Origin: Rhodospirillaceae bacterium
GTDB taxonomy: Bacteria > Pseudomonadota > Alphaproteobacteria > Rhodospirillales > JABHCV01
DNA length: 38,479 bases
Assembly (NCBI GenBank): GCA_014382375.1
Contig: JACNJU010000087.1
Coordinates: 1-38,479 of the forward strand
Direction of reading: 5' to 3'
How positions within the stretch are numbered: position 1 is the first letter of the stretch; every line of letters starts with the position of its first letter. The notes under the pieces were generated by a model that saw only the letters and a program-made list of their open reading frames with translations, was not told the origin of the DNA and searched no databases. Shown here one piece after another: positions 1-38,479 of the stretch. The position numbers and the translations under genes were made by a program.

Positions 1-2
1 TG

Positions 3-974
3 GCCTTCAATCTGATTGATGCCAGCGCTGATGTCGAAAGTTTGGCGGGGGCTTATTTTGACATCCGTATCTGGGGTGCGCCCGCAGCTTTTGCCAATTT
101 CGCCATGGTTGGCTGGTTTATTGGCGTGCGCAACACCCGTGCTGCGATGATCACGCAATTGGTGATGAACGGGCTTAACGTCATTCTCGATTTGTGGTTC
201 GTCAACGGTTTGGGGCTGGGTGTCCCCGGTGTCGCCTGGGCCTCGCTGATTTCCGAAATTGTCGCCATTGGCGCAGGCCTGATGCTGGCCCGAAACAACC
301 TGAGACTGATCGGCGGGCATTGGATCAGGGAACGCATCTTTGATGGGGAAAGGCTACTGCGCCTGTTGGCGGTCAATCGCGATATTTTTATCCGGACCCT
401 GTGCCTGCAAGTCGGGTTTGCCTTCTTTACAGCGCAAGCCGCAAAAATGGGTGATAGTGTGCTTGCCGCCAACGCCATTTTACTCAACTTCCAGGGCATC
501 ATGTCCTATGCCCTGGACGGCTTCGCCCATGCTGTTGAGGCTTTGGCCGGTGGTTTTGTTGGCGCCAGGGATCGGCAAGGCTTTCGCCATGCGGTCAAGA
601 TATCGACAATATGGGCTCTCGGTTTCGCTGTTTTATTTACCATCATTTACGTGGTTTTTGGCGGCATAATGATCGATGTGATGACCAATATGGATGATAT
701 TCGCGCCCTCACCCGCCTTTACTTGCCGTGGATGATCCTCTCCCCCCTTGTTTCTATCTGGGGCTTTCAGCTGGATGGTATTTTTATTGGCGCGACACGA
801 ACCGCCGACATGCGTAACGCGATGCTGTTTTCGCTGGCAATCTATGGATTTGCTCTCGCCCTGCTGGTCCCCACATTTGGCAACCACGGACTTTGGGCGG
901 CCTTCACGGTGTTTATGATCGCCCGCGCCGTGACGCTTGGCTTTTATTACCCGGCCTTACAAAAAAGTGTTTAG
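3..974 (+). CDS. MATE family efflux transporter (5'-truncated)
   Basis: The reading frame is open from the left edge, so the N-terminal half lies outside the window and the TTG at 42 is not the start. The roughly 320 visible residues are very hydrophobic and have the alternating helix/loop pattern of the C-terminal lobe of MATE/DinF-type multidrug exporters. Recognisable segments are 'RIWGAPAAFANF', 'VLDLWFVNGLG' style text around the seventh helix, and 'GFQLDGIFIGATRT'. Members of this family exchange Na+ or H+ for cationic drugs or metabolites across the inner membrane. The stop codon overlaps the convergent GlxA-type regulator by 4 bases. The substrate cannot be told from sequence. Confidence 0.85.
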   Translation, partial: AFNLIDASADVESLAGAYFDIRIWGAPAAFANFAMVGWFIGVRNTRAAMITQLVMNGLNVILDLWFVNGLGLGVPGVAWASLISEIVAIGAGLMLARNNLRLIGGHWIRERIFDGERLLRLLAVNRDIFIRTLCLQVGFAFFTAQAAKMGDSVLAANAILLNFQGIMSYALDGFAHAVEALAGGFVGARDRQGFRHAVKISTIWALGFAVLFTIIYVVFGGIMIDVMTNMDDIRALTRLYLPWMILSPLVSIWGFQLDGIFIGATRTADMRNAMLFSLAIYGFALALLVPTFGNHGLWAAFTVFMIARAVTLGFYYPALQKSV

Positions 975-1939
975 GCCGGGACCCGGCGTTCCTCGCTGGG
1001 TGTGCGTTCAAAGAACTCACGGTAGCACTTTGAAAAATGCGAAGCCGAGACGAAACCACAGGCCAGCGCCACATCAAGAATGGGCATCGAGGTCTGCAAC
1101 AACAAGAAGCGCGCCCGGCTTAAACGCAATTCCAGATAATAACGTGTCGGCGCATGATGCAGGTATTTCCTGAACAGTCTTTCCAGTTGCCGTGTCGACA
1201 GGTTGACGGTTTTGGCCAGATTGGCGCAACTGACGGGTTCTTCCAGGGTTTCTTCCATATGTGAAATAACCGCCAGCAGCTTCGGATGGCTGACCCCCAG
1301 ACGGGTGCGCAAAGCCATGCGCTGGCGTTCATGACCATCGCGGATACGGTGATGGATCATCATGTCCGAAACCAGTGAGGCCGTGTCGTGGCCATATTGC
1401 TGGGCGATGATATGCAGCATCATATCCAGGGCAGAAGTGCCACCGGCGCAGCTAAAACGATTGCGGTCGATTTCAAAGAGATCGTCACTGACTTCAATTT
1501 CGGGGAATTGTTCGGCAAAACCATCCATATTTTCCCAATGAATGGTACATTTATAACCATTGAGCAGGCCCGCCTGGGCGAGAATATGGCTGCCGGTACA
1601 AACCGCCCCCAAGGACGCCCCGTGGGAGGACAGGCGGCGCAGCTTGGAAATTAATTTCGCATCGGCCTGATTGTGGATGTCGTTGCCACCGCAAACAATA
1701 ACACTGGGCATGACATCAATGTCGCTATAAGAGCCATCGACTTCGACCTTAACCCCATTGCTCGCTTCGACCGGCTTGCCATCAATGGAATAACAGCTCC
1801 AGCCATAAAGTTGGCTGTTGGCGATCCGATTGACGAGCCTTAGCGGCTCAATGGCCGATGAAAAAGCAATGAACGAAAAATCGGGAACCAGGAAGAACCC
1901 GATCTTATGCAGGGGGCCGTCAAAGTTTGAACCATCCAT
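971..1939 (-). CDS. GlxA-type transcriptional regulator (DJ-1/PfpI-like domain plus AraC HTH)
   Basis: The product has 322 residues. The N-terminal two thirds is a class I glutamine amidotransferase-like/DJ-1 fold with the nucleophile-elbow-like segment 'GAVCTGSHILAQAG', and the C-terminal ~100 residues are an AraC-type double helix-turn-helix ('NLSTRQLERLFRKY', 'ACGFVSASHFSKCYREFF'). Members of this architecture (GlxA, GbdR, CdhR) activate catabolism of small nitrogenous compounds such as glycine betaine, carnitine or arginine. I chose the ATG at 1939 because AAGGAG lies 10 bases upstream; an in-frame TTG at 1960 is less likely. No target operon is adjacent, so the inducer is unknown. The gene converges on the MATE gene with a 4-base overlap. 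Confidence 0.9.
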   Translation of the reverse strand: MDGSNFDGPLHKIGFFLVPDFSFIAFSSAIEPLRLVNRIANSQLYGWSCYSIDGKPVEASNGVKVEVDGSYSDIDVMPSVIVCGGNDIHNQADAKLISKLRRLSSHGASLGAVCTGSHILAQAGLLNGYKCTIHWENMDGFAEQFPEIEVSDDLFEIDRNRFSCAGGTSALDMMLHIIAQQYGHDTASLVSDMMIHHRIRDGHERQRMALRTRLGVSHPKLLAVISHMEETLEEPVSCANLAKTVNLSTRQLERLFRKYLHHAPTRYYLELRLSRARFLLLQTSMPILDVALACGFVSASHFSKCYREFFERTPSEERRVPA

Positions 1940-1992
1940 GCCAGTATATCTCCTTGGCAACTGACAAATTCTTTATAGCTGATTTGGAGACT

Positions 1993-2032
1993 TGTCCATC
2001 TATAATGTCGTGATTTGGACAATAGATGTCCA
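1993..2032. promoter_or_regulatory. Candidate operator: repeated TGTCCA motifs upstream of the GlxA-type regulator
   Basis: In the 115-base gap between the regulator and the DUF1491 gene, TGTCCA occurs at 1993-1998 and 2027-2032 and its complement TGGACA at 2016-2021. CATCTAT (1997-2003) and ATAGATG (2022-2028) form a perfect 7-base inverted repeat with an 18-base spacer. The position just upstream of the regulator start suggests autoregulation or binding of an AraC-type dimer. No clear -35/-10 pair was identified, so the function is inferred. Confidence 0.35.
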
Positions 2033-2054
2033 CCATTGCCCATTCTGTCGAATA

Positions 2055-2393
2055 TCAGACAATTTTTCCATCAAGCTCATAGCGGCCTTGCCGGTCCTCA
2101 ATTTCAAGAACCCACAGGTCCGGATCACGCTTGATCTGTCGCCTGATATAGGACTCGGCTTCTTCTTCGGCGATGAATTCACCGCCACCGCCGTACATCC
2201 AGCCTGGGTTGCCCTCCACATCGCGAACCTGCGACAGCACCGAGCACCCGGCCTCACCCTGATCGAGTTTAAGCAGGATCGCACCGGAATCCGGATCCCC
2301 CTTTTGGCGAACCATAATCGGGATGAAGTTGATATCGCATTGCCGGACTTGCGCCTGCACCCACAAGCCGGCCTTGATTTTTGACGATGACAT
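2055..2393 (-). CDS. DUF1491 family protein
   Basis: This is a 112-residue cytoplasmic protein with the features I associate with the alphaproteobacterial DUF1491 family: 'KAGLWVQAQVRQC' near the start, 'RQKGDPDSGAILLKL' in the middle, and 'RDPDLWVLEIEDRQGR' near the end. The family has no established biochemical function. The start is the ATG at 2393 (MSSSKIKAGLW); in-frame ATGs at 2414 and upstream would add a short extension. The gene lies upstream of and codirectional with the GlxA-type regulator, and is divergent from the HIT gene. Confidence 0.8.
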   Translation of the reverse strand: MSSSKIKAGLWVQAQVRQCDINFIPIMVRQKGDPDSGAILLKLDQGEAGCSVLSQVRDVEGNPGWMYGGGGEFIAEEEAESYIRRQIKRDPDLWVLEIEDRQGRYELDGKIV

Positions 2394-2470
2394 TAAAAAA
2401 ATAACCCTGCACATAAAGCCGACGATCAATATAGTGGATCGTCTTCAACCGAGAAAGAACACCGCTTCAA

Positions 2471-2875
2471 ATGTTTCAACTTCACCCTACACTCGCTGCT
2501 GATACCATCGAGATCACACGCTGGGATGTCTCGCGGGTGATGCTCATGAAAGACGCCAATTATCCCTGGCTGATCCTTGTCCCCGCGCGCCCTGGTTTAA
2601 GCGCGCTGCACGATTTGGAACAGGCTGACCTGGCCGTGATGATGGGAGAAATCGTTCGTGCTTCTGAGGCGCTTAAAACACTATACGATCCCACCCGCAT
2701 CAACGTCGCCGCCCTTGGCAATATGGTTGAGCAACTGCACATCCACATCATTGCACGCTTTACAGATGATGTGGCCTGGCCGGGTCCGGTCTGGGGTGCG
2801 GAAGCGCCAAAGCCATACCCCCCGCAGGAGCTTGAGGAAACCGTCAGCAGATTGCAGAAAGAATTGAAGAGTTAG
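2471..2875 (+). CDS. HIT family hydrolase/transferase
   Basis: The product has 134 residues. The HIT signature is near residue 92, 'EQLHIHIIARF': this keeps the central catalytic H-x-H pair, while the first histidine of the classic H-x-H-x-H motif is glutamine. To my recollection that is a common variant in alphaproteobacterial members annotated as diadenosine tetraphosphate hydrolase-like. HIT proteins cleave nucleoside phosphate anhydride or phosphoramidate bonds via a nucleotidyl-histidine intermediate. The gene converges with the universal stress protein gene, with stop codons overlapping by 4 bases. The natural substrate is unknown. Confidence 0.88.
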   Translation: MFQLHPTLAADTIEITRWDVSRVMLMKDANYPWLILVPARPGLSALHDLEQADLAVMMGEIVRASEALKTLYDPTRINVAALGNMVEQLHIHIIARFTDDVAWPGPVWGAEAPKPYPPQELEETVSRLQKELKS

Positions 2876-3315
2876 CGCACAATCATGACGTTGACGTCGG
2901 CAAGGTTCGACACCTTGCGCGACACGCTGCCCAGGAACATACCCTTAAGGTCACTGTGTCCACGGGTGCCGATAACAATCAAATCCGCCTTGCCTTTTTT
3001 TGCGAAATCGGTAATTTCCGATGCCGGATCGCCAACAGCGACGTTGCTGACCGTGTTTTTAACGTGGGATTTCCTGGCTTTCTTTTCGGCCGATTTCAAT
3101 ATTTTCTCGCCAACGAAACGCAAGACATCGGTGCGCGCACCCTGAATATGCTCCACTTCAGCCATACGAAGGACGCTTTCGGGCAATTGCATATCACGGA
3201 TGACATGCAGGAAGCTCAACTTGGCGTCATAGGTTTTTGCCAGATTTAACGCCATGTCGACGGCGTTATCAGAAGTCGGTGAAGAATCGACGGCAACGAC
3301 AATATGTTTGATCAT
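2872..3315 (-). CDS. Universal stress protein (UspA family)
   Basis: A single-domain Usp of 147 residues. It starts with 'HIVVAVDSSPTSDNAV', typical of the first strand and nucleotide-binding aspartate, and ends with the ATP-binding signature G-x2-G-x9-G-S ('GTRGHSDLKGMFLGS', near residues 117-131). ATP-binding Usps act in stress tolerance, with partners that differ between paralogues. It starts 20 bases after the second permease gene of the ABC operon, with a GGAG Shine-Dalgarno sequence, so it is probably the last gene of that transcript. Its link to the transporter is otherwise unexplained. Confidence 0.92.
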   Translation of the reverse strand: MIKHIVVAVDSSPTSDNAVDMALNLAKTYDAKLSFLHVIRDMQLPESVLRMAEVEHIQGARTDVLRFVGEKILKSAEKKARKSHVKNTVSNVAVGDPASEITDFAKKGKADLIVIGTRGHSDLKGMFLGSVSRKVSNLADVNVMIVR

Positions 3316-3335
3316 GCTCGCTCCGAAAAAAAGTA

Positions 3336-4181
3336 TTAAACGATGCCACGCAGCCGGTCGCTACGACGTCTCAATAACTCGAGGGTCGCAAGCAAGGCCA
3401 CGGAAATCATCACAAGAATTGTCGCCACAGCCAGGATCGTCGGGCTGATTTGCTCGCGAATACCAGACCACATCTGACGCGGAATGGTCCGTTGATCAAA
3501 CCCGGCAAGGAACAGCACAACGACGACTTCATCAAACGAGGTGATAAAGGCGAACAGTGCCCCGGATATCACACCCGGCAGGATCAACGGCATGATGACT
3601 TTGAAAAATGTCACCGTCGGGTTGGCTCCCAAATTGGCGGACGCGCGGGTCAGTGAATGATCAAAACCGACAAGTGTCGCCGTCACCGTAATCACCACAA
3701 ACGGGGTGCCAAGGGCTGTATGGGCGAGAATGATACCCAAGTAGGTCTGATCAAGGCCGATGTTTGAATAAAAGAAGTACATGCCGGCAGCCGAAATAAT
3801 CAGCGGCACGATCATTGGCGAAATCAAAAGGCCCATCATCAGGGAACGATAAGGCATATGGGATTTACTTAAGCCCAACGCCGCCAGTGTTCCCAGAATA
3901 GTCGCCAGAATGGTCGAGGCAATGGCAATAATGAAGCTGTTTTTAACCGAGTGAGTCCACTGGGTATTATTGACAAAATCTTCATACCAGCGAAGCGAAT
4001 AGGCATCCGGGTCAAAGGCCAGCATCCCTTTGGTGAAGGTGAAGTACGGCTCGACATTGAAACTCAACGGGATGATTACCAGGATTGGCGTAATCAGAAA
4101 AATGAAGATACAGGCGCACAAAAAGCGGAACCCGTAGTACCAGGTCGTTTCAAGCGGGCCGGCATAAGGTGGTAAGGCCAT
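3336..4181 (-). CDS. ABC transporter permease, spermidine/putrescine type (PotC-like)
   Basis: The protein has 281 residues with about six transmembrane helices and the cytoplasmic EAA-type loop 'RASANLGANPTVTFFKVIMP' that contacts the ATPase. The segment 'SFDEVVVVLFLAG' is characteristic of the PotC branch of the polyamine/opine/Fe transporter family. It is the second inner-membrane half of the importer encoded by this operon; its start lies 4 bases after the PotB-like stop, implying translational coupling. The exact solute (polyamine, amino-acid derivative or another cation) cannot be assigned from the permease. Confidence 0.92.
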   Translation of the reverse strand: MALPPYAGPLETTWYYGFRFLCACIFIFLITPILVIIPLSFNVEPYFTFTKGMLAFDPDAYSLRWYEDFVNNTQWTHSVKNSFIIAIASTILATILGTLAALGLSKSHMPYRSLMMGLLISPMIVPLIISAAGMYFFYSNIGLDQTYLGIILAHTALGTPFVVITVTATLVGFDHSLTRASANLGANPTVTFFKVIMPLILPGVISGALFAFITSFDEVVVVLFLAGFDQRTIPRQMWSGIREQISPTILAVATILVMISVALLATLELLRRRSDRLRGIV

Positions 4182-4185
4182 GGTG

Positions 4186-5448
4186 TTATCCTAACCTCAT
4201 ATTATCGATACCAACGATTTTGTTATACAGCAGGTAGAGCGCCAGCACCGAGAACAGCAACAACGCACCCAGCGCACCGGCCAGGCCCCAATTAAGTGAC
4301 GACTGCATGTGATAGGCGATCTGATTGGAAATCAGCGTGCCATCGGTTCCACCGACAAGGGCCGGGGTAATGTAGTAACCAATCGACAGAATAAAGACGA
4401 GGATACTGCCAGCACCAATTCCCGACAGGGTTTGCGGCATATAAACGCGAACAAAGGCGACCAGCGGATTTGCCCCTAACGAAAGGGCCGCGCGCATGTA
4501 GCTTGGCGGAATGGTTTTCATCACGCTATACAGCGGCAGCACCATGAACGGTAGCAGGATATGGGTCATGGCGATAATCGTACCCGTCATATTATGAATA
4601 AGCTGCAAACGATTATCGTCACTGACCAACCCAAAGAAGACGAACAGATCGTTCAATACCCCCTGTGACTGCAACATGGCAATCCAGGCCGTTGTTCGAA
4701 CCAGAAGCGATGTCCAGAACGGCAACAGCACGAATATCATCAGCAAATTTGAATAGCGAAGCGGCAACGTCGCCAACAGGTAGGATATGGGATAGGCCAG
4801 GATCACGCAGATCACCGTAATCGCCAGGCTGATGGCAAATGTCCGAAGAAACAGCTTGCCATAAATGCGCCTGTTTTCATTTTGCCTGACAATTTCGCCA
4901 TTATCGTCATACTTCATATCGACGGCGTTCAGGTAATAACCAATCGTAAAGGGCGCGGTGTTACGTTTGATAACCGTCCAGGTTGAAAGCTCTTTCCACT
5001 TTTTATGCATCTTCAGGACCTTTTCCTTATAAGGCCCTTCCTTGACTTTTAGTGCTTTCCTGCCCGAACTCGTGATCATGCTGCGCAAACCTGATTTTTC
5101 ATAATTCAGGCGGGTTCCGACTTTACCAATTTCGCGCGCCTTGGCACCGACCTGCAAATCCTCCACCAGCGCCGCAAAAACCGGCTCATCGGGCAAAGCC
5201 TTGCCGTCCCAGTCGGCAAGCGCCGCCGTCGTCTTTGGCATCAGGGTTCCGACATGCCAGTTGTCAACACTGCGGAATGTCATGTCGACGATGGGGATCA
5301 GGAACGAGAATAAAATAAAGACAAACAAAGGGGTCACCAACAACAGGGCGCGGATGCGGTTTTTTCGCATGGCCTTGTTCAAGCTGGCTTTCAGTGGCGT
5401 GCCATCGGCGGCTAGAACAAGTTCACCCCCGGTATTTTCGTTAGCCAT
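4186..5448 (-). CDS. ABC transporter permease, PotB-like, with long first periplasmic loop
   Basis: The product has 420 residues. A first membrane helix around residues 32-55 is followed by about 135 mostly hydrophilic, lysine-rich residues before the remaining membrane core ('AISLAITVICVILAYPISYL'), which carries the EAA loop 'RAALSLGANPLVAFVRVYMP'. Typical PotB proteins are around 280-300 residues, so the loop is a large insertion between helix 1 and the core, presumably periplasmic. I chose the ATG at 5448 because GAGGGG lies just upstream; a TTG at 5454 is less likely. It pairs with the PotC-like permease directly downstream. Confidence 0.9.
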   Translation of the reverse strand: MANENTGGELVLAADGTPLKASLNKAMRKNRIRALLLVTPLFVFILFSFLIPIVDMTFRSVDNWHVGTLMPKTTAALADWDGKALPDEPVFAALVEDLQVGAKAREIGKVGTRLNYEKSGLRSMITSSGRKALKVKEGPYKEKVLKMHKKWKELSTWTVIKRNTAPFTIGYYLNAVDMKYDDNGEIVRQNENRRIYGKLFLRTFAISLAITVICVILAYPISYLLATLPLRYSNLLMIFVLLPFWTSLLVRTTAWIAMLQSQGVLNDLFVFFGLVSDDNRLQLIHNMTGTIIAMTHILLPFMVLPLYSVMKTIPPSYMRAALSLGANPLVAFVRVYMPQTLSGIGAGSILVFILSIGYYITPALVGGTDGTLISNQIAYHMQSSLNWGLAGALGALLLFSVLALYLLYNKIVGIDNMRLG

Positions 5449-5508
5449 ACCCAACCCCTCGTAAATTCAATTCAGTAAACAGAATAGAAAAAATAAATAA
5501 ACCCGGTT

Positions 5509-5532
5509 GCGGGGCAGGTTTCCCTGCCCCGC
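5509..5532 (-). promoter_or_regulatory. Intercistronic hairpin between the binding-protein and permease genes
   Basis: A perfect 10-base inverted repeat (GCGGGGCAGG on the plus strand at 5509-5518, its complement at 5523-5532) encloses a 4-base loop that reads GAAA in the minus-strand transcript, a stable GNRA tetraloop. It is followed by a T-rich but interrupted stretch. The position matches hairpins in other binding-protein operons that stabilise the binding-protein mRNA or partly terminate, lowering permease synthesis. That role is an inference from location. Confidence 0.6.
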
Positions 5533-5550
5533 TTTACCGAAAAGTTGATC

Positions 5551-6645
5551 CTACTGGAGCAACCAGGCAGCGAAACGTTCGTTCATTTCGTCGCCGTTAT
5601 CAGCCCACCAGGCGAAGTTGGTGAGGAAGCCCTGGTCCGCATAAGTCGTGGGCATATGCGGGGCCATGTCGATGCCAAGCGTAGCGTGCTTGGAAACCAT
5701 CGGGCCGGAAGACTTACGAGCCGGGCCATAGGAAATAAACTTGGCCTGGTCGGCAAGGCGTTGCGTGTCCGTCGCGAATTTGACGAACTTCATCACTTCA
5801 TCGATATTCTGGCCTTTGGCAGATACGGCCCAGCCGTCAATGTCCAGAACCTGACCGTCCCAAAGCATGGCGAAAGGCTGTTTTTCTTCAGCAATAGCCG
5901 AGAACCAACGACCGTTATAACCGGTGCCGAACACCGCTTCACCATCAGCCATAAGCTGCGGAGGTACGGCGCCCTCAGTCCACCAGATCACATCACTCTT
6001 GATGGTCGCCAGCTTGGCGAATGCCCGGTCCTTGCCCGCGTCTGTATCAAGAACGTCATAAACCTCGGCCAACGGAACACCGTCAGCGATCAAAGCCCAT
6101 TCAAGGTTGTTGATCGGTTTCTTCTGCAGTGCACGCTTGCCAGGGAAGTTCTTGAGATCAAACACGTCGGACATTTTGGTCGGGTTTTTACCGCCCCATG
6201 CGTCCGAACGATAGGCGAAAACGGTGGAGTAAAGTATCTGCGGGACGCATCATTCCGAAAGAAGCCTGCCTTCAAGGAAGTCCTGGCAAGCCGGCGTACC
6301 GTCAGCACCCTTGGCCATTTCGTTGTCCATGTCGATGGGACGGAACATACCTTCATCACAGCCGGTGATGGCATCAGAAAGAACCACGTCAACCAGATCC
6401 CAGGTAACATTGCCAGATTCAGTCTGGGCCCGCATTTCGGCAAGACCGCCACTGTAATCAATGGAATTGATCTTAACGCCAGGATTGGCTTCCATGTATG
6501 GTTTATGATAGGCGTTCATCTGGCTGGCAGTATAGGCACCGCCCCATGAAACGACATTCAAATCAACGGCTTGAGCCGATGATGCCATGCCGGCGATAGC
6601 GATACCAGTAATGGCGAACACTGAATTTTTCAGCATTTTCTTCAT
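5551..6645 (-). pseudogene. ABC transporter substrate-binding protein (PotD-like), interrupted by an in-frame TGA
   Basis: Two pieces share one reading frame. Residues 1-131 run from the ATG at 6645 (signal peptide ending 'SSAQA', then 'VDLNVVSWGGAYTASQ'). After a TGA at 6250-6252 the same frame stays open for 232 more residues ('CVPQILYSTVFAYRSDAWGG' to 'ERFAAWLLQ'). Together they give a normal 364-position PotD-like periplasmic protein with no frameshift. From memory of homologues ('...TDCAVGTIVWSTVYAY'), the TGA falls on a conserved cysteine. Flanking ABC genes are intact and other genes here stop at TGA, so a reassigned code is unlikely. Nonsense mutation or sequencing error is the simplest reading; readthrough or selenocysteine is possible but unproven. 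Confidence 0.75.
6198..6250 (-). repeat. 8-base inverted repeat starting at the in-frame TGA
   Basis: On the minus strand ATGCGTCC begins with the A of the TGA (6250-6243) and its perfect complement GGACGCAT lies at 6205-6198, leaving a 37-base loop. Within the loop GATA and TATC could pair further. It would place a stem immediately 3' of the stop codon in the mRNA. Whether it forms or matters is unknown. Confidence 0.5.
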
Positions 6646-6705
6646 TGGTCTTGATCTCCCTTTGTTACAATTTAACTGTTGAGTTTTAGTTTCTTAATTT
6701 CATTG

Positions 6706-7800
6706 TCAGCCGTCGAGGGCACGACAATCCTCTGCTTCCCAACCAATCTGGGTAAGTTCACCTTCTTTCAGGTGAACGTGGCCATGAGAGTTGGGAACTT
6801 TGACGATGAATTCATCGTTACCGGTCAAGCTGATCCGGCTACGAATGTGATCACCCAGATAGATGAGCTCTTCCACTTTCGCTTCAAGAGCATTTTCAGT
6901 CTGTCCTTCAATGGCGCCAATTGTCACCCTTTCAGGTCGAAGTGACAGGGTGGTGCGCGAACCGACACCGCCATGATTGACGCTGAGGGCCTTGATCAAA
7001 CCGCCACCGCCTTCAAGCTCGACCTGGCAAAAATCGCCTGAAACTTCTTTTACCCTTCCGAACAGGCGGTTGTTCTCGCCGATAAATCCGGCAACGAAGG
7101 CATTAACAGGTTTTTCATAAAGTACATCAGGTGTGGCCAGTTGCTGGACGACGCCGTCATCAAACACAGCAATCTGGTTCGACATGGTTAGAGCCTCTGA
7201 CTGATCGTGGGTGACATACACCATCGTCACCTGCAGTTCTTCATGAATATGTTTGATTTCGTACTGCATTTCTTCGCGCAGGTTCTTGTCAAGCGCGCCA
7301 AGGGGTTCATCCATCAGCACCAAATTCGGCCTGAAAACCAGTGAACGGGCGACGGCAACTCGTTGCTGTTGGCCACCGGATAATTGCGCCGGTCGACGAT
7401 CGCCAAAGCCACCCAGACGCACCATATCGAGGGTGCTGTTTACCTTATCGGTGATTTCCGATTTTCCGACACCGCGTACTTCAAGTGGGAAAGCAAGGTT
7501 TTCGGCAACCGTCATGTGCGGGAACAGGGCATAATTCTGAAATACCATGCCAATGCCGCGTTTATGTGGGGCAACGTTATTGATGGGCTCACCGGCCAGG
7601 GTAATTTCGCCATGGGTCGCTGGTTCAAATCCGGCCAGCATCATCAAACAAGTGGTTTTTCCTGAGCCGGAGGGCCCTAGCATTGTCATGAATTCGCCGC
7701 GGGCAACATCTAGGTTTAGATTTTTTACGACCAGTGATTCGCCATCATAGCTTTTCTGGACCTCAATGAACCGCACGAGCGGATCGTTTGGATCTGACAT
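6706..7800 (-). CDS. ABC transporter ATP-binding protein, PotA-like
   Basis: The product has 364 residues. The nucleotide-binding domain shows Walker A 'GPSGSGKTT' near residue 43, Q-loop 'VFQNYALFPHMT', signature 'LSGGQQQRVAVARS', Walker B 'LVLMDEPLGALD' and the H-loop 'VYVTHDQSEA'. A C-terminal TOBE-type regulatory domain ('LSLRPERVTIG') follows. This is the spermidine/putrescine/Fe3+ class. I chose the ATG at 7800 because GGGAGGAAAG immediately precedes it; an upstream in-frame ATG at 7881 would add 27 lysine-rich residues but lacks a ribosome site. It is the first gene of the importer operon, 60 bases before the binding protein. Confidence 0.93.
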   Translation of the reverse strand: MSDPNDPLVRFIEVQKSYDGESLVVKNLNLDVARGEFMTMLGPSGSGKTTCLMMLAGFEPATHGEITLAGEPINNVAPHKRGIGMVFQNYALFPHMTVAENLAFPLEVRGVGKSEITDKVNSTLDMVRLGGFGDRRPAQLSGGQQQRVAVARSLVFRPNLVLMDEPLGALDKNLREEMQYEIKHIHEELQVTMVYVTHDQSEALTMSNQIAVFDDGVVQQLATPDVLYEKPVNAFVAGFIGENNRLFGRVKEVSGDFCQVELEGGGGLIKALSVNHGGVGSRTTLSLRPERVTIGAIEGQTENALEAKVEELIYLGDHIRSRISLTGNDEFIVKVPNSHGHVHLKEGELTQIGWEAEDCRALDG

Positions 7801-7814
7801 CTTTCCTCCCCGAT

Positions 7815-7834
7815 GGCTGCCTTTTTTAGCAGCC
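7815..7834 (-). promoter_or_regulatory. Leader hairpin upstream of the PotA-like gene
   Basis: GGCTGC (7815-7820) and GCAGCC (7829-7834) form a perfect 6-base stem with an 8-base loop, ending 14 bases before the ATG and just upstream of the GGAGG ribosome site. It could be a leader stem-loop. In the plus direction it is followed by a T-rich run, but no plus-strand gene precedes it. The 238-base gap between this operon and the upstream nitrilase gene holds nothing else I can assign. Confidence 0.3.
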
Positions 7835-8038
7835 TTTGTTTTTGTCGTCTCCGGGGTGGCATTTGTGCCTTGTTTCCCCATGAAAAGTTGGTCTTTTTTG
7901 CTGAAATAAAGACAGACGACATTTTTGATTAATAGACGCTAGCATGAACTTCCTAAGAAAATCAAAGAGCTTTGTTCGACTCTGGGACAAAACCGAAGGT
8001 ATTTTTCCTCTTTGCGACATAAAAGCTTAAACTTACAT

Positions 8039-8824
8039 TTAGGAACTCTGACTATTTTTTCCCATCACTTTTAGATACGGCAACGTGTGGCGAGCGAGCG
8101 AAATTTCCGCCATATCAAGGTTTGCAGAAATAACCTCCTCGCCGTCACCGGCCAGGGCCAGGGCGCGCCCGTCAGGGGCAACAATGACACTTTCGCCCAG
8201 ATACTCACTGTTTCTTTCACGACCGGCGTAATTGGCGTAAAGCAGGAACAAGCCATTCTCGAAAGCCCTGGTCGGGATCATCTTGCGGGCGACAAAGTCC
8301 CACTTTGAGCGCAGGGCGGTCGGGGCGAGAATAATTTCAGCACCGCCTTTTGCTGCCTTACGGACATTTTCAGGGAATTCCACATCGTAACAGATAAGCA
8401 CCGCAAAACGCTGCCCCATGAATTCAAACACACTATCGTCGCGACCGGCTGTGAATGTATCGCCCTCATATCCAGGTGGCAGAAAACGCTTGCGATAATC
8501 GTGCAACCGTTCGCCGGATTTACCAACAACAGCAACACTATTGTAGAGTTCCTGCCCCTCAATTTCCGGATAACCGACGCCAAGAGCCGTCTCATACTTT
8601 TTCGCCAACACACCAACACGGGCCAGGGACGGGCCACTTGCGGGTTCGGCAAATTCACGGATTTTGTCACCGACATCGTAGCCACTTAGAAACAATTCAG
8701 GGCACAACAGCAGATCGAACGCATTAGCCCCAGCCTCAACCAGTTGCGCCTCCAGTCGGTCAAGACGGGCTGATGGGGTTTCCTCGCGGGCTACCGGCTG
8801 AAAAATGGCGACGCGAATGTCCAT
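8039..8824 (-). CDS. Carbon-nitrogen hydrolase (nitrilase superfamily amidase)
   Basis: The product has 261 residues with the nitrilase-superfamily triad: Glu43 in 'LCPELFLSGYD', Lys112 in 'YRKRFLPPGYE' and nucleophile Cys145 in 'LICYDVEFPENVRKAA'. The family hydrolyses non-peptide C-N bonds (amides, N-carbamoyl compounds). 'PELFLSGYD' and 'CYDVEFPE' resemble the aliphatic amidase/N-carbamoylputrescine amidase branches. Its ATG overlaps the stop of the M24-fold gene by one base (TAATG), so the two are translationally coupled and probably act in one pathway. A polyamine-type ABC importer lies downstream on the same strand, which suggests catabolism of an imported nitrogen compound (inference). 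Confidence 0.9.
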   Translation of the reverse strand: MDIRVAIFQPVAREETPSARLDRLEAQLVEAGANAFDLLLCPELFLSGYDVGDKIREFAEPASGPSLARVGVLAKKYETALGVGYPEIEGQELYNSVAVVGKSGERLHDYRKRFLPPGYEGDTFTAGRDDSVFEFMGQRFAVLICYDVEFPENVRKAAKGGAEIILAPTALRSKWDFVARKMIPTRAFENGLFLLYANYAGRERNSEYLGESVIVAPDGRALALAGDGEEVISANLDMAEISLARHTLPYLKVMGKNSQSS

Positions 8825-9993
8825 TATCCCTTGCTTACCAACAAAGTGCGTGGATAGTCGGTCAGATACTCGAATCCATCCCTGGTGACGACGATGGAAT
8901 CACCTATGCGTCCGGCCAGTTCACCGTCGACCGAAATGCCGCCGTCAACAGCAAAGGTCATACCGGGTTTAAGAACCGTCTTGTCGCCTTTCTTCAGCTC
9001 CGGTTTTTCCAGATAGGCAACACCGATAGATCTTCCCGTGCGGTAGGAGGTGGCGAAGCCACCCTCTGCGTAGACGGCATCGGCGGCGGCGGCAACGTCT
9101 TCTGCGACCACCCCCGGACCGATCACGTTCAGGGCCGCTGCCTGCGCCTCAATAGCAACTTGTTGAATGTGACCCGCCGCCTCTGAAACCTCGCCAACGA
9201 AGAACATTCGGTCAAAACCCAACTTGTACTGCTTGAACTGGGCCATGTTGCAAAAGCAGAAATAGACGGGATCGCCCCGATCATACCGTTTGACACTGGC
9301 ACGCCTGTGAACCATGGAGGTATCGGAGCCGCTCTGCATGATTTGAAGGTTATGGATCATCGGCGAGACGAAGGCCTCCCAGCCACTGTTGGTCAGGAAC
9401 CCGGCGGCCTTGCGGCTACCCGCAGCGATAATCGCAAGGGCGGTCTCGAATTCCTGAACACCTTCGGCAAGCGAGCCATGGGCGGCTTCCATCATTGCCC
9501 CGGCAATGGTGCCTGCCTTTTTCATCACCTCAATTTCGCTGGGGGATTTGATCATCCGCATATCGCCAAGAACTGCCGAGGCATCATCAAGAGCGATCCC
9601 AGGGAAATGTTCATCGAGCCAATTGCGAACAATCGCCGGCAACACATCACGCTCGAGCGCTATACTTTTTAGGTTGGCTCCAAGAATTTCAGCCAGCACA
9701 TTTTCCCACCGCCTGTCACCGGCATCTTCCCAGGTCCGCACATCCTGAACCCAGGTCATGGCCGAAACCATTTCACTTTCCATCAGCGGCGTCAGCACAG
9801 TGGGTTCCTGTCCCGAACGCAAAATAAGAAAAGTCGGACGCCCGAATTCGATGGATAAATAGCCCCAGAAACCGGCCAGATAAGCAATGGAAGACTCGTC
9901 TGTGATGACGGCGACATCATGGCCCGCCTGCTTTAGCCTGTCCTGGAACTGGACCGTTCGTTGCTTTGCTTCATCGAGAATGTCCATCATCAT
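8824..9993 (-). CDS. M24/creatinase-fold hydrolase lacking most metal ligands
   Basis: The product has 389 residues: an N-terminal creatinase-type domain ('DVAVITDESSIAYLAGFWGY') and a C-terminal pita-bread M24 domain ('MRMIKSPSEIEVMKKAGTIA', 'LKPGMTFAVDGGIS'). In dinuclear aminopeptidases the ligands are Asp, Asp, His, Glu, Glu. Here the first Asp region reads 'GDPVYFCFCN', the His motif reads 'TGRSIGVAY', the first Glu is replaced in 'FAVDGGIS' and the last in 'GRIGDSIVV'. That pattern resembles metal-independent creatinase or ectoine-hydrolase (DoeA) relatives more than a peptidase. I chose the first of three tandem ATGs (9993), with AGGG 6 bases upstream; an ATG at 10035 is possible. It is coupled to the nitrilase gene. 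Confidence 0.85.
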   Translation of the reverse strand: MMMDILDEAKQRTVQFQDRLKQAGHDVAVITDESSIAYLAGFWGYLSIEFGRPTFLILRSGQEPTVLTPLMESEMVSAMTWVQDVRTWEDAGDRRWENVLAEILGANLKSIALERDVLPAIVRNWLDEHFPGIALDDASAVLGDMRMIKSPSEIEVMKKAGTIAGAMMEAAHGSLAEGVQEFETALAIIAAGSRKAAGFLTNSGWEAFVSPMIHNLQIMQSGSDTSMVHRRASVKRYDRGDPVYFCFCNMAQFKQYKLGFDRMFFVGEVSEAAGHIQQVAIEAQAAALNVIGPGVVAEDVAAAADAVYAEGGFATSYRTGRSIGVAYLEKPELKKGDKTVLKPGMTFAVDGGISVDGELAGRIGDSIVVTRDGFEYLTDYPRTLLVSKG

Positions 9994-10176
9994 ATCCAAC
10001 CCTGGTTTCAAGATCCAAGACGCGGACGCTATCATAACTTTTCAAACCTTGTGATTGAAAAAACCGGGCTGATATTAACAACTGTGACTGACCGTTGCTT
10101 CCTCTATAGAAACGACGCACCGGAAGGTTTAGAAGTGGGTAGCGATAATGATTTCATTTTTGGAGCGACACAAAGC

Positions 10177-11160
10177 ATGAGCGGAAATGTCTACGCCGCC
10201 ATTGATCTGGGCACCAATAACTGTCGCCTGCTGGTCGCCCGGGTGAAAAACAATACTTTCAGGGTGATCGACTCCTTCTCGCGCATCGTCCGCCTGGGTG
10301 AAGGCCTGTCTCGCAGCGACCAACTCAACGAGGAAGCCGTTGAGCGCACCATTGAAGCGCTCCACATTTGCGCCCAAAAAATGCAATTCAGGGATGTCGG
10401 CAAGTCTCGCTCCATCGCGACCGAAGCCTGCCGCCGGGCCACTGACTGCGCCGCCTTCTACAAAAGGGCCCTGGGTGAAACCGGAATTGAACTGGAAACC
10501 ATCAGCCCCGAACAGGAAGCACAATTGACCCTGGACGGTTGTGCGCAACTGCTCAACAAGGATACCTCGCGCGCCATTGTCTTTGACATTGGTGGCGGCA
10601 GTACAGAATTGATGTGGGTCGAACGGGCCCCTTCCGGCGAGGCTGTTGTCCTGGGTATGCTGTCCCTGCCGATTGGGGTGGTCTCTTTGGTCGAAAAATA
10701 CGGCAGTGGTGTTATTGAACGTCATGTATATGAAGAAATCATCGACCGGGTCGAAGCAGGACTGCAATCTTTTGACCGCCAACACGGTATTTCTGATTTT
10801 CTGACCACTCATGATACCCAGTTGCTGGGGACGTCCGGCACGGTGACCACACTGGGTGGTCTTTATCTGAACCTGCCTCGTTACAATCGCGCCCAGGTTG
10901 ATGGACTGGACATGCGGGTCGAAACCATCACCGCTATCAGTGAACGTCTGGCCGGTATGAGCCATGACGAGCGGGCCCAAAACGGCTGCATTGGGCCAGA
11001 ACGCGCCGATCTGGTTGTCATGGGTTGCGCCATCCTTGATGCGATCTGTCGGCACTGGCCCGCACCAACGGTCCGCGCCGCCGACAGGGGTATTCGTGAA
11101 GGTTTACTGATGGGATTGATCAGGGACAACGGCGATACCTACACCGGGGCAATCACATGA
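10177..11160 (+). CDS. ppx: Ppx/GppA family exopolyphosphatase / pppGpp phosphohydrolase
   Basis: The product has 327 residues of the sugar-kinase/Hsp70-like ATPase fold. The phosphate-binding motif near the N-terminus is 'AAIDLGTNNCRLLVARV'; the second is 'IVFDIGGGSTELMWV', with 'GTSGTVTTLGG' further on. Enzymes of this family release phosphate from polyphosphate ends and/or convert pppGpp to ppGpp. It lacks the C-terminal HD domain of long Ppx proteins, as is usual for the short alphaproteobacterial form. The frame is open upstream to 9961, but homology begins at the ATG at 10177, with GGAG 11 bases before it. Its stop overlaps the rlmE start (ATGA). Confidence 0.9.
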   Translation: MSGNVYAAIDLGTNNCRLLVARVKNNTFRVIDSFSRIVRLGEGLSRSDQLNEEAVERTIEALHICAQKMQFRDVGKSRSIATEACRRATDCAAFYKRALGETGIELETISPEQEAQLTLDGCAQLLNKDTSRAIVFDIGGGSTELMWVERAPSGEAVVLGMLSLPIGVVSLVEKYGSGVIERHVYEEIIDRVEAGLQSFDRQHGISDFLTTHDTQLLGTSGTVTTLGGLYLNLPRYNRAQVDGLDMRVETITAISERLAGMSHDERAQNGCIGPERADLVVMGCAILDAICRHWPAPTVRAADRGIREGLLMGLIRDNGDTYTGAIT

Positions 11161-11912
11161 GCGCCAAAGGTAAGGGTGGGCGAGACAAGAGCCGGGGTGA
11201 AGGTGGCCTTAGTGGTCGCGGCCTTCACACCAAGGTCCGCAGCGCCAAGGGACGCAAGTTGTCCTCGACCCTCTGGCTGCAAAGACAACTCAACGACCCT
11301 TATGTTGCCGAAGCCCAAAAGCGCGGCTATCCATCACGTGCGGCCTTTAAGTTGCTCGAACTGGACGACAAATACCATTTTCTTAAACCAGGCAAGCGCA
11401 TTGTCGACCTTGGTGCCGCACCGGGCGGCTGGACAAAAGTCGCCGTCGAACGAACAGATCCCGAAAACAATGCCCAGGGTCTCGTTGTCGCCCTGGACAT
11501 CAATGAAATGGAGCCGGTTTCCGGTGCTAAGATCCTGCTTCATGATTTCCTTGATGAAGCCGCTCCTGACTTGTTGAAAGAAGCGCTGGGTGGCAAGGTC
11601 GACATTGTTTTAAGCGACATGGCGGCCCCGGCGACCGGACACGCGGCAACCGACCATCTTAAAATCATGGCGCTGTGCGAGGCGGCCCTTGAATTTGCCT
11701 TTGAAATGCTCAAACCCGATGGTGTTTTTATCGCCAAAGTTCTGCAAGGCGGTACCGAAAATGACATGTTGAAGGCAATGAAAAAGGACTTCAAAACCGT
11801 GCGCCACGTCAAGCCACCGGCAAGCCGGTCAGACTCCGCTGAAATGTATGTTGTCGCGACCGGTTACCGGGGCGAAGAACAAGGCTTGGATTCGTCAACT
11901 TCTTCTGTATGA
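11157..11912 (+). CDS. rlmE: 23S rRNA (uridine-2'-O) methyltransferase RlmE
   Basis: The product has 251 residues. A basic N-terminal tail rich in Gly, Lys and Arg precedes the Rossmann methyltransferase fold with SAM motif I 'IVDLGAAPGGWTKVAVE', the acidic motif 'VDIVLSDMAAPATG' and the catalytic lysine region 'GVFIAKVLQGG'. RlmE (FtsJ/RrmJ) methylates U2552 of 23S rRNA in the A-loop during late 50S assembly. The start ATG overlaps the ppx stop, so the two are coupled. The position between ppx and guaB matches other alphaproteobacterial genomes. Confidence 0.95.
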   Translation: MSAKGKGGRDKSRGEGGLSGRGLHTKVRSAKGRKLSSTLWLQRQLNDPYVAEAQKRGYPSRAAFKLLELDDKYHFLKPGKRIVDLGAAPGGWTKVAVERTDPENNAQGLVVALDINEMEPVSGAKILLHDFLDEAAPDLLKEALGGKVDIVLSDMAAPATGHAATDHLKIMALCEAALEFAFEMLKPDGVFIAKVLQGGTENDMLKAMKKDFKTVRHVKPPASRSDSAEMYVVATGYRGEEQGLDSSTSSV

Positions 11913-11936
11913 TGTCGCGCCAACTCAAGTATTTAG

Positions 11937-13427
<1,491 letters not shown>

Positions 13428-13443
13428 TTGGGAGTCTTTATTA

Positions 13444-13634
13444 AAGCCCTCAAGCGCCGGGCGTTCGCTCCGCTCTCTTGGCTCGCCGTAGTAACGGCGG
13501 CCCGCAGTCGCGGGCTTGATAGAAAGTGTATGAGTATAGCCTTCATGAATGAAACTCTTGATGCCCTGTTAATCTCGACTTCCAGAGTCCTAAGCCAAGC
13601 GAACGGAGTAAGTGCCCGGCGCATGAGAGGCCTT
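13444..13634. repeat. Palindromic MITE-like intergenic element between guaB and rsmB
   Basis: The left arm (13444-13483) and right arm (13593-13634) are imperfect inverted repeats of about 41 bases sharing the exact core GCGCCGGGC and, at the inner end, CTTGGCT. Inside are two perfect mini-hairpins with 4-base loops: GCCGT/ACGGC (13485-13498) and GCCCGC/GCGGGC (13500-13515). The element fills almost the whole 212-base gap, and the right end contains GAGAGG, which serves as the ribosome site of rsmB. Short plus- and minus-strand frames run through it but look like chance. It has no second copy in this window. It could be a non-autonomous mobile element or a structured RNA; the hairpins could also terminate guaB transcripts. 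Confidence 0.55.
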
Positions 13635-13639
13635 AAAAC

Positions 13640-14965
13640 ATGACACCTGACGCCCGCCTGTCCGCCGCCATTGAGATTCTTGATGCCATTGAGGAGGCCA
13701 ATACTGCCGCCGATACCATCATTCGCGCTTATTTCAGGCCACGGCGCTACGCTGGCTCGAAAGACCGCCGCAATGTCGGCAACCAGGTGTTTGATGTTAT
13801 CCGGCACCGCGCCCGTCTCGATTGGTGGATCGCCGGAGCGGCAGGTGACATGAAACCATCCTCAAGGCTGCGGATTCTCGCTGCCATTGTTATTCTTGAT
13901 GGTCAAAGCGCGGACGCGGCGGGTAACTTGTTTAATGGGGCTGCCCATGCACCAGCCTCTCTTGATGCCGCCGAGCAGCAACTGGTCGAAAATCTGGTCG
14001 CCAAGCCGTTGCTGCATGATGCCATGCCGCCGGGTGTGGTTCACGAAGTCCCCGAATGGCTGGATCCATCGTTTCAGGCTATATGGGGGGACCGCTTTGA
14101 GGCCGAGATGACGGCACTTAATTCCGAAGCCCCGGTCGATATTCGGGTCAACGTCGGGCGAGTCAGCCGCGATCAGGCTAGAAAATCCCTGAGCATCGAT
14201 CACATCAAAACCACGCCTACGACACTCTCACCAGTCGGATTACGATTGATCGAACGGGCCCGTCTGGAAGAAACAAAGGCTTTCAAAAAAGGCCTGATCG
14301 AAGTTCAGGACGAAGGATCGCAACTGATCGCCCTGCTGTGCGAAGCCAAACCCGGTATGACAGTCGTCGATTATTGCGCCGGCGGCGGCGGCAAGACCCT
14401 GGCCCTGGCCGACGCCATGGGCATGCAGGGCGGGAGCAGTGGTGACGGTGCCCTGATCGCCTGTGATGTTTCGACAAAAAGGCTGTCCGGCCTGGACGAA
14501 CGCGTAAAACGCGCCAGAGTGACTGGTATTCAACAACTGGTGCTCGATGATGAGGCTGCCGTCAGTGAGCTGAACGAAAAAGCCGACAGGGTTCTTGTCG
14601 ATGCACCCTGTTCAGGGATTGGTGCCTGGCGTCGCCATCCCGAAGCGCGCTGGCGTCTGACACAGGCACGGCTGGATCGCCATGTCGCCGATCAATACAA
14701 AATTCTAGGTGCGGCAGCAAAAATGGTGAAACCCGGTGGCCACTTGATTTACGCCACCTGCTCGCTTTTAGCCGAGGAAAACGAGGCCCAGATCAAAACC
14801 TTTCTTGAACAACACGACGAATTCACGGCCCTGCCCATCGCCGACATCTGGGCCAAAGCCATCGCCACACCCTGCCCGCCCGCAGAAGGCGGCTTGCGCC
14901 TGAGCCCCGCTGACACTGATACGGATGGTTTTTTCTGTGCCGTGATGGAGCGGAAAAGCGTATAG
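13640..14965 (+). CDS. rsmB: 16S rRNA (cytosine967-C5)-methyltransferase RsmB
   Basis: The product has 441 residues. The N-terminal ~130 residues are the NusB-like all-helical domain ('RNVGNQVFDVIRHRARLDWW'). The C-terminal RNA m5C methyltransferase domain has SAM motif 'VVDYCAGGGGKTLALAD' and the two catalytic cysteines, Cys324 in 'DAPCSGIGAWRRHPE' and Cys374 in 'YATCSLLAEEN'. It methylates C967 of 16S rRNA. Alphaproteobacterial genomes often place it after guaB. Its ribosome site (GAGAGG) lies at the edge of the palindromic element upstream. Confidence 0.93.
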   Translation: MTPDARLSAAIEILDAIEEANTAADTIIRAYFRPRRYAGSKDRRNVGNQVFDVIRHRARLDWWIAGAAGDMKPSSRLRILAAIVILDGQSADAAGNLFNGAAHAPASLDAAEQQLVENLVAKPLLHDAMPPGVVHEVPEWLDPSFQAIWGDRFEAEMTALNSEAPVDIRVNVGRVSRDQARKSLSIDHIKTTPTTLSPVGLRLIERARLEETKAFKKGLIEVQDEGSQLIALLCEAKPGMTVVDYCAGGGGKTLALADAMGMQGGSSGDGALIACDVSTKRLSGLDERVKRARVTGIQQLVLDDEAAVSELNEKADRVLVDAPCSGIGAWRRHPEARWRLTQARLDRHVADQYKILGAAAKMVKPGGHLIYATCSLLAEENEAQIKTFLEQHDEFTALPIADIWAKAIATPCPPAEGGLRLSPADTDTDGFFCAVMERKSV

Positions 14966-14972
14966 TTGGCCC

Positions 14973-15203
14973 ATGAATACGACAGACGGAGCACCACCGC
15001 CACCAAGTTTCATTACCGCCGCCGAGCAGCGGCAGCACGAGACAACGCGCCCAGTCCACCCCGAACCCTCGGCAATTAACGTCGAGAGGATTGATCGCAA
15101 CATCAACGAATCCCTGCGCAAGCAGATCATCGATATCATCACCAAAAATCCGGACTTTGCCCTTTCGATCCTGCGCGGCTGGAAAGACCGGGGAAATTCC
15201 TGA
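14973..15203 (+). CDS. Small hypothetical protein upstream of the DsrC-family gene
   Basis: The product has 76 residues. The first half is proline-rich and probably disordered ('GAPPPPSFITAAEQRQ'); the second half looks helical and ends 'DIITKNPDFALSILRGWK'. That tail vaguely resembles the C-terminal helix of FliF-type flagellar proteins, which is too short a similarity to assign function. The frame starts 8 bases after rsmB and its TGA is directly followed by the ATG of the DsrC-family gene, so it is probably co-translated with it. I do not recognise the family. Confidence 0.6.
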   Translation: MNTTDGAPPPPSFITAAEQRQHETTRPVHPEPSAINVERIDRNINESLRKQIIDIITKNPDFALSILRGWKDRGNS

Positions 15204-15509
15204 ATGGTCGCCCGTGATGATGAAGGCTATCTGGTTGAGCCGGATTCCTGGACGGAAGAAATTGCCCGCCAGTTGGCAGCCGAAGAAGAAATCGAGCTAA
15301 CCGATGAGCATTGGGTCGTCATCAGGTTCATGCGCGATTATCACAAGGATCATCAGGTCACCCCGGATGTCCGCCATGCCATGAAACATTTAAAAGAGCA
15401 ATGCGGAGCAGACCGGAACCGGATTTTCCAATTATTTCCTTACGGTTATGTCCAGCAAGCCTGCAAGATTGCCGGCATGATCAGACCCCGTAACTGGAGC
15501 ACCGGCTAA
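15204..15509 (+). CDS. DsrC/TusE family sulfur-relay protein with only the upstream conserved cysteine
   Basis: The product has 101 residues of the DsrC fold ('DEGYLVEPDSWTEEIARQLA', 'LTDEHWVVIRFMRDYH', 'LFPYGYVQQACKIAGM'). DsrC carries two C-terminal cysteines and TusE keeps only the penultimate one. Here Cys87 ('QQACKIAG') corresponds to the upstream cysteine, but the protein ends 'RPRNWSTG' with no terminal cysteine. That makes it the class called RspA-like rather than a true TusE for tRNA 2-thiolation, although automated annotation would say TusE. No dsr or tus partners are visible; the only tRNA-thiolation gene in the window is mnmA, 10 kb away. Confidence 0.88.
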   Translation: MVARDDEGYLVEPDSWTEEIARQLAAEEEIELTDEHWVVIRFMRDYHKDHQVTPDVRHAMKHLKEQCGADRNRIFQLFPYGYVQQACKIAGMIRPRNWSTG

Positions 15510-15520
15510 GTATAAGGTGC

Positions 15521-15549
15521 TTGCCAATTCCCCTTGGCCGCCCTATGTG
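15521..15549 (+). promoter_or_regulatory. Predicted sigma70-like promoter of the thiamin-pyrimidine transporter operon
   Basis: TTGCCA (15521-15526) and TATGTG (15544-15549) are separated by 17 bases. Transcription would start about 7 bases later, immediately before the TPP riboswitch aptamer, which is the expected arrangement. The -10 box is a weak match, so this is a prediction only. Confidence 0.4.
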
Positions 15550-15562
15550 TACGTCTGAACCC

Positions 15563-15660
15563 ATCACTGGGGGGAGCTGCTTGTTAGCGGCTGAGAGGTC
15601 TCAATTTTTCGAGACGACCCCTTGAACCTGATCCGGCTTATACCGGCGTAGGAACGAGTG
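15563..15660 (+). promoter_or_regulatory. TPP riboswitch (THI element)
   Basis: The conserved THI-box blocks are present in order: GGGGAGC near 15571, GCTGAGAGG at 15590-15598, GACCCCTTGAACCTGATC (15616-15633) and the 3' block ACCGGCGTAGGAA (near 15642-15654). A short variable stem (GTCTC/GAGAC) lies between them. The aptamer binds thiamin diphosphate. The 3' block ends about 10 bases before the ATG of the transporter ATPase gene and contains AGGA, so TPP binding probably blocks ribosome access (translational control), the usual mode in proteobacteria. Confidence 0.95.
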
Positions 15661-15664
15661 AGAC

Positions 15665-16432
15665 ATGAGCCAAACCACCAATAAGTTGTCTCCCCCATCA
15701 TCAATCGGCTTGTCTGTGCGCGGTGCGCATCTGGCCTGGCACCAACAGGTTTTGTTTGATGGCCTCAACCTTGACCTTGCGGCAGGGCGCTGGACTTGCC
15801 TGCTTGGCCCCAGCGGTATTGGCAAAAGCATGTTGCTACGATTGATTCTGGGGCTCGACGGGGGACAGGGAAATTCCCAGACCATTACCTGTTCAGACGG
15901 CCTGGCGTTGGATGGGCGGGTCGCCTTCATGGCGCAACGGGATTTCCTGTATCCCTGGCTCAGTGTCCTCGACAACGTCCTGCTTGGATGCCGGATCAGG
16001 AATGAAAATGCCCCGGACCGCGACAAGGCTCTCGACTTACTCTCCCGGACCGGTCTGGCTGCTGTCGCCACGGCCATGCCCGACACCCTGTCAGGCGGTA
16101 TGCGCCAACGCGCCGCCATCGCCCGTACCTTGATGGAAGACCGCCCCGTCGTCTTGATGGACGAGCCGTTTTCGGCCCTCGACGCCATTACCAAGATCAG
16201 GCTGCAGGGGCTGGCGGCTGAACTTTTAAACGACCGCACGGTCTTGCTTGTTACCCATGATCCGCTTGAGGCCCTGCGTCTGGGTCACGCGATCCATGTC
16301 ATGAACGGACGCCCTGCCGTGCTGGGTGCGGCCATAGAGCCAAAACGGCTGCCGCCGCGCCCGGTTGACGATGTCGAAGTTCTGGAACATCAGGGCGAGT
16401 TGTTAAGACAACTGGCGGAGGCGGCGCCATGA
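15665..16432 (+). CDS. thiZ: ABC transporter ATP-binding protein for thiamin pyrimidine precursor (ThiZ)
   Basis: The product has 255 residues of the nitrate/taurine/HMP ATPase class: Walker A 'LGPSGIGKSMLLRLILGLD' (Ile replaces the usual Ser/Cys), Q-loop 'MAQRDFLYPWLSVLDN', signature 'LSGGMRQRAAIARTLM', Walker B 'VVLMDEPFSALDAIT' and H-loop 'LLVTHDPLEALRLG'. It energises uptake of a 4-amino-5-hydroxymethylpyrimidine-type thiamin precursor. The assignment rests on the TPP riboswitch directly upstream and the ThiX/ThiY partners. Its stop overlaps the permease start (ATGA). Confidence 0.9.
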   Translation: MSQTTNKLSPPSSIGLSVRGAHLAWHQQVLFDGLNLDLAAGRWTCLLGPSGIGKSMLLRLILGLDGGQGNSQTITCSDGLALDGRVAFMAQRDFLYPWLSVLDNVLLGCRIRNENAPDRDKALDLLSRTGLAAVATAMPDTLSGGMRQRAAIARTLMEDRPVVLMDEPFSALDAITKIRLQGLAAELLNDRTVLLVTHDPLEALRLGHAIHVMNGRPAVLGAAIEPKRLPPRPVDDVEVLEHQGELLRQLAEAAP

Positions 16433-17184
16433 GCCTTGTTCGCCCGACCATCATCCTGATCGGTCTGATCGGCCTGTGGCAGGCCATCGTCAGTTTAAGC
16501 GGCGCGCCGCCCTACATCCTGCCAAGTCCCCTGGCCGTCGCCCAGGCATGGATCGCGCGGCCGGACTTATTTATCCGTCACGGCGCCATCACCATGGCCG
16601 AAATCCTGCTTGGATTGATGTTTGGATTGATCCTCGGCATCGCCAGCGCCCTTGTCATGGCTTACTTCCGACCGGCCCGGCAGTGGCTGTTGCCGGTACT
16701 GGTGGTCAGTCAGGCGGTGCCGGTTTTCGCGTTGGCTCCGATTTTGGTGTTATGGGTCGGTTATGGCATGGCTTCAAAAGTCGTCATGGCGACCCTGATT
16801 ATCTATTTTCCGGTGACCGCCGCCTTTCACGATGGTTTAAGGCGCACCGAGCCGGGCTGGGTCGAACTGGCCCTGACCATGAACGGCAGTCGTTGGGCGA
16901 TCCTGCGCCATGTTCGCATCCCGGCGGCTTTGCCGGCGTTGGGTTCGGGTCTCAGGGTAGCGACCGCCGTCGCCCCCATTGGTGCCATTGTCGGCGAATG
17001 GGTGGGCTCGAGCTCTGGCCTTGGTTACCTGATGTTGCACGCCAACGCCCGTATGCAAATCGACATCATGTTCGCCGCCCTTGCGACCCTGGCGCTGCTT
17101 GCCGTAGCCCTTTATTTCAGCGTCGATTTCACCGTCCGCCGTGCCATCCCATGGCAGCCTGACTCCCATCCCAACGAATCTTGA
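16429..17184 (+). CDS. thiX: ABC transporter permease for thiamin pyrimidine precursor (ThiX)
   Basis: The product has 251 residues with about six membrane helices ('ILLGLMFGLILGIASALVMA') and the coupling loop 'ELALTMNGSRWAILRHVRIP' followed by 'AALPALGSGLRVATAVAPIG'. It belongs to the SsuC/TauC/ThiX permease family. Its neighbours, the riboswitch-controlled ATPase and the HMP-type binding protein, specify it as the membrane half of the thiamin pyrimidine importer. The start overlaps the ATPase stop by 4 bases. Confidence 0.9.
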   Translation: MSLVRPTIILIGLIGLWQAIVSLSGAPPYILPSPLAVAQAWIARPDLFIRHGAITMAEILLGLMFGLILGIASALVMAYFRPARQWLLPVLVVSQAVPVFALAPILVLWVGYGMASKVVMATLIIYFPVTAAFHDGLRRTEPGWVELALTMNGSRWAILRHVRIPAALPALGSGLRVATAVAPIGAIVGEWVGSSSGLGYLMLHANARMQIDIMFAALATLALLAVALYFSVDFTVRRAIPWQPDSHPNES

Positions 17185-17192
17185 GGAAACCA

Positions 17193-18143
17193 ATGACCAA
17201 CCTTCGCCCCCTCTTTGCTTCCCTGTTGCTGATCGCAGCGACAGTGACCGGCCAACCCGCTCAAGCCGCCGAAAAAATGACGGTCCTGCTCGACTGGTTC
17301 GTTAATCCCGACCATGCGCCGCTGATTGTGGCGCGAGAGAAAGACTACTTCGCCGCAGCCGGACTTGATGTTGAGCTGATTGCCCCGGCCGATCCCAACG
17401 ATCCGCCAAAGCTGGTCGCCGCCGGCAAGGCCGACATCGCCGTGTCCTACCAGCCGCAGCTACACGTACAAGTCGAAGCCGGATTGCCACTGGTGCGTAT
17501 CGGCACCCTGGTTGCGACGCCGCTGAATTCACTGGTCGTGCTGAAAGACGGCCCGATCAAAACCATCGCCGATTTAAAGGGCAAGAAGGTCGGTTATTCG
17601 ATCGGCGGTTTTGAAGACGCCGTGCTGGGCAAAATGCTCGAAGGGGCGGGTCTTGGTCTTAAGGATGTGACCCTGATCAACGTCAACTTCTCGCTCTCAC
17701 CGTCTATTATTTCAGGACAGGTCGACGCGGTGATCGGGGCGTTTCGCAATTTTGAACTCAACCAGATGGATATCGTCGGAAAGCCCGGTCGCGCATTCTA
17801 CCCGGAAGAAGAAGGCGTACCGCCATACGATGAGTTGATCCTTGTCGCCCATAAATCTTCCCTTGGCGGTAGTCGTATGCGTCGTTTCGTCGAGGCCGTG
17901 GAAAAAGCCACCCAGTATCTGGTCAATCATCCCGAGGAAAGCTGGAACCTGTTCATCAGTGCCCACAAAGATCTTGACGACGAGCTCAACAAACGGGCCT
18001 GGGCCGCCACCCTGCCGCGCTTCGCCCTCAGGCCAGCAGCACTGGACAAGGCCCGCTACGAGCGCTTTGCGGTTTTCCTGAAAGAACAAAAATTGATCAA
18101 GGATATCCCGGCCCTGAACACCTACGCCATCGAACTGCCTTAA
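17193..18143 (+). CDS. thiY: Thiamin pyrimidine precursor binding protein (ThiY, NMT1/THI5-like)
   Basis: The product has 316 residues: a signal peptide ending 'TGQPAQA', then the NMT1/THI5-like fold starting 'KMTVLLDWFVNPDHAPLIVA', the hallmark of ThiY proteins that bind HMP or formylaminopyrimidine in the periplasm. Other conserved text is 'GKADIAVSYQPQLHVQVEAG' and 'KTIADLKGKKVGYSIGG'. I chose the ATG at 17193, preceded by GAGGAAACC; the in-frame TTG at 17181 overlaps the permease stop but is probably not used. With thiZ and thiX it forms a complete importer repressed by TPP. Confidence 0.92.
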   Translation: MTNLRPLFASLLLIAATVTGQPAQAAEKMTVLLDWFVNPDHAPLIVAREKDYFAAAGLDVELIAPADPNDPPKLVAAGKADIAVSYQPQLHVQVEAGLPLVRIGTLVATPLNSLVVLKDGPIKTIADLKGKKVGYSIGGFEDAVLGKMLEGAGLGLKDVTLINVNFSLSPSIISGQVDAVIGAFRNFELNQMDIVGKPGRAFYPEEEGVPPYDELILVAHKSSLGGSRMRRFVEAVEKATQYLVNHPEESWNLFISAHKDLDDELNKRAWAATLPRFALRPAALDKARYERFAVFLKEQKLIKDIPALNTYAIELP

Positions 18144-18145
18144 GC

Positions 18146-18715
18146 TTACGACTGCACGACCTTCATGAAGCGATCGCGGATCTCCAAGGCCCCCAGCGGC
18201 AGCAGATCGATGCCGGGCATCAGGCCGATTTCCGCCTTGATCACCAGGGTGTGCATTTCGTCTGCCGCCAGTGCTTTGCTCAGCGCCGGGGTGATCTCAT
18301 CTGCCTGGTCGATCAGGGTGACGTTGGGGATCGAACAGGCCATGGCAACCTGATCCAGCTTGACGTTGCGGGCCGTAAACGATGGCTGGAAGCCAGTCGA
18401 ACCGTTGGCTTCATTATCAACGATGATATGGACCAGATTACCCGGCGCGTTAAAGCCCATGGTCGCGAAGGCCCCCATGTTCATGATGTTGGCGCTGTCG
18501 CCATCGAGAACCACCACCTTCTTGTCCGTCGACATCGCCAAACCAAGACCGATTGACGAGGCCATCCCCATGGAACCCAGCATGTAGAAGTTTTCGGGCC
18601 TGTCCCTGATTTTGAAGATCTCCTGACAGGGCTGGCCGATGGTGCTGACCACCAGTTCGTCGGTGATCTGATCCATAATTTTTTCGAAAATCTGATAGCG
18701 TACTAATCCGGTCAA
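18146..18715 (-). CDS. TPP-dependent decarboxylase beta subunit (ComE/sulfopyruvate decarboxylase-like)
   Basis: The product is about 189 residues. It contains the TPP/Mg-binding motif 'VVVLDGDSANIMNMGAF' followed by 'HIIVDNEANGSTGFQPSFT', as in the C-terminal half of phosphonopyruvate decarboxylase and in ComE. The frame is open upstream of the homology with no good ATG; I chose the TTG at 18715, 4 bases after the alpha-subunit stop, with AGG 9 bases upstream. Together the two subunits would convert sulfopyruvate to sulfoacetaldehyde or act on a similar 3-substituted pyruvate. It converges on thiY with a 2-base gap. Confidence 0.8.
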   Translation of the reverse strand: MTGLVRYQIFEKIMDQITDELVVSTIGQPCQEIFKIRDRPENFYMLGSMGMASSIGLGLAMSTDKKVVVLDGDSANIMNMGAFATMGFNAPGNLVHIIVDNEANGSTGFQPSFTARNVKLDQVAMACSIPNVTLIDQADEITPALSKALAADEMHTLVIKAEIGLMPGIDLLPLGALEIRDRFMKVVQS

Positions 18716-18719
18716 TTTC

Positions 18720-19214
18720 TCAAACCTGCCAGAAGCTGAACGGCAACAAAATGCCCAAAGACCTGCCCTCGGCATAGGCCTGGGCAATCTCGCCGTCGAT
18801 TTGTTGTAAGTGATCCGGATGGTCAATGGATATAGTGGGCACCCCTGAGGCGGTCATAACACCCGTAACCGCGTCGCCCATGCCATTTTGGGCTTCAACC
18901 GGCTCACCGGGGCTGCCGCGGTGACTGATCACAAAAATCACCGGAATTTTGAAATAGTTAAGGAGCGAGCAAACCGCATTGACCGAATTGCCGAAACCGG
19001 AATTCTGCATCACCAGCGCCGGTTTGCGGCCCGCCATATAGGCCCCGGCAAGAATACCGACTCCATCTTCCTCGCGCGAAACCGGGGTGTAGAGGATGTC
19101 ATCATCGGCAGCCAGTTTTTTCAACATGCCATCAAGCAGTTTGCAGGGAACGGAGGCGAAAAAATCAAGCCCACTAGCCCGCAAGCGCTCATACAATTGA
19201 TCTGTAGGGGACAT
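18720..19214 (-). CDS. TPP-dependent decarboxylase alpha subunit (ComD/sulfopyruvate decarboxylase-like)
   Basis: The product has 164 residues: 'LRASGLDFFASVPCKLLDGM', the conserved glutamate region 'YTPVSREEDGVGILAGAYMA', 'MQNSGFGNSVNAVCSLLNYF' and 'VISHRGSPGEPVEAQNGMG'. This is the pyrimidine-binding half of a thiamin-dependent decarboxylase, as in ComD or the N-terminal half of phosphonopyruvate decarboxylase. The start is the ATG at 19214; the frame extends to 19268 without supporting signals. The gene is divergent from guaA. No phosphonate mutase, sulfolactate dehydrogenase or xsc is visible, so the physiological substrate is uncertain. Confidence 0.83.
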   Translation of the reverse strand: MSPTDQLYERLRASGLDFFASVPCKLLDGMLKKLAADDDILYTPVSREEDGVGILAGAYMAGRKPALVMQNSGFGNSVNAVCSLLNYFKIPVIFVISHRGSPGEPVEAQNGMGDAVTGVMTASGVPTISIDHPDHLQQIDGEIAQAYAEGRSLGILLPFSFWQV

Positions 19215-19374
19215 GGTGGGTTCCGGAATTGTGATAATGAGAACACATCGTGGCCGTGATCCTGCCAAATTGTGTAAAGCGGCACAATACTCCTCGCAAA
19301 TTTGAGACTGTTAGGGTCGCCCGAATCTCGCTATGTTCTGGCTCCCATTCACAAGTCCCGAGTCCCGTGCTGTT

Positions 19375-20925
19375 ATGTCTGAACGTATTCTGATTATCGA
19401 TTTCGGCTCCCAGGTGACCCAGTTGATCGCCAGGCGGGTTCGCGAATCCGGTGTCTATTCCGAGGTTCATCCCTTTAACAGCGTTAGCGTCGAAACGATC
19501 AAGGCGTTTGACCCGAAAGGGATCATCCTGTCGGGTGGCCCTGCTTCGCTGACAAACGTCGATACCCCACGCGCGCCTGACGGATTGTTCGATATGGGCT
19601 TGCCGGTCCTGGGTATTTGTTATGGTCAAATGGCCATGGCCGAAGCACTGGGGGGCAAGGTTGTGTCTTCGGATCACCGGGAATTTGGCCGCGCTTTCGT
19701 CGATATAAAAGAGGACTGCGAACTGTTCCACGGTGTCTGGGATGTAGGCTCCAGGGAACAGGTGTGGATGAGCCACGGTGACCGTATTGACGCGCCGCCG
19801 CCAGGCTTTCGCACCGTTGCCACATCCGAAGGGGCACCGTTCGCCACCATCGCCGATGACGAGAGGCGCTTTTACGGCCTGATGTACCATCCGGAAGTCG
19901 TCCACACCCCGCACGGCGCAAAACTGCTTGAAAACTTTACCCACCGGGTATGCGGTTGCGCCGGGGACTGGACCATGGCCGGGTTCAAGGAACAGGAAAT
20001 CGCCAAGGTTCGGGCGCAAGTGGGCGACGGCAAGGTTATCTGCGGGCTTTCAGGCGGTGTTGATTCGTCGGTTGTCGCGGTGCTGCTGCATGAGGCCATC
20101 GGTGAGCAATTGCAGTGCGTCTTCGTAGATACCGGCTTTATGCGTAAAGGCGAAGCCGAGGAAGTCGTCAATATGTTCCGCGAGCACTACAATATTCCGC
20201 TGGTTCATCGCGACGCATCAGAGCTGTTCATCAACAAACTGGAAGGCGAGCCTGATCCGGAAAAGAAGCGCAAGATTATCGGCGCAACCTTCATTGACGT
20301 TTTTGAAGAAGAAGCCGTCAAAATTGGTGGCGCCGACTTCCTGGCCCAGGGGACTTTATACCCGGATGTCATCGAATCCGTGTCCTTTACCGGTGGACCG
20401 TCGGTAACCATTAAGTCCCACCACAACGTCGGCGGCTTGCCCGAACGCATGAACATGGACCTGGTCGAACCGTTGCGCGAACTGTTCAAGGACGAGGTCC
20501 GCAAGCTCGGTCGCGAGCTTGGCCTGCCTGAAAACTTTGTTGGCCGCCATCCGTTTCCGGGGCCGGGCCTCGCCATCCGCCTACCCGGCGGGGTAACCCG
20601 CGAGAAGCTTGAAATCCTGCGCAATGCGGACGCCGTCTATCTTGACGCTATACGCAACGCCGGCCTGTACGATGCGATCTGGCAGGCCTTTGCCGTGCTG
20701 CTGCCGGTGCAAACAGTCGGTGTCATGGGCGACGCACGCACCTACGACTATGTCTGCGCCCTCCGCGCCGTCACCTCGACAGACGGCATGACCGCCGATT
20801 TCTACCACTTCGACATGGAATTCCTGGCAGGCGTGTCCAACCGCATCATCAACGAAGTCAAGGGCATCAACCGGGTCACCTACGACATCACATCGAAACC
20901 ACCCGGGACCATTGAGTGGGAATAG
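19375..20925 (+). CDS. guaA: GMP synthase (glutamine-hydrolysing)
   Basis: The product has 516 residues. The glutamine amidotransferase domain (about 1-195) has '[17 protein letters not shown]', the nucleophile loop '[12 protein letters not shown]' and the His/Glu pair in '[12 protein letters not shown]'. The ATP-pyrophosphatase domain follows with P-loop '[19 protein letters not shown]', and the C-terminal dimerisation domain ends '[14 protein letters not shown]'. It aminates XMP to GMP, completing the pathway begun by guaB. I chose the ATG at 19375 by homology; the frame is open from 19333. Confidence 0.97.
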
Positions 20926-21070
20926 ATTTCGGCGTCTTCCTTATCCTGAAATAGCGACGATCTTGTGCTCACAATAGCTTGAGGCGCGATTCTGTCATCT
21001 TCACGTAAGGTGTGGATGGTGATATGGTACGGTGTTTTTCTAACCAAGAGAAACGATACCAGGGATACTC

Positions 21071-21988
21071 ATGCCTTCACGCCTTATCATTGTTTTCTCC
21101 TCCATTATGATCCTCCCTCTTCTGTCCTCTCAGGCGGAAGCCGAATGTCCCGCGTTTCCCCAGGTATCGTGGTGGGGAACATTGACCCATGAAGGCGTCA
21201 TTGGGTACGTCAACCAGAAGCATGGCGGCGACTGGGCCGGTTACCTTGAAAAATGGAGCCGCCAGCTTGCAAATGTCAGGACCATTTATGGTCAGGGAAA
21301 GGGCATCAAAATTCCAAGTACCGGCATTACCATCAAGGGCTTGCAACTTTCGGATTACATCGACAAGCTGGCCCAGCGGGTTGATATCAATCTCTGCCTG
21401 TCGAAAGAAACCGAACCCGCTACGGTTTCGGAGGAATCAAAAACTTCAGATAAAAAATTTAAAATCACGGTATTTGGTCAAGGTGTTAACGCTTACAGGG
21501 CCGGTGACTTCAAGCTCGCCCGTGAAATCTGGCTACCCCTTGCCATTGAAGGCAATGCAAAGGCCCAAAATGCGCTTGGCCACCTGTATCGCAAGGGGCT
21601 TGGGGTTGTCGTCGACCTTGCTGTATCTCGTCGGTGGTATGGTAAATCCGCCGCCCAGAATGATCCCGTCGGTCTGTATAGTTTCGGTGATCTTTCCAGA
21701 AGGGAAGCCAAATCAAAAGCTGAAATGGCGACAGCCCTTAGCCTGATTGAAAAATCGGCTAACCTGAATTACGCTGCGGGGCAATACGCCATGGCGGTAA
21801 TATACCATCAGGGAAAAGAAGTCGCCGCCGACGATAGCGAAGCCTATTTCTGGAATTTACTGGCACAGGAAAACAACTACAAGAAGGCCCCGGCCCTGAT
21901 GGAAATTCTCGATAAATCCGTTTCGGCCATCGACAAGGATATCCAGTCCGAACGGGTCAAGGAATGGCTGGCGAAACTTAAAAAATAG
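21071..21988 (+). CDS. Secreted Sel1-repeat protein
   Basis: The product has 305 residues. A signal peptide ends around 'LSSQAEA'. Residues 25-115 form a novel-looking module ('VSWWGTLTHEGVIGYVNQKH', 'GWAGYLEKW'-like text, two Cys). From about residue 135 come TPR-like Sel1 repeats: 'GVNAYRAGDFKLAREIWLPL', 'NAKAQNALGHLYRKGLGVV' and 'NYAAGQYAMAVIYHQGKEVA'. Sel1 repeats mediate protein-protein contacts, often in the periplasm or envelope. It follows guaA on the same strand by 145 bases. Its partner is unknown. An in-frame GTG/ATG at 21010 or later exists, but homology and the signal peptide support 21071. Confidence 0.8.
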   Translation: MPSRLIIVFSSIMILPLLSSQAEAECPAFPQVSWWGTLTHEGVIGYVNQKHGGDWAGYLEKWSRQLANVRTIYGQGKGIKIPSTGITIKGLQLSDYIDKLAQRVDINLCLSKETEPATVSEESKTSDKKFKITVFGQGVNAYRAGDFKLAREIWLPLAIEGNAKAQNALGHLYRKGLGVVVDLAVSRRWYGKSAAQNDPVGLYSFGDLSRREAKSKAEMATALSLIEKSANLNYAAGQYAMAVIYHQGKEVAADDSEAYFWNLLAQENNYKKAPALMEILDKSVSAIDKDIQSERVKEWLAKLKK

Positions 21989-21994
21989 TTTTCG

Positions 21995-22123
21995 CTATTT
22001 GCCGCTCTTCTCGCGACCCTTTTTTTCAATCATCCTGATAATCAGCCACAAGACGCCCATGATGGCAAAAGCCAGGACACCAATCTTCAAATAGGCAAGC
22101 AGCAATCCCTGCCCTACAGACAT
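21995..22123 (-). CDS. Small single-pass membrane protein (42 residues)
   Basis: This is a short frame encoding MSVGQGLLLAYLKIGVLAFA and onward: one hydrophobic helix (about residues 7-30) followed by a basic tail ('RMIEKKGREKSGK'), the positive-inside pattern expected of an inner-membrane miniprotein. It lies 22 bases downstream of the small gene after fliN, on the same strand, so it is probably the last gene of that cluster. The ribosome site is weak. No family is recognised; it may be a flagellar- or envelope-associated miniprotein, but nothing in the sequence proves this. Confidence 0.5.
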   Translation of the reverse strand: MSVGQGLLLAYLKIGVLAFAIMGVLWLIIRMIEKKGREKSGK

Positions 22124-22145
22124 TGATTTTCAGAATTTTTGAGGG

Positions 22146-22355
22146 TCAATGAACGCTCGTACCTTCAGGAACTTCATCGGATAACAGTTCCTCGACAGCA
22201 CGGGTCACCTTAAGCCAGATAAAGCGGCCTTCCTGATCACCTTCATTGGCCATTTGATCGGCCTTGATGGCGGCCCCGTTCAGGGCCATTTCACCATATT
22301 GATCGACCAGAAGGCTGGCGCAGCGCCAAATTTCACTATTGGATTTCATGGTCAT
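22146..22355 (-). CDS. Small conserved-looking protein downstream of fliN (paralogue of the gene at 22723)
   Basis: The product has 69 residues and is acidic and helical: 'LLVDQYGEMALNGAAIKA', then 'EGDQEGRFIWLKV', ending in His. The pattern A-x2-L(L/V)-x3-(Y/H)G-x2-A ... A(D/E)-x3-GD-x-EG-x3-W-x10-L ... H is shared with the product of 22723-22950 on the other side of fliN, so I read them as paralogues. A second ATG at 22349 has AGAGAG at good spacing and may be the true start. Function is unknown; the context suggests flagellar or chemotaxis-linked control, by inference only. Confidence 0.65.
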   Translation of the reverse strand: MTMKSNSEIWRCASLLVDQYGEMALNGAAIKADQMANEGDQEGRFIWLKVTRAVEELLSDEVPEGTSVH

Positions 22356-22360
22356 GCTCT

Positions 22361-22666
22361 CTACATGCGTTTTACAATTTTGGTAATACTGACGCCCAGG
22401 CGGTCCTCGATAACAATGACTTCGCCCTTGGCAATAATGTTTTCTTCGGCAACCAATTCAATTTCTTCGCCGACAAGACGTTCCAATTCGACAACCGCAC
22501 CACGGCCAAGTTTAAGAATCTGGCTAATCGGCATCAAAGCCGTACCAAGAACAGCCGTGACATCAACCGAAATCCCGTAAACGGCGCCGACAGTGTCCAC
22601 GTCGTCTTCGTCAGCCATTCCTTCTGCCATAGCTGCGGCCATATCCATTTCGTCTTCTTCAGGCAT
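22361..22666 (-). CDS. fliN: Flagellar motor switch protein FliN
   Basis: The product has 101 residues. An acidic Met/Asp/Glu-rich N-terminus is followed by a SpoA (FliN/FliM C-terminal) domain: 'VYGISVDVTAVLGTALMPI', 'ILKLGRGAVVELERLVGEEI' and 'NIIAKGEVIVIEDRLGVSIT'. FliN forms the base of the flagellar C-ring, controls torque and switching, and helps dock export substrates. No other recognised flagellar gene lies in the window, so the gene sits away from the main flagellar cluster, flanked by two paralogous small genes. It ends 5 bases before the next gene. Confidence 0.9.
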   Translation of the reverse strand: MPEEDEMDMAAAMAEGMADEDDVDTVGAVYGISVDVTAVLGTALMPISQILKLGRGAVVELERLVGEEIELVAEENIIAKGEVIVIEDRLGVSITKIVKRM

Positions 22667-22722
22667 TTTTCAAATCCATGTGGTATCCTATCCACCAAAT
22701 CAAACGGGCGTCCAATATTCCT

Positions 22723-22950
22723 TTAGTGCAGACGTTCACGCTGGGGTGGCGTTCCTTCCAACATTCCATCAACAAGCATGATCAGGCGCTTCCAGGTTCT
22801 GTAACCTTCCATGTCGCCACTATTTAATTTTCCTTCGGCCTGCAAAGAGGCAACCACAACTGCGTCTTTGCCATGACGGCGTAACAGTGTATCAGCCATT
22901 TCATAGACCTCGGCATTAGAAAGTTCTTCGCCGGGATTTCGTTCATCCAT
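22723..22950 (-). CDS. Small protein upstream of fliN (paralogue of the gene at 22146)
   Basis: The product has 75 residues: 'LSNAEVYEMADTLLRRHGKD', 'AEGKLNSGDMEGYRTWKRL', and a C-terminus ending 'RERLH'. It shares spaced residues with the 69-residue protein on the other side of fliN (helix, HG/YG, A, GD-x-EG, W, terminal His). It is probably a helical hairpin. No catalytic motif is visible. The gene starts 11 bases after the upstream small gene and is likely cotranscribed with fliN. I do not recognise a named family with certainty. Confidence 0.65.
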   Translation of the reverse strand: MDERNPGEELSNAEVYEMADTLLRRHGKDAVVVASLQAEGKLNSGDMEGYRTWKRLIMLVDGMLEGTPPQRERLH

Positions 22951-22961
22951 TATTTAAAAAA

Positions 22962-23147
22962 TCATCCTCTATAAGCCACTTCCTCATCTTGGGAAGGGGT
23001 ACACTTGTACCAACGTTCTTCCTCATACCAGGCAGCAGCATCGGCACTTTTTTTCTGATCATGTAAAGCAATAACCTTGCCGCCGACCTTGGTATCGACG
23101 ACGGTCCAGGAGTTGATTTTCTCGACAAACCTAACTTGATACCGCAT
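22962..23147 (-). CDS. Small hypothetical protein at the head of the fliN cluster
   Basis: The product has 61 residues: 'RYQVRFVEKINSWTVVDTK' followed by 'GKVIALHDQKKSADAAAWYE'. The pattern of two beta strands then a helix carrying an aromatic motif looks like a small folded alpha/beta protein of the kind described in several DUFs. An overlapping frame (22943-23152) in another phase has random composition, and I rejected it. The gene lies first in the minus-strand set leading to fliN. Function is unknown. Confidence 0.6.
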   Translation of the reverse strand: MRYQVRFVEKINSWTVVDTKVGGKVIALHDQKKSADAAAWYEEERWYKCTPSQDEEVAYRG

Positions 23148-23244
23148 GACATTTCAGCCTATACAAAAGGAGCCCTAATACTTCCTTTAAAGGCTAACAA
23201 AGCTTTCTCAACAAATCGTAAACGGTATTAATTCCCGGACAGAT

Positions 23245-23273
23245 TTGTCAGCCGGGCGTTAAATGACTATGAT
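23245..23273 (+). promoter_or_regulatory. Predicted promoter of rpsU
   Basis: TTGTCA (23245-23250) and TATGAT (23268-23273) are separated by exactly 17 bases, a good sigma70-like match for an alphaproteobacterium. It would give a leader of about 45 bases to the TTG start of rpsU. Confidence 0.6.
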
Positions 23274-23283
23274 ATTGACCTTC

Positions 23284-23302
23284 GGCGCGAAAATTTAGCG
23301 CC
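23284..23302 (+). promoter_or_regulatory. Leader hairpin of rpsU
   Basis: GGCGC (23284-23288) and GCGCC (23298-23302) form a 5-base GC stem with an AT-rich 9-base loop near the expected 5' end of the rpsU message, 22 bases before the start codon. It may influence mRNA stability or translation. Confidence 0.35.
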
Positions 23303-23324
23303 ACATCAAGCAGTGAGAAGTCAT

Positions 23325-23528
23325 TTGTATGTAAGTGTACGCGACAATAACGTCGACCAGGCATTGAAGGCGCTGAAGAAAAAGATGCAGCGTGAGGGTA
23401 TCTGGCGCGAGATGAAACGCCGTCGTTCCTACGAAAAACCTTCCGAAGTCAGGGTGAGAAAAAAGGCTGAGGCGGTCAGCCGTGCCCGCAAACTTGAACG
23501 CAAACGCCTTCAGGTTGAAGGTTTCTGA
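23325..23528 (+). CDS. rpsU: 30S ribosomal protein S21
   Basis: The product is 67 residues from a TTG start: '[20 protein letters not shown]' then the basic helical C-terminus ending 'RKRLQVEGF'. S21 binds the 30S platform near the anti-Shine-Dalgarno region and assists initiation. Known S21 proteins begin M[13 protein letters not shown], which places the start exactly at the TTG (23325), with AGAAG close upstream. A GTG at 23313 would add 4 residues and fits homology less well. It is preceded by a good promoter and followed by a terminator-like hairpin, so it is probably monocistronic. Confidence 0.93.
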
Positions 23529-23584
23529 ACGGACCGCAGTAGCGGACAGCCGAACAAATCCCTATATAGAACAGACCCGCGGAG

Positions 23585-23607
23585 CCAAGCCGTGGGGCTT
23601 TGGTTTT
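23585..23607 (+). terminator. Probable intrinsic terminator after rpsU
   Basis: CCAAGCC (23585-23591), a short loop and GGCTTTGG (23596-23603, one bulged T) form a stem followed directly by TTTT. It ends 57-79 bases after the rpsU stop and about 14 bases before the next gene start, so it may also act as leader structure for the exporter gene. Confidence 0.45.
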
Positions 23608-23620
23608 ATGATGAGTGCCC

Positions 23621-25513
23621 ATGCGCAGACCTGACAACAATCCTGACCGGGGGGAAGCATCTGGCGATTTCGACACCATACGGTCCCTGTTGCCCTACTT
23701 ATGGCCTACGGACGCAGTTGGTTTACGTATTCGCGTTGTTGCCTCGCTGATTCTGCTGGCGCTTGCAAAAGTCACCACAGTCGCCGTCCCGGTAATCCTG
23801 AAATACGCTGTCGATGCGCTAACCGCCCCGGCATCCGCTAAAGGCATCAATACCGAAACGATGATCATTGCCGTCCCTGTTGGGCTGCTCGTCGCTTACG
23901 GTGTGGCACGTGTGTTGTCGCTGGCCTTTAAGGAATTGCAGGGTGCGGTTTTTGCAAAAGTTGCCGAACGCGCCATCCGCAAGGCCGGTGTCAAAACCTT
24001 CCGTCATATCCATGACCTGGCGCTGCGCTTTCATCTTGATCGGCGCACCGGTGGATTGAGCAGGGCAATTGAGCGCGGCACCAAGGGTATCGAGTACGTG
24101 CTGCGCATGATGCTGTTCAATATCGTGCCGACAATGGTCGAAATCCTTATGGTTCTGGGCTTGCTGTGGGGCCTGTTTGATCAGTGGTTCGCCTTCGTTA
24201 CCGCCGCCACCATTGCCGGTTATGTGCTCTGGACACTGGTCATCACCGAATGGCGCATCAAATTCCGCCGAACCATGAATGATTCGGACAGTGAGGCCCA
24301 CACCAAGGCCATCGACAGCCTTATCAACTATGAGACCGTTAAATATTTCGGTAACGAGGAACATGAAGCCAGGCGTTTTGATCAGGCGATGGAATCCTAT
24401 GAAAAGGCGGCGGTGACGGCCAAAACCACACTATCCATACTCAATACCGGACAGGGCTTCATTATCGCCAGCGGCGCCACCATCATCATGATCATGGCCG
24501 GTTACGGTGTTTCTGGCGGAACCATGACTGTCGGCGATTTCGTTCTCGTCAACACCTACTTGCTTCAACTTTACATACCGCTCAGTTTCCTCGGCTCAAG
24601 TTACCGCGAGATCAAGCATTCCCTGATCGACATGGAACAGATGTTCGCGTTGCTCAATGAAGCGGCGGAAGTCTCCGACCCGCCGGAGGCTCCTGCATTG
24701 TCGGTCAAGGGTGCGGAAGTGGAATTTCGCGATGTCTCCTTCGCCTATACCCCTGAAAGGCCGATCCTCAGGAACGTATCGTTTACCGTTCCGGCCGGAA
24801 AAAGCGTTGCCATCGTCGGCCCTAGCGGGGCGGGAAAATCGACCATTTCGCGGCTCTTGTTCCGCTTTTATGACGTTACCAGGGGTGCCGTGTTGATTGA
24901 TGGACAGGATACCCGCACCGTCACTCAAGGGAGCTGGCGCGCCGCCATCGGCATCGTACCGCAGGATACGGTGCTGTTTAATGACACCATTTATTACAAC
25001 ATCGCTTACGGTCGGCCCGGGGCAAGTCGTGAAGAGATCGAGGAAGCGGCGAAACTGGCCGCCATCCACGACTTTATCAGCGCCCTTCCCGAAGGCTACC
25101 AAACGGCTGTCGGCGAACGCGGTCTTAAATTATCGGGCGGCGAGAAACAGCGCGTCGCCATCGCCCGGACAATTCTCAAACGTCCGGGCATCTTCCTGTT
25201 TGACGAGGCGACCTCGTCTTTGGACTCACATACGGAAAAAGAAATTCAGGAGTCCCTGAAACAGGTCTCAAGCGGTCGCACCACCCTGATTATCGCCCAC
25301 CGGTTATCGACCGTCATCGACGCTGATGAAATCATCGTCCTGGAAGAAGGCCGCATCAGCGAGCGCGGCAACCATGCCCAACTGCTGACAATGAACGGCC
25401 AATACGCCAGCATGTGGGCGCGTCAGCAGGAAACAGAACACGCCCGCGAAGTGCTTGAGTCCGCGGATGAAGATATACAGTCTTTAGCGGTGGAAGAAAA
25501 CGCGGCGCAATGA
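23621..25513 (+). CDS. Atm1/HMT1-type ABC exporter (fused membrane and ATPase domains)
   Basis: The product has 630 residues. The N-terminal ~330 residues form a type IV ABC exporter membrane domain with text typical of the Atm1/ABCB7 family ('HIHDLALRFHLDRRTGGLSR', 'IDSLINYETVKYFGNEEHEA'). The ATPase domain has Walker A 'IVGPSGAGKSTISRLLFRF', signature 'LSGGEKQRVAIARTIL' and Walker B 'GIFLFDEATSSLDSHT'. Atm1 proteins export glutathione-linked sulfur or metal conjugates and protect against heavy metals. That fits the sulfur/Fe-S theme of the window, although the isc operon is 4 kb away. The ATG at 23621 is chosen over a GTG at 23615. It converges directly on mnmA. Confidence 0.93.
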   Translation: MRRPDNNPDRGEASGDFDTIRSLLPYLWPTDAVGLRIRVVASLILLALAKVTTVAVPVILKYAVDALTAPASAKGINTETMIIAVPVGLLVAYGVARVLSLAFKELQGAVFAKVAERAIRKAGVKTFRHIHDLALRFHLDRRTGGLSRAIERGTKGIEYVLRMMLFNIVPTMVEILMVLGLLWGLFDQWFAFVTAATIAGYVLWTLVITEWRIKFRRTMNDSDSEAHTKAIDSLINYETVKYFGNEEHEARRFDQAMESYEKAAVTAKTTLSILNTGQGFIIASGATIIMIMAGYGVSGGTMTVGDFVLVNTYLLQLYIPLSFLGSSYREIKHSLIDMEQMFALLNEAAEVSDPPEAPALSVKGAEVEFRDVSFAYTPERPILRNVSFTVPAGKSVAIVGPSGAGKSTISRLLFRFYDVTRGAVLIDGQDTRTVTQGSWRAAIGIVPQDTVLFNDTIYYNIAYGRPGASREEIEEAAKLAAIHDFISALPEGYQTAVGERGLKLSGGEKQRVAIARTILKRPGIFLFDEATSSLDSHTEKEIQESLKQVSSGRTTLIIAHRLSTVIDADEIIVLEEGRISERGNHAQLLTMNGQYASMWARQQETEHAREVLESADEDIQSLAVEENAAQ

Positions 25514-26638
25514 TCAGGCGGCATCGTCGCGCATGATCCAGCCGCCACCCAAGACCCGCTCGCCATCATAGAAAACACAGGCCTGCCCCGGCGCAACGGC
25601 ACCCTGCGGATCGTCCAGAGTAACCTCGGCCCTGCCCGCCCCGAGCGCACGCACCGTGGCGGCAAGGGGTGGCTGCGTCGAGCGCAACTTGACCCGAAGC
25701 TGAATGCCATCAGGAGGCATATCCCCGACGCCCAGCCAGTTCAGTCCCTGAATCATCAAGCTGCATCGTTTCAACGCTTCTTTTGGCCCTACAACGACGC
25801 GCGCCGTCTTCGGTTCAAGAGCAATAACGTATAGTGGTTCGGGAGCGGAAATATCAAGCCCCCGGCGCTGGCCGATGGTGTAATTGATAATGCCCGAATG
25901 GCGACCCAGCACGGTGCCGTCCAGATCAACGATATCGCCTTCGATCAGGGCGTCGGGACGTAATTTCCTGACCACGTCCTGATATTTTCCCTCGGGCACG
26001 AAACAGATATCCTGACTGTCCGGCTTGCTGGCCACAGGTAATCCGTAGCGATGAGCCAGGTCGCGGGTTTCGTCCTTGTCCATGGCGCCCAACGGAAAGC
26101 GCAGGAAATCTAGCTGCTCAGGGGTCATTGAGAACATGAAATAGCTCTGATCGCGGCCAGGATCGCGACCGGCGTGAAGTTCAGCCCCATCCGGTCCCAT
26201 ACGCCTTTGCACATAATGACCGGTAACCAGCAAGTCAGCACCCAGATCCCTGGCCTTGCCCATCAAGTCCGTAAACTTGACCGTCTCGTTACAGCGCACA
26301 CACGGCACCGGCGTCTCGCCGCGCAGGTAACTGTCGGCAAAATCCTCGATCACCGCTTCCTTGAACAGGCTTTCAAAATCGAGCACGTAATGGGGAATAC
26401 CTATAGCGTCCGCCACATTGCGGGCATCGGCGATGTCACGTCCGGCGCAACAGGTGCCGGGTTTTGAAATGGCTTCGCCGTGATCATATAACTGCAACGT
26501 GACGCCAACGACGTCATAACCCTGTTCTTTAAGCATGGCGGCGGTCACCGAACTGTCGACACCGCCGGACATGGCGACGACGACACGGGTCTCTGCCGGT
26601 GGCTTGTTCAGCCCCAAAGTATTGATCTCGCTATTCAT
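25514..26638 (-). CDS. mnmA: tRNA-specific 2-thiouridylase MnmA
   Basis: The product has 374 residues: PP-loop '[20 protein letters not shown]' near residue 20, catalytic Cys116 in '[11 protein letters not shown]', second active Cys212 in '[12 protein letters not shown]', and a C-terminal beta-barrel ending '[16 protein letters not shown]'. It adenylates U34 of tRNA Lys/Glu/Gln and inserts sulfur, normally delivered from IscS through the TusABCDE relay. In many alphaproteobacteria sulfur may come directly from the desulfurase. The gene lies back to back (convergent) with the Atm1-type exporter without any gap. Confidence 0.96.
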
Positions 26639-26712
26639 GGATGTGAATATAGGTGTTTACGTTGCCCGTACAATGGGCAAAAACCCAAGATATCCGACAA
26701 AGGATCATTCAG

Positions 26713-27738
26713 ATGATGACAACGACTGTGGCGGGCAGCCTTCCAAAACCGGCATGGCTGGCCGAGCCTGAGAAGTTGTGGGCCCCATGGCGCCTGCAAG
26801 ACGAGGCACTCGTTGAAGGCCAGCAGGACGCGGCCCTGGCCTGGATAAAACTCCAGGAAGATGCCGGTATTGATATCGTCAGTGACGGTGAACAATTCCG
26901 CAAACATTTCGTCCATGGTTTTCTCGAGCACATTGACGGCATTGACTGGCAGCGTATGACCACCATGGGCATTCGTGATGATCGTTATGACGCCCAGGTG
27001 CCAACGGTTACAACTGCCGTCAGTCGCAAAAAATCCGTGCATGGGGAAGGTGCGAAGTTCTGCCGCAAACACACCGCAAAGCAGCTCAAATTCACGCTGC
27101 CGGGGCCAATGACCATTTGCGATACCATCGCCGACGCCCATTACGGCAGCCGTCCCGAAATGGCGATGGCCTTCGCGGCCCTCTTGAACGAAGAAGCGCT
27201 GGAGCTTGAAGCCCTGGGCGTTGACGTCATCCAGTTCGATGAACCGGCCTTCAATGCGTTTATGGATCAGGTTCCAATCTGGGGCGTTGACACCCTGCAC
27301 CGGGCCATCCAGGGACTTTCCTGCAAAACCGCCGTCCACATTTGTTACGGCTACGGCATTCAGGAAAACATCGACTGGAAGGAAGGCCTCGGCGATGAGT
27401 GGCGACAGTACGAAGAGTTCTTCCCGGCTTTAAACGACAGCAAACTTGATCAGGTTTCACTGGAATGTGCGGATTCGAAAGTGCCGATGTCGGTGCTTGG
27501 CCTGCTGAAGGACAAGGAGGTCCTGGTCGGCGCCATTAATGTCGCCAGCGAGACCATCGAGACGCCTGAAAAGGTCGCCGCCACCCTGCGCGCTGCCATG
27601 GAATACGTTGACCCGGAAAGGATCATTGCCTGCACCAATTGCGGCATGGCTCCGCTGCCACGCATTGTCGCCGAAGGCAAGCTCAAGGCGCTCGGGGCCG
27701 GTGCGTCTTTGTTGCGAAAAGAGCTCGGCGGCTCATAA
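26713..27738 (+). CDS. Cobalamin-independent methionine synthase core protein, MesD-like
   Basis: The product has 341 residues, about half of MetE: only the C-terminal catalytic TIM barrel. Zinc ligands are visible as His and Cys in 'AVHICYGYG' and Cys in 'CTNCGMAPLP', with 'VIQFDEPAFNAFM' in the barrel core. 'AGSLPKPAWLAEPEKLWAPW' at the start and 'EWRQYEEFFPAL' resemble, from memory, the bacterial MesD family, which makes methionine without a folate-binding domain and needs the partner MesX (DUF1852). MesX is not in the window. I chose the ATG at 26713 (AAAGGA 9 bases upstream). It ends overlapping the next gene by 6 bases. Confidence 0.85.
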   Translation: MMTTTVAGSLPKPAWLAEPEKLWAPWRLQDEALVEGQQDAALAWIKLQEDAGIDIVSDGEQFRKHFVHGFLEHIDGIDWQRMTTMGIRDDRYDAQVPTVTTAVSRKKSVHGEGAKFCRKHTAKQLKFTLPGPMTICDTIADAHYGSRPEMAMAFAALLNEEALELEALGVDVIQFDEPAFNAFMDQVPIWGVDTLHRAIQGLSCKTAVHICYGYGIQENIDWKEGLGDEWRQYEEFFPALNDSKLDQVSLECADSKVPMSVLGLLKDKEVLVGAINVASETIETPEKVAATLRAAMEYVDPERIIACTNCGMAPLPRIVAEGKLKALGAGASLLRKELGGS

Positions 27739-28623
27739 ACCTTCGGGAGGCAACGTGCAAACCTGATCGTAAGCATAACGTTCATTGATCAGGCCGTTGT
27801 ACTGGAAAATGTCGAGAGTCGCCTCGAACGCCTCTGGGGTGATTTCCACATGCGGGCTCCAGCAGCCAAGTTGCTGGTAGGTGGCGATGCAATCAGCCAG
27901 GGCCGCCTCGTCAATCGTCGGGAAATAAGGTTTTTCGGCCCGCGCAATATCTGTTGCCGGGGTTTCGTTCATGTAGGCGCGGGTTTTCCTGTAAGCCCGA
28001 ATGAAGGCCGCCGCCATATCAGTTTCCAGCCAGTCCCGGTTTGCCGCCAGGCTGGAAAACCCGCATCGGCCGATCTGCTTGCCAACTTGCGCCACGATAT
28101 GACCAATACCATCCGCTTCCAGTTGCTGCGGGAAGGGTCCCTGTTGTTGCACGTATTGTCCCTGCCCTTCACGGAAGGCCCTGTCTACATCGGCTGCACC
28201 ACCGGGGTTGATGGCGTTGATCCTGTCATAGTCGATACCTGCCTTGTGGCAAGCGTACTTGAACATGGCAAGCGGCTGGCCGCCGCCAAACAGTACCGCA
28301 TCTGAACCCTCTAGCTTGTCCCAGCTGAAATCAGGATCGGGCTGGCGGGCGGTGATGAAAAAACCGTCCATCTCGTTGACCTGGGCAAAATGCGTGGTGT
28401 CCGGGGTTTCGCCCTTCGATAGCGGCCCAAAACCCTGACTGAGAGCAGATTGAACAACATGCGCAGAACCGTCAGCAAGGGCCGCAATCGCCGAAACACC
28501 GGGCTTTGAGACTGACCACTCAGGTTGCAATCCTTCTGCCTGCAAAAAGCCCGCGGACATGGTCGAGATCAGCGGCGAATAAAACGCCGAAAACAGGGTG
28601 AATTGAATATTGATCGTTGTCAT
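27733..28623 (-). CDS. NMT1/THI5-like protein without signal peptide
   Basis: The product has 296 residues of the periplasmic-binding-protein type II fold, NMT1/THI5-like ('FSAFYSPLISTMSAGFLQAE', 'GVSAIAALADGSAHVVQSAL'). The N-terminus, 'MTTINIQFTLFS', starts directly in the first beta strand with no signal sequence or lipobox, and GGAG lies 7 bases before this ATG, so the protein is predicted to be cytoplasmic. No permease or ATPase is next to it. Alternatives are an enzyme (THI5 itself is a suicidal pyrimidine synthase, but its histidine/cysteine motif is not evident here) or a solute sensor. It converges with the MesD-like gene. Confidence 0.75.
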   Translation of the reverse strand: MTTINIQFTLFSAFYSPLISTMSAGFLQAEGLQPEWSVSKPGVSAIAALADGSAHVVQSALSQGFGPLSKGETPDTTHFAQVNEMDGFFITARQPDPDFSWDKLEGSDAVLFGGGQPLAMFKYACHKAGIDYDRINAINPGGAADVDRAFREGQGQYVQQQGPFPQQLEADGIGHIVAQVGKQIGRCGFSSLAANRDWLETDMAAAFIRAYRKTRAYMNETPATDIARAEKPYFPTIDEAALADCIATYQQLGCWSPHVEITPEAFEATLDIFQYNGLINERYAYDQVCTLPPEGL

Positions 28624-28763
28624 TTGATCTCCTGTCCGTTTTTCCCTTGGGCGGTCTGACAGGAACTATAGGCGTTTTAAACCCCTGTACAATGCTTCGT
28701 TCACATACGGTTCAGGCAAAATTTGCAACAATGGCGATGACCTGAAATCCCGGGAGTTTCGCG

Positions 28764-28946
28764 ATGATTACAAGAACAGTCCTGATGACCCTGATTTTCG
28801 CCGTTGTCATCAGCTGCGGTGCGGCAGCCTATGCGCTGATCAACAACGGCTCGACCCCAGGCTTCCAGTCCACTTCCTACGCCTCCTACGGATATGGTGG
28901 CGGCGACAATGATGATGATCACCACCATGACGACGATGACGACTAA
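28764..28946 (+). CDS. Small exported protein with Asp/His-rich tail
   Basis: The product has 60 residues. A hydrophobic N-terminal helix (about 5-27, 'VLMTLIFAVVISCGAAAYA') is either a signal peptide or an anchor. A Gly/Ser/Tyr linker follows, then a C-terminal run of Asp with three consecutive His. The tail resembles a divalent-metal-binding tag. GGGAG lies 8 bases before the ATG, a good ribosome site. The stop overlaps the cytochrome b561 gene by 11 bases, so the two are almost certainly co-expressed. Possible roles are metal or heme handling for b561, which is inference. The opposite-strand frame over it is a compositional shadow. Confidence 0.7.
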   Translation: MITRTVLMTLIFAVVISCGAAAYALINNGSTPGFQSTSYASYGYGGGDNDDDHHHDDDDD

Positions 28947-29457
28947 GTCTCCCTCCGGCAGGAAACCTAGCAAGGCCGAACTATCGTTTCTGATGGGATG
29001 GCACGGCCTTTTGTCAGGGGCCTTTCTTGTTGCCTACGTCACCGGCGAAGGCAGTTACGCCATGCACGTTTTTTCCGGTGTCATGGTTTTACTGGCCCTG
29101 GGCATTCGCCTGCTGGTCGGCCTGGGAGCGCCAAAAAACTCACCGCTGGCCTTGCCGACCCTCAGCCTGCCGCCCGCAGGACAAACGCCACCAGGTATTC
29201 GCGCCGTGCAGCGTTTGATCAATAACTGGATGGCCGCCGCCCTGCTGGTGCTGATTACCCTGGCCGCCCTGTCGGGCTGGTTTGCCCATGACATTGGCAT
29301 GGATGACGATTTTCATGAAGGTCTGGCCGAAGCAACCCCGGCACTGATCTTCGTGCACATCGCCTTCGCGGTGACCTTTCACACACTGAAGTCCCTGCCA
29401 ACCGGAACCGTTACTCGTGTTGCCGCAGACGTCATCAATAAAACCGGTAAGTCTTAA
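28936..29457 (+). CDS. Cytochrome b561 family protein
   Basis: The product is about 173 residues with four hydrophobic helices. Probable heme-ligand histidines occur in 'LMGWHGLLSGAFLVAY' (His23), 'SYAMHVFSGVMVLLAL' (His44) and two in 'LIFVHIAFAVTFHTLKS' near residues 138-148, the usual spacing of bacterial b561 diheme membrane proteins. It would move electrons between quinol and periplasmic acceptors. In-frame ATGs at 28927, 28936 and further upstream overlap the small Asp/His gene; I chose 28936. No separate ribosome site is visible, which supports translational coupling. Confidence 0.85.
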   Translation: MTTKSPSGRKPSKAELSFLMGWHGLLSGAFLVAYVTGEGSYAMHVFSGVMVLLALGIRLLVGLGAPKNSPLALPTLSLPPAGQTPPGIRAVQRLINNWMAAALLVLITLAALSGWFAHDIGMDDDFHEGLAEATPALIFVHIAFAVTFHTLKSLPTGTVTRVAADVINKTGKS

Positions 29458-29470
29458 AAGCACCCAGCCC

Positions 29471-30112
29471 TTAAATCACATCATCGCCGACAAACGGGTT
29501 GGTTTTGCGCTCCGCCCCGAAGGTTGAGGCCTGACCATGGCCGGGGATGAAGGTGACGTCGTCGCCGAGCGGCCACAGGCGACCGGTGATCGAGTCGAGC
29601 AGGTCCTGGTGATTGCCGCGGGGAAAGTCGGTGCGGCCGATCGAGCCCTGAAACAACACATCGCCAACCAGCGCCAGATTTTGATCGGGTTGATAAAAAA
29701 CAACATGCCCCGGGGTGTGGCCGGGGCAATGAATGACGTCGAAGCTGACATTGCCGACGCTGACCTTGTCGGCGTTTTCAAGCCATCGTTCGGGCGTGAA
29801 GGCACGGCCTTCAGGGAAACCATACTGCCGTGTTTGTTCGGGCAGTTGCTGGATCCAGAAATCATCGTCCTTGTGCGGCCCTTCGATGGGCACGGACAGG
29901 CGTTCGGCCAGTTCCGCAGCACCACCAGCGTGATCCAGATGGCCGTGCGTGATCAGGATTTTCTCGATGGTGACGTTGTTTTCCTCGGCGACACTGATGA
30001 GATGGTCAATATCGCCGCCGGGATCAACGAACGCCCCCAACATGGTTTGCGGACACCACACCAGGGTGCAGTTCTGCTCGAAAGCGGTGACCGGGATAAT
30101 AACGGCTTTCAT
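29471..30112 (-). CDS. Metallo-beta-lactamase fold hydrolase (glyoxalase II-like)
   Basis: The product has 213 residues with the MBL zinc motif 'ITHGHLDHAGGAAELA', a second histidine in 'IHCPGHTPGHVVFY', bridging Asp in 'LVGDVLFQGSIGRTD' and final His in 'FIPGHGQAS'. It is closest in appearance to the YcbL/glyoxalase II-like thioesterases that hydrolyse acyl-glutathione or related thioesters. The ATG at 30112 overlaps the iscX stop by one base (TGATG), making it the last gene of the isc transcript. A TTG at 30115 is less likely. The substrate is not defined by sequence. Confidence 0.88.
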   Translation of the reverse strand: MKAVIIPVTAFEQNCTLVWCPQTMLGAFVDPGGDIDHLISVAEENNVTIEKILITHGHLDHAGGAAELAERLSVPIEGPHKDDDFWIQQLPEQTRQYGFPEGRAFTPERWLENADKVSVGNVSFDVIHCPGHTPGHVVFYQPDQNLALVGDVLFQGSIGRTDFPRGNHQDLLDSITGRLWPLGDDVTFIPGHGQASTFGAERKTNPFVGDDVI

Positions 30113-30306
30113 CAATCACGCTCATCCAGCCAGGCCATCTGAATGGCTTCCAGTATTTTTTCACTGGATTTTTCCGGATCGTCGTCAAAACCGGGAAGCG
30201 CCTGCACCCATTTCCACAAATCCGTAAAGCGCAGATTGATCACATCGACATCCGGGTGGGCGTCTTCAAGCTCGATGGCGATATCGTGAATGTCGGCCCA
30301 CTTCAT
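30112..30306 (-). CDS. iscX: Fe-S assembly protein IscX
   Basis: The product has 64 residues and is strongly acidic: 'MKWADIHDIAIELEDAHPDV' followed by 'LRFTDLWKWVQALPGFDDDP', the hallmark of IscX/YfhJ. IscX binds IscS and iron and modulates the rate of cluster assembly. It follows fdx by 5 bases, as in the classical isc operon, and is coupled to the MBL hydrolase gene. Confidence 0.95.
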   Translation of the reverse strand: MKWADIHDIAIELEDAHPDVDVINLRFTDLWKWVQALPGFDDDPEKSSEKILEAIQMAWLDERD

Positions 30307-30311
30307 CAGCT

Positions 30312-30644
30312 TTAATCCACCAACATGTTACGGGTTGCCGCAGGCAGGGTGACGCTGAGGCCGTCCAGTTCATCGGTCATCTTGATCTGGCAACCCAGCC
30401 TTGAGGTATGGGTCAGGCCGAAAGCCAGATCGAGCATGTCTTCTTCTTCTTCCGAAGCCTCGCCCAGTTTATCGAACCACTCCTTGTCGACGATAACATG
30501 ACAGGTCGAACAGGCCAGCGAGCCCTCACAGGCACCTTCAAGATCGATATCGTTCTTGTGGGCTATTTCAAGCACCGACAAACCGTTCGGGGCGTCGACT
30601 TCTTTTTTTGTTCCATCGCCCGCGATGAAGGTAATTTTGGGCAT
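30312..30644 (-). CDS. fdx: ISC-type 2Fe-2S ferredoxin
   Basis: The product has 110 residues of the adrenodoxin/ISC ferredoxin family. Cluster ligands are Cys39, Cys45 and Cys48 ('[14 protein letters not shown]') and Cys85 ('[10 protein letters not shown]'). It supplies electrons for cluster formation on IscU. It sits downstream of hscA, the conserved isc order. Confidence 0.96.
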
Positions 30645-30688
30645 CGAGTGGTTCTCCTGAAAATCAAATAACGAAAATATGGGGCCTT

Positions 30689-32584
30689 TTAACCTTTAGA
30701 GGCCTGTTCATCAAGGGCGTCGATTTCAACTCCGCGCAGGGCTGATCGTATCCCGCGATCCATGCGCTTTTCGGCAAAGGCCTTGGTCGCCTGTTCCAGT
30801 TTTTCGGCGGCCATGGTGATCATATCGCGCTGATCACCCTTTGAGGCTTCCTCAAGGTTTTGAACGATGGCCTTGATGGCATTGAATTCATCATCGCTGA
30901 GCAAATGCCCGTCATTGGCAAGGGCCGCAGATACCGCGTTGAGATTACGCCCGGCTTCAACCCTGGTTTCGGCAAGCAGGCGGGCTTCCATGTCGTCCTT
31001 GGCGTTTTTCATGCTGTCATACAGCATTTCCGCCATTTCCTCTTCACTCAGGCCATAAGACGGTTTGACGGCGACTTGCGCCTCGATGCCGGTGGTTTCT
31101 TCCCCGGCAGTAACGGTCAACAAGCCGTCGGCATCGACCGCGAAGGTCACCTTGATACGGGCAGCCCCCGCCGTCATTGGCGGAATGCCGTGCAATTCAA
31201 AACGCGCGAGGGAGCGGTTTTGGTCAACCATTTCCCTGTCGCCCTGAACCACATGAACAACCATCGCACTTTGACCATCCATGTAGGTGGTGAATTCCTG
31301 CGCCTTGGCAACGGGGATCGGGGTGTTACGGGGAATCACCTTTTCGACCAGCCCGCCCATCGTTTCAAGGCCCAGACTAAGCGGTGTGACATCGAGCAGA
31401 AGGGTGTCGGACCCGGTTGTCAGGGCTTCGGCCTGCAAGGCCGCACCAATGGCGACCACTTCGTCCGGGTCAATATCGGCCAATGGTTGCTTGGCGAACA
31501 AGGCGGCGACCTTCTCGCGGACAAGCGGCACCCGTGTTGAGCCACCAACCAGCACCACGCCCTTGATCTGATCCGGGGTGACGTTGGCGTCTTCCATCAC
31601 CGATTTGCAAATGTCCTGGGTGCGCGTAACAAGGCCCTCGACCAACCCGTCGAAGGTTGCGCGATCAAAGGTATGTCTGGACTGGACGCCATCAATATCA
31701 AGCACCCATTCGCCGCTTTGGGCGTCGCTCAGGCATTCCTTGGCAAGCCTCGCCGTCATCAGCGCCATTTTGACGTCGCTGCCGGTCAGTTCCTTATCGC
31801 CGGTGCGCTCGCCCAGAAAATGTTCGGCAATGGCGTGATCGAAATCATCCCCGCCCAAAGCCGCGTCACCGCCGGTAGCGAGCACCTGAAAGACCCCCTT
31901 TTCCATGCGCAGGATTGAAATATCAAAGGTTCCGCCGCCCAGATCGTAAACGGCGTAGATACCCTCTGCCTGCCGGTCCAGGCCATAAGCCAGTGCGGCG
32001 GCGGTCGGTTCATTGACCAAACGCAGGACCTCAATTCCGGCCAGTTTTGCGGCGTCCTTGGTGGCGTTGCGGGCGGCATCATCAAAATAGGCAGGCACCG
32101 TGATCACCGCCTGATCGACGATATGGCCCAAATGTTCTTCGGCCCGTTCTTTCAGGGCGCTAAGGATATCGGCGGAGATTTTTACCGGTGTTAGTTTGTG
32201 TCCGGCAACATTCAGGCGGACCATCCCGGTTTCACCTTCGGCTTGCGGGTCAACATCGAAGGGCAGCACGCCGGCCAGGGATTTGACATCTTCAACACCG
32301 CGGCCCATCAATCTTTTAATGGAACCGACGACGCATTCAGGGCGGTCGAGCAACAGATTGCGCGCCATCCCGCCAACGATGGCCGATCCATCAGGCGCGT
32401 AGGCGACAACGGACGGAACCAGGGCCTTGCCGTCTTCGTCACGCAAGACTTCGGGCTTGCCATCCGAACTGATGGCGACGACCGAATTTGTGGTTCCAAG
32501 ATCAATACCGACGGCCAGCCCCTGATCAGCAGCGTGGGGGGCAGGGGTTGCGCCGGGTTCGTGAATTTGCAGTAAGGTCGCCAT
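30689..32584 (-). CDS. hscA: Fe-S cluster assembly chaperone HscA (Hsp70 family)
   Basis: The product has 631 residues. The ATPase domain shows '[16 protein letters not shown]', '[15 protein letters not shown]' and '[15 protein letters not shown]'; the substrate-binding domain begins around '[17 protein letters not shown]'. HscA uses ATP to release clusters from IscU by binding its LPPVK motif, which is present in the IscU encoded here. It follows hscB by 5 bases. I chose the ATG at 32584; a TTG at 32593 is in frame. Confidence 0.96.
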
Positions 32585-32589
32585 AACGC

Positions 32590-33231
32590 TCAAATCAACT
32601 TCATTCTGTGGATGCGGGTTTCTTCGGCCAGCTTTTGTAAATATTTCAGCCGCGTCGTCAATTTACAGGCGCCTTCGATATCATTCTCACTGAACAATTT
32701 GGATAACTGCTCGATACACACCTTGATATCGTCCTGGGCACGGACCGAAAGAACATCGACCTGGTCCGTGGTTTCGGCTTCTGCAAGGGCTTCTCGCAGT
32801 TCCATGGTTTCCATGAGCAAGGCCTGATCGTTGATCAAATTGCAACCTTCAGGAAACACCCCCATGCCACGCAGATGAACCAGATAATCGGCCCTTGTCA
32901 GCGGCTCCTTCAGGGTTTCGTAGGCGTCGTTGATGGCCGTCGCCTGAAGTTGGCTGATCGCCCTTTCCCGGGGGCTGCGGGTGGCGAAACGGTCCGGATG
33001 AAGGTGTCGTTGAAGATCAAAGTAAAGCTGATCGAGATCAGCAACATTGATATCAAAAGAAACAGCCAGGCCAAGGCGTTGATAATGGTCCATTTGACCC
33101 GGCGGCTGCACCGCACCGCAGGTCTCGCATAAGGGATTAACCTGCTTTACAGGGCCCTTGCACGACCAGCAGGCAATAATGCCAACTTCCTCTGCGGGTG
33201 CTCTATCAGCAGCGCTGTCAGGGCCATCCAT
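32590..33231 (-). CDS. hscB: J-domain co-chaperone HscB with N-terminal zinc-ribbon-like motif
   Basis: The product has 213 residues. The N-terminus carries two CxxC pairs (Cys21/24 in 'ACWSCKG' and Cys35/38 in 'CETCGAV'), a likely zinc-binding knuckle like that of eukaryotic HSC20 and absent from E. coli HscB. The J-domain follows with 'HLHPDRF' (HPD at 78-80), then the C-terminal three-helix IscU-binding domain. HscB stimulates HscA and delivers IscU. I chose the ATG at 33231; the frame is open to 33294 from a TTG, but that region contains an intercistronic hairpin. Confidence 0.94.
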   Translation of the reverse strand: MDGPDSAADRAPAEEVGIIACWSCKGPVKQVNPLCETCGAVQPPGQMDHYQRLGLAVSFDINVADLDQLYFDLQRHLHPDRFATRSPRERAISQLQATAINDAYETLKEPLTRADYLVHLRGMGVFPEGCNLINDQALLMETMELREALAEAETTDQVDVLSVRAQDDIKVCIEQLSKLFSENDIEGACKLTTRLKYLQKLAEETRIHRMKLI

Positions 33232-33258
33232 GGGTTTTACCGTTTCCTTTAATACAAC

Positions 33259-33294
33259 TTGGGACCGTCCCTGATTGGCAGGAAACGGTCCCAA
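33259..33294 (-). promoter_or_regulatory. Strong intercistronic hairpin between iscA and hscB
   Basis: TTGGGACCGT (33259-33268) and ACGGTCCCAA (33285-33294) are perfect 10-base inverted repeats; inside, CCTG (33270-33273) pairs with CAGG (33279-33282) around a 5-base loop. In the plus direction it is followed by TTTTTA, but no gene there needs termination. In the isc transcript it lacks a uniform U-run, so partial termination, mRNA protection or processing between the iscSUA and hsc halves is more likely. Confidence 0.6.
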
Positions 33295-33316
33295 TTTTTA
33301 TAACATACGGGCGATT

Positions 33317-33658
33317 TTAAACGTGGAAGGATTCACCGCAACCACAGCGACCCTTTTCATTGGGGTTAGAGAACACAAAACCGGATTCCAGCTTGTCTTC
33401 AACGTAGTCCATTTCAGTACCAATTATAAACATCGTCGCCTTCGGGTCGATCAGGATGGTCACACCCTTGTCTTCAAGGATTTCATCGAACGGACCCTTT
33501 TCGTCGGCGAATTCAAGGGTATAGGACATGCCTGAACAACCCTTGGTGCGAACCCCGATACGGATACCAGTAGACGGCTTGCCGCGCCCGTCTAGCAGAG
33601 CCTGAACCTGTTTGGCGGCAGCGTCGCTGACCGTCATCATTGCCGGACGTTCATTCAT
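33317..33658 (-). CDS. iscA: A-type Fe-S carrier protein IscA
   Basis: The product has 113 residues. The three conserved cysteines are in 'TKGCSGMSYTLEF' and the C-terminal 'GRCGCGESFHV', typical of A-type carriers that accept clusters from IscU or bind iron. I chose the ATG at 33658 (MNERPAMMTVSDAA) because the upstream frame has no similarity and overlaps iscU. GGAG lies 11 bases upstream. Confidence 0.95.
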   Translation of the reverse strand: MNERPAMMTVSDAAAKQVQALLDGRGKPSTGIRIGVRTKGCSGMSYTLEFADEKGPFDEILEDKGVTILIDPKATMFIIGTEMDYVEDKLESGFVFSNPNEKGRCGCGESFHV

Positions 33659-33693
33659 CTCTTGGTATTCTCCATCTTCACTATAAAGGTGCC

Positions 33694-34095
33694 TTATTCG
33701 GCGGCTTCGCTTTTCGATTCTTTCTTCGACCTGTAATCCGTAATCGCCGCCTTGATCGCATCTTCGGCCAAAACCGAGCAATGAATTTTCACCGGCGGTA
33801 AAGCCAATTCCTGCGCGATATCAGTGTTCTTTATTTCGGCCGCTTCATCAAGGGTTTTACCTTTGACCCACTCGGTCACGAGCGAGCTTGAAGCAATCGC
33901 TGAACCGCAGCCGAAGGTCTTGAACTTGGCGTCTTCAATGATACCGTCTTCATCGACCTGGATCTGCAATTTCATGACATCGCCGCACGCCGGGGCGCCG
34001 ACAAGGCCGGTGCCGACGCCGGTGTCGTCTTTATCAAGAATCCCGACGTTGCGGGGATTTTCGTAGTGATCTAGCAACTTGTCGCTGTAAGCCAT
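33694..34095 (-). CDS. iscU: Fe-S cluster scaffold protein IscU
   Basis: The product has 133 residues. Cluster-ligand cysteines are Cys37 ('GAPACGDVMK'), Cys63 ('FGCGSAIASSS') and Cys106 ('KIHCSVLAED'). The chaperone-recognition motif LPPVK lies at about 99-103. The ATG at 34095 has GGAGAAG upstream; the longer frame to 34143 is not supported. It receives sulfur from IscS, encoded immediately upstream. Confidence 0.97.
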   Translation of the reverse strand: MAYSDKLLDHYENPRNVGILDKDDTGVGTGLVGAPACGDVMKLQIQVDEDGIIEDAKFKTFGCGSAIASSSLVTEWVKGKTLDEAAEIKNTDIAQELALPPVKIHCSVLAEDAIKAAITDYRSKKESKSEAAE

Positions 34096-34148
34096 TTTGT
34101 CTTCTCCGTTAGCATGCCTGAGGAAATACCCGGCAATAATCAAACAAC

Positions 34149-35387
34149 TTAGTGGTCAGCCCATTCAATGGACTTTAAATCGATACCTTCCTGGGCCATG
34201 TCCCAAAGCGGGCTCATTTCGCGCAGGCGTGTAACTTCGGTGGCAATCTTTTCGACGGCGTAATCGACTTCCTCTTCGGTGGTGAAGCGACCAAGTCCGA
34301 TACGCAGTGAGGTATGAGCAAGCTCTTCCTCAACCCCCAGGGCGCGCAACACGTAGGATGGCTCAAGGGAAGCAGATGTACAGGCCGAACCACTGGAAAC
34401 GGCCAGGTCATTGACACCCATCATCAGGCCCTCGCCTTCCACGTAAGCAAAGCTGAGGTTCAGGTTACCAGGAATCCGGTGTTCAAGATCGCCGTTCAGG
34501 TAGACCTCGCTCAAGCGTTCATTGATGCCGGCATGAAAGCGGTCGCGCAGCATTTTCAGGCGTTCGGCCTCGGCCCCCATTTCCTTTTCGGCGAGTGCGC
34601 AGGCTTCCCCAATACCGACACAAAGCGGTGTCGGCAGGGTGCCCGAGCGCATCCCGCGTTCCTGTCCACCGCCATTAATCATGGCGACAATCCGAACCCG
34701 CGGACGGCGGCGTACGTACAGCACACCAATGCCCATGGGGCCATATAGCTTGTGGCCGGAAATGCTCATCAAATCGATGTTCATGTCATCCACATCAAGG
34801 GGGATTTTACCGGCAGCCTGGGCCGCATCGGTGTGGAAGAAAACACCGTTTTCGCGGCATAGCGCGCCGATTTCCTTGATCGGCTGAATAACCCCGATTT
34901 CGTTATTGACGGCCATGATCGAAACCATCAACGTATTTTCGGTGATTGCAGCGGCCAGTTTATCAAGTTCGATCAGGCCGTTTTCCTGAACCGGCAGATA
35001 GGTAATGTCAAAGCCATCCTGTTCGAGATGACGGCAGGTATCGAGCACGCACTTGTGTTCGGTAACACAGGTGATGATGTGATTTTTCCGATCCTTATAA
35101 AAGTTACCGACGCCTTTGAGGGCCAGATTGTTGGATTCGGTAGCACCGGATGTGAAAATGATTTCCTTAGGTGTAGCACCAATCAGCGAGGCAACCTGGG
35201 CCCGCGCCTCTTCAACCACTTCTTCGGCGTCCCAACCATAATGATGGGTTCTGGAATGGGGATTGCCAAAGCGTTCCGAGAAAAACGGCAGCATTTTTTC
35301 GACCACCCTGGGATCGGTCGGCGTCGTCGCCTGATAATCCAGATACAGGGGTGCGTCTTTGCTCCAGTGGCTTTTTGTCGTGGTCAT
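34149..35387 (-). CDS. iscS: Cysteine desulfurase IscS
   Basis: The product has 412 residues of the group I desulfurase: '[20 protein letters not shown]' at the start, PLP lysine in '[17 protein letters not shown]', and the catalytic cysteine in the flexible loop '[17 protein letters not shown]'. It transfers cysteine sulfur as persulfide to IscU and other acceptors such as MnmA. It is followed by iscU after 53 bases and preceded by a second, divergent desulfurase gene 79 bases upstream. Confidence 0.97.
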
Positions 35388-35466
35388 AATTTTAATTTTT
35401 CCTGCTTCAAGTCTTAATCATTCAACGTTTAGATAGGTACTGTTTTGGTTTTCGCCAAGGGCCTAT

Positions 35467-36603
35467 TCAGGCCGCCGGGCTGGAAATTTTATCTATGTTT
35501 TGTCGTCCGTATATATCGCGCCACGCGGCGAGAAATGCTTTCACATCCTGCGCCGTACTCGGCCAGCCCAGCGACACCCGAACCGCAGAGCTTGCGACCT
35601 CGTCAGACATGTTCATCGCCTTCAGCACACCCGACGCCTTGGTCTTGCCTGATGAACAGGCCGAACCGGCGCTGATCCCGACACCAGCCAGATCAAAGGC
35701 CATGACCTGGGTCTGGCTATCGACGCCCGGCATGGTCAGACAGGTGGTGTTGGGAAGCCGCTGAACATCTTCACCCATGATTGTCGTCCGCGGTTCAATG
35801 CCTTTAACACCTTGCTCGATCGCATCGCGCAAATCGGCCAACCGGGCAAAATCCTGAAGTCCCGCATGGGCGGCAGCGGCGGCGGCACCAAGGCCGGAAA
35901 TACCAACCAGATTTTCGGTACCGACCCGGTAACCACGTTCCTGTCCGCCACCAAACTGCATACCCCTAATCTCTGCCCCCGAAGACGTAGAGATTCCGGG
36001 GACAATCAAAGCGCCTGCACCGGACGGTCCACCAATTTTATGGGCCGATATGGTCATCATATCGACGCCCAGGGCAATCACGTCTACGGCAATTTTTCCG
36101 GCCGCCTGAATGGCGTCACAATGAACCAACGCGCCGTGCCGATGGGCAATAGCGACAACATCCCCTATGGGTGCAATAACGCCGGTTTCGTTATTGGCCA
36201 GCATCACGGAAACAAGTGCCGGGGTATCATCGGCCAACAGGCGTTCTTCAAGGCGATCAAGATCGACGTGGCCGTTATGATCAACCGGAATAACTTCGCC
36301 GCCACCAGCCAGAACGGAAGGATGCTCAACGGCTGAAACCAGTCGCCGGGTCCGTCCTGATCCTTCAAGGGCAAGGTTGTTGGCTTCAGTACCGCCACTG
36401 GTAAAAATCACATCAGCGGGCTCGGCATTGAGCAGTCTGGCAACGGCGCGGCGCGCCTCCTCCATTGTCTTGCGTGCGGCCCGGCCCGGCCCATGCACGG
36501 ACGAAGGATTGCCAACAGCAGAGATCACAGCAGTAACCGCCCGAGCGGCTTCGGGCCGTACCAAGGTCGTCGCATTGTGATCCAGATAGACGTAGTCGCT
36601 CAT
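35467..36603 (-). CDS. Second cysteine desulfurase (NifS/IscS-like)
   Basis: The product has 378 residues with the same fold: 'VYLDHNATTLVRPEAARAV', PLP lysine in 'TISAHKIGGPSGAGAL' and the loop 'ISAGSACSSGKTKASGVLKA'. It is shorter and clearly diverged from IscS downstream, so this is an old duplication rather than a recent tandem copy. Alphaproteobacterial isc operons often carry this extra gene between iscR and iscS. It may feed a different acceptor than IscU. I chose the ATG at 36603; the frame extends to 36630 without a good start. Confidence 0.93.
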   Translation of the reverse strand: MSDYVYLDHNATTLVRPEAARAVTAVISAVGNPSSVHGPGRAARKTMEEARRAVARLLNAEPADVIFTSGGTEANNLALEGSGRTRRLVSAVEHPSVLAGGGEVIPVDHNGHVDLDRLEERLLADDTPALVSVMLANNETGVIAPIGDVVAIAHRHGALVHCDAIQAAGKIAVDVIALGVDMMTISAHKIGGPSGAGALIVPGISTSSGAEIRGMQFGGGQERGYRVGTENLVGISGLGAAAAAAHAGLQDFARLADLRDAIEQGVKGIEPRTTIMGEDVQRLPNTTCLTMPGVDSQTQVMAFDLAGVGISAGSACSSGKTKASGVLKAMNMSDEVASSAVRVSLGWPSTAQDVKAFLAAWRDIYGRQNIDKISSPAA

Positions 36604-36636
36604 GTTGTGCCCGCTGTCCTCAACGTTCAAAATTTA

Positions 36637-37122
36637 TTACTGAGCCGCAGCAATCGACGTTTCTTCGTCCTTGTGCGGTGCCAGCTGTAGTCCACTGGTT
36701 CCAAGAATCCGACGTTCGCAAACATCGGCAAGGGAAACAGAATTCAGGTAAAGGGTGATTTGATTTGTCAGTTCCTGCCATAGGTCATGGGTCAGACAAC
36801 GGCTTTTATCGTGCAGACAGCCTTCGGCTGAACCCGGTGCACACCGAGTCGCCGAAACGGTTTCGTCAACGGCAGTAATAATATCTGAAACCCTCAGGTC
36901 TTCATATGGACGGGCAAGCAGATATCCGCCGCCGGGACCACGGACGCTCTTGACCAGCCCGCAACGGCGCAACTTGCCGAAAAGCTGTTCCAGATAGGAA
37001 AGTGATATTTCCTGACGTTCAGCAATATCAGCCAGGGAAACCGCCTTGCCCTTTTTGGCCGAACAACTTGCCAGGTCGACCATAGCCATAACGGCGTAAC
37101 GTCCTTTAGTGCTTAGTTTCAC
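36637..37122 (-). CDS. iscR: Rrf2-family Fe-S regulator IscR
   Basis: The product has 161 residues. The winged HTH occupies residues 1-80 ('YAVMAMVDLASCS', 'LSYLEQLFGKLRRCGLVKSV', 'RGPGGGYLLARP'). 2Fe-2S ligands are Cys94, Cys102, Cys109 and His112 in 'RCAPGSAEGCLHDKSRCLTH', slightly wider spacing than in E. coli IscR. It starts with GTG at 37122, with AGGAGA 6 bases upstream. Holo-IscR represses isc operons; a matching palindrome lies over the operon promoter. Confidence 0.95.
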   Translation of the reverse strand: MKLSTKGRYAVMAMVDLASCSAKKGKAVSLADIAERQEISLSYLEQLFGKLRRCGLVKSVRGPGGGYLLARPYEDLRVSDIITAVDETVSATRCAPGSAEGCLHDKSRCLTHDLWQELTNQITLYLNSVSLADVCERRILGTSGLQLAPHKDEETSIAAAQ

Positions 37123-37150
37123 GTTATCTCTCCTTGTCGATATAAAGCGC

Positions 37151-37897
37151 TCAAGACTTCCCCCCGGAAGCCCTGGCCGCGTTGCTTTTACTCATCTTGT
37201 CGTCTGCTTGTTCCCCGTCCAGACGACTCTCCATTTCTTCAATATGGGTCATGAGCGATGTTACCTGTTGGCGTAATTCCTCAATCGTGCGCAGCACCGG
37301 ATCCGGGCAGCCCTCAACCGGTTCACCATAAGCGACAAATTCTTTGGCCTTGGTCTTGTCGCGAGGCATGACGACACGGGCCGGAATCCCAACAGCGGTG
37401 ACGCCAGCGGGAATATCCTTGTGGACAACCGCATTGGCGCCGACGCGGGCACCTTCACCAATGGTAATGGGTCCCAAAACCTGAGCCCCGGAACCGATAA
37501 TCACATCGTTGGCAAGGGTCGGATGGCGTTTCTGATTAACCTGGGCGTGAGATTCAATGGATGGCGACACACCACCCAGGGTGACGCCCTGATACAGGGT
37601 CACATCATCACCAATGATGGATGTTTCACCGATGACAATGCCACTGCCATGATCAATCACAAAACGGCGACCGATAGCGGCACCGGGATGAATTTCAATC
37701 ATCGTCAAAAGCTTGCCGATCGAAGATATAAACCGCGCCAATAACCGCCAGTTGTTGCGCCACAACATGTTCGTCAGGCGATAAAACAACAGCGCGTGAT
37801 AGCCCGGATAACACAGGGCAACCTCGATTCGGGATTGAGCTGCAGGGTCGCGAGCCAAAAAGGCATCAATATCTTCTTTAAATCTCTTGAAAATCAT
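37151..37897 (-). CDS. cysE: Serine O-acetyltransferase (EpsC-type CysE)
   Basis: The product has 248 residues. The short N-terminal helical domain is followed by left-handed beta-helix hexapeptide repeats ('[20 protein letters not shown]', '[16 protein letters not shown]') with catalytic His residues ('IDHGSG', 'RHPTLANDV'). It makes O-acetylserine for cysteine synthesis. The C-terminus carries an unusual coiled-coil-like tail ('[20 protein letters not shown]') and a Ser/Lys-rich end. It is the first gene of the isc operon, 28 bases before iscR, so substrate supply and cluster assembly share one promoter. Confidence 0.95.
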
Positions 37898-37994
37898 CCG
37901 ATTATCTTTATATCTGTGGCAGCGGTTCAGTCAGGAGACGTTGCCAAACGTGCGCCTAAGGCGTCAAAGCATTCCATGGCCTTAACATCAGTGC

Positions 37995-38023
37995 AATATA
38001 ATATACCCGACTTCCCAGGTCAA
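37995..38023 (-). promoter_or_regulatory. Promoter of the cysE-isc operon
   Basis: On the minus strand TTGACC (38023-38018) and TATATT (38000-37995) are separated by exactly 17 bases, a strong sigma70-like promoter. The predicted start lies about 90 bases before the cysE ATG. It overlaps the IscR-box-like palindrome, so IscR binding would block RNA polymerase. Confidence 0.75.
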
Positions 38024-38027
38024 GTAT
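38003..38027. promoter_or_regulatory. IscR type 1-like binding site
   Basis: A 25-base imperfect palindrome with half-sites ATACCCGACT (38003-38012) and GGTCAAGTAT (38018-38027) around a 5-base centre. Compared with the published E. coli type 1 consensus ATASYYGACT...AGTCRRSTAT, the left half-site matches fully and the right at all but its first base; only the central AT-rich bases differ. It overlaps the -35 and spacer of the cysE-isc promoter. This is a motif match, not proof of binding. Confidence 0.65.
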
Positions 38028-38129
38028 TTGACTTAAATTTATATTTTCCGCGGCTTTTGCAACCCTATTATAAAAATTGATATAGCCGCTTTAACCCCTG
38101 CTTCAACCTTTACAGAGTCAGACAGCATC

Positions 38130-38479
38130 ATGCCTGAAGTTATTTTTAACGGCCCCGAAGGTCGCCTCGAAGGCCGATATCAGCACGCAAAAAAGCCCGG
38201 TGGCCCCATTGCCCTCGTCCTTCACCCCCATCCTTTGCACGGTGGCACCATGAACAACAAGGTGACCTACGCCTTGTATCAAACCTTCGTCAAACGAGGT
38301 TTTTCGGTGCTCCGCTTTAATTTCCGCGGTGTCGGACGCTCGCAAGGTCAATTCGACAGCGGCATTGGTGAAATGAGCGACGCCGCATCGGCCCTGGACT
38401 GGATGCAGACCCACAATCCCAACGCCCAGACTTGCTGGATTGCCGGATTTTCGTTCGGCGCCTGGATCGCTATGCAACT
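38130..38479 (+). CDS. Alpha/beta hydrolase (3'-truncated by window end)
   Basis: About 116 residues are visible, running off the right edge. They show 'ALVLHPHPLHGGTMNNKVTY', the oxyanion-region text 'RGFSVLRFNFRGVGRSQGQF', and the nucleophile elbow 'IAGFSFGAW' (Ser in G-x-S-x-G). This is the COG2945-type alpha/beta hydrolase often found divergent from or near alphaproteobacterial isc operons. The ATG at 38130 is in a 232-base gap shared with cysE, which also holds the IscR-type site. The C-terminal Asp/His of the triad lie outside the window. Confidence 0.9.
   Translation, partial: MPEVIFNGPEGRLEGRYQHAKKPGGPIALVLHPHPLHGGTMNNKVTYALYQTFVKRGFSVLRFNFRGVGRSQGQFDSGIGEMSDAASALDWMQTHNPNAQTCWIAGFSFGAWIAMQ

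Follow-up and report, generated by a model that had tools for sequence, protein, structure and literature searches.

The locus considered here raises the question of what a 60-residue protein with a run of aspartate and histidine at its end does directly in front of, and overlapping with, the gene of a b561-type cytochrome. The initial annotation of the window (the whole 38,479-nucleotide stretch of DNA analysed here) saw in this tail a metal chelator, and in the pair of genes a conserved unit handling metal, heme or electrons. Based on comparisons with homologous loci, we propose that the small protein is probably a small cytochrome subunit rather than a metal-binding protein, since its membrane helix is conserved and its acidic, His-containing tail is not. 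The argument builds on the following features.

28752-28756 (+): GGGAG, 7 nt 5' of the small gene's ATG and likely the ribosome binding site for that gene (read directly)
28764-28946 (+): small gene (60 aa; N-terminal transmembrane helix and Asp/His tail), supported by ORF, pN/pS and profile
28767-28844 (+): conserved helix, residues 2-27 of the small protein (AlphaFold helix; one-sided conservation with 100-degree periodicity)
28845-28943 (+): variable tail of the small protein, predicted disordered, with the end HHHDDDDD (low pLDDT; length and sequence variable across 78 homologues)
28936-28946 (+): overlap of the 3' end of the small gene with the b561 start, 11 bases (read directly)
28936-29457 (+): gene of a b561-like di-heme cytochrome b, 173 aa, four membrane helices, His 23, 44, 127 and 141 (PF01292; alignment; model)

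The open reading frame at 28764-28946 (+) encodes MITRTVLMTLIFAVVISCGAAAYALINNGSTPGFQSTSYASYGYGGGDNDDDHHHDDDDD, and reading it against the b561 ATG at 28936 bears out the Asp/His-tailed 60-residue ORF and the 11-base overlap described for this locus. Starting b561 at either of the two other ATGs in frame (28927, 28894) would enlarge the overlap; taking the nearest b561 start codon throughout, the two genes overlap in 55/78 homologous pairs. The tail repeat had also been thought to encode a Met/Thr-rich N-terminus of longer b561 products, a claim that turned out to be a wrong-frame reading of the small gene's tail DNA. The longer start was thus rejected, also because the b561 frame of the congener G003 (L019) lacks the extension; there, a GTG start is possible just past the stop of the small gene.

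The small ORF is not a chance ORF, and its protein is under purifying selection. Between the window genome and G001, the closest pair, pN/pS is 0.061/0.325 over the first 44 codons, and between the window genome and G003 it is 0.121/0.59 over the first 26 codons, a pattern absent from the two other frames. As a control, any hydrophobic small ORF occurs at the same upstream spot in 55/566 other ORFs of at least 250 aa. Searches of family databases with the window protein gave no match in NCBIfam and none worth naming in Pfam, the best being MaAIMP_sms (E 0.12), which lies below its curated cut-off and is taken as chance. Further family members, seven against Pfam and four against NCBIfam, likewise matched solely below curated cut-offs; hits of homologues to PDGLE (E 5e-5, 23.5 bits against a cut-off of 27) and CbiN (E 0.002, 18 bits against 142) are also regarded as chance. 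Hence, the family has no Pfam or NCBIfam entry, and it is unannotated and undescribed apart from what may be a mention as "Orf1", to which we return below.

The partner matches PF01292 weakly (21.4 bits against a gathering cut-off of 30.1, E 2.3e-4). Its four histidines are invariant in 10/10 and in 21/21 aligned sequences and are, from the family, presumably the heme ligands, and the structure model consists of four long helices. A Foldseek search of the PDB with this model returned no match at E 0.001 or better, and the b561 alignment, used as a profile against PDB sequences, found a photosystem I subunit alone (E 0.01). In a second look, the best structural match was the E. coli superoxide oxidase CybB (5oc0), with Z 8.9 over 133 residues; at about 10% identity, and tied within 1 Z with cytochrome oxidase subunits and other helical proteins, this helical-bundle match is not decisive. 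For this reason, we infer quinol-to-cytochrome transfer from the SHP operons described below. E. coli CybB is not known to have a small partner.

The small gene accompanies one clade of b561 genes with near constancy. From 111 loci, 97 distinct ones were retained after dropping 14 near-copies, namely 83 of the clade (A1 score above 85) and 14 paralogs (A1 score of 85 or below), and the b561 tree separates the clade from the tested paralogs with full support. An N-terminal profile, built from 28 of the same loci that were later scored, detects the small protein beside b561 in 78/83 clade loci and in 0/14 paralogs, where the one chance-level match (L114, E 4.2) is a PepSY-like protein; a hydrophobicity scan made without the family profile had already seen the small ORF in most clade loci. 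Among the profile-negative loci, L102 and L113 show by eye a helix and a DDD-ending tail and were counted as having the gene. Three loci could not be judged: L022 has almost no upstream DNA, L099 is cut by a contig end with the visible piece ending in DDD, and in L082 the 5' end of b561 itself is lost. With three clade members added to the 83, of which L006 and L158 carry the small gene and L160, from a fragmented genome, yielded none, the gene is present 5' of b561 in 82/86 distinct clade genes, with one lacking it. Loci L001-L018, except L006, stay outside this count, as the same places are covered by later loci; L159 repeats L036, and L161, a paralog-like match, was not counted.

In 738 kb of DNA (15,109 ORFs, near-copies excluded) the profile has no match away from clade b561. 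The two-gene unit is thus conserved, and more widely than the initial annotation supposed, since the small gene was looked for before b561 in related genomes and found there. As regards the expectation that tail and frame would both be kept, the frame is conserved and the exact tail is not, though an acidic C-terminus recurs. A protein search of 60 relatives found b561 in 16 genomes, and a profile, applied to 297 genomes of the order with the best 11 candidates per genome scored, matched in 108, paralogs included; 23 further low-scoring places were left out of the locus collection. At E 1e-20, 4/385 genomes of a class sample match, the window's own among them, and 1/398 of a phylum sample, namely the window's own, which indicates that the clade is mainly confined to the order. 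The 20 named loci come from Rhodospirillales, Rhodospirillaceae, Thalassospiraceae, Magnetospirillum and kin, Reyranella, or are assigned just to Proteobacteria.

Upstream of the paralogs, a scan by eye of 13 loci (the 14th, L150, lies outside it) found a PepSY-like protein in eight, no small ORF in three and something else in two. A second conserved pairing is thereby apparent in L114-L126, with a PepSY_2 protein 5' of a paralogous b561 in 8/13 loci by eye. These pairs resemble ours in that a small exported protein is encoded just before b561, but they differ in carrying the PF13670 domain (3/3 scanned, E 6e-25 to 2e-29) and in belonging to a separate b561 clade.

What is kept in the small protein is the helix. 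AlphaFold predicts it from residue 2 to 27, with pLDDT about 90 in residues 1-20, followed by low pLDDT and no secondary structure. Conserved positions are K/R 4, M/T 5, G 9, L 10, A 12, A/T 13, I/V 16, A/G 17, A 20 and an aromatic residue at 23, and across positions 5-24 conservation, measured in 56 non-redundant sequences, has its maximum at 100 degrees per residue (permutation p 0.0004 at that angle and 0.002 when the best angle within 85-115 is taken), as a helix that packs through one side should show. The members of 27-29 aa that have no tail are conserved among themselves, which shows that the helix alone is kept. The N-terminus is positively charged and also fits a signal peptide, often with ..YA before a polar residue. 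A lipoprotein reading was rejected: VISC of the window protein is INC in G001, and a cysteine at position 18 occurs in just 4/78 proteins.

The tail, by contrast with the helix, ranges from none to about 140 residues, so that the 78 homologues measure 27-164 aa. It is rich in D, G, A, R, S and H, and 8/78 proteins (27-36 aa) have no such tail; on the b561 tree, the tail-less state changes four times, at least three of them on well-supported branches (loss about 3-4 times), and the acidic end changes 10 times. The tail alignment contains no conserved column and no conserved metal or heme ligand, and thus does not show the ligand pattern of a His-rich metal-binding protein. With sequence, length and His content all varying, the idea that the Asp/His tail is the essence of the protein finds no support, and neither does a role of this tail in handling metal or heme, though it is conceivable. 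The tail is not irrelevant, as it appears to be under some constraint. A DDD end is found in 30/78 proteins against 0.4 expected from shuffled tails, and 45/70 tails of at least 10 residues have two or more acidic residues in their last three positions, against 7.5 expected by shuffling. The motif [DNST][DNSTG]GY[LIVMA], chosen after looking at the tails, occurs in 19/78 against 0.3 expected by shuffling. We note that (D/N)xGY(L/I) recurs once or twice per tail, for example in L025, L033 and L070, and is absent from the window protein.

Acidic ends are shared with DHC-like proteins beside clade b561, 40/46 of which end this way (YEDD/YDDD). Polar C-termini resist tail-specific proteases, and the acidic ends fit a general property of the pathway's periplasmic partners, protease resistance or docking, without singling out a metal site. 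Two other accounts of the acidic end were rejected. The Asp codons do not represent a b561 ribosome site, as 16/45 acidic ends precede a b561 start that lies beyond the stop of the small gene. A link between loss of the acidic end and fusion of SHP with b561 is suggested by the raw table (fused non-acidic 20, fused acidic 7, separate acidic 38, separate non-acidic 13), but there are only four independent comparisons on well-supported branches, and these show nothing.

The genomic setting points to electron transfer. In many relatives, the pair heads an operon in which DUF1924/SHP comes next, as a separate gene or in a fusion with b561, and DHC thereafter. DUF1924 is related to 1dw0 (E 5e-20), which we take to be SHP, and to cytochrome c'' 1e8e (E 3e-19). 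When a fused b561-SHP protein was searched against plasmids, 13 records matched, through its DUF1924 part alone. The SHP operon and pathway have been described as consisting of CytB, SHP and mDHC/sDHC (PMC2909971). In the window, by contrast, neither SHP nor DHC lies beside the pair, and in the window's genus and about a dozen other clade loci no CXXCH-bearing ORF adjoins it within the 1.5 to 5 kb flanks covered. A CytB/mDHC-SHP-DHC operon does exist in the window genome, at a separate place. Of 12 operons of this kind, 11 were scanned for small ORFs and two have some hydrophobic small ORF upstream; the small-protein profile has no match in any of the 12 loci. Within the 10-kb locus of G003, the two genes that separate mnmA from the pair in the window and G001 were not found. 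As the pair is kept intact with and without adjacent c-type cytochromes, and with rearranged flanks, the small protein is tied to b561 itself and not to the c-type cytochromes. Of the proposed unit for metal, heme or electrons, the electron-transfer part hence gains a setting from the DUF1924/SHP and di-heme cytochrome c neighbours, and the metal or heme role of the tail is the part that gained no support.

In the window and in G001, the interval from mnmA to the pair contains genes for an NMT1/THI5-like protein (27733-28623 of the window, minus strand; PF09084, E 2e-4) and, adjoining it, a methionine-synthase-like protein. Elsewhere in the window genome, L141 on contig C165 encodes two close DHC-like di-heme proteins with unusual hydrophobic N-termini led by Lys/Arg-Arg.

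In the main rival to a membrane subunit, the N-terminus would act as a signal peptide that is cleaved off, leaving the periplasmic tail as the functional product, which would bind metal, heme or a partner. Many members do contain a plausible cleavage site (..AVYAQ), 40/41 proteins longer than 50 aa carry His and at least four acidic residues in the tail, and acidic ends and the (D/N)xGY motif are far more frequent than in shuffled tails. We nevertheless regard this reading as unlikely, as the 8/78 members with almost nothing after the helix argue against it, together with the repeated loss of the tail, the conservation on one face of the hydrophobic stretch, an alanine at position 24 that is not constant (48/76) and the lack of a conserved tail ligand. 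Still less probable is that the small ORF acts as a leader that opens or tunes b561 translation, with a product of little importance. The position immediately 5' of b561 and the overlap in 55/78 pairs would suit a leader; in-frame purifying selection, one-sided helix conservation and lengths of up to 164 aa would not, nor would the acidic ends found also where b561 starts beyond the stop (16/45).

It is highly improbable, finally, that the small protein works as a membrane sensor or regulator and is identical to Orf1, which accompanies the sensor kinase SK1 as a periplasmic accessory protein. Response-regulator and kinase-like genes are found divergently upstream in several relatives, and the SHP operons of Rs. 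rubrum and Rs. centenum are reported to begin with an uncharacterised gene, Orf1, homologous to a divergent orf1 (PMC2909971). The locus L111, in which the small gene comes first, before a CytB/SHP fusion, speaks against such identity: its divergent gene encodes a PepSY protein (E 3e-7) with an H/D-rich stretch of its own, whereas the small protein there has no PepSY domain, and none was matched by Pfam in eight small proteins. Judging from L111, Orf1 of SK1 would be a PepSY protein. The window pair, moreover, adjoins metabolic genes and not a kinase. We suspect that the 2010 paper grouped two unrelated proteins under this name, and it may have counted the small protein as "Orf1" (PMC2909971). 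A literature search that left most subscription journals outside its scope gave no other mention of a small partner of b561 or SHP; within the same literature, DUF1924 is named in two papers.

With moderate confidence, we therefore favour the small protein being an accessory single-helix, CydX-like subunit of the di-heme b561 encoded after it, with a disordered periplasmic tail. The helix would reside in the inner membrane, with the positively charged N-terminus facing the cytoplasm and the C-terminus facing the periplasm, and would pack against b561 via its small-residue face (G9, A13, A/G17 and A20), on or next to which M/T5 and the aromatic residue at 23 also lie. The cytochrome would carry electrons between quinol and acceptors in the periplasm, presumably SHP and DHC in many relatives, and the gene overlap would ensure that both subunits are made together. 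The tail may represent a flexible periplasmic extension of secondary importance, the acidic end of which may help docking of c-type cytochromes or block tail-specific proteolysis.

Single-helix small subunits are exemplified by CydX of cytochrome bd and, further, by CcoM of cbb3. The properties of this class recur here, i.e. one hydrophobic helix (predicted) in a short protein (60 aa), one type of cytochrome partner (82/86 clade loci against 0/14 paralogs) and a conserved helix face (p 0.0004, 56 sequences). CydX has its conserved residues on one helix face, an N-in/C-out orientation, a variable C-terminal length and one partner type (PMC4325964). The small protein shares with it the short one-helix architecture, the b-type cytochrome neighbour, the one-sided conservation, the variable C-terminus and the single partner type. 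There is, however, no sequence relation: the small proteins scanned do not match the CydX family, and the window protein lacks Trp and the motif YxxWxxG, the CydX motif being YxxWxxGx15E/D (PMC4325964). The arrangement is also different, with a four-helix b561 as partner, the small gene first and long acidic/His tails common. The SHP operons provide the second likeness, as many relatives have the pair followed by, or fused to, DUF1924 and DHC; they differ from the window's genus, where the pair lies away from SHP and DHC and the genome has its separate operon.

A tentative and rather doubtful extension of the subunit reading is that these proteins form an undescribed family of single-helix subunits, near-constant in one quinol-linked b-type clade that includes the CytB of many SHP operons. 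Tails with (D/N)xGY(L/I) and an acidic end would then serve as a tether capturing the c-type partner, and the stand-alone pair of the window's genus would constitute a two-subunit enzyme with another acceptor or donor, e.g. superoxide. If true, a near-constant membrane component of the presumed electron donor of the SHP pathway has been missing, which would change how the pathway is reconstituted, and a family would be added to the small one-helix components of respiratory enzymes, a group that annotation tends to overlook. The case also illustrates that the low-complexity tail that catches the eye in such a protein can be its least conserved portion.

Two further features of the window were observed. 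A 101 aa ORF at 22361-22666 (minus strand), within a stretch of small ORFs from 22.1 to 23.5 kb, reads like a FliN/motor-switch protein. At 15560-15672 (plus strand), a TPP riboswitch (RF00059, 71.3 bits) is positioned directly 5' of the ORF at 15665-16432.
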